A DNA stretch of 40,622 bases from Flavobacteriales bacterium (lineage in GTDB: Bacteria; Bacteroidota; Bacteroidia; Flavobacteriales_F; PHOS-HE28). The notes beneath the pieces were generated by a model. That model did not search any database, was not told the DNA's origin, and was given only the letters and a program-made list of their open reading frames with translations. The DNA lies in NCBI GenBank assembly GCA_024103275.1, contig JAGFIV010000089.1:1-40622 (forward strand), written 5' to 3'. This document shows, piece by piece, positions 1-40,622 of this stretch (positions within the stretch are counted from its first letter, which is position 1; the number at the start of each line of letters is the position of its first letter). The position numbers were made by a program, and so were the translations under genes.

Positions 1-275
1 ACCAGGACGCAGGCCGGTTGCGTGGCACCCGGAACATGCAGTAGGATTTCTACTACGGCCCGAAATCGCTGTACCGGGTCGGTGCCCGGCACAAGCTGCA
101 AGCGTTTCACTGGCTTTCCTTTCGTCAGGATGGCATAAGCTGTTCCTCCTCAATGAGAGCCCTGCTGCCATTGCGCTTTCGACCCTCGCAACGAACCCTA
201 CTGCATAATCCGGGTAGGAGAAGAGGCAAGGCCGGGATCGCGCAGGGCCAAGGTCGTTCCGCCCATCACGCCTTC
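1..275. other. Left-edge sequence without a confident gene
   Basis: No gene can be assigned here. One plus frame is open from base 1 to a TAA at 136-138 and could be the tail of a gene starting outside the window, but its translation matches no family I know and its codon use is unlike the neighbours. A minus-strand frame is also open from about base 100 to the edge, with a possible GTG start and no recognisable product. Bases 140-275 look intergenic and lead into the pyrD promoter. Confidence 0.4.
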
Positions 276-283
276 TACTTTTG
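276..283 (+). promoter_or_regulatory. pyrD promoter -7 element
   Basis: TACTTTTG matches the Bacteroidota primary-sigma -7 consensus TAnnTTTG. Only six bases separate it from the ATG at 290, so transcription would begin at or next to the start codon and the mRNA would be leaderless or nearly so. No clear -33 TTTG box is visible. Confidence 0.65.
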
Positions 284-289
284 CCGCGC

Positions 290-1435
290 ATGTACAAGCT
301 GCTGCGCCCGTTCCTTTTCCGCCTTTCCCCGGAGAAGGCCCACCACCTCACCTTTTCCTTGTTGGAGTTCGCGAAGCAGGTGCCCGGTGCGCTGGCACTG
401 GTGGGCGGTGTGCGCCCGCCGAAGGGGGCCGCCGTGGAGGTGATGGGCCTGAAGTTCCCCGGGCCCGTGGGGCTGGCCGCGGGCATGGACAAGGATGCCG
501 CCCATGTGGATGCCCTGGCCCGCATCGGCTTCGGCTTCGTGGAGGTGGGCACGCTCACGCCCGTGGCCCAGCCCGGCAACGAGCGGCCGCGCCTGTTCCG
601 CCTCAAGGCCGACCGGGCACTGATCAACCGCATGGGCTTCAACAACGGCGGCGTGCAGGCCGCGGTGGTGCGCCTGCGGAAGCGCACGCCCGGCATCATC
701 GTGGGCGGCAACATCGGCAAGAACAAGGTGACGCCGAATGAGCAGGCCCTGGAGGACTACGTGAAATGCTTCGAGGCGCTGCACCCCGTGGTGGACTATT
801 TCGTGGTGAACGTGAGCAGCCCCAACACGCCCGGTCTGCGTGCCTTGCAGGAGAAGGGTCCGTTGCTGGCCATTTTGAATGAGCTGAAGCGACGCGCGGA
901 TGAACTTGCGGTGAATGGTGAACAGCGGATGGTGAATGGATCAGACTCCGGTCACCGGTCACCGATCACCGGTCACCAATCACCAATCACCAGTCACCGC
1001 TCCCCCAAACCCATCCTGCTGAAGATCGCGCCGGACCTCACCGACGGTGAGCTGGACGACATCGTGGCCGTGGTGCGGGAGAGCGGCATCGCGGGCGTGA
1101 TCGCCACCAACACCACCATTGCGCGGGAAGGGTTGAAGATGCCCAAGGCAGAGGTGGAGGCCATCGGCGCGGGCGGGTTGAGCGGGCCGCCGGTGCGAAA
1201 GCGCAGCACGGAAGTGGTGCGGTACCTGCGCGAACGCCTGCCGCGGCCCGTGGTCATCATCGGCGTGGGCGGCATCGACAGCGCGGAAGCCGCCATGGAA
1301 AAACTCAACGCCGGCGCGGACCTGGTCCAGGTCTTCACAGGGCTGATCTATGAAGGACCGGCGTTGCTGAAGCGGATCAATGCGACCTTCGCCGCAAGGA
1401 TGGCACCACGGATGGACACGGATGAACACAGATAG
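290..1435 (+). CDS. pyrD: Dihydroorotate dehydrogenase (quinone), class 2
   Basis: Catalyses the fourth step of pyrimidine synthesis, oxidising dihydroorotate to orotate with FMN and membrane quinone. Family signs: the class 2 N-terminus (YKLLRPFLF, then EKAHH), GLAAGMDKDA at residues 61-70, GTLTPVAQPGNERPR at 87-101, NRMGFNN at 113-119, the catalytic-serine motif NVSSPNTPGL at 174-183, KIAPDL at 245-250 and GVGGI near the FMN phosphate. The start at 290 is chosen over an in-frame TTG at 281 because MYKLLRP is the usual family N-terminus and 281 lies inside the promoter. The product is 381 residues, longer than the usual ~340. The excess is an insertion at residues 208-239 made of a heptamer repeat, just before KIAPDL, and a C-terminal tail (RMAPRMDTDEHR) encoded by a second repeat. 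All core motifs survive, so the enzyme is probably functional. Confidence 0.95.
   Translation: MYKLLRPFLFRLSPEKAHHLTFSLLEFAKQVPGALALVGGVRPPKGAAVEVMGLKFPGPVGLAAGMDKDAAHVDALARIGFGFVEVGTLTPVAQPGNERPRLFRLKADRALINRMGFNNGGVQAAVVRLRKRTPGIIVGGNIGKNKVTPNEQALEDYVKCFEALHPVVDYFVVNVSSPNTPGLRALQEKGPLLAILNELKRRADELAVNGEQRMVNGSDSGHRSPITGHQSPITSHRSPKPILLKIAPDLTDGELDDIVAVVRESGIAGVIATNTTIAREGLKMPKAEVEAIGAGGLSGPPVRKRSTEVVRYLRERLPRPVVIIGVGGIDSAEAAMEKLNAGADLVQVFTGLIYEGPALLKRINATFAARMAPRMDTDEHR
909..1000 (+). repeat. Inverted heptamer repeat inserted in the pyrD frame
   Basis: Bases 952-1000 are seven consecutive 7-bp units of the form TCACCNN (CGG, CGA, CGG, CAA, CAA, CAG and CGC endings). Upstream, 909-939 holds the inverse (GGTGAATGGTGAA..GGTGAATGG), so the whole can fold as an imperfect hairpin. 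Three heptamers make 21 bp, so in this frame the protein reads as a 7-residue repeat: GHRSPIT, GHQSPIT, SHRSP. Such short-unit inverted repeats are normally intergenic; here one is translated. Confidence 0.85.
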
Positions 1436-1491
1436 AATGCGTCCACGCGCGCTACACAGTTATCCGTGTCCATCCGCGTCCATCCGTGGTT
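1405..1491. repeat. Long inverted repeat spanning the pyrD stop codon
   Basis: The left arm, 1405-1435, begins ACCACGGATGGACACGGATG; the right arm, about 1460-1491, is its reverse complement with three or four differences. A ~25-bp loop separates them. The left arm encodes the last ten residues of PyrD and its TAG stop. The unit (CGGATGGACACGGATGAACAC) resembles a dispersed intergenic repeat I have seen in many environmental genomes. It may also act as a transcription terminator, although no T-run follows. Confidence 0.8.
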
Positions 1492-1503
1492 CAATAGCAC
1501 ATC

Positions 1504-2361
1504 ATGCCTGAAGTAAAGCTCATCGAATGCCCCCGCGATGCCATGCAGGGCATCCATCCGTTCATCCCCACGGACACCAAGGTGGAATACCTCAACGCCT
1601 TGCTGCGCGTGGGCTTTGACACCATCGACATCGGCAGCTTCGTCAGCCCCAAGGCCATCCCCCAGCTGCGCGACACCGCCGAGGTGCTGCAGCGTATCGA
1701 CATGGCGGGCGTACAGAGCAAGCTCCTCGTCATCGTGGCCAACGAGCGCGGTGCCGAGGAGGCAGTGAAGCACGGGAACGTCACCTACCTGGGCTATCCC
1801 TTCAGCATCAGCGAGACCTTCCAGCGGCGCAACACCAACACCAGCATCGAGGGCAGTTGGAAGCGCACGGCCCACATCGCCGAAACGACGCGCAAAGCCG
1901 GCAAGGAAATGGTCGTGTACATCAGCATGGGCTTCGGCAACCCCTACGGCGATCCGTGGAGCCCCGAGATTGCCCAGCGCTGGACGGAACGCCTGGTGAA
2001 CGAGCTCGGCGTGCGCATCATCGCCTTGGCCGACACCGTGGGCGTGGCCCATCCGGAGGACATCAGCGCCCTCTTCAGCCACCTCATTCCGGCCATGCCC
2101 GAGGTGGAGTTCGGCGCGCACCTCCATGCCCGGCTCGACAACTGGCGCATCAAGACCGACGCCGCCTGGAATGCCGGCTGCCGCCGCTTCGACGGAGCCT
2201 TGAAAGGCTATGGTGGCTGCCCCATGGCCGAGGACGACCTGGTGGGCAACCTGGCCATGGAACAGTTCGTGCGCCATTTGGAGGCCACGGGCCATCCCAC
2301 CGGGCTCGATCTGCGACAGCTCGATCGCTGCGTAGGCCTGGCGGGAAGCGTCTTCCCCTGA
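1504..2361 (+). CDS. Hydroxymethylglutaryl-CoA lyase family protein
   Basis: A TIM-barrel enzyme of the HMGL-like (pyruvate carboxyltransferase) superfamily, expected to cleave HMG-CoA to acetoacetate and acetyl-CoA in leucine or ketone-body catabolism. Visible signs: the active-site start ECPRDAMQG at residues 8-16 (Arg11, Asp12), the metal-binding pair HLH at 206-208, and the loop YGGCPMAEDDLVGN at 236-249, which carries the catalytic Cys239 and the Asn of the family's GGCPxAxxxxGN signature. At 285 residues it is close to the usual ~300. PRDAMQ differs from the typical PRDGLQ, so a related acyl-CoA substrate is possible. The ATG at 1504 lies 13 bases beyond the inverted repeat that ends pyrD. 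Pathway partners are not adjacent. Confidence 0.85.
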   Translation: MPEVKLIECPRDAMQGIHPFIPTDTKVEYLNALLRVGFDTIDIGSFVSPKAIPQLRDTAEVLQRIDMAGVQSKLLVIVANERGAEEAVKHGNVTYLGYPFSISETFQRRNTNTSIEGSWKRTAHIAETTRKAGKEMVVYISMGFGNPYGDPWSPEIAQRWTERLVNELGVRIIALADTVGVAHPEDISALFSHLIPAMPEVEFGAHLHARLDNWRIKTDAAWNAGCRRFDGALKGYGGCPMAEDDLVGNLAMEQFVRHLEATGHPTGLDLRQLDRCVGLAGSVFP

Positions 2362-2490
2362 ACATCCCCTTGTCCGCGCATTCACCGGCCCTTGTCGACC
2401 CTGCCGCCGGAGCCTGGGGCAATTCTGCCCACGGCCCGTTCACTGCCATCCATTGGCACGAGATGACTTGCCGATAAATCCGTCAATGCC

Positions 2491-2516
2491 ATGTCGTGGA
2501 AAATGACATACATTTG
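2491..2516 (+). promoter_or_regulatory. Promoter with overlapping palindrome, regulator gene
   Basis: TACATTTG at 2509-2516 is a perfect TAnnTTTG -7 element, with transcription expected near 2522 and the ATG at 2539. Directly upstream, and sharing one base with it, is the dyad ATGTC (2491-2495) / GACAT (2505-2509). A binding site there would block the promoter, so autoregulation by the S24-type repressor downstream is plausible. The arms are only 5 bp, so the operator call is weak. Confidence 0.5.
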
Positions 2517-2538
2517 CCCCGATCAAACAGCCATCGCC

Positions 2539-3381
2539 ATGTCCAGGACGAACACCAGCCACCCCTACTTCGGCCCCAACCTCAAGCTCCTGCGCGCCCG
2601 CCGCGGCCGATCGCAGGAGGAAGTGGCCGTGGGCCTCGATGTCAAGCGTTCCAGCTGGAGCGGTTACGAAAACGGCAGCGCCGAGCCGCCCCTGGACCTG
2701 CTGGTGCGCATCAGCAACTACTTCCGCGTCAGCGTGGACCGCCTGCTGAAGGACGACCTCACCCTGCTGAGCGAAAGCCAGCTGGGCATCCTGGAGCGCG
2801 GCGGCGACGTGGACCTCAGCGGGCGGCGCCTGCGGGTGCTGGCCACCACGGTGAACAGCGAGGACCGCGAGAACATCGAGATGGTGAACGTGAAGGCCAA
2901 GGCGGGCTATGCCCTGGGCTACGCCGACCCGGAGTACATCAGCGTGCTGCCCACCTTCCAGATGCCCTTCCTCAGCCGCGACCGCAAGTACCGCACCTTC
3001 CAGATCAGCGGCGACAGCATGCCGCCCGTGGGCGAGGGTTCGTGGGTGACCGGCGAGTACGTGCAGAACTGGCAGACCATCCGCGATGGCCAGCCCTACA
3101 TCATCGTCACCAAGGAGGATGGCATCGTCTTCAAGGTGGTGTACAACCAGATCAAGAACAACGGCAATTTGCTGCTGTGCAGCACCAACCCGGCCTATCC
3201 GCCGTATGAGGTGGCCATCTCCGAGGTGCTTGAGGTGTGGAAGTTCGTCCACTTCATCAGCCACGAGCTGCCGGAGCCCAACCTCACCCGCGACGAGCTT
3301 TCGCGCAGCGTGATGGACCTGCGCAAGGAAGTGGGCCAGCTGCGCATGAGCATGGAGAAGCAGGGGAGGTTGGCGTTGTGA
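2539..3381 (+). CDS. XRE-family regulator with S24 (LexA-like) domain
   Basis: A 280-residue repressor-type transcription factor. Residues 10-70 form an XRE helix-turn-helix (LKLLRARRGRSQEEVA, then WSGYENGSAEPPLDLLVRI). Residues 118-240 form a peptidase S24-like domain: a candidate self-cleavage site at Ala122-Gly123 (VKAKAGYALGY), nucleophile Ser160 in ISGDSMPP and lysine Lys199 in GIVFKV. The C-terminus (245-280) is predicted to be helical. The start at 2539 is preferred to the upstream in-frame ATG at 2491 because that one lies inside the promoter and palindrome. Proteins of this build control SOS, prophage or stress genes, but no phage genes are nearby, so the targets are unknown. Self-cleavage is inferred from motif conservation only. 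Confidence 0.88.
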   Translation: MSRTNTSHPYFGPNLKLLRARRGRSQEEVAVGLDVKRSSWSGYENGSAEPPLDLLVRISNYFRVSVDRLLKDDLTLLSESQLGILERGGDVDLSGRRLRVLATTVNSEDRENIEMVNVKAKAGYALGYADPEYISVLPTFQMPFLSRDRKYRTFQISGDSMPPVGEGSWVTGEYVQNWQTIRDGQPYIIVTKEDGIVFKVVYNQIKNNGNLLLCSTNPAYPPYEVAISEVLEVWKFVHFISHELPEPNLTRDELSRSVMDLRKEVGQLRMSMEKQGRLAL

Positions 3382-3869
3382 GGGAGAGGAGGAAGGGGCC
3401 CTGGTACCTCCACTCCTGCCATGCTCGACATTGCCGGCACACGCGCTATGCCGCGAACCGCGCCGAACGCCTACACGCTGATGCCGCTCCGCTGATATAT
3501 AGCGTAGCCTAAGCTACGAAGCCACCTCTTCGGTGAAGTAGTGTGGATAAAGAGCAAGTAGATCGGGCCAAGCTTTATTGCGAGATGGTATGACCCTAGG
3601 CCGGCGCCGGGCGGTCCATCTGTGTGATCTGCGTAATTCCCTTGTGTGCTTCGGCCTCGGCGAATGCCGTCGGTGGATAAGCCCACCTGGAACGATGCCA
3701 GTGGACAAAAACCACGAGGTGCACCGGGGTGTATCTCCGGCTCTGCTCTCCGAGCTTACGAGCCCCACCCTGCAAACACCTCTTCCGGGGACAGATACTT
3801 TCCATGTAACCATTCCCCTTGTCGTGCATCCAATGCCCAAACGTCAACACAACTAACCATCAATTACCC
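3382..3869. other. Intergenic region with repeat debris
   Basis: This 488-base stretch has no convincing gene. It contains the half copy of the palindromic element at 3502-3591. A fragment near 3615-3640 (CATCTGTGTGATCTGCGTAA) looks like one arm of another common dispersed intergenic repeat. A weak promoter-like TACTTTCC at 3796-3803 may serve the secreted-protein gene at 3870. Confidence 0.6.
3502..3591 (-). repeat. Half copy of palindromic MITE-like element
   Basis: These 90 bases match 9539-9628 at 87 of 90 positions. The copy begins at the central palindrome GTAGCCTAAGCTAC and runs to the terminal inverted repeat (..GCGAGATGGTAT). The other arm is absent: the sequence left of 3502 has no resemblance to the left arm of the full copy. 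This is a truncated element, or a product of deletion at the hairpin tip. Confidence 0.85.
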
Positions 3870-4553
3870 ATGAAAACGTTCATCACCACCACCGCCCGGG
3901 CCTTGGCCCTGATCGCCTTCGCCGGCATGTTGTCCCTGGGCGCCAGCGCCCACAATGGCGAGGACCACGGCACCAACGACAAGCAGTTGGAGAAGGCCAA
4001 GAGCACCTACAACGCTAGCACTCTGCAGCTGCGCACCGACATGCGCTTCCTGTGGGCGCAGCACATGGAGTGGACCTATGCTGCCGTTACCGCCTTCTAC
4101 ACCACCACGCGCAACTACGACGCTACCGCCGCCCGCCTCTTACAGAACCAGGAGGACATCGGCAACGCCATCAAGCCCTTCTATGGTGAAGAGGCCGGCA
4201 ACGCCCTCACCAAGCTGCTGAAGGAACACATCGTTTCCGTGGTGAAGGTGATGACGGCGGCCAAACGCGGCGAGACCGAAACCCTGCAGTCCACCATCGC
4301 CGCTTCGTATGCCAACGCCCAGCAGATCGGTGACTTCCTGGCCAACGCCAACCCGTACTGGTCGCGCGAGTTCGCCCGCGACATGCTGAAGACGCACATC
4401 GACCAGACCCTGGTCTATGCCACGTCCATCCAGCACGATGACTTCGCGGCCGGCATCAACGCCTACGGCGAGGCCGAGCACCACATGATGATGCTGGCTG
4501 ATGCCCTGAGCGATGGCCTCGTGGCCGCCTTCCCCGACCGCTTCAAGAAGTAA
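3870..4553 (+). CDS. Secreted all-helical protein of unknown function
   Basis: A 227-residue protein with a clear signal peptide (residues 1-27, hydrophobic core [17 protein letters not shown]) followed by a His-rich start (HNGEDHG). The mature part is predicted to be helical, with two resembling halves: [24 protein letters not shown] near residue 55 and [22 protein letters not shown] near 170. The pattern (LWxxHxxWTxxxI, HIxxTLxxAxxI) is what I remember from small helical-bundle proteins often mislabelled in databases as glycosyltransferase or acetylglutamate kinase. Several His, Glu and Asp residues lie on the helices, so metal binding is possible, but this is inference. The ATG at 3870 is chosen because the signal peptide begins there. 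A hairpin follows the gene. Confidence 0.8.
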
Positions 4554-4603
4554 AACGGTGCACAATCGGCAACGGACCACTCATCCCGCTCGATGGGGGT
4601 CAA

Positions 4604-4639
4604 CGGGAAAGGCCGCTTCGAAGGAGGCGGCCTTTCCCG
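4604..4639 (+). terminator. GC-rich hairpin
   Basis: CGGGAAAGGCCGC (4604-4616) pairs perfectly with GCGGCCTTTCCCG (4627-4639) across a 10-base loop. It lies 50 bases after the stop at 4553. There is no T-run, so efficiency is uncertain. Confidence 0.6.
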
Positions 4640-4716
4640 TCCCCCTCAGGGTCATGCGCAGCGGACCCCTGAGGGACGGTTGTCACTACCTTCCCACCAC
4701 AAACAATCCTTTTCCC

Positions 4717-5406
4717 ATGCGCTCGAAGCAACCCGTCCTCGCCCTTGTACTTGTAGCTGTGGGAGCCACCACCAGCGCCCAACCACCGGCCGCCATCGAA
4801 GGTGTGTACACCGCTACCAGGGATGGTGTGCACTACACCTGGATCCTCGTGGACGGCTATGCCAGCCGCACAGCCTACACGGACACTTCCTTCCTCACCA
4901 CGGAAGGAGGGCCGTTCACATTCGCAGATGATCAGATGGAGGTGAACGTGGAGTTCAACAGCGCAAAACCGGATGAGGTGGGACGGAAACAGTCCCACCA
5001 ATGGCGCCCGCATGCGGACGGGACGATGCAGGTGGACGGCATGGACTGGAGAAGGGAACTGCGGCCGCAGGACCTGGATGGGGCATGGCATATCACGGCG
5101 CACACCAAGGACGGCAAGCTGGAGCCCATTCGGCACAGCGGTACCCGCAAGACCCTGAAACTGCTTAAGGATGGCTGGTTCCAGTGGTTTGCCATCGACC
5201 CCGGCAAGCAGGCGTTCCACGCCACCGGCGGGGGGCGGTATACATTCCGGGATGGACGCTACACCGAGGAGATCCTCTTCTTCTCCCGCGACAACAGCCG
5301 GGTAGGGGCAAAGCTGCAATTCACCGGTGAACTGCAGGATGGCGCATGGCACCACAGCGGCAAGAGCTCCAAGGGCGACCCGCTTTACGAGGTGTGGGAA
5401 CGGTAG
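4717..5406 (+). CDS. Secreted lipocalin-like hypothetical protein
   Basis: A 229-residue protein with an N-terminal signal sequence (MRSKQPVLALVLVAVGATTSAQ). The mature part is beta-rich, with repeated aromatic strands: IEGVYTATRDGVHYTWILVDGYAS, DLDGAWHITAHTKDGK, GGGRYTFRDGRYTEEILFF and GELQDGAWHHSGKSSKG. The last resembles the small secreted proteins of Bacteroidota often annotated only as membrane or secreted protein, with a lipocalin-like fold. Enzymatic residues are not evident. The start at 4717 is preferred because the signal peptide starts there, although the frame is open further upstream. It is followed by 88 bases and then the rlmI-like gene; co-transcription is possible but that gene has its own promoter-like element. 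Confidence 0.75.
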   Translation: MRSKQPVLALVLVAVGATTSAQPPAAIEGVYTATRDGVHYTWILVDGYASRTAYTDTSFLTTEGGPFTFADDQMEVNVEFNSAKPDEVGRKQSHQWRPHADGTMQVDGMDWRRELRPQDLDGAWHITAHTKDGKLEPIRHSGTRKTLKLLKDGWFQWFAIDPGKQAFHATGGGRYTFRDGRYTEEILFFSRDNSRVGAKLQFTGELQDGAWHHSGKSSKGDPLYEVWER

Positions 5407-5482
5407 TTCCGCGTGGTAGCAAAACGCCAAGGCCGCCCCGGGCAACACCACCAAAGCCGGAAGGCATGCCGGATGCGGCGTC

Positions 5483-5490
5483 TACCTTGG
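5483..5490 (+). promoter_or_regulatory. Promoter-like element, rRNA methyltransferase gene
   Basis: TACCTTGG lies exactly four bases (CCCC) before the ATG at 5495. It matches TAnnTT but not the final TG of the consensus. The spacing predicts a leaderless transcript. Confidence 0.4.
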
Positions 5491-5494
5491 CCCC

Positions 5495-6766
5495 ATGTCC
5501 CAGCACATGGCCGTGAGGCTCCACAAGGCCGCCGAACGCGCGGTGAAGCAAGGCCACCCCTGGATCTTCAGCAAGGGCATCGACAAGCTGAACAAGCAGG
5601 GGCAGGCCGGCGACCTCGCCATGGTCTTCGGCCGCCGGGACAACAAGCTCATCGCCATCGGGCTGTACGATCCCGCATCGCCGGTCCGCATCAAGGTCAT
5701 CCACCATGGTGGCCCGCAGGGTATCGATGCTGATTTCTTCCGTGGCCGCATCCGGGAGGCCCGCCAACTACGGGAACCGTTGCTATCATCTCCCTCGCCT
5801 TCCGTACCAACCTTGCCCACCTCACCCACGGATGCTCCGCCGGGGCCCCACAAAGTGGACCTTGGGGAGCGTGCCACCACCGCCTATCGCCTCCTCTTCG
5901 GCGAGAACGACGGCTTCCCCGGCTTGGTCACCGATGTGTACGGCACGGTGGCCGTGATCAAGTTGTATTCCGCCATCTGGTTCCCCTGGTTGGAAATGAT
6001 CGTCCCGCAGATCGTGGCCGTGGCCGGGGTGCATGCCGTGGTGCTGCGGCTGAGCCGCCACCTGCAGCAGGCGGCCACGCCGCTGCGTGAAGGCGACGTG
6101 CTGCACGGCGAGCTGCCCGATCCCGAGGTAGAGTTCCAGGAATACGGCGTGCGCTTCCGGGCCCATGTCCTGCTTGGGCACAAGACCGGCTTTTTCCTGG
6201 ACCACCGGGCCAACCGGCACCGCATCGGGCAGTTGGCCAGAGGCAAGTCCCTGCTCGACGTGTTCGCCTACGCGGGCGGCTTTTCGGTGCATGCCTTGGC
6301 GGGCGGCGCAACCGGGGTCACCAGTGTGGACATAAGCAGGCAGGCCCTGGACCTTGCGGTGCGCAACGCCTCGCTGAACCCGCATGCGGGTAAGCACATC
6401 ACCGTGGCGGGTGATGCCTTTGAGGTCCTGGCGCGGCTGGTTGCCGAACACAGGCGATACGGCATCGTGGTGATCGATCCCCCCTCGTTCGCCAAGAGCG
6501 AAAAGGAAATGGCCGGCGCCCTGCGCAAGTATGCCGAACTGGCCTTGCTTGGCGCACGCCTCACGGAAAAGGGCGGGCTGCTGGTATTGGCCTCGTGTTC
6601 GTCGCGGATCACGACGGACGAGTTCCTGCAGGTCCATCGCACGGCCTTCGGGCGGGCAGGCGTGCCCTGTACGTTGGAGGACGTCACGGGCCACGACATC
6701 GACCACCCCGTCCGGTTCCCGGAAGGGGCCTACCTGAAGACGGCCTACTACCGCATGAACGGGTAG
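5495..6766 (+). CDS. rlmI: Class I rRNA large-subunit methyltransferase, RlmI type
   Basis: Probably methylates C5 of a cytosine in 23S rRNA using S-adenosylmethionine. Residues 1-85 are a PUA RNA-binding domain (AAERAVKQGHPWIFSKGI). Residues 128-220 are the linker domain (RLLFGENDGFPGLVTDVYG). Residues 225-423 are the Rossmann methyltransferase: GHKTGFFLDHR at 228-238, SAM-binding DVFAYAGGFSVHA at 255-267, VIDPPSFAK at 326-334, and Cys368 in ASCSS as the likely catalytic cysteine. The 423 residues exceed the usual ~395 because of a Pro/Ser/Thr-rich insertion at about residues 95-127 (SSPSPSVPTLPTSPT), encoded by 5777-5875, where the family normally has a short helix. The insertion keeps frame and looks like low-complexity repeat DNA. 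The exact target base is inferred from family membership. Confidence 0.88.
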   Translation: MSQHMAVRLHKAAERAVKQGHPWIFSKGIDKLNKQGQAGDLAMVFGRRDNKLIAIGLYDPASPVRIKVIHHGGPQGIDADFFRGRIREARQLREPLLSSPSPSVPTLPTSPTDAPPGPHKVDLGERATTAYRLLFGENDGFPGLVTDVYGTVAVIKLYSAIWFPWLEMIVPQIVAVAGVHAVVLRLSRHLQQAATPLREGDVLHGELPDPEVEFQEYGVRFRAHVLLGHKTGFFLDHRANRHRIGQLARGKSLLDVFAYAGGFSVHALAGGATGVTSVDISRQALDLAVRNASLNPHAGKHITVAGDAFEVLARLVAEHRRYGIVVIDPPSFAKSEKEMAGALRKYAELALLGARLTEKGGLLVLASCSSRITTDEFLQVHRTAFGRAGVPCTLEDVTGHDIDHPVRFPEGAYLKTAYYRMNG

Positions 6767-6824
6767 GGACACGGGATGCCGCGGGCGGCAGCGCCTTCCG
6801 CCACCCAACGGGTGGCCACCTCCG

Positions 6825-6832
6825 TACCTTGT
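6825..6832 (+). promoter_or_regulatory. Promoter-like element, GNAT gene
   Basis: TACCTTGT lies eight bases before the ATG at 6841. It matches TAnnTT only partly; assignment rests on the same element recurring at similar places in this window. Confidence 0.35.
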
Positions 6833-6840
6833 ACCTCACG

Positions 6841-7335
6841 ATGGTGCCTGAAGACCTTGTGCGGCAAGCCGGCCCGATCGAGATCGTGCCATTTCGGCCG
6901 GGGGATGGCCCTGCCTTCAAGGCGTTGAACGAGGAATGGCTGAAGGCCTATTTCACCGTGGAGCCCGCAGATGAGGTGATGCTGGGCGATCCGCAGGGCG
7001 AGATCCTCGACCGGGGCGGGTCCATCTTCTTCATCCGGATCAACGGCCGTGCCGTTGGGACGGTGGCGCTGATCAACGTGGGGAAAGGGACCTGCGAATT
7101 GGCGAAGATGGCGGTGACCGCCTCTGCGCAAGGCCGGGGGCTGGGCAACAAACTGCTGGGGCATACCATCGCTTTCGCGGAGCAACACGGGATGCACAAT
7201 CTGGTGCTATACACAAGCCGGAGGCTGAAACCCGCGCTGCACCTCTACCTGCGGCACGGGTTCCGTGAGGTGCCGTTGGACGAAAGCCCCTTCAGGCGGG
7301 CCGAGGTCAAGATGGAGAAGGCCCTCACGCGTTGA
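6841..7335 (+). CDS. GNAT-family N-acetyltransferase
   Basis: A 164-residue acetyl-CoA-dependent transferase. The fold runs from IEIVPFRPGDGPAFKALNEEWL (beta1-alpha1) through NGRAVGTVALI (beta2-3) and ELAKMAVTASAQGRGLGNKLL, which holds the Q-x-x-G-x-G acetyl-CoA pyrophosphate loop (QGRGLG), to LVLYTSRRLKPALHLYLRHGF, the typical C-terminal N-x-x-A-hxhYxxxGF region with Asn replaced by Lys. The substrate cannot be predicted from sequence. The start at 6841 gives the usual GNAT length; longer frames upstream overlap rlmI. It sits 74 bases after rlmI on the same strand. Confidence 0.85.
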   Translation: MVPEDLVRQAGPIEIVPFRPGDGPAFKALNEEWLKAYFTVEPADEVMLGDPQGEILDRGGSIFFIRINGRAVGTVALINVGKGTCELAKMAVTASAQGRGLGNKLLGHTIAFAEQHGMHNLVLYTSRRLKPALHLYLRHGFREVPLDESPFRRAEVKMEKALTR

Positions 7336-7386
7336 TCGCCCGGTCCTGCCCGGCGGCTCTTTACAAAGCGGCGACAATGGCCCCGG

Positions 7387-7394
7387 TACCTTTG
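7387..7394 (+). promoter_or_regulatory. Promoter -7 element, cupin gene
   Basis: TACCTTTG is a perfect TAnnTTTG match, 68 bases before the cupin start codon at 7463, giving an untranslated leader of about 60 bases. Confidence 0.65.
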
Positions 7395-7409
7395 TTGGAC
7401 AATCATCAA

Positions 7410-7431
7410 ACATGGCCGGGTACGGCCATGT
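7410..7431 (+). promoter_or_regulatory. Perfect dyad in the cupin 5' leader
   Basis: ACATGGCC (7410-7417) and GGCCATGT (7424-7431) are perfect inverted 8-mers around a 6-base spacer, lying just downstream of the predicted transcription start. It could be an operator or an RNA hairpin in the leader. No partner regulator is identified. Confidence 0.5.
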
Positions 7432-7462
7432 CCAGAGAGATCCAACAGACAAAACAAGAACC

Positions 7463-7756
7463 ATGGAAACCACGATCGCAAGACCGACCCTGAAGCCCTT
7501 GGCAAAGGGCCAAACGTTTCAAACCCTGCAAGTGACCGCCCGGGCCGGTGCAGCCATGCCCACGCACCACGCCACCAGCGAGGCCATCGTGGCCGTGAAG
7601 AAAGGTGAGGCTCTCATCAGCTTCAAGGATGCCAGCCACACCCTGAAGGCCGGTGACTTCTTCATCATCCCCGGCAACAAGGAGCACACGCTGCAGATCA
7701 AGCAGGACTTTGAGGCCGTGGTGGTGCTCACCGCGGACGGCAAGATCGAGTTCTGA
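7463..7756 (+). CDS. Small single-domain cupin protein
   Basis: A 97-residue protein with one cupin barrel. Motif 1 is present as AGAAMPTHHATSEAIVAVKKGEALI (residues 29-53; His35, His36 and Glu40 as possible metal ligands). Motif 2 appears as LKAGDFFIIPGNKEHTLQI (residues 59-77; His74). The conserved ligands suggest a metal-binding cupin, with dioxygenase, isomerase or sensor function undetermined. No signal peptide is visible, so it should be cytoplasmic. The gene is monocistronic as far as can be seen, with its own promoter and a leader containing a perfect dyad. The start is the first ATG that yields a complete cupin fold. Confidence 0.85.
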   Translation: METTIARPTLKPLAKGQTFQTLQVTARAGAAMPTHHATSEAIVAVKKGEALISFKDASHTLKAGDFFIIPGNKEHTLQIKQDFEAVVVLTADGKIEF

Positions 7757-7830
7757 GCCGGCTTGGTGATCACCCGCGGAGGCAGCGGAGCAGCAGTTCC
7801 GTGTTGCGGGGATGCTCTGCGTCGGCCCGC

Positions 7831-7838
7831 TATCTTGT
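7831..7838 (+). promoter_or_regulatory. Promoter-like element, small membrane protein gene
   Basis: TATCTTGT, 27 bases before the ATG at 7866, matches TAnnTT with a degenerate end. Confidence 0.35.
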
Positions 7839-7865
7839 TGCCCGCATCAGCGGTACGGACAACGA

Positions 7866-8072
7866 ATGAACAGAGGTGGCTTTTCTTGGAAGCGTTTCAT
7901 CGGCATCTCGCGCGTGAAGTCGAACATCTCGCGCCAAATCGGCATCCCGTTGACACGCAGCGGCCGTGAGCGCAAGATCGGCCGCATGGTGTCCAAGGGG
8001 TGCTTCGGTAACCTGGTGCTGATGGCCTTGCCGTGGCTTTTGCTTCTGGGGGTGCTGATGGCACTGGGCTGA
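7866..8072 (+). CDS. Small basic protein with C-terminal membrane helix
   Basis: A 68-residue protein. The N-terminal half is basic and contains WKRFIGISRVKSNISRQIGIP and TRSGRERKIG, a pattern I recognise from small uncharacterised proteins of Bacteroidota (KRxxGxxxxKxxxSRxxGIPLTRSGRxRKIG). The C-terminal 20 residues (LVLMALPWLLLLGVLMALG) form a single membrane helix, which I do not recall as a regular part of the family. Function is unknown. The basic segment and lack of catalytic motifs suggest a nucleic-acid, ribosome or membrane-surface role, but that is speculation. It has its own weak promoter element and precedes the lipoprotein gene by 66 bases. Confidence 0.7.
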   Translation: MNRGGFSWKRFIGISRVKSNISRQIGIPLTRSGRERKIGRMVSKGCFGNLVLMALPWLLLLGVLMALG

Positions 8073-8112
8073 GGGCCCACAAATGAGCGGGGCGCGCACC
8101 GCGTTCCTTGGA

Positions 8113-8120
8113 TACCTTTG
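8113..8120 (+). promoter_or_regulatory. Promoter -7 element, lipoprotein gene
   Basis: TACCTTTG is a perfect TAnnTTTG match, 18 bases before the ATG at 8139. Confidence 0.6.
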
Positions 8121-8138
8121 ATCGCCAAGCCAAGCCCC

Positions 8139-8864
8139 ATGAACCACCCCGTCCCCCGCCTGTTGAACCTTCCGCGCCTGGCCGCCATCGGCGCCATCAT
8201 GTTGCTCAGCGGCTGCCTCACCATCGAGGAGCACTACACCTTCAAGAAGGACGGCAGCGGCACCATGGAGTATGTGATGGACCTGAGCGAGATCGGCAGC
8301 ATGATGGACGCGCTGGGCAGCAGCGACCAAGGGGAAGACGGGGGCAAGAAGGCCAAGCAGAAAAAAAAGGACAAGGCCCAGGATGACAGCATGCTGGCGG
8401 GCATGGAGGCGCAGGCCAAGCAACTGGAGCAGTTGCAAGGGATCAAGAAAGTGAAGATGAAAACGGAGAAGGACGGCTACCTGGGCCGCCTGTCCTTCGC
8501 CTTCGCGGACGTGGCCGCGTTGAACAGGGCGTTGAACGTGCTGATGCCGGACAGCACGCGGCCCGACCGGCAGTTCTTCCGGTGGGAAGGGGCCGTCCTG
8601 GTGCGCACCGGTTCGGCCTACGCCCGCAACCTGGGCACCGAAATGACCGGCGACGGCAGCGACAGCCTGGACATTTCGCAGGTCCTGGAAAGCATGAAGT
8701 ACAAGTTCAGCTTCGCCTTTGCCAATGACGTGCAGGACGTGGGCGCGGCCTATGGCGTGGTGGTGGACAGGCCCAAGCCCAAGCAGTTGGAATTGGCCAC
8801 CGACTGGCGGGTGATCATGAACGACCCCAAGGCGTTGGACCTGCGCATCGTGCTGGACAAGTAG
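8139..8864 (+). CDS. Hypothetical lipoprotein
   Basis: A 241-residue protein with a lipobox (AIMLLSGC, acylated Cys26), so it should be anchored in the cell envelope. The start at 8139 is required for the signal peptide; an in-frame TTG at 8118 lies inside the promoter. After the cysteine comes a beta-rich opening (IEEHYTFKKDGSGTMEYVMDLSEI), then a highly charged Lys-rich stretch at about residues 69-87 (GGKKAKQKKKDKAQDD), a likely amphipathic helix (MEAQAKQLEQLQGIKKVKM), and a C-terminal alpha/beta region. The opening resembles lipoproteins of Bacteroidota that begin with a YxFxxDGSGxxxxxxDMS strand pair, but I know no function. The next gene starts eight bases after its stop, so they are probably one operon. 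Confidence 0.8.
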   Translation: MNHPVPRLLNLPRLAAIGAIMLLSGCLTIEEHYTFKKDGSGTMEYVMDLSEIGSMMDALGSSDQGEDGGKKAKQKKKDKAQDDSMLAGMEAQAKQLEQLQGIKKVKMKTEKDGYLGRLSFAFADVAALNRALNVLMPDSTRPDRQFFRWEGAVLVRTGSAYARNLGTEMTGDGSDSLDISQVLESMKYKFSFAFANDVQDVGAAYGVVVDRPKPKQLELATDWRVIMNDPKALDLRIVLDK

Positions 8865-8871
8865 GGCGGCC

Positions 8872-9327
8872 ATGGACGAGGACCTGCTGGAGCGTGCCGT
8901 CCGCTTGGCCGTGAAAGCACACAAAGGACAAAAAGACCGGACCGGGCGGCCCGTGGTGCTGCATGTCTTGCGCGTGATGATGGCCGGGGGGGATCTGGAG
9001 GAACAGGTCCTTGGTGTGCTGCACGATGTGCTGGAACGCTCGGACTGGACGCGGGGGCTGCTGGCGGAAAAAGGCTTTCCCGACCGGATCCTGGATGCCT
9101 TGGACCATATTACCAGGAGGAAGGAAGAGGACTATGCGGGCTATATCGGACGGGTGGCCGCAAACGACCTGGCCCGCCGGGTGAAGCTGCACGACCTGGC
9201 CGACAAGCTCGACCTGCGGGGCCATCCGGAGGTGCATCCCGGCGACATCAAGCGCTGGAACAGGCAGCTGGCGGCTTATCAAAGGTTACGTGGATCAATC
9301 GATGAACATGGACGGTCCATCGTGTAG
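8872..9327 (+). CDS. HD-domain phosphohydrolase, small SpoT/MESH1-like
   Basis: A 151-residue metal-dependent phosphohydrolase resembling the hydrolase half of RelA/SpoT proteins. Motifs: LAVKAHKGQKDRTGRPVVLHVLRV (His17 and the R-x-G-x-x loop; family consensus G-x-P-Y-x-x-H-P-x-R-V, here HV instead of HP), LGVLHDVLERSDWT (the HD pair at residues 45-46), and VKLHDLADKLDL for the VKLADxxxN region (with D in place of the usual A). It may remove pyrophosphate from ppGpp or act on another nucleotide; no synthetase domain is present. The gene begins 7 bases after the lipoprotein stop codon, so translation is likely coupled. No signal peptide. Confidence 0.8.
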   Translation: MDEDLLERAVRLAVKAHKGQKDRTGRPVVLHVLRVMMAGGDLEEQVLGVLHDVLERSDWTRGLLAEKGFPDRILDALDHITRRKEEDYAGYIGRVAANDLARRVKLHDLADKLDLRGHPEVHPGDIKRWNRQLAAYQRLRGSIDEHGRSIV

Positions 9328-9463
9328 GCACGCGCCCGGATAGATGCCGGCATGCCGGTTGCCGAAGCACGGCAGGCCGGTGCCGGACACCCCCGCGCCG
9401 TTGGACTTCCCCCGCACGAGGATGGCATGCGGCACCAAGGCATGGCGGCCTCTACGCCCGGGG

Positions 9464-9630
9464 TAATACCATTTCGCATTAAGGATTGGTCCAGGGATGC
9501 GCAGCTATTTTTTCGCGGGACGAGCGGAAGAGGTGGTTGCGTAGCCTAAGCTACGGAGCCACCTCTTCGGTGAAGTAGTGCGGAAAAAGAGCAAGTAGAT
9601 CGGGCCAAGCTTTATTGCGAGATGGTATTA
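9464..9630. repeat. Full palindromic MITE-like element
   Basis: A 167-bp near-palindrome centred on GTAGCCTAAGCTAC (9541-9554). The ends are inverted repeats: TAATACCATTTCGCATTAA on the left and its counterpart reading TAATACCATCTCGCAATAA on the opposite strand at the right. Inside, AAGAGGTGG is perfectly mirrored by CCACCTCTT, and the intervening segments pair with many mismatches. No transposase is encoded. It lies in the 408-base gap between the HD gene and the DPP III gene; the remainder (9328-9463 and 9631-9705) shows nothing else. A half copy lies at 3502-3591. Confidence 0.85.
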
Positions 9631-9705
9631 GGCGGGATCGTGGCGAAGCGTTGGATAAATGTCGGCGGTGAACCCGGGAAGCGGGATCTGCGCTTGGGGC
9701 AGGTC

Positions 9706-9713
9706 TATATTCG
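9706..9713 (+). promoter_or_regulatory. Promoter -7 element, DPP III gene
   Basis: TATATTCG, 22 bases before the ATG at 9736, matches TAnnTTTG at all but one defined position. Confidence 0.5.
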
Positions 9714-9735
9714 CCCCGCTGAATACAGAACGACC

Positions 9736-11769
9736 ATGCCACGTCCCCTCCTTGCCTTGCTGATCCTTCCCTTGTTGATGTCCTGCGGCGGAAACGCACC
9801 CGATAAGCCTGTGAAGAATGACGTGTTGGCTGCCGACACGTTCAAATGGGAGGTGGACCAGTTCGGGGACGTGCGGGTGATCCGCTACACCGTGCCCGGC
9901 TGGGAGCAGCTGACATTGCAGCAGAAAAAGCTGGCCTACTACCTCAGTATGGCGGGGCTCAGCGGACGGGACATCATGTGGGACCAGAACTACCGGTACA
10001 ACCTGCAGGTGCGCCGGGCGCTGGAGAAGATCCTCGGCGACTACAAGGGCGAGCGTGCCGGTGCCAATTGGGATGCCTTCATGCTGTACGCCAAGCAGAT
10101 CTTCTTCTCCAACGGTATCCACCATCATTACGGGATGGACAAGTTCACCCCGGGCTTTCCGCGTGAATACCTGGAACAATTGATCTCCGGAAGCGGTGCC
10201 GCACTGGACACCAAGGTGGTGGACATCCTGTTCGACCCCTCCGTGGATGCGAAGAAGGTGAGCCTGGACCGCGACAAGGACGTGGTGCTGGCCTCGGCTG
10301 TGAACTTCTACGGCGACGACATCAACGCCAAGGAGGTGGAGGCCTTCTACAAGGCCAAGGCACAGCCCGGCGACACCACCCCGTTGAGCTATGGCCTCAA
10401 CAGCAAGCTGGTGCGCGGGGCGGACGGCAAGCTCAAGGAGGAGGTCTGGCACATCGGGGGCATGTACGGCGCGGCCTTGGAGGAAGTGGTGAAATGGTTG
10501 CAGAAGGCCGCCGAGGTGGCCGAGAACGGGCAACAGCGCAAGGCCATCGAACTGCTGATCGAATTCTACCGCACCGGTGACCTGAAGACGTGGGATGCCT
10601 TCAACATCGCATGGGTGCAGGATACCGGTGGCACGGTGGACTTCATCCAAGGCTTCGTGGAGGACTACAACGACCCGCTGGGCAAGCGTGGTTCCTTCGA
10701 GTCCATCGTGGAAGTGATCGATCCGGTGGCCACCAAGAACATGGAGGTGATCCAGAAGAATGCCCAGTGGTTCGAAGACCATTCGCCGTTGCTGCCGGAG
10801 CACAAGAAAAAGAAGGTCGTCGGCATCACGTACAGCTTCATCAATGCCGTCAATGAGGCGGGCGACGCGGCACCCAGCACGCCCATCGGGGTGAACCTGC
10901 CCAATGCCGACTGGATCCGCAAGGTGTACGGCAGCAAGAGCATCAGCCTGGGGAACATCATCGAGGCGTACGACAAGAGCTCGGGGCAAGGCAGCCTGAA
11001 GGAGTTCTGCTACGACCAGGCCGAGATCGACCGGGCGGTGAAGTACGGATCGCTGGGCGACAACCTGCACACCGCCCTGCATGAAGTGGTGGGCCATGCC
11101 AGCGGCCAGTTGGAGCCGGGCGTGGGCAACCCGGACGCCACCTTGAAGAGCTACGCCAGCACCTTGGAGGAGGGCCGTGCCGACCTGGTTGCGCTCTATT
11201 TCCTGATGGACCCCAAGATGGTGGAGCTGGGCGTGATGCCCTCCCTGGAAGTGGGCAAGGCCGAATACGACAGCTACATCCGCAATGGCCTGATGGTGCA
11301 GTTGCGCCGCCTGAAGCTGGGCGACCAGGTGGAGGAGGCCCACATGCGCAACCGCCAATGGGTGAGCGCCTGGGCCTACGAGAAGGGCCTGCCGGACAGT
11401 GTGATCGTCAAGACCGTGCGCGACGGAAAGACCTACTTCCACATCCGTGACTATGAAAAGCTGCGCGAGATCTTCGGCCAGTTGCTGCGCGAGGTGCAGC
11501 GCATCAAGAGCCAGGGCGACTACCAGGCCGGGCACGACCTGGTGGAGAATTACGGCGTGAAGGTGGACCGTGCGCTGCATGAGGAGGTGCTCAAGCGCGC
11601 GGAGAACATCAAGACCGCGCCTTATGCGGGCTTCATCCAGCCCAACCTGGTGCCCGTGACCGATGCCAACGGGGAGATCACCGACATCAAGATCGGATAC
11701 CCTGAGGATTTCATCGGGCAGATGCTGGACTACGGCAAGCGGTTCAGTTTCCTGCCGGACACGAACTGA
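9736..11769 (+). CDS. Dipeptidyl-peptidase III lipoprotein (peptidase M49)
   Basis: A 677-residue zinc exopeptidase expected to remove dipeptides from the N-terminus of oligopeptides. The signal peptide ends in a lipobox (LILPLLMSC, Cys17), so it is probably a periplasmic or surface lipoprotein. Zinc site: His449-Glu450-Val-Val-Gly-His454, the HEXXGH hexapeptide diagnostic of M49, and the second motif LEEGRADLVALY with Glu478 or Glu479 as third ligand. Length and motif spacing fit the DPP III of Bacteroides thetaiotaomicron (~675 residues). The ATG at 9736 is chosen because it starts the signal peptide; the frame is open upstream into the repeat. A second, shorter M49-like lipoprotein lies 2.2 kb downstream. 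Confidence 0.92.
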   Translation: MPRPLLALLILPLLMSCGGNAPDKPVKNDVLAADTFKWEVDQFGDVRVIRYTVPGWEQLTLQQKKLAYYLSMAGLSGRDIMWDQNYRYNLQVRRALEKILGDYKGERAGANWDAFMLYAKQIFFSNGIHHHYGMDKFTPGFPREYLEQLISGSGAALDTKVVDILFDPSVDAKKVSLDRDKDVVLASAVNFYGDDINAKEVEAFYKAKAQPGDTTPLSYGLNSKLVRGADGKLKEEVWHIGGMYGAALEEVVKWLQKAAEVAENGQQRKAIELLIEFYRTGDLKTWDAFNIAWVQDTGGTVDFIQGFVEDYNDPLGKRGSFESIVEVIDPVATKNMEVIQKNAQWFEDHSPLLPEHKKKKVVGITYSFINAVNEAGDAAPSTPIGVNLPNADWIRKVYGSKSISLGNIIEAYDKSSGQGSLKEFCYDQAEIDRAVKYGSLGDNLHTALHEVVGHASGQLEPGVGNPDATLKSYASTLEEGRADLVALYFLMDPKMVELGVMPSLEVGKAEYDSYIRNGLMVQLRRLKLGDQVEEAHMRNRQWVSAWAYEKGLPDSVIVKTVRDGKTYFHIRDYEKLREIFGQLLREVQRIKSQGDYQAGHDLVENYGVKVDRALHEEVLKRAENIKTAPYAGFIQPNLVPVTDANGEITDIKIGYPEDFIGQMLDYGKRFSFLPDTN

Positions 11770-11827
11770 GGGCCGGCCGGCCGGGTGAAAAATTGGACCG
11801 CCGGGATATTCATCTTCGTGGCGCAGC

Positions 11828-11835
11828 TATATTTG
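11828..11835 (+). promoter_or_regulatory. tRNA-Leu promoter -7 element
   Basis: TATATTTG is a perfect TAnnTTTG match. The tRNA starts 27 bases downstream at 11863. Confidence 0.7.
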
Positions 11836-11862
11836 CGCCCCCGTCCGAGGGGCGGGCCATTC

Positions 11863-11946
11863 ACCGGAGTGGCGGAATTGGTAGACGCGCACGTTTCAGG
11901 GGCGTGTGACCGAAAGGTTGTAAGGGTTCGAGTCCCTTCTCCGGTA
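11863..11946 (+). tRNA. tRNA-Leu (anticodon CAG)
   Basis: An 84-nt class II tRNA. The acceptor stem ACCGGAG (11863-11869) pairs perfectly with CTCCGGT (11939-11945), with discriminator A at 11946. The D arm is GCG..CGC around AATTGGTAGA. The anticodon stem CACGT/GCGTG holds the loop TTCAGGG, giving anticodon CAG for codon CUG, by far the commonest Leu codon in the genes here. A long variable arm (TGACCGAAAGGTTG) and a T arm (AAGGG-TTCGAGT-CCCTT) follow. The 3' CCA is not encoded (ACGG follows). Confidence 0.96.
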
Positions 11947-11950
11947 CGGA

Positions 11951-11978
11951 CAACAAGGCGGCCATGGCCGCCTTGTTG
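11951..11978. terminator. Perfect 28-bp palindrome after tRNA-Leu
   Basis: A completely self-complementary 28-bp sequence (CAACAAGGCGGCC, AT, GGCCGCCTTGTTG) starts five bases after the tRNA. The resulting GC-rich hairpin followed by CATTTC should terminate or process the tRNA transcript. Confidence 0.75.
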
Positions 11979-12104
11979 CATTTCGGGGCCGCCCATTGTG
12001 CCCAAGGCGGATAGCTCCCGGGCAGGCCAGGGACGCGGCCGCAAGGCAACCGGGTCATGCATGCGACCACCTTCAGATGGTATGGGCTTCCCCGGTCCAA
12101 CGCT

Positions 12105-12112
12105 TATATTGG
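12105..12112 (+). promoter_or_regulatory. Promoter-like element, membrane PH-like gene
   Basis: TATATTGG, 33 bases before the ATG at 12146, matches TAnnTTnG. Confidence 0.4.
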
Positions 12113-12145
12113 CACGGATCACCCTTTCCAGGGGGGGGCGGCAGC

Positions 12146-12727
12146 ATGGCAGGCAGGCGTTTCAAGAGCAGGCAATCCAGGCGTGCGTACATCGTACCGG
12201 GCCTGGCCATCGCGTTGCTTGCCGTGCCCGCACTATATCTTTTCCGGGGCTCGCGCCCCAGCGTCCTCGTGGTGCTGGCGGGGGCCGTCCTGGCGCTGGC
12301 CGTGGCGGTGATCATTGTCCGGGGCCGGCAGGAGAACATTGAGTACGAATTGCTGGACGATCGCCTGTTGTTGCGGCGGGGCGGTTCGCAGCAGGAATTG
12401 GCCTTGGGGGAAGTGCAGGATGCCAACCTGATCGACATGGCCTCCGCCCGGAACTTCGTAAAGGAGCAGCTGGACGTGGCCGACGGGGAGGGGCACGAAG
12501 ATCCGCCGGGGCAGCGCCTGTCGATGCGTTTCTGTGGCGTACCCTTGATGGGCTTGGCCGCCGTGGGCAGCGGCATCTACCGCACCCAGATGAGCAACTT
12601 CAGGAGGACGCTGGTCCTGCTTCGCACGCGCAGCGGGGGCAGCATCATCTTGTCTCCCCGGTACAGCGAGTCCATGGTCTCGGCGATCGAGAAGGTCCTG
12701 CTCCGTTTGCGCACGGGCGAGGCCTAA
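12146..12727 (+). CDS. Membrane protein with PH-like cytoplasmic domain
   Basis: A 193-residue protein. A basic N-terminus (MAGRRFKSRQSRRAY) is followed by two membrane helices (IVPGLAIALLAVPALYLF and VLVVLAGAVLALAVAVIIV) and then a soluble domain: a strand pattern YELLDDRLLLRRGGSQQELALGEVQDANLI that resembles bacterial PH domains, where the phrase after the second strand (xxIPLxEIxxv) is typical, and a final helix (YSESMVSAIEKVLLRLR). The family is described as PH-domain membrane proteins of unknown role. The start at 12146 is preferred because the positively charged segment before the first membrane helix starts there; eight consecutive G residues lie upstream but do not form a normal ribosome-binding site. 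Confidence 0.75.
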   Translation: MAGRRFKSRQSRRAYIVPGLAIALLAVPALYLFRGSRPSVLVVLAGAVLALAVAVIIVRGRQENIEYELLDDRLLLRRGGSQQELALGEVQDANLIDMASARNFVKEQLDVADGEGHEDPPGQRLSMRFCGVPLMGLAAVGSGIYRTQMSNFRRTLVLLRTRSGGSIILSPRYSESMVSAIEKVLLRLRTGEA

Positions 12728-12888
12728 GGACCGTTCCCGCTCGCATCAATGGGGTGTCCCGGCCTACATTCCGGCGCGCCTTCCACGAACAATGTCCCAT
12801 GGATGCGCAGCCGCGCGGCCATGGGGGGCAGCGTCCGGGCCAAGGAAGTCCCGTTGTCCTTTCCTTAAAACGATCGCGGATGCGCCGG

Positions 12889-13767
12889 TCACTGCAACCG
12901 CAGGACCTGTCCGGTACGCAGGATGCTGCTGGCGCTGATGCGGTTGATCTTGCACAACCGTCCCACGGAGATGCCCGTGCGCCGGGAAATGGCATAGAGC
13001 GTATCGCCCCGGCGCACCCGGTAGTGTGAGGTTTGCGCAACCGGTGCCTTGAAGCTCCCCGGGGCCAGCGTGAATGCATTGGAACGGAGCGTTCCTTCCT
13101 CCAGGTCGAACAGCACCGCCGGATTGATCGGGTGCCCCAGGTACCGGGTCTCGAAGTGCAGGTGGCTGCCTGTGGAGCGCCCTGTGGACCCGCCCAGCCC
13201 GAGCACGTCGCCGGCCTCCACCTCGTCGCCCACATCCACCAGGCGCTTGCTCATGTGGCCATACAGCGTCTCCAGGCCGTTGGGGTGGCGCACCACCACC
13301 ACATGCCCGAAATCCCGATGGTAGCGCGAGATGCGCACCTTGCCGGCGAAGGCGCTCACCACCGTGTCGCCGGTCTGCAGCTTCAGGTCGGTGCCGTAAT
13401 GGTTGCGCCCCCGGCGCACGCCGTAGGGCGATGTAACATGCCCGCACACCGGCATGTAGTGGTCGCAATCGGCCCAGGCCAGCCGCAGGGTAACCGTATC
13501 ACTGATGGCGGGCCGTTGGCCGAAGATCTGGTCGGTGTTCCAATCGCCGTAGAGGGTATAGGAGGGGATGTGGAACATGGAATCGGCCGCCGTCCATACC
13601 TCCTCTTCCATCTCCCCGTCCACGATCACGCCCAGCCCCGTTTCCTCGTACGTGCTGTTGTCCTCCGGGCCGCCGATCGCGGTGGAGTCCGCCTGGCCCA
13701 GCGCCATTTGGCACACCATGGTGCCCAGTAACACGGCTACGCTCAGGGACAGGGCCTTTTGGGTCAT
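12889..13767 (-). CDS. M23 metallopeptidase with LysM domain
   Basis: A 292-residue secreted cell-wall hydrolase. The signal peptide is MTQKALSLSVAVLLGTMVCQMALGQ. Residues 105-215 form the peptidase M23 (LytM/DD-endopeptidase) fold: VTSPYGVRRGRNHYGTDLKLQTGD, with the zinc ligands His and Asp of HxxxD, and GSTGRSTGSHLHFETR, with the catalytic and zinc-binding HxH. The last 45 residues are a LysM peptidoglycan-binding motif (YRVRRGDTLYAISRRTGISVGRLCKIN). It should cleave peptide cross-links in the periplasm. The start at 13767 gives the signal peptide; a longer in-frame version from 13827 would put the promoter TAGTTTTG (13781-13774) inside the gene. Transcribed away from the M49-like gene at 13931. 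Confidence 0.92.
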   Translation of the reverse strand: MTQKALSLSVAVLLGTMVCQMALGQADSTAIGGPEDNSTYEETGLGVIVDGEMEEEVWTAADSMFHIPSYTLYGDWNTDQIFGQRPAISDTVTLRLAWADCDHYMPVCGHVTSPYGVRRGRNHYGTDLKLQTGDTVVSAFAGKVRISRYHRDFGHVVVVRHPNGLETLYGHMSKRLVDVGDEVEAGDVLGLGGSTGRSTGSHLHFETRYLGHPINPAVLFDLEEGTLRSNAFTLAPGSFKAPVAQTSHYRVRRGDTLYAISRRTGISVGRLCKINRISASSILRTGQVLRLQ

Positions 13768-13773
13768 GGCGCG

Positions 13774-13781
13774 CAAAACTA
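13774..13781 (-). promoter_or_regulatory. M23 gene promoter -7 element
   Basis: On the minus strand TAGTTTTG perfectly fits TAnnTTTG and stands six bases before the ATG at 13767, predicting a leaderless mRNA. Confidence 0.6.
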
Positions 13782-13930
13782 TCCGCAGGGCCGGTCCATG
13801 CAAGCCCCGGGGGCGCGGCAGCTTCAACCGGGCCTTGTGCGATCGTGCCCCGCCGCGAAGATCCCAAGGATCGGCGGCAGGTTCAGCGCCCAGCCACCAT
13901 CTTTGTGCCCCCGGTTAATGATCGTTAAGC

Positions 13931-15604
13931 ATGCCCACCGCATCCCGCCTGGCCCCGCTGCTGCCCTTCCTGGTCCTAATGGCTTGCGGACCTGCCGATA
14001 AAGGGCCCGGAGCGGACAGCCTGGAAGTGGACCGCGCCACCATGGACGCGCGGGTGCGTCCCTCCATCTACGTGCCGGTGAAGCTCACCACCGACCTCGC
14101 GGTGCTGACGGAAGCGGAACGGGCCATGCTTCCCTTGATGATCCAAGCAGCCCAGGTCATGGATAGCCTCTTTTGGGAAGAGGCGTGGGGGCGTCCGGAC
14201 AGCTTGCCGCTCAGGCATCCCTCGCCGGAGTTGCGCAGTTTCTTCAGCATGAACTACGGCCCCTGGGACCGCCTGGCGGGCGACCGGCCGTTCGTGGACG
14301 GCGTGGGCCCCAAACCCCAGGGGGCGCGATTCTATCCCGCGGACATGACCGCCGGGGAGTTTGAGGCTTGGAACGACAGCACCAAGAAAAGCCACTACAC
14401 CATGGTGCGGCGCGATGCCCGGGGTGGGCTCGTCGCCATCCCTTACCACCGCTACTTCGAAATGCCCGTCCAGCGGACGGCATCATTGCTGGAGCAGGCT
14501 GCCGCACTGGCCGGTGATGAGGGGCTGAAACGGTACTTGAAGCAACGGGCCCAAGCCTTGCGCACCGATGATTACCAGGCCAGTGACCTGGCGTGGATGG
14601 ACATGCGCTCCAACCGCATCGACCTGATCATCGGCCCGATCGAAACATACGAGGACCAGCTTTTCGGGTACAAGGCCTCGCACGAAGCCTATGTGTTGGT
14701 GAAGGATTTGGAGTGGACCCGCCGGCTGGAGCGTTTCGCCAAGCTGCTGCCCGGCCTGCAGCGCGGGCTGCCGGTGCCCGATGCGTACAAGAAGGAGAAG
14801 CCCGGGAGCGACGGGCAGCTCGGTGCCTACGACGTGATCTATTACGCCGGCGCGTGCAATGCGGGGGGCAAGACCATCGCGGTGAACCTGCCCAATGACG
14901 AGGCCATCCAGCTGCGGAAAGGCACCCGCCGCCTGCAGCTGAAGAACGCGATGCGGGCCAAGTTCGACCAGATCCTCTTGCCCATTGCCGGGGTACTGGT
15001 GGCCGAGGAACAGCGGGGCCACGTCACGTTCGATGCCTTCTTCCAGAACACCATGTTCCACGAGGTGGCACACGGGCTGGGCATCAAGAACACCATCAAC
15101 AGCAAGGGCACCGTGCGCGAGGCCCTGCTGGACGAGGCCGCCGCGTTGGAGGAAGGCAAGGCCGACATCCTGGGATTGTACATGGTGGAACAGCTGCGGG
15201 AAAAGGGGGAGATCACCGAAGGGGAGCTCATGGACAACTACGTGACCTTCCTGGCCGGGATCTTTCGCTCGGTGCGTTTCGGAGCCAGTTCGGCCCATGG
15301 CCGCGCCAACATGCTCCGCTTCAATTTCTTCCAGGAGGCCGGTGCCTTCCAGCGCGACGCCGCCACGGGCACCTATCGTGTAGTGGCCGAAAGGATGCGG
15401 CAGGCCATCCGTGACCTTGGCGCGCTCATCCTCACGCTGCAAGGGGATGGCGACCTGCAGGGTGTCCAGGAACTGATGGCCGGGAAGGGCAACATCGGTG
15501 GTGAACTACAGGCCGACCTGGACCGTTTGAAGAAGGCCGACATCCCCGTGGACGTGGTCTTTGGGCAAGGCATGGAGGTTTTGGGCCTAGACGGACAGCA
15601 TTAA
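13931..15604 (+). CDS. M49-like metallopeptidase lipoprotein with HEXXH motif
   Basis: A 557-residue protein with a lipobox signal peptide (LPFLVLMAC). The C-terminal half carries the M49 hallmarks: phrases shared with the DPP III lipoprotein of this window (AVNLPNDEAIQL compared with GVNLPNADWIRK), a zinc motif His377-Glu-Val-Ala-His381-Gly and the downstream LEEGKADILGLY with Glu407 or Glu408. Unlike classical DPP III it has the pentapeptide HEXXH rather than the hexapeptide HEXXGH, and the protein is about 120 residues shorter. It probably is an active zinc peptidase with altered specificity; this is inference. CATCTTTG at 13898-13905 may be its promoter. The next gene begins eight bases after its stop, suggesting an operon. 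Confidence 0.85.
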   Translation: MPTASRLAPLLPFLVLMACGPADKGPGADSLEVDRATMDARVRPSIYVPVKLTTDLAVLTEAERAMLPLMIQAAQVMDSLFWEEAWGRPDSLPLRHPSPELRSFFSMNYGPWDRLAGDRPFVDGVGPKPQGARFYPADMTAGEFEAWNDSTKKSHYTMVRRDARGGLVAIPYHRYFEMPVQRTASLLEQAAALAGDEGLKRYLKQRAQALRTDDYQASDLAWMDMRSNRIDLIIGPIETYEDQLFGYKASHEAYVLVKDLEWTRRLERFAKLLPGLQRGLPVPDAYKKEKPGSDGQLGAYDVIYYAGACNAGGKTIAVNLPNDEAIQLRKGTRRLQLKNAMRAKFDQILLPIAGVLVAEEQRGHVTFDAFFQNTMFHEVAHGLGIKNTINSKGTVREALLDEAAALEEGKADILGLYMVEQLREKGEITEGELMDNYVTFLAGIFRSVRFGASSAHGRANMLRFNFFQEAGAFQRDAATGTYRVVAERMRQAIRDLGALILTLQGDGDLQGVQELMAGKGNIGGELQADLDRLKKADIPVDVVFGQGMEVLGLDGQH

Positions 15605-15611
15605 CGGCAGC

Positions 15612-16544
15612 ATGGGTGATACGCCGGGAATGGAACCAGGAGGCGGGCCTCCGCGACCCAAGGGAGGCTTGGTACAGGTGGCCATGCAGTTCCTGGTGGC
15701 GCTGGTGGTGGCCCTGCCGGTGTGCTTATGGATATGGCCCCTGTTGCCATTGATGCACGTGCCCACCTTGTGGGGCATGGGTCTGGATCGGCTGGGCCTG
15801 TTCGTGGTGGTGCTGGTGGCCATCCTGCTGATGTTGCGCAAGCTGCCTTTGCTGAGCTACGGCACCTTGATCGTGGTGGTGGGCGTCATCACCTGGAGGA
15901 GCTTCCGGGGCGGATACGGGTTCGGCAACCTCTTCGAGGATTATGGTTCGGCCATCGCGGCGCTGCGCCAGAACACCACGGCGCTCCCGGAGGTGCCCGA
16001 ACTGCGCCCCTTCAGCGGGGCCGAGGAGCTGCGGGCGGCGATGGATTACAAGGACCAGGAGGTGCGCTCATTTGCCGTGCGCTCGGCCACGACCTGGTTC
16101 AGGCAAGAGGCCGAGGAGTACGACCACACCCTGGTGCAGTCCTTCTCCATCTTCAAGGTGATCAACTCGGCCTGGGTGTACGTCAGCGACCCGGCGGACG
16201 GGGAATACTTCGCGAAGGCCAGCGAGAGCGTGCCGCTGTTGGCGGGCGATTGCGACGACCACGCGGTGCTGATGGCCTCGTGCATCAAGGCCATCGGGGG
16301 CAAGGTACGCCTGGTGCGCACCACCGGCCACATCTACCCCGAGCTGTGCGTGGGCGATGCCAAGGGCATGCAGCAGGCGGCCTACCTGATCCGCAACGTG
16401 CTTTTCCCCGACGAGGCCCGCTATGCCGACCTGTACTACCACACCGATGCCAACGGGGAACGCTGGATCAACCTGGACTACACGCGCCACTATCCCGGCG
16501 GGCCGGTGATGAACGAAAAGATCATCGGCATCCTGCACGTGTGA
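15612..16544 (+). CDS. Membrane protein with transglutaminase-like domain
   Basis: A 310-residue protein with an N-terminal proline/glycine-rich cytoplasmic start and three membrane helices between residues 24 and 95 (VAMQFLVALVVALPVCLWIW; LGLFVVVLVAILLML; LSYGTLIVVVGVIT). The C-terminal half is a transglutaminase-like fold with a complete catalytic triad: Cys214 in LLAGDCDDHAVL, His240 in TTGHIYPEL and Asp289 in WINLDYT. The domain could be a peptidase, an amidase or a cross-linking enzyme. It begins 8 bases after the M49-like gene and ends 30 bases before the acyltransferase gene, which has its own promoter. A role in envelope modification fits the neighbours but is not shown. Confidence 0.85.
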   Translation: MGDTPGMEPGGGPPRPKGGLVQVAMQFLVALVVALPVCLWIWPLLPLMHVPTLWGMGLDRLGLFVVVLVAILLMLRKLPLLSYGTLIVVVGVITWRSFRGGYGFGNLFEDYGSAIAALRQNTTALPEVPELRPFSGAEELRAAMDYKDQEVRSFAVRSATTWFRQEAEEYDHTLVQSFSIFKVINSAWVYVSDPADGEYFAKASESVPLLAGDCDDHAVLMASCIKAIGGKVRLVRTTGHIYPELCVGDAKGMQQAAYLIRNVLFPDEARYADLYYHTDANGERWINLDYTRHYPGGPVMNEKIIGILHV

Positions 16545-16560
16545 ACAACCGCCCCCGGCA

Positions 16561-16568
16561 TACTTTTG
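16561..16568 (+). promoter_or_regulatory. Promoter -7 element, aminolipid acyltransferase gene
   Basis: TACTTTTG is a perfect TAnnTTTG match, five bases before the ATG at 16574. It is the same octamer as at pyrD with nearly the same spacing, predicting a leaderless transcript. Confidence 0.6.
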
Positions 16569-16573
16569 GTCGC

Positions 16574-18325
16574 ATGGCGGAGGGCAAGAAGCTCGTACAT
16601 CCGGCCGAGTTGGCCAAGGCCAGCCACATGCGGCCGGGCGATCCGCGCATTGCCGTGTTGGCGGAGGTGAGCGGCCTGAACCGCCTGGAGCGCTTCTACA
16701 ACGAGATCAGGATGAAGCCCGGCGAGGACTTCATCGCGGCACTTTTCGCGCACTTGGACCTCAAGCTGGAGGTGGACCCCGGCGACCTGGAACACGTGCC
16801 CGCCTCCGGCGGGGTGGCCATCGTGGCCAACCACCCTTACGGCGCCATCGACGGGCTGGCCATGCTGCACGTGCTGCGCGATCGGCGGCCCGACCTGAAG
16901 GTGATGGCCAACTTCATGCTGCAGCAGCTGGAACCGCTGCGCGACCGGTTCATCGGCGTCAACCCCTTCGAGCAGCTCACCACCCGCAGCAGTTTCCAGG
17001 GCATGCGGCAGGCCCGCCAGCACCTGGCGGAAGGCGGTGCCCTGGGCGTGTTCCCTGCCGGTGAGGTGAGCAGCTACCGCAAGGACCTGGATGCCGTGGC
17101 CGACCCCCGGTGGAAGACGCCGGTGATCAAGCTGATCCGCCATGCCGGCGTGCCCGTGGTGCCGCTATGGTTTGACGGGGCCAACAGCATGGTCTTCCAG
17201 ATCTTGGGCATGGTACACCCGGGCCTGCGCACATTGCAATTGCCGCGCGAAATGCTGCGCATGCACGGCCGCAGCGTACGCATGCGCATCGGCCACCCGC
17301 TCACGGAAAAGGAGCTCGCACGGTTCGGCTCGGTGGACGACCTGGCGCGTTTCCTGCGGGCCAAGACCTACTCCATCGGAAGCGGGGTGGCCGTGAGGCG
17401 TGAGCATTTCAAGCCGCTCTTCTTCCCGCGCAGGCCCAAGCCCATCGTGGAGCCCCTGCCCACGGAAGTGCTTGAACAGGACCTGTCCACGCTGGACGAC
17501 AAGCATCTCAGCACACAGGGTGAATTTGATCTCTACCTGGCGCCCAGCGGGCGCATCCCCAACATCCTGCAGGAGATCGGCCGCCTGCGTGAGGTCACCT
17601 TCCGGGCGGTGGGCGAGGGCAGCAACAAGGCACGCGACCTCGATGAGTTCGACCACTACTACGACCATCTCTTCGTGTGGGACCGCGAGAAGCGCAGGCT
17701 CGCCGGGGCCTATCGCGTGGGCGACGGCACGGTGATCATGGAGCGCTACGGCAAGCGCGGCTTCTACCTCAACACGCTCTTCAAGCTGGGCCGGCCCATG
17801 CGCGAGGTGCTGGCGGCCAGCTACGAGCTCGGCCGGTCCTTCGTGGTGGCCGACTACCAGCGGCACCGCCTGCCGTTGTACATGCTCTGGCGCGGCCTGC
17901 TGCTGCACGTCACCGCCAACCCGGACCATCGCTACCTCATCGGCCCGGTCAGCATCAGCGGGGGCTACAGCAAATTCTCGCGCCGGCTGATCATGGAGTT
18001 CGTGATGAAGCACCACTACGATGAGGCCCTCGCCAAGCACGTGAAGCCCCGCAACCGCTTTTACATCGGCATCGACAAGCTTGACGGCACGGCCCTGCTG
18101 GAAGCTTCCGGCGAGGACATCAAAAAGCTGGACCAGGTGATCTCCGAGGTGGAGAAGGACGGCTCGGCCGTGCCCGTGTTGTTGAAGCGCTACCTGTCGC
18201 TCAACGCCAAGATCATCGGCTTCAACCGCGACCCGCATTTCAACGATTCGCTGGACGGCCTGGTGGTGCTGGACCTGTCGAAGGTGCCCGCTTCGGTGAT
18301 CGGGAATTTGCGCAAGGGCATGTGA
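16574..18325 (+). CDS. olsF: Bifunctional aminolipid acyltransferase, OlsF type
   Basis: A 583-residue fusion of two acyltransferases. Residues 1-285 resemble PlsC/OlsA lysophospholipid acyltransferases: VANHPYGAIDG at 84-94 holds the acyl-transfer His87, and GALGVFPAGEVSSY is the FPEGxR-like motif. Residues 335-570 resemble the OlsB/hemolysin-type N-acyltransferase (FDLYLAPSGRIPNILQEIGRLREVTFR, then EFDHYYDHLFVWDREKRRLAGAYRVG). In known bacteria such fusions (OlsF, described for Flavobacterium johnsoniae and Serratia) make ornithine lipids by N-acylating an amino acid and then O-acylating the product. In Bacteroidota glycine lipids are the alternative product, so the amino acid used is uncertain. 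The start at 16574 follows a perfect promoter element by five bases. Confidence 0.85.
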   Translation: MAEGKKLVHPAELAKASHMRPGDPRIAVLAEVSGLNRLERFYNEIRMKPGEDFIAALFAHLDLKLEVDPGDLEHVPASGGVAIVANHPYGAIDGLAMLHVLRDRRPDLKVMANFMLQQLEPLRDRFIGVNPFEQLTTRSSFQGMRQARQHLAEGGALGVFPAGEVSSYRKDLDAVADPRWKTPVIKLIRHAGVPVVPLWFDGANSMVFQILGMVHPGLRTLQLPREMLRMHGRSVRMRIGHPLTEKELARFGSVDDLARFLRAKTYSIGSGVAVRREHFKPLFFPRRPKPIVEPLPTEVLEQDLSTLDDKHLSTQGEFDLYLAPSGRIPNILQEIGRLREVTFRAVGEGSNKARDLDEFDHYYDHLFVWDREKRRLAGAYRVGDGTVIMERYGKRGFYLNTLFKLGRPMREVLAASYELGRSFVVADYQRHRLPLYMLWRGLLLHVTANPDHRYLIGPVSISGGYSKFSRRLIMEFVMKHHYDEALAKHVKPRNRFYIGIDKLDGTALLEASGEDIKKLDQVISEVEKDGSAVPVLLKRYLSLNAKIIGFNRDPHFNDSLDGLVVLDLSKVPASVIGNLRKGM

Positions 18326-18398
18326 GGGCGTACCATGCCAATTCCTGGTTGAAGGCCCTCCGAAGCGCGATCGGGACGTTGCGCGTAACGGAACGGGT

Positions 18399-19316
18399 TC
18401 ACACGTCCCAGGCCACGATGGTTTTGTCGTCGCTGGCGGTGAGCACCGTGCGGTCATCCGGCCAGGCCACCGCATTCACCGAATAACCGTGACCTCCGTG
18501 GGCGCGGTCCAGGCGGCGCAAGGGAGCGAAGGTGTCGGCATCCCATAGCTTGGCGGACTTGTCACGGCCGGCCGAGGCCAGCTTGGTGCCATCGGGGCTG
18601 AAGGCCAGCCGGTAAATGGCATCCTTGTGGGCCGGGAAGGCATGCAGGGCCTTGAATGCCTCGCCGGTGTGCCACAGGCGGATATGGCCGTCCTTGCCGC
18701 CGCTCACCAGCACCGGTTTAGCCGGATGCCAGGCCAGGCTGTTGGCACCGATCTCATGCCCGGCCAAGGTGAATTGCTCATTGAGATCCGCGGTGTCCAG
18801 GATGTGGATGCGGCCATCGCCGCAGGCCACGGCCAGTAGCTGGCCGTCCAAGCCGGGGGCAAGCCCTCGCACCTTTTCATCCGTCAAGGGGATGGAGCGC
18901 TGGTGTTCCAGCCGCAGGCTGCCTCCGCCCTCAGGGAACCACACGGAGATCTCCCCGTCGCCACCGGCCACCACCAGTCGGCCGTCCGGCAGATGCGTGA
19001 TGTCAAAGATGCCTTTGCCATGGGCTTTCTCCAGTTGCACTTCTTCCCGGTGCTCCAGGTCCACCACGTGCAGGCCGCCATCCTCGTCGCCGAGGTACAC
19101 CACGCCTGCCACCGGGTGATGCATGGCGAAAATGGCCCTGCCCACCTTGGCCACGATCGTGCCGGTGCTTGGCTCACGGATATTCCATCGCACCACCGAC
19201 CCATCGCCGCTGCCGCTCAGGAAACTATCCATGCCAAAGTCGGTGGACAGCACGTAGACGGCCCCCCGGTGACCCATGAAGCGCGTGGTGCCGGGGAAGA
19301 CCTTGGCAGGAAGCAT
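18399..19316 (-). CDS. WD40 repeat protein
   Basis: A 305-residue beta-propeller with no signal peptide, made of about seven WD40 units. Clear blades include FMGHRGAVYVLSTD..GSGDGSVVRWNI, AGHEIGANSLAWHPAKPVLVSGGKDGHIRLWHT, FPAHKDAIYRLAFSPDGTKLASAGRDKSAKLWDA and GYSVNAVAWPDDRTVLTASDDKTIVAWDV. It is a cytoplasmic protein-protein interaction scaffold; the partner is unknown. The start at 19316 is preferred over an in-frame ATG at 19364 because the first blade begins soon after it and a TATTATTG promoter-like element (19328-19321) ends four bases before it. The gene is convergent with the acyltransferase gene, with a 73-base gap that shows no obvious terminator. Confidence 0.9.
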   Translation of the reverse strand: MLPAKVFPGTTRFMGHRGAVYVLSTDFGMDSFLSGSGDGSVVRWNIREPSTGTIVAKVGRAIFAMHHPVAGVVYLGDEDGGLHVVDLEHREEVQLEKAHGKGIFDITHLPDGRLVVAGGDGEISVWFPEGGGSLRLEHQRSIPLTDEKVRGLAPGLDGQLLAVACGDGRIHILDTADLNEQFTLAGHEIGANSLAWHPAKPVLVSGGKDGHIRLWHTGEAFKALHAFPAHKDAIYRLAFSPDGTKLASAGRDKSAKLWDADTFAPLRRLDRAHGGHGYSVNAVAWPDDRTVLTASDDKTIVAWDV

Positions 19317-19320
19317 GGTG

Positions 19321-19328
19321 CAATAATA
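19321..19328 (-). promoter_or_regulatory. Promoter-like element, WD40 gene
   Basis: Minus-strand TATTATTG, four bases before the ATG at 19316, deviates from TAnnTTTG at one defined position. The spacing again implies a leaderless mRNA. Confidence 0.4.
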
Positions 19329-19389
19329 CCGTGGGCGACGCAGGGCAGGGTCATGCACGGGCAACGATCACCATGGCCAAGGGCCCATG

Positions 19390-19425
19390 AAAAAGGCCGC
19401 ACAACAGATGTTGCGCGGCCTTTTT
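19390..19425. terminator. Bidirectional-type terminator
   Basis: AAAAAGGCCGC-A-CAACA (19390-19406) pairs with TGTTG-C-GCGGCCTTTTT (19409-19425), a 17-bp stem with one mismatch, flanked by A5 and T5. Read on the minus strand it ends in T5 just after the T9SS cargo gene (stop at 19440), as expected of an intrinsic terminator; the sequence would also work on the plus strand. Confidence 0.85.
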
Positions 19426-19439
19426 CCCGATCGTCGTAC

Positions 19440-20771
19440 TTAGTCCTTGGTCGCCTTGAACGTGATGACTTGTCCGTTGTCCATCACGACACGGAACACG
19501 TACACGCCACCGATGAGGCCGGACACATTGATCGGCCGACCACCGGGTTGTGCGATGGAAAGCACTTGTTGGCCGGTCATGTTGAACGCCTCCACGAGCA
19601 CGACCTTGCCGTCCGTGGAGATGTTCAGCACGTCATTCACCGGGTTGGGGAAGAAGGAGAATGCGATGGGGGCTTCCGGATGAATGCCCACTGAGCCTAC
19701 GGAGATGGTATAATCCTCGGTTTCGCCAAAACCTTGGGCATCATCGCAGGCCATGTCCCACGTGGCACCGACATTGGTTACTGCGGCCACGCGGACGCGC
19801 ATCAGGTAGTCGCCAGGCACCACATCGGCAGGAATGTTGATGGTGCCGTCCAGGGTTTCGGCGGTACCGGTTGCGATGTACGTGAATTCGCCTTCCTCGA
19901 ACTGGTCGTTCCCGCTCCAGTCCACCCACACGGACACCGACTCAGAACTCCATCCATCACCCACGGTGACCGAGATGGGATAGGACTGCCCGGCGGCCAC
20001 GGTGGCCATCATGGCAGTGAAATCACCGTATCCGTTGGGGCTGCAGTCGGTGGAATTGTCGATCCCGGCGAAGGTCACGTTCAGGATCAGGTCGCCGTCG
20101 GTGCAATCCAGCGCGGGGGTGCAGAGTTCCACGGGTTCCGTACCCTCATCCTCATCATCGGGGTTGCCGATGAACAGGTCGTCGATGCCGATGTAGTTGG
20201 AATCGGTACCATCGGGTCCCCCGTTGAGGACGTTGTAGCGGAGGGCGAAGTTGATGGGGGCGGGAGTGCTTCCCACGCCCGATACCACCACCTCGAAGCG
20301 GGTCCAGGTCTCGGGATAGCTCAGGTCGTAGTCATCGTTCACCACCAGGTGAAGGGTGGTGAAGGAGCCCACGTCGTCGGAATTGGCAGGCAAGGTCATG
20401 GTGCCGGTGCTGGAGCGTACCTCCAAGCGGTCGTTCCACTGGGTACCGGCGGTGGTGCGGGTCCAGAAAGCCAGGATGTCCCCGTCCACCACGTTGACGG
20501 CCGGGGTGATCAGCCAGTTGCTGATGTCACCGGCGCCGCTCGTGCTTTGGAAGTTGGCCGCGATATACGCGGTGCCGGCACCGCCGTGTGCAGCAAACAC
20601 GGAACTGTTTCCCTGGAACCAGCTGGCGTCGCCGGCGGGGTTGCTTTGGTTGGTCAGGGTCCAGCCATTGCCTTCCAGCAGCGTGATGTCCGTGAAACCC
20701 TCATGGAATCCTTGGGCGGCACCCATCAGGGGCAGCAGGGACAAGAAGGGGTAGAGTAGCTGTTTCGTCAT
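19440..20771 (-). CDS. T9SS-secreted protein with choice-of-anchor and GEVED domains
   Basis: A 443-residue secreted protein. The signal peptide is MTKQLLYPFLSLLPLMGAAQ. Residues 21-205 form a jelly-roll resembling the choice-of-anchor J / MAM-like domain (FHEGFTDITLLEGNGWTLTNQSNPAGDASWFQGN; ending YIGIDDLFIG). Residues 215-355 resemble the GEVED domain (VSVWVDWSGNDQFEEGEFTYIATG, then GETEDYTISVG). Residues 365-443 are a T9SS type A sorting domain (FSFFPNPVNDVLNIST, LIGGVYVFRVVMDNGQ). It is probably attached to or released from the cell surface; no catalytic motif is visible. A promoter-like CATCTTTG on the minus strand (20856-20849) would give a ~70-base leader; an intrinsic terminator follows the gene. 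Confidence 0.9.
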   Translation of the reverse strand: MTKQLLYPFLSLLPLMGAAQGFHEGFTDITLLEGNGWTLTNQSNPAGDASWFQGNSSVFAAHGGAGTAYIAANFQSTSGAGDISNWLITPAVNVVDGDILAFWTRTTAGTQWNDRLEVRSSTGTMTLPANSDDVGSFTTLHLVVNDDYDLSYPETWTRFEVVVSGVGSTPAPINFALRYNVLNGGPDGTDSNYIGIDDLFIGNPDDEDEGTEPVELCTPALDCTDGDLILNVTFAGIDNSTDCSPNGYGDFTAMMATVAAGQSYPISVTVGDGWSSESVSVWVDWSGNDQFEEGEFTYIATGTAETLDGTINIPADVVPGDYLMRVRVAAVTNVGATWDMACDDAQGFGETEDYTISVGSVGIHPEAPIAFSFFPNPVNDVLNISTDGKVVLVEAFNMTGQQVLSIAQPGGRPINVSGLIGGVYVFRVVMDNGQVITFKATKD

Positions 20772-21093
20772 CGTTTGATAGTTGGGTTGATGGATTTGGT
20801 TGGGAAGGCGTGAATTCCACGTTTCTTGCCTTGGAAAGCACGCGAGGGCAAAGATGTGGGATTTCCACCTTTGGCCAAGGCCGTGCCGGAATACTTATTA
20901 GGTGCGGTTGGTTGAATAGCCTATGATCGCGCGGTACCGGCGGGAACCGGAAGCAGGCGGGGACCTGGCGAACGGGACTGCCCCGGTTTCACCCCATTGA
21001 TTGATGCCAGGGGCCGTCCATGTGATCACGGTCCGGGGATGTCCATCCGTTCGCATCTTGCGCTTCATTGCGTACCCCATACGGCACCATCCC
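20772..21093. other. Divergent intergenic region
   Basis: This 322-base gap separates the minus-strand T9SS cargo gene from the plus-strand ABC operon. It contains the likely cargo promoter (minus-strand CATCTTTG at 20856-20849). For the ABC operon only a weak CATCTTGC at 21054-21061 is seen. No gene or structured repeat is evident. Confidence 0.5.
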
Positions 21094-21984
21094 ATGGAAC
21101 TGATCATTGAAGGACTGAACAAGACTTATGGCAACGGCGTTAAGGCGCTGGACAACGTCGGCCTGCACATTCCCACCGGCATGTTCGGCCTGCTGGGGCC
21201 CAACGGTGCGGGCAAGAGCACGCTGATGCGCATCCTGGCCACCTTGCAGGAGGCCGATGCCGGTACCGTCCGTTTGGGCGACATCGACGTGCTGAAGGAG
21301 AAGGACGCCGTGCGCCGTGTGCTGGGCTACCTGCCGCAGGAGTTCGGCGTGTACCCCAAGGTGAACGCCTACGGCATGCTGGACCACATCGCCCTGCTGA
21401 AGGGCGTGATCCACAAGGGGGAGCGCAAGGAGCTGGTGGAGGCGCTGTTGCAGCGGGTGAACCTGTGGGAGCACCGCAAGCGCAGGCTCAGCGGCTTCAG
21501 CGGCGGCATGAAGCAGCGCTTCGGCATCGCGCAATGCCTGATCGGCGAGCCGAAGCTGATCATCGTGGACGAGCCCACGGCCGGCCTGGACCCCGGGGAG
21601 CGCAACCGCTTCTACAACCTGCTCACGGAGATCGGGGAGAACGTGGTGGTGATCCTCAGCACGCACATCGTGCAGGATGTGCAGGAGCTGTGCAGCAACA
21701 TGGCGATCATCCACAAGGGCCGTGTGCTCTATGCGGGCCCGCCGCAGGAGAGCCTGCGCGCCATCCAGGGCAAGGTGTGGCGCAAGCGCATCGCCAAGGA
21801 GGAGCTGGAAGGCTTCGTCCGGAGCGGCAAGCTGATCAGCAACCGGCTCTCCGCGGGCCAGCCCGTGATCCACCTGCTGAGCGATGAACGGCCGGGCGAG
21901 GGCTTCGAGGCGGTGCAGCCCAGCCTGGAGGATGTCTTCTTCGGTGCCATCAACCGCGGCAACGCCGAACCCGTGCGCGCATGA
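21094..21984 (+). CDS. ABC transporter ATP-binding protein
   Basis: A 296-residue nucleotide-binding subunit. Walker A is GPNGAGKST at about residues 34-42, the Q-loop is GYLPQEFGVYPKVNAY, the signature is LSGFSGGMKQRFG, Walker B is LIIVDEPTAGLDP and the switch His lies in ILSTHIVQDV. It is a DrrA/CcmA-type ATPase of the ABC-2 exporter class. The start at 21094 begins the fold directly (MELIIEGLNKTYG). Its last codons overlap the permease start by four bases (ATGA at 21981-21984), so the two are translationally coupled and form one exporter. The C-terminal 80 residues are an extra domain common to this class. Confidence 0.95.
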   Translation: MELIIEGLNKTYGNGVKALDNVGLHIPTGMFGLLGPNGAGKSTLMRILATLQEADAGTVRLGDIDVLKEKDAVRRVLGYLPQEFGVYPKVNAYGMLDHIALLKGVIHKGERKELVEALLQRVNLWEHRKRRLSGFSGGMKQRFGIAQCLIGEPKLIIVDEPTAGLDPGERNRFYNLLTEIGENVVVILSTHIVQDVQELCSNMAIIHKGRVLYAGPPQESLRAIQGKVWRKRIAKEELEGFVRSGKLISNRLSAGQPVIHLLSDERPGEGFEAVQPSLEDVFFGAINRGNAEPVRA

Positions 21985-24900
21985 CCCGCAAGTTCTTCCT
22001 CTTCGAGGTGCGCTATTGGCTGCGGCAGCCCATGGTGTACATCTTCATCCTGATCACCGGCCTGTTGCCCTTCTTCGCCGTGATCAGCGACAACGTGCAG
22101 ATCGGCGGCGGCATCGGCAACGTGTTCCGCAACGCCAACAACGTGGTGTACCAGTTCTACGGCGGCATGTCCTTCCTGGCCATCCTCATGGTGGCCGCCT
22201 TCGTGAACGCCACGGCCATCCGCGACTTCAGCAGCGATACGGCCCAGATCATCTTCTCCACGCCGGTGGACAAGCGCAGCTACCTGCTGGGCAAGTTCCT
22301 CGGCAGCACGTTCATCTCCACGCTCCCGCTGTTGGGCGTGTCGCTGGGCATCGTGCTGGGCAGCTGGTGGCCCTCGCTCGATCCGCTCCGGGTGGGCCCC
22401 AACAGCATCCTGGCCCACGCCGAGGCCTTCCTGGTCATCGGCCTGCCCAACATCCTGTTCTCGGCCGCCATCATTTTCGCCGTGGCCGTGCTGCTGCGCT
22501 CCACCATGGCCTCGTTCATCACGGCCATCGTGCTGATCGTGGGCTACAGCATCGCCGGCACACTGATGAGCGACATGGACAACCAGACGGTGGCCGCCAT
22601 GCTTGACCCTTTCGGTGGAACGGCCATGGAATTGGTGTCCAAGTACTGGTCCGTGGATGAGAAGAACAGCGCGCTGTTGCCTTTGGACGGGGTGCTGCTG
22701 TGGAACCGGCTGGCCTGGGTCGGCGTGTCCATCCTGGTCTTCCTCTTCGGCTACCTGCGCTTCAGCTTCACCGATCGCGCGCAGCGGGCCCGGCCCGCAG
22801 GCGAGGATGAGGACGCGCGCCCCCAGTCGGTCACCCTGGCCCTTCCGGCCGTGAAGCTGCGGCACGGGGCAGGCGCGGCCCGTGCGCAGTTCCTCACCCT
22901 CTTGCGCAATGACTTCCTGGGCATCCTCAAGGGCACGTCCTTCATCATCATCATGACGCTCGGGCTGGTGCAGCTGTTCGTCTCCCTGGGCTTCGTCACC
23001 AGCATGTACGGCAACACCACCTATCCGGTCACTTACAGCGTGGTGGACCTGATGGATGGCTCGCTCTCCGTCTACCTGCTGATCATCGTAGTGTTCTATG
23101 CCGGGCAGCTGGTGTGGAAGGAGCGCGACCCGAAAATTGACGGCATCATCAACACCTTGCCCATGTCCACGGCGGCTAACTGGCTGGCCAAGATCACGGC
23201 ATTGGCGGGCATCGTATTGGTGGTGCATCTGTTCGCCGTGCTGGCCGGCATGACCACGCAGTTGCTCAACGGATACACCCGCCTGCAACCGGGGGTGTAC
23301 CTCACCTATTTCGTCCTGCCGGGCACCATCAGTTTCACCTGTTGGGCCGTGCTGGCCATGCTGGTACACGTGCTGGTGAACAACAAGTACCTCGGCTGGT
23401 TCGTGTTCATCGTCCTGTTCCTGCTCAACATCTTCGGCTGGCAGGCCCTGGACGTCGTCTCCCACCTCGTGGTCTTCAACAGCAGCTCGGGCCTGGTGTA
23501 TTCGGACATGAACGGCTTCGGCCCCTACATGCAGGGATGGCTTTTCTTCAAGGGCTATTGGCTCCTGTTCGCGGGCTTGCTGCTGCTGCTGGGCCTGCTG
23601 TACGTGGTGCGCGGCAACGACACGGCCTGGCGCTGGCGCAACCATATCGCCGGGCTTCGGCTGAGGAGCGCGTGGCCCGTGGGCGCGGTGCTGCTGGCCG
23701 GCTGGCTGGGCATGATGGGCTATGGCATCTACAGCACCAAAGTGCTCAATACCTACAAGAGCAGCGACCAGATGGAGGCCTTGCAGGTGCGCTATGAGAA
23801 GGAGTACAAGAAGTACGAGGGGATGCCGCAGCCGCACTTCACCGACATCAGCTACTTCATCGACCTGGACCCGGCGGAGCGTTCGATCACCTACACGGCG
23901 GACATCGTCCTGAAGAACAAGCACGCCGTGGCGGTGGATACCCTGTACTTCAATGTGCCCCAGCGCATGAAGGTGGTGATCGAGATCCCCGGCGCGGAGC
24001 TGGTGCTGAACGACACGGCCTTGGACCAGCGCATGTACCGCCTGGCCCGGCCCATGGCCCCCGGCGATGAGCTCGCCATCAAGGTGAGCGGCGGTTGGAA
24101 GCCCAAGGGGATCTCCAATTCCGTCGAGTTCACCGGCCTTGTTGACAACGGCAGTTTCTTCAACAACATGGACCTGATCCCGACCATCGGCTATGAACCG
24201 GGCGGCGAGCTCACGGACCGGGAAAAGCGCCGCAAGCACGGCCTGCCGCCCAACGAGCGCATGCCCAAGCTGAGCGACGACCCCGCCCGGCGGATGGACA
24301 ACTACCTGATGCGCAACAGCGATTGGGTGAACGTGCGCACCACCATCGGCACCGCGCCGGACCAGATCGCCATCGCACCCGGCTCCCTGCGCAAGGAGTG
24401 GGAGGCGGACGGCAAACGCTGGTTCACCTACGAGCTGGACTACAAGGCGCTGAACTTCTACTCCTTCCTCAGCGCACGCTACGAAGTGGCGCGCGAAACC
24501 TGGAAGGACCCCAAGGGCGTGGCGCCGGACGTGCAGCTGGAGGTCTATTACCAGAAGGAACACGGCGTGAACGTGCCGCGCATGCTGAACTCGCTGCACA
24601 AGTCGTTGGACTACTACACCGCGCATTTCGGTCCGTACCGCCAGAAACAGGCGCGCATCATCGAGTTCCCGCGCTACGCCTCGTTCGCCCAGGCCTTCCC
24701 CGGCACCATGCCGTACAGCGAGGGCATCGGCTTCATCACCGACCTCACCGCCAAGGAGGACATCGACATGGTGTTCTACGTGGTGGCGCACGAGATGGGG
24801 CACCAATGGTGGGCGCACCAGGTGATGGGGGCCGCCATGCAAGGCAGCACCCTGCTGAGCGAGAGCATGGCCCAGTATTCCGCGCTCATGGTCATGGAGA

Positions 24901-25586
24901 AGGAGTACGGCCTGGCGCACATGCGCAAGTTCCTGAAGTACGAGGGCGACAAGTACCAGAACGCACGCGGCATGGAGGCGCTGGGCGAACAGCCCCTGCT
25001 CACCGTGGAGAACCAGGGCTACATCCACTACAACAAGGCCAGCGTGGTGCTGTACGGGTTGCGCAACTTCCTGGGTGAGGACACGCTGAACAGCGCCTTC
25101 CGCTCCCTGGTGGACAGCTTCGGCTATGCCGATCCCCCGTGGCCCACTTCGCTGGACTGGTACCGGGCCGTGCGCAAGGTGACACCCGACAGCCTCACCT
25201 ACCTGCTTGAGGACGGCATCAAGTACATTACGCTGTATGACAACAAGGTGATCGAGGCCAAGGGCACGATGAATGCCGACAGCACGTGGACGGTGACCCT
25301 GAAGCTGACCGCCGAGAAGGAGCACGCCGACTCGCTGGGCAAGGGCACCCCCGTGCTGATGGATGATTGGATGGACATCGCCGTGGAGCGGTGGCCCAGC
25401 TTCGGCAAGGACAAGGAACTGAACGATGTGCCCCTGGTGCAGCAGCGTGTGAAGCTGCACACCGGCGAGAACATGTTCACGTTCACCGTCAAGGGCAAGC
25501 CGTCGGCCGTGGTGATCGACCCCGACCACCTCTTCTTCGACCGCCACCCGGACGACAACCGGAAATCCGTGGAGAAGGAGGAGTGA
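21981..25586 (+). CDS. ABC-2 permease fused to M1-family aminopeptidase-like domain
   Basis: A 1201-residue membrane protein. Residues 1-590 contain about twelve membrane helices in two ABC-2-type halves (first from FFLFEVRYWLRQPMVYIFILITG, second from FLTLLRNDFLGILKGTSFIIIM). Residues 600-1201 are a periplasmic M1 peptidase-like region: an N-terminal beta domain (YFIDLDPAERSITYTADIVLKNKH) and a gluzincin domain with His937-Glu938-Met-Gly-His941 and Glu961 in LSESMAQY. Two departures from ordinary M1 aminopeptidases are visible: the substrate N-terminus motif GxMEN is replaced by GTMPYSEGIGF, and HEXXH and the third ligand are 19 rather than 18 residues apart. This architecture recurs in Bacteroidota; the cargo is unknown. 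It may process and export, or sense, peptides, which is inference. Confidence 0.92.
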   Translation: MTRKFFLFEVRYWLRQPMVYIFILITGLLPFFAVISDNVQIGGGIGNVFRNANNVVYQFYGGMSFLAILMVAAFVNATAIRDFSSDTAQIIFSTPVDKRSYLLGKFLGSTFISTLPLLGVSLGIVLGSWWPSLDPLRVGPNSILAHAEAFLVIGLPNILFSAAIIFAVAVLLRSTMASFITAIVLIVGYSIAGTLMSDMDNQTVAAMLDPFGGTAMELVSKYWSVDEKNSALLPLDGVLLWNRLAWVGVSILVFLFGYLRFSFTDRAQRARPAGEDEDARPQSVTLALPAVKLRHGAGAARAQFLTLLRNDFLGILKGTSFIIIMTLGLVQLFVSLGFVTSMYGNTTYPVTYSVVDLMDGSLSVYLLIIVVFYAGQLVWKERDPKIDGIINTLPMSTAANWLAKITALAGIVLVVHLFAVLAGMTTQLLNGYTRLQPGVYLTYFVLPGTISFTCWAVLAMLVHVLVNNKYLGWFVFIVLFLLNIFGWQALDVVSHLVVFNSSSGLVYSDMNGFGPYMQGWLFFKGYWLLFAGLLLLLGLLYVVRGNDTAWRWRNHIAGLRLRSAWPVGAVLLAGWLGMMGYGIYSTKVLNTYKSSDQMEALQVRYEKEYKKYEGMPQPHFTDISYFIDLDPAERSITYTADIVLKNKHAVAVDTLYFNVPQRMKVVIEIPGAELVLNDTALDQRMYRLARPMAPGDELAIKVSGGWKPKGISNSVEFTGLVDNGSFFNNMDLIPTIGYEPGGELTDREKRRKHGLPPNERMPKLSDDPARRMDNYLMRNSDWVNVRTTIGTAPDQIAIAPGSLRKEWEADGKRWFTYELDYKALNFYSFLSARYEVARETWKDPKGVAPDVQLEVYYQKEHGVNVPRMLNSLHKSLDYYTAHFGPYRQKQARIIEFPRYASFAQAFPGTMPYSEGIGFITDLTAKEDIDMVFYVVAHEMGHQWWAHQVMGAAMQGSTLLSESMAQYSALMVMEKEYGLAHMRKFLKYEGDKYQNARGMEALGEQPLLTVENQGYIHYNKASVVLYGLRNFLGEDTLNSAFRSLVDSFGYADPPWPTSLDWYRAVRKVTPDSLTYLLEDGIKYITLYDNKVIEAKGTMNADSTWTVTLKLTAEKEHADSLGKGTPVLMDDWMDIAVERWPSFGKDKELNDVPLVQQRVKLHTGENMFTFTVKGKPSAVVIDPDHLFFDRHPDDNRKSVEKEE

Positions 25587-25642
25587 GTGGCTGGCCGGAG
25601 GGCGGATGGGAGCGGGCCTCGTGGTCGCCGGTGGATGATTTC

Positions 25643-25688
25643 ATAAGCAGCCAAATGTGACCCTTCAACCATTGATTTGGCTACTTAT
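25643..25688. terminator. Long hairpin between convergent units
   Basis: ATAAGCAGCCAAAT (25643-25656) pairs with ATTTGGCTACTTAT (25675-25688), 13 of 14 positions, across an 18-base loop. It lies 56 bases after the ABC operon and overlaps the stop codon of the minus-strand ATPase remnant, so it may serve as a shared terminator. It is notably AT-rich for the region. Confidence 0.55.
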
Positions 25689-26070
25689 AATTCCTGGAAT
25701 AGGGCTTCCGCGGCCAGGTCGTTCTGTACCCATTGCCGGCTATAGGCGTTTATGGCCAAGCCGTAGGTGGTGATGAAGGTGAGCAGGATGCTTTTGCGCG
25801 TGCCTGTGGACCTCCGGAAGGATTCGATCTTTTGCGCCAGCTCCCGGGCATACTTCGCGTCGATGGTGAAGGGGCCGTCGCGGAACTTCATTTCGCAGAG
25901 GTTGACCACATGGTCGTCCCGGTCGATCAGCAGGTCCACCTGTGCGCCGCCGTTGCCGCCCTTGGCGAACCAGGACCCGTCCACGCTGTGGATGCCGGAA
26001 ATGCCCAGCCTGTGCTTGATCTCCTCCACGTGTTTGGTGCAGAGGGTCTCGAAGGTGATCCCGGCCCACC
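25685..26070 (-). pseudogene. C-terminal remnant of an AAA ATPase (archaeal-type, DUF234-like)
   Basis: About 128 codons match the end of a large family of stand-alone P-loop ATPases with a C-terminal PD-(D/E)XK-like domain. Recognisable phrases are WAGITFETLCTKHVEEIK, GISGIHSV, GGAQVDLLIDRDDHVVNLCEMKF (with the D..E-x-K nuclease-like residues), FTIDAKYARELAQKIE, and ILLTFITTYGLAINAYS. Full-length members have about 480 residues; the P-loop and AAA part are absent. Homology stops near 26070, and the reading frame upstream runs antisense through the promoter and riboswitch of the cobalamin operon with no resemblance to the family. The remnant frame itself is intact to its TAA. Decay must be recent, or the fragment is still made. 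Function is unlikely. Confidence 0.8.
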
Positions 26071-26082
26071 GGGAACGCACCC

Positions 26083-26090
26083 TATCTTTG
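26083..26090 (+). promoter_or_regulatory. Cobalamin operon promoter -7 element
   Basis: TATCTTTG is a perfect TAnnTTTG match. Transcription should begin near 26096, shortly before the riboswitch. It lies only 13 bases from the end of the ATPase remnant. Confidence 0.65.
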
Positions 26091-26111
26091 CCGCGCTGAT
26101 GATCCCCTGCT

Positions 26112-26262
26112 CTCAAGGCCGGGGTTAAAAGGGAACCAGGTGCGAATCCTGGGCTTTTCCTGAAGCTGTAAGCCTCAGCAACCGAACCGGCACCAAGCCA
26201 CTGTCCGCACCGCGGGCGGGAAGGCGCCGGCAAGGGAGGCGAGCCAGAAGACCTGTCACCAG
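26112..26262 (+). promoter_or_regulatory. Adenosylcobalamin riboswitch
   Basis: The conserved B12-riboswitch blocks occur in order: AAAAGGGAACCAGGTGCGAA followed by TCCTGGGC (26127-26154), a C-rich/CTGTAAGCC region (26158-26174), GCCACTGTCCGC (26197-26208), GGGCGGGAAGGCGCCGG (26214-26230), and the B12 box AGCCAGAAGACCTG (26242-26255). The start codon of the first gene is about 110 bases further on, with an expression-platform stretch (TGGAGTTTGCTTCCAGGAGAG) in between. When cobalamin binds, such RNAs shut off expression, so the three downstream genes should be induced by B12 shortage. Boundaries are approximate. Confidence 0.93.
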
Positions 26263-26375
26263 CGCAAGTGGAGTTTGCTTCCAGGAGAGAGGCAAGCCCG
26301 AAGCGCAAGGCCTGGCGCGATCGGCTCTTCTTCCTGGAGGCTGTTGTTGAACAGCGAATTCAAAAAACAAACAGG

Positions 26376-27494
26376 ATGAAGCACGTTTTCAGTACCCTTT
26401 CAGCCCTCGCCCTGCTGGCCACCACCGCGCAGGCACAAACCTTCGATGCCTCCCAGGTGGAATTCTGGGTGGGCAGCGGCCCGGACAGCACCGTGCTGGT
26501 GGTCGACTTCCAGGATGGCACGGCAACGCCCAGCTACGCCTGGGGCTTCCTGCATGATGGAAGCGCCACGGCCGAGGACATGCTCAACGCCATCGACGCG
26601 GCCGATCCGGGCCTCACGGTGGAGATCACCAGCGGATTCCTCAACAGCATCACCTACGGCAGCCATGTCGGCATCGGCGGCAACCCGGATTGGTGGAGCA
26701 CGTGGAGCGGGCCTTCCTTCGATGGGATGGTCTCCAACATGGGCATCAGCGAGGTGCTCAGCAACGGCAGCTGGTTCGGATGCTCCTACACCGATTTCAA
26801 CCCGGCGCTGGAGCCCACCACGCCCGTGGCCGCCGCAGATCCCTCCGCCTTCACCTTCGCCGATGTGGAGATCTGGGCGGGCAGCGGCCCGGACAGCACG
26901 GTGCTGGTGGTGGACTTCCAGGATGGCACCGGCGCTTCTTCCTTTGCTTGGGGCTTCCTGCATGAAGCGGGTGCCACCGGCGAGGATCTGCTCTCGGCCA
27001 TCGCCGCGGCCGACCCCTCCTTCGCCCCGGTGGTGAATGGTGGCTTCCTGAGCGACCTCACCTATGGCGCCCATGCCGGCATCGGCGGCCAGCCCGACTG
27101 GTGGAGCTCCTGGAGCGCCACCAACCTGGGCAATTGGACCATGAACTTGGGCCTGGCCACGGAGCTGGGCACCGGTGATCTCTTCGGTCTCTCCTACACC
27201 GACTTCAACCCGGCCCTGCCCCCGGGCACGCCGGTGGCGGCACCGTCGGGCTCCGTGGGCGTCGTCGTTGTCGGTGGGCCGACGGTCGCTTTGTGGCCCC
27301 GGCCGGCCACGGATGTGCTGCACATTGCCGGCATCCATGGAACGGCGCCGGTGGAGGTGTACAACATGGCCGGCGGACGCATCCATTCCGGTGTGCTGTC
27401 CGGTCCGGAAGGCACGCTGAACGTCGCCTCTTGGCCTGCAGGCACGTACGTGTTGCGGGTCGGGCGGTTGCGCCAACTGATCTCGGTGCAGTGA
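26376..27494 (+). CDS. Secreted duplicated-domain protein, candidate cobalamin-capture component
   Basis: A 372-residue protein, first in the riboswitch-controlled operon. Residues 1-21 are a signal peptide (ending TAQAQ). Two tandem copies of a ~130-residue domain follow, residues 26-153 and 162-289. Each has VExWxGSGPDSTVLVVDFQDG, then AWGFLHxxxAT.EDxLxAIxAADP, GIGGxPDWWSxWS and SYTDFNPAL. The copies are about 60 percent identical and lie exactly 136 codons apart. Residues 300-372 resemble a T9SS type A sorting domain (VALWPRPATDVLHIAG, SWPAGTYVLRV), with the usual YPNP reading WPRP. No enzyme motif is seen. I recall similar single domains (xVLVVDWNDG, WGYRWDG) in secreted proteins of other phyla, without a known function. 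Surface B12 binding is inferred from operon and localisation only. The ATG at 26376 is chosen for the signal peptide; A-rich sequence precedes it. Confidence 0.85.
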   Translation: MKHVFSTLSALALLATTAQAQTFDASQVEFWVGSGPDSTVLVVDFQDGTATPSYAWGFLHDGSATAEDMLNAIDAADPGLTVEITSGFLNSITYGSHVGIGGNPDWWSTWSGPSFDGMVSNMGISEVLSNGSWFGCSYTDFNPALEPTTPVAAADPSAFTFADVEIWAGSGPDSTVLVVDFQDGTGASSFAWGFLHEAGATGEDLLSAIAAADPSFAPVVNGGFLSDLTYGAHAGIGGQPDWWSSWSATNLGNWTMNLGLATELGTGDLFGLSYTDFNPALPPGTPVAAPSGSVGVVVVGGPTVALWPRPATDVLHIAGIHGTAPVEVYNMAGGRIHSGVLSGPEGTLNVASWPAGTYVLRVGRLRQLISVQ

Positions 27495-27507
27495 CCGGTG
27501 CCATCCC

Positions 27508-29439
27508 ATGCGTGGCCGCGTCCATCTGCTGTGGGGAGCCCTGCTGCTGGCAGGAGGCCCCGTGCTGTGCCAGGACATCCAGGACAGCCTGCAGCTGGAC
27601 GCGGTCACCATCAGCGCATCACGCGGGGTGCTCTTCGACGCGGGCGTGAAGGTGCAGGCTGTCGACAGCGCCACGCTGGACAGGTACATAGGTCGTGACC
27701 TGGGCGAGCTGCTGCGCGATGCCAGCCCGGTCTTTGTGAAAAGCTATGGCCTGGGCAGTTTGGCCACCACGTCATTTCGTGGCGGGGGTGCGTCGCACAC
27801 CGCCGTGCTGTGGAACGGCTTCAACCTGGGCAGCGCGATGAACGGGCAGCTCGACCTGTCGCTGGTGCCTGTGGGCCTGGCGCAGGAGGTGACGCTGCAA
27901 TATGGCGGTGCGGCCGCCCTGTGGGGCAGCGGTGCCGTGGGCGGGGCCGTCCTGCTGGGATCACGGCCGGCATTCGGCAAGGGCCTCACCGCGGATGCCG
28001 GGGCCTCCATGGGGAGCTTCGGCGACAACCGCCAACAGGCCGGCGCAGGCTACAGCAACGACAAATGGAGCGTTGCGGTGCAGGGCTATCGGGCGGATGC
28101 CCGGAATGATTTCCCATGCCGCCGCCAACGCAATGGTGAGGAGGAGGAACGCCGGCAGACCAATGCCGCGATGGCGATGAACGGCATGCTGGCCTCCGTG
28201 GGCCATCGGATAAACGGGCGGCAGCGGCTGGATGTGAATGTGTGGTGGAACGACGCGGAGCGGCAGGTGCCGCCCACCTTGGTGCAGGATGAAAGCACCG
28301 ATCACCAGCACGACCGGGCCCTGCGCACCACGGCCCAATGGCAGCGCGTGGGCGACAAGGCCACCGGCCAGGTGCGTGCGGCCTGGTTCAACGAGGAGCT
28401 TTGGTGGTACGGCGAAGGCACGGACAGCGCGGCCTACAGCCGGCTGAACACCGTGATCGCCGAGGGGGAGATGCGTTTCCGCAAAGGGGAGCGGCACCTG
28501 TTTGGCATCGGCTTGCACGGCACCATGGCGGCCGCGGCCACCGACGGCTATCCGGCGGGCCGTCACCAAGATCGCGCGGCGCTGTTCGCGTCCTACCGGT
28601 TCCGGACCACGGACCGCCGGTTCATCGCATCCGCCTCGGCCCGGCAGGAAATGGCGGATGGAAGCCGGGCACCCTTCACCTGGTCCGTCGGCAGCGAGTA
28701 TCAGTTGCTGCCATGGCTCTCCGCCAAGGCCAATGCCTCCCGGCTGTTCCGCCTGCCCACGCTGAACGACCTGTACTGGACGCCCGGCGGCGACCCGCGA
28801 CTGCGGCCCGAAAGCGGATATGGCGGCGAACTGGGCCTGGCCACCGGACGGGATTTCAGGCGGGGTTGGAACATGCAAGCGGAACTCACCGGCTACCGGC
28901 GCAAGATGGACAACTGGATCATCTGGTTGCCGGCCGGCAGCTACTGGAGCCCGCAGAACCTGATGGAGGTGTGGAGCAGGGGCATGGAGTTCAGGGGGGA
29001 GGTGGCCCGCCAATGGGACCGGGTGTCCATCACCTTGGGCGCGATGACCAACTACGCGGTGAGCACCAACGAACGCGCGAAGACGGCCGGCGACGCCTCC
29101 GTGGGCAAGCAGCTCATCTACGTGCCCATGTACAGCGGCGCCGCAACATTGGAGGTGGCCTGGCGCAACTTCGCCATCGGGGGCGGCATGCACTACACCG
29201 GCTATCGCTACACCAGCACGGACAACCGCCAGTTCCTGCCGCCCTACACCTTGCTGGACGCCCATGCCTCGTGGCGCTTCCACGCCGGGCACAAATGCCT
29301 GCTGAGCCTTGCCGCCGAAGGTTTCAATTTATTGGACGAGCAATACCAGGCGATGCTGAACCGGCCGATGCCCATGCGCCATTTCCAGGTCGGCTTGCGC
29401 ATGCACTTCAACCAGCCGCTGCACGGCAACAACCCATGA
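27508..29439 (+). CDS. btuB: TonB-dependent vitamin B12 receptor, BtuB-like
   Basis: A 643-residue outer-membrane transporter. Signal peptide residues 1-21, a Ton-box-like LDAVTISA near residue 30, a plug domain (about 45-150: GRDLGELLRDASPVFVKSYGLGSLATTSFRGGGASHTAVLWNG, split motif; VTLQYGGAAALWGSGAVGGAVLL), and a 22-strand barrel with alternating aromatic strands to the C-terminus (LLDEQYQAMLNRPMPMRHFQVGLRMHFN). The plug phrase RGGGASHTAVLWNG is typical of the BtuB/cobalamin subgroup. It starts 13 bases after the preceding stop and its stop overlaps the BtuG-like start (ATGA), which with the riboswitch makes B12 the likely substrate. The protein ends with a short polar tail (QPLHGNNP) after the last aromatic strand. 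Confidence 0.88.
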   Translation: MRGRVHLLWGALLLAGGPVLCQDIQDSLQLDAVTISASRGVLFDAGVKVQAVDSATLDRYIGRDLGELLRDASPVFVKSYGLGSLATTSFRGGGASHTAVLWNGFNLGSAMNGQLDLSLVPVGLAQEVTLQYGGAAALWGSGAVGGAVLLGSRPAFGKGLTADAGASMGSFGDNRQQAGAGYSNDKWSVAVQGYRADARNDFPCRRQRNGEEEERRQTNAAMAMNGMLASVGHRINGRQRLDVNVWWNDAERQVPPTLVQDESTDHQHDRALRTTAQWQRVGDKATGQVRAAWFNEELWWYGEGTDSAAYSRLNTVIAEGEMRFRKGERHLFGIGLHGTMAAAATDGYPAGRHQDRAALFASYRFRTTDRRFIASASARQEMADGSRAPFTWSVGSEYQLLPWLSAKANASRLFRLPTLNDLYWTPGGDPRLRPESGYGGELGLATGRDFRRGWNMQAELTGYRRKMDNWIIWLPAGSYWSPQNLMEVWSRGMEFRGEVARQWDRVSITLGAMTNYAVSTNERAKTAGDASVGKQLIYVPMYSGAATLEVAWRNFAIGGGMHYTGYRYTSTDNRQFLPPYTLLDAHASWRFHAGHKCLLSLAAEGFNLLDEQYQAMLNRPMPMRHFQVGLRMHFNQPLHGNNP

Positions 29440-30500
29440 TGGACCCGCGATACCAGCGCCCCTTGGCCAGGATACCCCTTGTCACCGCGTTGCTGCTCGG
29501 CCTGCTGGCCACCTGGGGCTGCCGCAAGGACAAGCCGGAGGAACCGCTGCAAGCGACGGCAGGCCCTGTGGGGGAGCATGGCGTGTACATCACCAACGAG
29601 GGCAATTTCCAGTGGGGCAATGCCTCGGTGAGCTTCTATGATAAAGTCACGCAAACCGCCACGGAGGACCTCTACGGCCCGGCCAACGGGGGGCCGATCG
29701 GCGATGTGTGCCAATCGATGGTGCTCCACGGCGGCAAGGGCTACGTGGTGGTGAACAATTCAGGCAAAGTGGTCGTGGTGGATCCCGGCACGTTCGTGGA
29801 GCAGGCCGTGATCACCGGTTTCCAATCGCCGCGCTACTTCCTGCCGGTCGGCGACGACAAGGCGTACGTTTCCGACTACTACGCCGGCAAGGTGGCCGTG
29901 GTGGACCTGATCGGCAATGCCATCACCGGCCACATCCCCTGCCCGGGGACCACGCAGGAGATGGTGCTGCACGGGGGCAAGGCGTATGTGGTGAACGAGA
30001 CGCGCGGCGAGGTGCATGTGATCGATGTGGGCACGGATGCTGTGACGGACACCATCGTGGTGAACAAGGGCGCCAACTCCATTGTGCAGGATGCCCATGG
30101 CAAACTGTGGGTGGCGTGCTCGGGCGGGGGCGGAACGGCCCCGGCCATCAAGCGCATCGACACGCAGGCGGCCGCGGTGGAGGCGAGCTTCAGCTACGCC
30201 AATTCAGCCAACAACCCCTGGCGGTTGCGGATCAACGGGACCGGTGATACCCTGTACTTCCTCAAGGGCGGCGTGTTCCGCATGGCGATCAACGATCCGG
30301 CTGCGCCCACATCGGCCTTCATCCCGGCCGATGGCCGCAACCTGTACGGCTTGGGCGTAGACCCGTCCGATGGGAACATTTACCTGGCCGATGCACTGGA
30401 CTACACCCAGCGCGGCGTGATCTATCGCTACGGTCCGGACGGCAGCTTGCAGGGAACCTTCCACGCCGGGATCAACCCGTCGGGCTTTTGTTTCAAGTGA
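29436..30500 (+). CDS. btuG: Surface cobalamin-capture lipoprotein, BtuG-like propeller
   Basis: A 354-residue YncE/YVTN-type beta-propeller with a lipobox (LLATWGC, Cys29), so a lipoprotein, probably surface-exposed. Blades are visible as repeated units such as GKGYVVVNNSGKVVVVDPGTFVEQAVITGF, DDKAYVSDYYAGKVAVVDLIGNAITGHI and GKAYVVNETRGEVHVIDVGTDAVTDTIVV. In Bacteroides, BtuG proteins of this fold sit over BtuB and bind B12 with extreme affinity before passing it on. Here the gene overlaps btuB by four bases (ATGATGG, 29436), so they are coupled. B12 binding is inferred from homology of architecture and context. A GGCCAAAT-G-ATTTGGCC palindrome follows and may end the operon. Confidence 0.87.
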   Translation: MMDPRYQRPLARIPLVTALLLGLLATWGCRKDKPEEPLQATAGPVGEHGVYITNEGNFQWGNASVSFYDKVTQTATEDLYGPANGGPIGDVCQSMVLHGGKGYVVVNNSGKVVVVDPGTFVEQAVITGFQSPRYFLPVGDDKAYVSDYYAGKVAVVDLIGNAITGHIPCPGTTQEMVLHGGKAYVVNETRGEVHVIDVGTDAVTDTIVVNKGANSIVQDAHGKLWVACSGGGGTAPAIKRIDTQAAAVEASFSYANSANNPWRLRINGTGDTLYFLKGGVFRMAINDPAAPTSAFIPADGRNLYGLGVDPSDGNIYLADALDYTQRGVIYRYGPDGSLQGTFHAGINPSGFCFK

Positions 30501-30541
30501 TCCGCAGCACCGCAGGCTTCCGGTAGCCCTGCAAGAAAAGC

Positions 30542-30558
30542 GGCCAAATGATTTGGCC
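30542..30558. terminator. Palindrome after the cobalamin operon
   Basis: GGCCAAAT (30542-30549), G, ATTTGGCC (30551-30558), 42 bases after the btuG stop. A stable stem with a minimal loop; no T-run follows. Confidence 0.45.
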
Positions 30559-30649
30559 TGCGGGGAGCGGGTCATGGAGATCCCCCTACATTGCATGTCC
30601 CCAAACCCCTGCGGGCCGGGATGTACCGGCCCGGGCCACAGCCCCCATC

Positions 30650-33244
30650 ATGCAACGACCAGCCCGATCCGTGTGCCTGCTTTTTTCCTTGGCGATCGCG
30701 ACCATCCCCGCGATGCCGCAAGATGCCGTGGACCTGGTGCGGCAATGGTTTGCGACCAACGCGGCGGGTCTCGGCCTGGAGGGAGACGCGGCCACGGCCT
30801 GGGAGGTTACGGACCGGCATGTGGATCGCCAGGGCCGAACATTCGTGTACGTGCGGCAGACCGCCCATGGCCTTTCGGTGGATGGTGCCGTGGCCAATTT
30901 CGTGGTGACGGATGGACGGGTGATCCTGTCGGGGAACCGCTTGCAGGGGCAGCTGGCCGCACGCCTGGCCCCGGCGGTCCCGGGGATCAGCGCGGAGGAA
31001 GCGCTCCGGGCCGCAGCAAGGCACCTGGGCCTTCAGGCCGGGGAGATCCGCGCAGGCAAGGTCGTTTCGCCCACCGAGGTGATCATGGGACCCTGCGGGA
31101 TTTCCCGTGATTCCATCCCCGTCCGGCTGGCCTATCGGGTCGTACCCGGCCAACGCGGCATTCCATTGGCCTGGCACGTGGTGATCCGGGAAACCAACGG
31201 GCGGCACTGGTGGCACATCGCGGTGGATGCCCACGGCGGAACGGTCATGTGGAAACATGACTGGGTGACCCATTGCACCTTCCCCGATGCCCCATTTGCA
31301 AGGACCTACAACGCCTTGGACGACCTGGTGCCCGATGGAAGCGGGGATGACGCGCTGGGCGGCGGGGCCGGACCCGGTTACCGGGTGTTCGCCTTTCCCA
31401 CGGAAAGCCCCCTCTATGGGCCGCATGTGTGGCTGGACGACCCCTCCGATGGCGATGCCTCGCCCTTCGGATGGCACGATACCGACGGCATGGCGGGGCC
31501 GGAACACACCATCACCCGGGGCAACAACGTGTATGCCGGCGAGGATTTCGACGATGACGATGAGATCGGGTACAGTCCCGACGGCGGCCCGTCCCTCAGC
31601 TTCGATTTCCCGTATGACCAGGCCGTGGGGCCGTTGGGCTACCTGGATGCCGCCGTCACCAACCTGTTCTACACGTGCAACGTGTTGCATGATGTGTGGC
31701 ACCACTATGGGTTCGATGAGGCCGCCGGCAATTTCCAGTACACCAACTACACGGGCTTCGGCGAAGGCAACGACGAAGTGTATGCACAGGCGCAGGACGG
31801 CGGCGGCATGAACAACGCCAACTTCGCCACCCCGCCCGACGGCTGGTCGGGGGCCATGCAGATGTACTTGTGGCGCACCAGCGAGGGCGATTCGTTGATC
31901 ATCAACAGCCCGTCGTCCGTGGCCGGCGGCTACGCCGTGGTGGCGGCCGGCTTCGGCCCCGTGCTGCCCACGCCACCGATCACGGCGGACCTGGCGTTGA
32001 TGGAGGATGGCACGGCACCGCTGAACGACGGCTGCGACCCCTTGGTGAATGCGGCGCAGCTGGAGGGCAAGATCGCCGTGGTGGACCGTGGGCTGTGCAC
32101 CTTCGTGAGCAAGGCGGAAGCGGCCGAGGCGGCCGGTGCCGTGGGCCTGGTGGTGATCAACAATGTCGGCGGCACATCCATTACCATGGGTGGCGACGAC
32201 ACCGGCATCGGCATCCCCGCCGTGATGATCTCCATGGCCAACGGGCAGGCACTGAAAAATGCGATGCAACAGGGAACGGTGAATGCCACTTTGGGAGGTC
32301 CCGCGCCGGGATCCATACGCGACGGCGACCTGGACAACGGGGTGATCGCCCATGAATATGGCCATGGCGTATCCAACCGGCTGACGGGCGGCCCTGCCGA
32401 TTCCGATTGCCTGTGGAACGATGAGCAAATGGGCGAGGGATGGAGCGACTGGATGGCCATGGTGCTCACCATGAAGCCCGGTGACCAGGCCGAAACGCCG
32501 AGGGGCATGGCCAACTTCGTGCTGGGGGAGGAAATCGACGGCCAAGGATTGCGCCCCGCGCCCTACACCACGGACATGGCGGTAAACCCATACACTTATG
32601 GGAACTCCAACTCGTTTGCCTTCCAAGGCGCACATGCCTTGGGCTTCCTGTGGGCCACCATGCTGTGGGACCTCACCTGGGCCCTGGTCGATGAGGAGGG
32701 CTTTGACCCCGATGTGTACCAGGGGACCGGCGGCAACAACATCGCCATGCGCCTGGTGCTGGACGGCATGAAGCTGCAACCGTGCGGGCCGGGCTTCGTG
32801 GACGGGCGCGACGCCATCCTGCTGGCGGACCAGTTGAACTACGGCGGTGCGCACGCATGCCTCATTTGGGAAGCCTTTGCGCGGCGCGGCCTCGGATACG
32901 GCGCCAGCCAGGGCAGCCCGGACTCGGTTTCCGACCAGGTGCAGGACTTCAGCCTGCCGTCCAGTTGCCTCACGGGTGTGCCGGATGCATCAGGCGATGC
33001 CCTGCGGCCGTTCGTGCTGTTGCCCAACCCGGCGGCCGATGCCGTGACCCTGCTCCTGCACGCCCCGGCCGGGGGAGGAGCCACCGTGCGCGTGCTCACC
33101 GCCGATGGCCGAACGGTCAGGGAAGCATCTTTCCAGGGAGGGCGGGAACTGCACCTGGACCTTTCCGGCATGGCCCCCGGGATGTATGTGGTGCAGCTGG
33201 ATGAACAAGGGCGGCGGACACATGCACGCTTGGTGGTGCGGTAA
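30650..33244 (+). CDS. Secreted M36 (fungalysin) metallopeptidase, T9SS cargo
   Basis: An 864-residue zinc endopeptidase. A signal peptide (1-24) is followed by an FTP-type propeptide (YVRQTAHGLSVDGAVANFVVTDGRVI) and a PepSY-like region. The catalytic M36 domain starts near residue 215 and contains NLFYTCNVLHDVWHHYGFDEAAGNFQ, the zinc motif His568-Glu569-Tyr-Gly-His572 in HEYGHGVSNR, and Glu596 in GEGWSDW. A protease-associated domain is inserted within it (about residues 430-545; DRGLCTFVSKAEAAEAAGAVGLVVINN). Residues 790-864 form a T9SS sorting domain (FVLLPNPAADAVTLLL, GMYVVQLDEQGRR). It should be autoprocessed and released to digest external protein. The start at 30650 gives the signal peptide; TACATTGC at 30587-30594 is a weak promoter candidate. 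The next gene overlaps its stop by one base. Confidence 0.92.
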   Translation: MQRPARSVCLLFSLAIATIPAMPQDAVDLVRQWFATNAAGLGLEGDAATAWEVTDRHVDRQGRTFVYVRQTAHGLSVDGAVANFVVTDGRVILSGNRLQGQLAARLAPAVPGISAEEALRAAARHLGLQAGEIRAGKVVSPTEVIMGPCGISRDSIPVRLAYRVVPGQRGIPLAWHVVIRETNGRHWWHIAVDAHGGTVMWKHDWVTHCTFPDAPFARTYNALDDLVPDGSGDDALGGGAGPGYRVFAFPTESPLYGPHVWLDDPSDGDASPFGWHDTDGMAGPEHTITRGNNVYAGEDFDDDDEIGYSPDGGPSLSFDFPYDQAVGPLGYLDAAVTNLFYTCNVLHDVWHHYGFDEAAGNFQYTNYTGFGEGNDEVYAQAQDGGGMNNANFATPPDGWSGAMQMYLWRTSEGDSLIINSPSSVAGGYAVVAAGFGPVLPTPPITADLALMEDGTAPLNDGCDPLVNAAQLEGKIAVVDRGLCTFVSKAEAAEAAGAVGLVVINNVGGTSITMGGDDTGIGIPAVMISMANGQALKNAMQQGTVNATLGGPAPGSIRDGDLDNGVIAHEYGHGVSNRLTGGPADSDCLWNDEQMGEGWSDWMAMVLTMKPGDQAETPRGMANFVLGEEIDGQGLRPAPYTTDMAVNPYTYGNSNSFAFQGAHALGFLWATMLWDLTWALVDEEGFDPDVYQGTGGNNIAMRLVLDGMKLQPCGPGFVDGRDAILLADQLNYGGAHACLIWEAFARRGLGYGASQGSPDSVSDQVQDFSLPSSCLTGVPDASGDALRPFVLLPNPAADAVTLLLHAPAGGGATVRVLTADGRTVREASFQGGRELHLDLSGMAPGMYVVQLDEQGRRTHARLVVR

Positions 33245-33936
33245 TGGGGCCAACGGAAATCCTTCCGGGGATCCACCCCGTGTTGGTGCCGTTGCAGAAG
33301 CGGTTTGCAGCAGCTTCGGAAAAGGCGGATGCCGCAGCCATGGCGGCCTACATGAAAGGCCATTTCCCCTTCGTCGGCATCAAGGCACCGGCGCGGCGTG
33401 CGTTGCAGAGGGCGCATTGGGATGAACAGGGCCCGCCGTCGATGGATGATTTGCCCGCGGTGCTGCGCTCCGCCTTCGCGCAGCCCGAACGCGAGCTGCA
33501 CTACGCGGCCACGGACCTGCTGGTGAAGCATGCCGGGAAACTCGGGCCACAACACCTGCCGCTGGTGGAGGAGTTGATCACCACCAAGAGCTGGTGGGAC
33601 ACCGTGGATGCGCTCGCCGTGCATGTGGCGGGCAGCATACTGAAACGGCATCCGGAGGCGGTGGAGGAATGGAACGGGCGCTGGGCGGGAAGTGCGGACC
33701 TATGGCTGAACCGCACCGCCATCCTGTTCCAGAACCGTTGGAAGGACGATACGGACCGCGCCCTGCTTTTTGCGAACATCGACCGGCATGCCGCCAGCAA
33801 AGAGTTCTTCATCCGCAAGGCCATCGGCTGGTCCCTGCGGGAATTGGGCAAGACCGATCCCGGCGCGGTGCTCGCCTTCGTACAGGCCAGGAAGCTTTCG
33901 CCGTTGAGCGAACGCGAGGCGGTGCGCAACCTGTGA
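33244..33936 (+). CDS. DNA alkylation repair protein, AlkD-like
   Basis: A 230-residue HEAT-like helical protein of the AlkC/AlkD family, DNA glycosylases that remove bulky or positively charged alkyl-purines. Diagnostic phrases: FPFVGIKAPARRAL near residue 40, ELHYAATDLLVKHAGKL, ELITTKSWWDTVDALAVHV with the family's WWDTVD motif (catalytic Asp of AlkD lies in this segment), LWLNRTAILFQ, and FFIRKAIGWSLRELGKTDP. The length is typical. Its ATG shares the final A of the upstream protease stop codon (TAATG at 33242), so it may be translated by termination-reinitiation, although the two functions are unrelated. No promoter is seen between them. Confidence 0.92.
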   Translation: MGPTEILPGIHPVLVPLQKRFAAASEKADAAAMAAYMKGHFPFVGIKAPARRALQRAHWDEQGPPSMDDLPAVLRSAFAQPERELHYAATDLLVKHAGKLGPQHLPLVEELITTKSWWDTVDALAVHVAGSILKRHPEAVEEWNGRWAGSADLWLNRTAILFQNRWKDDTDRALLFANIDRHAASKEFFIRKAIGWSLRELGKTDPGAVLAFVQARKLSPLSEREAVRNL

Positions 33937-34017
33937 TGCTTGCCGGTCAGGATGAATGGCCGCAGCATCCCATGAATGGAGAGGAGGCCAGAGGTTCCTG
34001 ATCGATCTTCGCATCCC

Positions 34018-34587
34018 ATGGAAAGCCCAAGGCCCAAGGACCTGGTGGAGGAGCTGCTTGCACTCGGCTACAGTAAGCAACAGGTGTTCGACCAGGTGAC
34101 GGCGGCGCAGCCGGAGATGAAGCCTGGCCGCGTGGCCGATGCCTTGCGCAACAGGGCCACGCTGATGGCCAAGAAGCGGTACATGAATGCACACCGCGTG
34201 CTGTTGGCACTGATCCTGGTCAACGCGGTACTCAGGCTCTGGCGCACCGTGGACGCACGGATGCTGGGCGAAGCTCATGCATTCCAATTCCTTGGATTGA
34301 TCCCGTTCGCCACGCTCTTCGCGACCTACGGCATCTACCGGTGGCAAGGGGAACACTTCCAATGGGTCGGCTGGTTGAACGTGCTGGGTGCCATAGGTGT
34401 GTTGGGCCGCCTCGGTACGCTTGCCCGACACGGCCGGTGGGACACGCCGGCTGCCATGGACATGCTAAGCTTGATCATCGGTATCCTGTGCCTCTACCTG
34501 GCCAATCGCGTTTTTGCCCAACCCCGCAAGGTGAAGGACCCCTTGGGAGGGCCTGTGCGGTACGTGTTCCCCGAAGTGGGCCTTTGA
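34018..34587 (+). CDS. Hypothetical four-helix membrane protein
   Basis: A 189-residue protein I do not recognise. The first 45 residues are a soluble, helical segment (DLVEELLALGYSKQQVFDQVTAAQPEMKP has the look of a short helical domain). Four predicted membrane helices follow: HRVLLALILVNAVLRLW (about 59-75), FQFLGLIPFATLFATYGIY (89-107), WVGWLNVLGAIGVLGRLG (115-132) and LSLIIGILCLYLANRVF (150-166), then a short basic tail. Similar architectures occur in uncharacterised inner-membrane proteins of Bacteroidota. It starts 81 bases after the AlkD-like gene and is followed by a hairpin. Confidence 0.75.
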   Translation: MESPRPKDLVEELLALGYSKQQVFDQVTAAQPEMKPGRVADALRNRATLMAKKRYMNAHRVLLALILVNAVLRLWRTVDARMLGEAHAFQFLGLIPFATLFATYGIYRWQGEHFQWVGWLNVLGAIGVLGRLGTLARHGRWDTPAAMDMLSLIIGILCLYLANRVFAQPRKVKDPLGGPVRYVFPEVGL

Positions 34588-34620
34588 TCGCCCGAGAGGT
34601 GGCGGCTGCGTCAAGCTTGG

Positions 34621-34643
34621 AACCCCGGACAACCATCGGGGTT
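34621..34643. terminator. Hairpin between convergent genes
   Basis: AACCCCG (34621-34627) pairs with CGGGGTT (34637-34643) over a 9-base loop, in the 96-base gap between the plus-strand membrane protein and the minus-strand T9SS gene. No T-run. Confidence 0.45.
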
Positions 34644-34683
34644 CGGCACCCCGCATCCATTCGCCGCGCACATGCCGTGATCC

Positions 34684-35553
34684 TTATTCCCGCACCCACT
34701 TGCCGGTGGCCAGTTGCTGCCCGCCGTTGCTGATGAAGCGGTAGCCCAGGAATCCTCGGGGCAAGCCCGGGACATCGATGATGCACCGTACCGACCGCAC
34801 CGGGCAGCGTGCCACCGTACGGCCGGAAGCATCGAAGAATTGCAGCGTGCCGGGCTCGGAAGCCAGGATATGCAACTGATCCCCCGCCGGGCGGATCTGC
34901 ACGAAGGGTTTTGCCGTACCCACCGGTTCCGCGATACCGGCTGTGCCGGAAAAAGCCAGGTCGTCCACCTTCACGGTGCTGCCGATCACCGGGCTTCCGA
35001 AATGGATGCTGGAGACGATCTGGATGTAGGCAGTATCCGGTGATTGCCCGCTGTTCCACGTGATGGGGACACTGAAGGCCTGCCATCCGCCGTTGCCACC
35101 GACCACCTCCAGGCTGCCCTGGCCGATGACATCGGCGGCGCTGCCGTTCCACTTGGTGAACGCAACGAGGACCTGGCCCGTGTCTGCCGGCTGTATGGCG
35201 TATTGCCACTGGCCCGTGAGGGATCCCGGCCTTTGGCCGAACGGGAATCCCGCATGGGCCGATGAGGTCCCGGCGGAGATCCATCCTTGTATCGCCATGA
35301 TCCCGCCGGTGGACTGGCGCGTGGTGATCACCGCATGGAAGCTGCCCGGATGCCCCGGTGTTCCCGCCTCCACCGTCGGCCCGCCCGGGGTTGGGACCTC
35401 ATTGTAGGTGAGCCAGCCGGTAGGTTCCGTATAGTTCCCATGGTCCGTCCAGTCCTCAAAACCGCCGTTGGGCACCTGGGCGTAGCTCGTTGTTCCCATC
35501 GCGCTGAAACAGGCGAAAAGAACGAGGCTGAAGGTGGTGATGGGGGCATTCAT
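34684..35553 (-). CDS. Secreted carbohydrate-binding-like protein, probable T9SS cargo
   Basis: A 289-residue secreted protein. The signal peptide is MNAPITTFSLVLFACFSAMGTTSYAQ. The mature part starts VPNGGFEDWTDHGNYTEPTGWLTYNEV, the usual opening of PCMD-type / CBM-like jelly-roll domains of Bacteroidota, and ends with GSTVKVDDLAFSG near residue 208. The last ~75 residues resemble a degenerate T9SS sorting domain (LHILASEPGTLQFFDASGRTVARCPV, GFLGYRFISNGGQQLATGKWVRE). It likely binds a polysaccharide or adheres at the surface; the ligand is unknown. The start at 35553 is favoured over upstream in-frame ATGs because the signal peptide begins there and TACCTTCA ends four bases before it. Confidence 0.85.
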   Translation of the reverse strand: MNAPITTFSLVLFACFSAMGTTSYAQVPNGGFEDWTDHGNYTEPTGWLTYNEVPTPGGPTVEAGTPGHPGSFHAVITTRQSTGGIMAIQGWISAGTSSAHAGFPFGQRPGSLTGQWQYAIQPADTGQVLVAFTKWNGSAADVIGQGSLEVVGGNGGWQAFSVPITWNSGQSPDTAYIQIVSSIHFGSPVIGSTVKVDDLAFSGTAGIAEPVGTAKPFVQIRPAGDQLHILASEPGTLQFFDASGRTVARCPVRSVRCIIDVPGLPRGFLGYRFISNGGQQLATGKWVRE

Positions 35554-35557
35554 GGCA

Positions 35558-35565
35558 TGAAGGTA
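35558..35565 (-). promoter_or_regulatory. Promoter-like element, CBM-like gene
   Basis: Minus-strand TACCTTCA, four bases before the ATG at 35553. It matches TAnnTT only, but the position recurs at other genes of the window. Confidence 0.35.
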
Positions 35566-35656
35566 AGCACGGCGTGAGGCTGTGCAGTTTGATCGATCGT
35601 CCGGTTCCATCGCCGGTTGTTGACCCGGCGATGACCTGCCCGACAGGCCGGCGGGA

Positions 35657-35664
35657 TAAATTCG
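35657..35664 (+). promoter_or_regulatory. Promoter-like element, DUF937 gene
   Basis: TAAATTCG, 31 bases before the ATG at 35696, matches TAnnTTTG at all but one defined position. Confidence 0.4.
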
Positions 35665-35695
35665 CGACGGACCGGACGACCAAACAAATGTTGCA

Positions 35696-36235
35696 ATGAG
35701 CGATCTTCTTGATTCCGTGGAACAGCAATTCACGTTGGAATTGATGCAGCGCACGGCCGTGGGGTTGGGCCAAAGCCACACCGCCACGGGGCGGGCCTTG
35801 GCGGGGTTGATCCCCACGGTGATGGCGGCCATGGCCAACAAGAGCACCGATGGCCAGGCCATGGGTGCGTTGTACAACATGCTCAAGGAGGCAGCGTCGA
35901 ACCCGGCGTTGAAGGACCTTGATGGATTGATCGATTCCGGGAAGATGGCCTACACTGAACCGGGCAACCCGGCGCGGGAACTGATCGGCACGCTCTTCGG
36001 CGGCGATACCGGGAAGGTGGAGGCCTTGATCCGGGCCTTCTCCGGGGTGAAGGCAAACAACACCGCACCCCTGCTGGGCATGGCCGGTGCCATGGTGATG
36101 CGCGGCCTGGGCCATAAAGTGGCTTCGGGGATGACGCAGGGCAACCTCGCCAATCAGTTGGGCAAGGAACGGAACAGCATCGCCAGCGCCGTGCCGTATG
36201 AGGTGGGCCTGATGCTGAACGCGGGGATGGCGTAG
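35696..36235 (+). CDS. DUF937 family protein
   Basis: A 179-residue protein with a DUF937-like composition: a start typical of the family (MSDLLDSVEQQFTLELMQRTAVGLGQSHTATGRALAGLIPTVMAAMANKS; split), internal ALA/GLY-rich helices (NPARELIGTLFGGDTGKVEALIRAFSGVK) and LLGMAGAMVMRGLGHKVASG. It is predicted to be helical and cytoplasmic with no membrane helix or signal. The family has no established biochemical function. It lies on the plus strand between two minus-strand secreted proteins and stands alone. It ends 18 bases from the convergent phosphodiesterase gene, a gap too short for a normal terminator. Confidence 0.8.
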   Translation: MSDLLDSVEQQFTLELMQRTAVGLGQSHTATGRALAGLIPTVMAAMANKSTDGQAMGALYNMLKEAASNPALKDLDGLIDSGKMAYTEPGNPARELIGTLFGGDTGKVEALIRAFSGVKANNTAPLLGMAGAMVMRGLGHKVASGMTQGNLANQLGKERNSIASAVPYEVGLMLNAGMA

Positions 36236-36253
36236 GCGGCCCGGGCGCCGGTG

Positions 36254-38086
36254 TCATAGCTCCTTCACGAACCGCGCGAACGAGACCGCGCCTTCCGCAT
36301 CGGTGATGCGCAGGACGTACGTACCCGGCGTGAGCGCGCCCACGTCCACCGGGCCATCGCCGGTGGCATGGTGCAGCACCAGGCGGCCGTCCGGCGCGAT
36401 CACTTGGACATCATGCCTTCCCCGAAGCTGAAGGTGAAGCTGGTCGCGGGTGGGATTGGGGAAGAACGTCGGAGGTCCATCGCCTGGTTGCTCGCCCATG
36501 CCGGTGGGGATGCAGGCGGGGATCAGGGCATGGCCGTCCAGCTGCCACAGCGGGTCGTTAGGGATGCAGAGGTAGGCGAGCACCGTGGGCACCACATCGG
36601 CCTGCACGGGTGTCAGCGTCAGGTCGGTGGTGATGAGCGGGTCGCTGTTCGCGCTCCACGTGGCCGATGTGGGCACGGTGCCGTCATGCACGTGTGCGGC
36701 GGGGGAGCCGGGCACGGTGTTCGCCAGCAGCCCGCCGGTGCCGTCCTGCATGGGCCAGTGGCCGATCAGGAAGGCCGCATCCGGATGGGCGGACGTCAGC
36801 GGCTTTCCGCTCCATGCCGAGATGGTGTTGATGTCAAGCGCCTTGGACCAGATGCGCACGTCGCACAGATTGCCCGTCATGGCGTACGGATAGGCCGTGG
36901 TGCCGTCCTGGCCGAAGCAGGTGGGCATCGCCGTGCTGATGTCGCCGATGGCCGACATGTCCGCGGTGCCCATCAGCAGGCCGTCCTGGAAGATGCGCGC
37001 CTCGCCGTCGCGGTCGCAGGTGACGGCCAGGTGGTGCCATTGCCCGTCGTTGATGGGGCGGCCGTCGAGGTCCACGCGGTGGGTGCCGTCGCCGATGTTG
37101 AACTTCCACGTGTAGCCGCCGCCGGTGGTGCTGAGCACATAGCCCGGGTTGTAGCCGCTGTCCCAATCCTTGTTGCACAGGAAGGCCGGGTCGCCGTCCC
37201 AGTCCAGCGGCATGCGCACGTTGCACTCGATGGTGAAGTCCTGTGCGGTGCCGAAGTTGAACAGTGCGTTGTTGTCCACGCGCGCATAGGTCGTGGCCCC
37301 GAAGTCCATGGTGGTGGCGATGGGGAAGGTGTCGCGCGTGGCGGCCCTGTTCTCCACGGCGATGCCGGGGCCGCTGGCCAGGATGAAGATGCGCTGCTGC
37401 TCGAAGGAGTTGTCGCCGTGCCCCCAGGTGTTCCCGCCGTGGTCGGTCACCACCATCACCATCCACTCCTCGTCGGCGGGGCGTGCGGCCACGGCATCGA
37501 GGATGGGCGCGATCAGGTGGTCCACCGTGGCGATGGCGTCCAGGTAGCCGGGGATGTCGGGGCTGAAACCGTAGGTGTGCCCGGCGTGGTCCACGTCGTC
37601 GAAGTCGAGGAAAAGCACATCGGGCGCATCGGTGGCTTGCAGGGCGGCCACGGCGGAATCAGCAAGCGCCGTGTCCGAAGGCAGCTCCAGCTCCTGCGTG
37701 GCACTGGTGCAGATCTCCTCGTTGATCGGCGCCCAGTGCACGAAGCTGCGCAGGTCCATCGTCGGTTGCACACTGTGGATCCGCGCGAAGAAATGGGGCC
37801 AGGTGGCGTATTGCGGGTCGGAGAACGTGTTGTCCGTCACGTTGTGCTTCTGCTCCCACACGCCGGTGAGCATGGTGCTCCAGCCGGTGCCGCTCCACAC
37901 GGGCGGGTGGGTGTTGCCCTCGAAGGTGCTGAAGCCCGAGGCCGCAAGCTGCTGCAGGCGGGGTGCGTTGGCGGCCAGGATGGCGTCGCCGCGGCAGCCG
38001 TCGATGCCGATGATGAGCACCTTGCGTTGCTGTGCCGGCGCGAGCAGCGGGAATGCGGCGATGAGCAGGGTGAAAACATGCTTCAT
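36254..38086 (-). CDS. T9SS-secreted phosphodiesterase/LamG protein
   Basis: A 610-residue secreted protein. Signal peptide residues 1-19. Residues 20-255 form an alkaline-phosphatase-superfamily domain of the type I phosphodiesterase/nucleotide pyrophosphatase kind: metal-binding Asp29 in GIDGCRGD, the nucleophile region THPPVWSGTGWSTMLTG (59-75), Asp166/His170 in DVDHAGHTYG, Asp215-His216 in VVTDHGGNTWGHGDN and His223. Residues 260-450 are a LamG/concanavalin-like domain (DFTIECNVRMPLDWDGDPAFLCNKDW, WHHLAVTCDRDGEARIFQDGLLMG, LCDVRIWSKAL). Residues 540-610 are the T9SS sorting domain (FFPNPTRDQLHLQL, GTYVLRITDAEGAVSFARFVKEL). The substrate is unknown; the LamG may target it to a glycan. Start at 38086 from the signal peptide; minus-strand TACTTTGG (38114-38107) is a likely promoter. 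Confidence 0.9.
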   Translation of the reverse strand: MKHVFTLLIAAFPLLAPAQQRKVLIIGIDGCRGDAILAANAPRLQQLAASGFSTFEGNTHPPVWSGTGWSTMLTGVWEQKHNVTDNTFSDPQYATWPHFFARIHSVQPTMDLRSFVHWAPINEEICTSATQELELPSDTALADSAVAALQATDAPDVLFLDFDDVDHAGHTYGFSPDIPGYLDAIATVDHLIAPILDAVAARPADEEWMVMVVTDHGGNTWGHGDNSFEQQRIFILASGPGIAVENRAATRDTFPIATTMDFGATTYARVDNNALFNFGTAQDFTIECNVRMPLDWDGDPAFLCNKDWDSGYNPGYVLSTTGGGYTWKFNIGDGTHRVDLDGRPINDGQWHHLAVTCDRDGEARIFQDGLLMGTADMSAIGDISTAMPTCFGQDGTTAYPYAMTGNLCDVRIWSKALDINTISAWSGKPLTSAHPDAAFLIGHWPMQDGTGGLLANTVPGSPAAHVHDGTVPTSATWSANSDPLITTDLTLTPVQADVVPTVLAYLCIPNDPLWQLDGHALIPACIPTGMGEQPGDGPPTFFPNPTRDQLHLQLRGRHDVQVIAPDGRLVLHHATGDGPVDVGALTPGTYVLRITDAEGAVSFARFVKEL

Positions 38087-38106
38087 GCAGACCGGGTGGA
38101 AGAGTG

Positions 38107-38114
38107 CCAAAGTA
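38107..38114 (-). promoter_or_regulatory. Promoter -7 element, phosphodiesterase gene
   Basis: Minus-strand TACTTTGG, 20 bases before the ATG at 38086, deviates from TAnnTTTG by one base. Confidence 0.45.
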
Positions 38115-38184
38115 GGCGGTGGAACGGCACGCAGGAATATGCCGGGGCCCCGATGAATGCCACGGGAACCCTTGTCGGGCGGAC

Positions 38185-38192
38185 TACCTTCA
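38185..38192 (+). promoter_or_regulatory. Promoter-like element, SDR gene
   Basis: TACCTTCA followed by CCCC and the ATG at 38197; the same octamer and 4-base spacing as in front of the minus-strand CBM-like gene. Confidence 0.4.
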
Positions 38193-38196
38193 CCCC

Positions 38197-38850
38197 ATGG
38201 GCATGAAGCTGATCCTCACCGGCGCCACGGGCTACGTGGGCGAGGGCGTATTGCTGGAATGCCTGGCACATCCCGGCGTGGAGCAGGTGCTGGTGGTGGG
38301 CCGCAGGACTTGCGGCCGTCAGCATGCGAAGCTGCGGGAGCTGCTGGTGAAGGACTTCTTCTCGCTCGATGCGCACCTGGAGGAATTGCGCGGCCATGAT
38401 GGTTGCTTCTTCTGCGCGGGCGTGAGCTCCATCGGCAAGGACGAGGCGGAGTTCACGCGGCTCGCCTACGACACCACCCTCGCCTTCGCCAAGGCCGTGC
38501 ATGCCGCATCGCCCCAGGCCACGTTCATCTACGTCTCCGGCGGTGGAACGGACAGCACGGAGAAAGGCCGCCTGATGTGGGCGCGTGTGAAAGGCCGCAC
38601 GGAGAACGAGCTGGCGCGGATGGGCTTTGGCCAACAGTTCAACTTCCGGCCGGGCATCATGACCATCACGCCGGGCATGCGCAACCCGAAATGGTGGATG
38701 CGGCTGCTGGTGCCCGTTTCCGCCGTGCTGATGCCGCGCATCACCTGCACCATGAGGCAGGTGGGTCTGGCCATGATCAACTGCGTGGCCAAGGGCTACC
38801 CCGTGAACGTGGTGGAGGTGAAGGACATCAAGAGGCTGGCGGAGGGGTGA
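38197..38850 (+). CDS. Atypical short-chain dehydrogenase/epimerase-like protein
   Basis: A 217-residue Rossmann-fold protein. The NAD(P)-binding loop TGATGYVGEGVL lies at residues 8-19. Further signs are FFCAGVSSIG after the fourth strand, IYVSGGGTDST at the catalytic Ser position, and MWARVKGRTENEL, where the usual YxxxK is WARVK, so the catalytic Tyr is replaced. The region INFRPGIMT of epimerases appears as FNFRPGIMTITPGM. This is the pattern of atypical SDRs (NAD-binding, often without dehydrogenase activity). A predicted hydrophobic segment (WWMRLLVPVSAVLMPRI) may contact the membrane. Substrate unknown. The start at 38197 is supported by the promoter spacing; an ATG at 38203 is the alternative. 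Confidence 0.85.
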   Translation: MGMKLILTGATGYVGEGVLLECLAHPGVEQVLVVGRRTCGRQHAKLRELLVKDFFSLDAHLEELRGHDGCFFCAGVSSIGKDEAEFTRLAYDTTLAFAKAVHAASPQATFIYVSGGGTDSTEKGRLMWARVKGRTENELARMGFGQQFNFRPGIMTITPGMRNPKWWMRLLVPVSAVLMPRITCTMRQVGLAMINCVAKGYPVNVVEVKDIKRLAEG

Positions 38851-38953
38851 GGAGGAGGGCCAAGTCGGGGCTAACGTTAGCCTTGCATTCTTCAACTACC
38901 CTGCATGGGATTGAGGATTTCAGGGTTTACGCAGGTTTCCGGGGCCGATCTTT

Positions 38954-38961
38954 TACCTTTA
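38954..38961 (+). promoter_or_regulatory. Promoter-like element, antitoxin gene
   Basis: TACCTTTA, four bases before the ATG at 38966; it misses only the last consensus base. Leaderless spacing again. Confidence 0.4.
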
Positions 38962-38965
38962 TGCC

Positions 38966-39193
38966 ATGCCTGCAAAAAGAGCCTCCAAGCGATCGCCGCG
39001 CAAGAACTCCAAGGCCCCGTTGACCACCAAGGCATTGCGGCGGGCAGCGGAAGTGGCTACGAAAGCCGCCAGCAAGTCCGCTTTTGAGGTGGTCGATACC
39101 TTGTTAGTGGTTCGGGATGGTTGGTTGGTGAAAGTGGACAAGACGGGCAAAGTCACCAAGAAGGTGCGTCGGATCCAATTGCCGGCCGCCTGA
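38966..39193 (+). CDS. Putative antitoxin paired with zeta toxin
   Basis: A 75-residue, very basic protein (MPAKRASKRSPRKNSKAPLTTKALRRAAEVATKAA; split). The N-terminal half is Lys/Arg-rich and helical; the C-terminal half is a beta-hairpin-like VVDTLLVVRDGWLVKVDKTGKVTKKVRRI, a pattern (VVxxGWVVxxxxDGxVxKI) that I recognise from small genes placed directly before zeta toxins in Bacteroidota. It ends four bases before the toxin start, the usual order and spacing of a toxin-antitoxin pair. The antitoxin role is inferred from position. It appears intact, unlike the toxin. Confidence 0.65.
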   Translation: MPAKRASKRSPRKNSKAPLTTKALRRAAEVATKAASKSAFEVVDTLLVVRDGWLVKVDKTGKVTKKVRRIQLPAA

Positions 39194-39197
39194 ACCG

Positions 39198-39662
39198 ATG
39201 GCGGGGTCGCTGCGCTTGCGGGTATTCGCAGGGCCGAACGGGTCGGGAAAGACCACGATCATCCGGGAAGTCAGGAAAGCACGTGTCAATGGACGGCCGG
39301 TCGACTTCGGCGTATATGTGAACGCGGATGACATTGCCCGGGCATTGCAGCAAGGATATGACCTGTCACCGTTCGAGCTGGCGTTTTCCGCTGAGCGATT
39401 TCATGCCTTTGCTGAACGATCCGGTCTCTTGGACGAACATTTCACGTTGGAGGTGCTTGCCAACGGGATCGTGTGGAATGGCGATCTGATCCGCGCGCGT
39501 CCAAGGCTTCCGAAGGATCGAGTAGCACAATTGGTGGCGCAATTCCTATACGATGAACTGCTGAATGCCGGACGAAAGTTCTCGTTTGAGACGGTCTTCA
39601 GCCACCCCGGCAAGTTGGATCTGATGAAACGGGCAAACGCGGCGGGATATAAGGTGTATTGA
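39198..39662 (+). pseudogene. Zeta toxin family protein, truncated by IS insertion
   Basis: A 154-codon frame matching the N-terminal part of zeta-type toxins, P-loop kinases that in characterised systems phosphorylate UDP-N-acetylglucosamine. Walker A is AGPNGSGKTT at residues 11-20, YVNADDIARAL at 40-50 carries the catalytic-type Asp, and FSFETVFSHPGKLDLMKRANAAGYKVY at 128-154 is the region just before the family's LYFVST strand. The frame stops there because the inserted IS supplies TGA (39660-39662) from its terminal repeat. The rest of the toxin is missing from the window and presumably lies beyond the right edge. The truncated product lacks the C-terminal strands and helices and is probably inactive. 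Confidence 0.85.
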
Positions 39663-40622
39663 ATTAGGCACTTTGATTCGATAGTGCAACCCGCTATCTT
39701 CGGTACTATAACACGCGGATCATGGAAGCAAGATTCAAAAGCCTATCGATTTTCGAGTTCCAAGAGCTCTTTCCCGATGATGCAGCTTGCCTGGCCCACT
39801 TGGCCCGGATGAAGTGGGGGAACGGCTTCGCTTGTCGCAAGTGCGGCCATGGGCGCTACTGTGCCGCCCAGAAGCCATTCAACCGGCAATGCACGAGTTG
39901 CCACTACACGGAATCACCCACGGCCGGCACGCTGTTCCACAAGGTGAAGTTCCCGCTGGTGAAGGCGTTCTGGATCATCTATTACCTGTCCACCAGCAAG
40001 AAAGGCATGTCCAGCACGGAGTTGAGCCGCAAGCTGGAGTTGCGCCAGAAGACCTGCTGGGGCTTCAAGCATAAGGTGATGACGGCGATGCGCTCCAGTG
40101 GGAAGCACCCCCTTGAGGGCGTGGTGGAAGTGGACGAGGCCTTCGTGGGCGGGCAGGAACAAGCTCGCGGGCGCGGGAACAAGAAGAAGCGACTGGTGGT
40201 GTTCGCCATTGAGCGCAAGGGCAGGGGCGTGAGCCGCCTTTATGGCAAGGTGATACCCCGTGCCAGCTCCAAGCATTTGGGAGAGTTCATGGATGCCGTT
40301 GTGGACAAGCGTGCCCGGGTGCGTACCGATGGCTGGACGGGGTACATGCCTTTGAAAGGGCGCTTCAAGGCCCTGGTCCAAGAGCCCTGCCAGCCCAAGG
40401 GGGCCAACTTCAAGGAAATGCACCGCATCATCATGGGCTTCAAGGGGTGGCTCAGGGGCGTACATCACCAAGCCGTCCATCTACAGGCCTACATCGATGA
40501 ATACTGCTTCCGCTTCAACCGCAGTTTCATGCACGAGGGAGCATTCCAAAACCTGCTCGACAGGATGGTCGCCTCACCACCAAGGCCCTACAACACCATT
40601 CTTGCCTAAGTGCCTAATTCAA
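39659..40622 (+). mobile_element. IS1595-family insertion sequence (ISXO2-like)
   Basis: About 964 bp with perfect 15-bp terminal inverted repeats: TTGAATTAGGCACTT at 39659-39673 and AAGTGCCTAATTCAA at 40608-40622. It carries one transposase gene, with a promoter-like TATCTTCG at 39695-39702. The right repeat is the last sequence of the window, so a target duplication cannot be checked. It has inserted into the zeta toxin gene, in the same orientation. The window ending exactly at the repeat suggests a contig break at a multi-copy element. Confidence 0.9.
39722..40609 (+). CDS. IS1595-family transposase
   Basis: A 295-residue DDE-type transposase that moves the surrounding insertion sequence. 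Residues 20-65 hold a zinc ribbon (Cys38-x2-Cys41 in FACRKCGHG; Cys57-x2-Cys60 in CTSCHYTESPTAGT). The catalytic core has Asp138 in VVEVDEAFVGG, Asp203 in RTDGWTGY and the third acidic or Asn position within HLQAYIDEYCFRFNRSF (Glu260 or Asn266), the arrangement of ISXO2-like enzymes. The KKGMSSTELSRKLELRQKTCW segment is the helix-turn-helix. The frame is complete, with the TAA overlapping the right inverted repeat, so the element could still be active. Confidence 0.95.
   Translation: MEARFKSLSIFEFQELFPDDAACLAHLARMKWGNGFACRKCGHGRYCAAQKPFNRQCTSCHYTESPTAGTLFHKVKFPLVKAFWIIYYLSTSKKGMSSTELSRKLELRQKTCWGFKHKVMTAMRSSGKHPLEGVVEVDEAFVGGQEQARGRGNKKKRLVVFAIERKGRGVSRLYGKVIPRASSKHLGEFMDAVVDKRARVRTDGWTGYMPLKGRFKALVQEPCQPKGANFKEMHRIIMGFKGWLRGVHHQAVHLQAYIDEYCFRFNRSFMHEGAFQNLLDRMVASPPRPYNTILA

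Follow-up and report, generated by a model that had tools for sequence, protein, structure and literature searches.

A tandem transcobalamin-like secreted protein as a predicted corrinoid-binding component of a riboswitch-controlled BtuBG operon in Flavobacteriales

The first gene of a riboswitch-controlled operon of a Flavobacteriales bacterium (gene 1), located in the stretch of 40,622 nucleotides that was analysed (the window), very probably encodes a corrinoid (B12)-binding protein that serves the BtuBG uptake system at the cell surface. Its most likely role is that of a surface corrinoid trap feeding BtuBG, with corrinoid binding as a predicted property. The reading draws on the regulation signature, the operon, the fold prediction, a sorting domain, a T9SS translocon and the genomic association. 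In most communities B12 is scarce and contested, and which members obtain it is settled by proteins that capture it at the surface. The operon comprises the following features:

26083..26274, + strand: cobalamin riboswitch aptamer (RF00174, 114.8 bits, E 3e-28)
26083..26090, + strand: TATCTTTG, -7 box of Bacteroidota sigma-A (TAnnTTTG), position kept in genus homologues
26376..27494, + strand: gene 1, secreted tandem transcobalamin-beta-like protein with T9SS tail, 372 aa (translation, predicted structures, homologues)
26376..26438, + strand: Sec-type signal peptide MKHVFSTLSALALLATTAQAQ, without lipobox cysteine (read from the sequence; conserved in homologues)
26442..26834, + strand: transcobalamin-beta-like domain 1 (AlphaFold2 pLDDT 97, pTM 0.92)
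26850..27242, + strand: transcobalamin-beta-like domain 2 (profile match 205 bits; fold match of the full-length model)
27270..27491, + strand: C-terminal T9SS sorting domain (PF18962, 23 bits; structure match)
27508..29439, + strand: gene 2, BtuB-type TonB-dependent outer-membrane receptor, 643 aa (PF00593, 123.7 bits; PF07715, 50.7 bits)
29436..30500, + strand: gene 3, BtuG-type DUF5074 beta-propeller, putative lipoprotein (PF16819, 105.8 bits)

A first-pass annotation of this DNA had proposed a perfect TAnnTTTG promoter followed by a cobalamin riboswitch, and both hold. The aptamer spans model positions 1-189 at a score far above the gathering threshold of 31.5 bits, and the genome has one other RF00174 match. 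The promoter box agrees with the consensus of the Bacteroidota sigma-A -7 box (PMC9723704) and stands at the same place in the genus homologues as TAnnTTTG or TAnnTTCG; the former occurs near the riboswitch start in 12 of 22 operons and the latter in most other genus operons, against a chance expectation of about 0.007 matches per 70-nt stretch. When the interval from aptamer to gene 1 was searched for an expression platform, its predicted fold was no better than that of shuffled sequences (z -0.95), and the only terminator-like match on the + strand, at 26136-26152, lies inside the aptamer, a number no higher than chance.

The three genes are tightly packed, as had been noted, with a gap of 13 bp between genes 1 and 2 and an ATGA overlap between genes 2 and 3. 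The previous assignments of the latter two genes as BtuB-like and BtuG-like are borne out. Gene 2 encodes a TonB-dependent receptor with plug and barrel that is related to B12 receptors, and its closest PDB chains come from BtuBG complexes, in which they are the BtuB subunits (8p97_A, E 2.5e-57; 8bmx_C, E 1.9e-56), its score against TIGR01779 being 98.7 bits at an equivalog cut-off of 599.7. Gene 3 encodes a DUF5074-type propeller adjoining btuB, with its best PDB match in 8bmx_D (E 8e-69), which is BtuG in a BtuBG complex, and a further one in 3dsm_A; it has a putative lipobox (Cys29, followed by RKDKPEE), and its protein is predicted to bind cobamides and to cap BtuB.

Gene 1 was correctly recognised as coding for a secreted protein with a duplicated domain: a signal peptide is followed by 258-nt repeats that are 408 nt apart and 75% identical. 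The protein shows the arrangement of a T9SS cargo, i.e., an N-terminal signal peptide and a C-terminal sorting domain of the beta-sandwich type. The tail narrowly misses the curated cut-offs of Pfam (23 vs 27 bits) and NCBIfam (21.5 vs 23), but structure and conservation confirm it: the C-terminus matches PorZ (5m11, VIA Z 9.7), the mirolase C-terminal domain (8qb1, 9.6) and the T9SS-bound C-terminal domains 8glk, 8glj and 8gl6 (VIA Z 9.0-9.2), and the tail is conserved among genus homologues. A T9SS translocon is present in the same genome, as indicated by SprA (TIGR04189, 2535 bits, at C104), so that delivery by T9SS rather than as a lipoprotein, as first suggested, is supported by both the sorting-domain match and the secretion system.

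Each of the two gene 1 domains is modelled by AlphaFold2 (pLDDT 97) as a beta-grasp fold with a hairpin insert. In the domain model, strands are located at residues 15-22, 31-38, 75-78, 83-90 and 110-117, the helix at 44-54 and the hairpin at 58-63/66-72; the beta-hairpin follows the helix, as in the transcobalamin-like clade of SLBB. It matches the fold that intrinsic factor, haptocorrin and transcobalamin have in their beta domain, with Z about 12 for these carriers and at most 7.4 for unrelated folds. Domain 1 matches intrinsic factor (2pmv) with VIA Z 12.5 and haptocorrin (4kki) with 12.3, domain 2, taken from the full-length model, matches 4kki with 12.2 and 2pmv with 12.0, and the best 14 VIA matches of the domain (Z 11.3-12.5) are B12 carriers without exception. 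An hhalign comparison with transcobalamin in the same register gave a weak score of 20.1 (E 0.009 for one pair); 30 column-shuffled controls scored at most 15.6, and the probability of the real pair (4.5%) lies under normal significance. BtuJ and BtuH are absent among the fold matches listed, which excludes neither, and the fold comparison gives no evidence either way on DUF4465. The transcobalamin-like fold had not been part of the first-pass annotation.

At the sequence level, the gene 1 domain belongs to a family that lacks a Pfam model and of which no structure has been solved. The domain profile has no significant match in the PDB, and no match to DUF4465, DUF4430 or another named Pfam family was obtained for the gene 1 repeats or 14 diverse relatives, nor to any named Pfam family for ten long-type or non-Bacteroidota members; among 76 domain members, no named Pfam family, DUF4430 and DUF4465 included, gave a match above chance level. 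The SCO2322 family (NF040672) shows a weak local likeness to long-type relatives only (E 0.0018-0.17, far under the cut-off), covering profile positions 8-42 of 144, and is retained as a lead. Several identities were rejected. BtuK (BT_1486/1487 type) is composed of PKD and DUF5074 propeller domains, as is the BtuK1 orthologue in a close B. theta relative (PKD_3 and DUF5074), and gene 1 has neither. A DUF4465/BtuJ protein was rejected on the missing sequence signature in gene 1 and the 14 relatives, and BtuH on the fact that BtuH-type genes match 8blw/7biz by sequence, whereas the gene 1 domain profile has no significant match of this kind. Within the genus Bacteroides, the gene 1 domain is confined to 3 of 120 genomes.

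When the domain alone was used to scan species genomes, 361 relatives were obtained, and the neighbourhoods of the best 80 of these loci were analysed. Riboswitches were called by a covariance model and Rfam after a regular expression, which gave many false matches in GC-rich DNA, had been dropped. A cobalamin riboswitch lies upstream on the same strand at 74 of the best 80 loci, to which Rfam adds two, and the domain gene is the first behind it in 48 of the 74. These riboswitch-linked loci span several phyla with different surface anchors, and Rfam confirms the cobalamin riboswitches at non-Bacteroidota loci. At 51 of these 80 loci, BtuB, BtuG or BtuH is encoded nearby. Fusions of the domain with BtuG-type DUF5074 propellers recur (one at 404.9 bits), and inspection of the sequence points to a fusion with a BtuH-like domain at locus L113; separate BtuH-like genes also adjoin gene 1 homologues. 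Within the genus, btuB follows directly downstream in 16 of 17 gene 1-bearing genomes. Gene 1 and BtuG are both present in 15 genomes and both missing in 27, with 2 genomes having gene 1 only and 1 BtuG only (Fisher P 6e-9, phylogeny not corrected for); two of the discordant genomes (G031, G043) are truncated by contig ends, leaving G021 as the sole true exception. The homologues therefore occur mostly with btuB or a riboswitch, the opposite of what would have spoken against gene 1 as a third surface component of B12 capture; that proposal is strengthened by the operon and riboswitch association, with binding as its predicted part.

The association bears most directly on the idea that gene 1 encodes an unrelated T9SS surface protein which stands in the operon by chance. 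T9SS-tailed proteins are plentiful in the genus, and one orphan homologue (L045), without riboswitch and BtuB, lies outside any B12 operon. In this copy, conserved columns are lost in larger number (10 and 13, many of them in the hairpin and strand 4) than in operon copies (1-4), a difference that counts in favour of the corrinoid-binding reading. Chance placement is made extremely improbable by the 74-76 of 80 domain-only loci that follow a cobalamin riboswitch, which come from several phyla and differ in surface anchor, and by the 12 control loci sharing only a T9SS tail, none of which is riboswitch-linked. Unlikely, but less so, is a non-binding adaptor or scaffold organising BtuB/BtuG or other surface binders in the manner of BtuL or BtuK2. 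These B. theta proteins are encoded in B12 operons and did not bind cobalamin (PMC12751083), and tandem domains and propeller fusions would suit a scaffold equally; against this, the fold match is specific to B12 carriers, and the conserved columns include elements which touch B12 in transcobalamin (contact elements described in PMC1796856).

A shared fold alone is no proof of function, as the beta-grasp fold is also found in binders of other things. The ligands of the SLBB superfamily are varied (PMC1796856), and 3u7z, among the PDB fold neighbours, carries the annotation of a putative metal-binding protein, so gene 1 might bind a different soluble ligand instead of complete cobamides, be it cobinamide or another corrinoid precursor, free cobalt or a carrier glycan. 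Co-regulation with BtuB and BtuG and the position of cobalamin carriers as nearest folds argue against such a ligand, to which we assign a small probability, below that of a scaffold.

As a surface corrinoid trap, gene 1 would act as follows. Low intracellular cobalamin would allow the riboswitch to permit expression of the operon, and the gene 1 protein would be exported by Sec, passed over the outer membrane by the T9SS via its C-terminal domain, and presumably displayed on or released from the cell. The two beta-grasp domains may then trap corrinoids, with the beta-hairpin insert, the YWSTWSG motif of strand 4 and the connector of strands 4 and 5 as probable contacts, and hand them to BtuG, the lid of BtuB, for import driven by TonB. 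The isolated beta domain of human TC binds cobalamin (PMC5599065); as the alpha/alpha toroid which closes over B12 in the mammalian carriers is missing, the affinity of gene 1 could be modest. More tentatively, and in our estimate rather doubtful, the family might constitute unrecognised, self-sufficient B12 traps of the transcobalamin-beta type in Gram-negatives of multiple phyla, in which tandem domains stand in for the toroid by enclosing a single corrinoid between them or by multivalent binding, and the T9SS-secreted, possibly released carrier would deliver to BtuG as a bacterial functional counterpart of intrinsic factor with a shared fold.

The occurrence of a large unnamed family behind B12 riboswitches in several phyla suggests an unrecognised class of B12-capture proteins, and a T9SS-type transcobalamin-like protein in BtuBG operons appears to be unreported. 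If the proposed role is true, a family of at least 361 loci without a Pfam name would obtain a concrete function, and the intrinsic factor/transcobalamin fold would reach outer-membrane B12 uptake in environmental Bacteroidota as well as bacteria whose proteins have PEP-CTERM-like tails. It would also suggest that lipoprotein anchoring can give way to anchoring by T9SS or exosortase in the same job. The proposed role further bears on the origin of the fold of the animal B12 carriers, for which a 2007 proposal named Gram-positive bacteria.

Among known systems, the BtuB and BtuG proteins of Bacteroides (PMC6143338, PMC10404256) are of the same kind as genes 2 and 3, and the published BtuBG complexes have no counterpart of gene 1. 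The earlier statement that no such component is known must be narrowed: additional surface components of Bacteroides have been described, namely BtuH, BtuJ, BtuK and DUF4465 proteins that carry sorting motifs at their C-termini (PMC8941943, PMC12751083, PMC13398666), while the gene 1 domain matches none of them. BtuH, BtuJ (DUF4465) and BtuK are likewise extra surface proteins of riboswitch-controlled operons, known as B12 binders and accessory lipoproteins, but their domains differ from those of gene 1, which has no DUF4465 match. The beta domain of mammalian intrinsic factor, haptocorrin and transcobalamin (PMC1796856, PMC5599065) shares with gene 1 the beta-grasp fold with a beta-hairpin after the helix, and these carriers are likewise extracellular with a role in B12 capture, as predicted for gene 1; in contrast to them, gene 1 has two tandem beta domains (1 to 3 in relatives), a T9SS tail, no alpha/alpha toroid, no DUF4430 match and a sequence identity of 13-20%. 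In 2007, transcobalamin-like domains were predicted for Gram-positives and planctomycetes, and Bacteroidota are not listed for this clade (PMC1796856). These DUF4430-type SLBB proteins, predicted B12 scavengers adjoining CbiO/CbiQ-type transporters (PMC1796856), likewise are secreted and encoded close to genes for B12 transport, and some of them have a propeller or toroid fused to the SLBB domain, whereas the gene 1 family is found in BtuB-BtuG outer-membrane systems of Gram-negatives, controlled by cobalamin riboswitches, and is exported by the T9SS or carries PEP-CTERM-like tails.

Gene 1, the first gene of the operon at 26083-30500, is predicted to encode a surface corrinoid-binding protein of BtuBG-type uptake. 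The first-pass annotation had described a riboswitch with a promoter box, followed by three closely packed genes, and this arrangement was borne out:

26083-26274, forward strand: cobalamin riboswitch, complete (RF00174, 114.8 bits)
from 26083, forward strand: TATCTTTG box, the first bases of the riboswitch (read from the sequence)
26376-27494, forward strand: gene 1 (from translation)
27508-29439, forward strand: gene 2, after a 13-bp gap
29436-30500, forward strand: gene 3, sharing an ATGA overlap with gene 2

At the box position, the homologues in the genus have TAnnTTTG or TAnnTTCG. Gene 2 encodes a plug-and-barrel TonB-dependent receptor according to Pfam; among solved structures, it is nearest to BtuB subunits from the BtuBG complexes of Bacteroides (8p97_A, E 2.5e-57; 8bmx_C). 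Gene 3 encodes a DUF5074 propeller (105.8 bits) closest to BtuG proteins (8bmx_D, E 8e-69; 3dsm), so that both identities proposed at first pass hold. An open frame on the reverse strand (25685-26308), which abuts and overlaps the riboswitch promoter, resembles the C-terminal remnant of a larger gene and matched no family in a Pfam search; the operon is followed by an ordinary T9SS-dependent M36 metallopeptidase (30650-33244, forward strand; NF038113, 947 bits).

The protein encoded by gene 1 begins with a Sec signal peptide that lacks a lipobox. A domain of about 131 residues then occurs twice in tandem (75% DNA identity over 258 nt), and the C-terminus is a T9SS-like tail, which scores slightly below the curated cut-offs of Pfam and NCBIfam. 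In the model of the mature protein, residues 278-351 align structurally with C-terminal domains of the T9SS, among them those of translocon-bound cargo, and SprA is encoded in the genome. The earlier view of a secreted, duplicated-domain protein delivered by the T9SS rather than as a lipoprotein is thus supported. Neither Pfam nor NCBIfam has a model that describes the repeat of this protein, and in 14 diverse relatives no model exceeded its cut-off for the repeated domain.

The domain was modelled by AlphaFold2 with 76 domain sequences (mean pLDDT 97, pTM 0.92). The first fifteen Foldseek matches in the PDB were transcobalamin and haptocorrin. The VIA-align ranking was headed by intrinsic factor with Z 12.5 over 101 residues (2.3 A), haptocorrin with Z 12.3 over 94 residues (1.6 A), transcobalamin, and the isolated beta domain of transcobalamin (Z 11.7); 3u7z came next (10.5), and unrelated beta-grasp folds reached 7.4 or less. 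Domain 2, as it stands in the mature-protein model (pLDDT 87.6), matches the same B12 carriers with Z about 12. For the isolated human transcobalamin beta domain, whose crystals were obtained with cyanocobalamin, extensive washing was required to strip bound Cbl (PMC5599065); this indicates that the toroid is unnecessary for binding as such.

At the sequence level, the tie to transcobalamin is weak (hhalign 20.1, where 30 controls with shuffled columns reached no more than 15.6; carrier sequences were read from PDB chains, the query fragment being identical to the PDB entry). The alignment places TAEDML on the helix, SGFLNSI on the hairpin, and DWWSTWSG on TYWQFLSG. Because of this weakness, we claim for the modelled domain the transcobalamin-beta fold, common descent not being proven. 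Among the conserved columns are those of the hairpin tip (G65, F66, L67) and Y72, G77, W85, W88, N99, and G101, located in the elements which contact B12 in transcobalamin (PMC1796856); others lie elsewhere in the domain. An orphan homologue (L045, in genome G021) has lost 10 and 13 of the 65 conserved columns, many of them in elements equivalent to the B12 contacts, versus 1-4 in operon copies; this is a single case.

In a search of gene 1 against 147 relatives, the domain region was found in 17 genomes of the genus, including that of the window. Given a long enough contig, gene 1 is preceded by the riboswitch and followed by BtuB and then BtuG, the orphan being the sole clear exception; some homologues have a single domain copy. 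Both gene 1 and BtuG are present in 15 genomes of the genus and neither in 27 (Fisher P 6e-9, phylogeny ignored); gene 1 occurs alone in two (G021 and G031, whose contig ends within btuB) and BtuG alone in one (G043, whose contig begins within btuB).

Other cobalamin riboswitches of the genus were also encountered. In two genomes, a second one precedes a broken gene 1 (L051 4957-6771, reverse strand; L052 5800-7480, forward strand), in which the first domain, or the signal peptide only, runs into sequence resembling an Rhs core by eye, which Pfam did not confirm; L052 adjoins the orthologue of the gene at 21981-25586, i.e. the window's own site. In genomes lacking BtuBG, a propeller-looking protein of about 425 residues lies behind a riboswitch (L240 2227-3513, L241 9644-10927, L242 124-1395, L245 1735-3000); no BtuB was found beside it, and at L240 it ends in a T9SS tail that scores above the Pfam cut-off. 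The only other RF00174 match in the window genome (L049 5060-5193, 39.5 bits) lies just upstream of what looks by eye like nrdB followed by nrdA, encoding class I ribonucleotide reductase, as is usual for B12 sparing.

In further families within the class, a domain-only profile search revealed the domain in BtuB-BtuG operons. Every contig of sufficient length includes a riboswitch there; some loci have one or three copies, and some a separate T9SS-tailed BtuH-like gene. In one Bacteroides-genus genome (L050), it is a lipoprotein following BtuB, BtuG, and BtuH (identified by 8blw and 7biz matches); fusions to propellers are seen in Bacteroidales, with a BtuH-like domain as the partner at L113, and in Chryseobacterium (L171) the domain is fused to a DUF5074 propeller (404.9 bits) and a T9SS tail (51.1 bits). 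A domain-alignment scan, with one genome per species, yielded 361 relatives. The best 80 of these were scanned with a covariance model derived from 22 riboswitches that Rfam had identified; it detected a same-strand upstream riboswitch in 74 (one marginal), and the domain gene comes first in 48. The neighbourhoods agree with the riboswitch or btuB association named as a check at first pass. None of 12 control loci with a T9SS tail had a riboswitch, and genomes of the genus contain about one on average, so that far fewer than one of the 80 loci would be expected to have one by chance. Rfam added riboswitches at L190 (60.6 bits) and L166 (AdoCbl-II, 37.5 bits) and confirmed those of planctomycete and Kiritimatiellia loci. 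Outside Bacteroidota, PEP-CTERM-like tails replace the T9SS domains on most domain proteins. In a Desulfobacterium MAG, a c-di-GMP-I riboswitch (L165 3786-3865, 61 bits), not a cobalamin one, precedes a domain-family gene with BtuH-like neighbours.

Under low cobalamin, the riboswitch would stay open and the gene 1 protein would be exported via Sec and then the T9SS to the cell exterior, where its beta-grasp domains may capture corrinoids and hand them to BtuG for TonB-energized import by BtuB. The two domains could bind two molecules or clamp one, and the protein might be anchored or released.

Known accessory proteins were considered as identities for gene 1. BtuK of B. theta was rejected, since BtuK1 in G822, a close B. 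theta relative (BtuGH 89% identical), consists of PKD and DUF5074; of 120 Bacteroides-genus genomes, just 3 have the domain, G822 not among them. BtuJ was rejected because DUF4465 gave no sequence match, and BtuH because BtuH-type genes adjoin domain genes as separate genes. The first-pass statement that no such component is known stands for the domain in BtuBG operons, of which a search of the open-licence PMC literature found no report, and fails for accessory B12 binders of other kinds, which have been described for Bacteroides (PMC8941943, PMC12751083, PMC13398666). Long-type relatives (L088-L116, with domains of about 180 residues) share the short GYWSYW..W.YS..G with the actinobacterial NCBIfam family SCO2322, a motif suggesting a possible Gram-positive link. 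Transcobalamin-like SLBB proteins were predicted in 2007 to be B12 scavengers of Gram-positives and planctomycetes, and our domain shares the element order of that clade, in which the beta-grasp fold carries a hairpin insertion behind its helix (PMC1796856).
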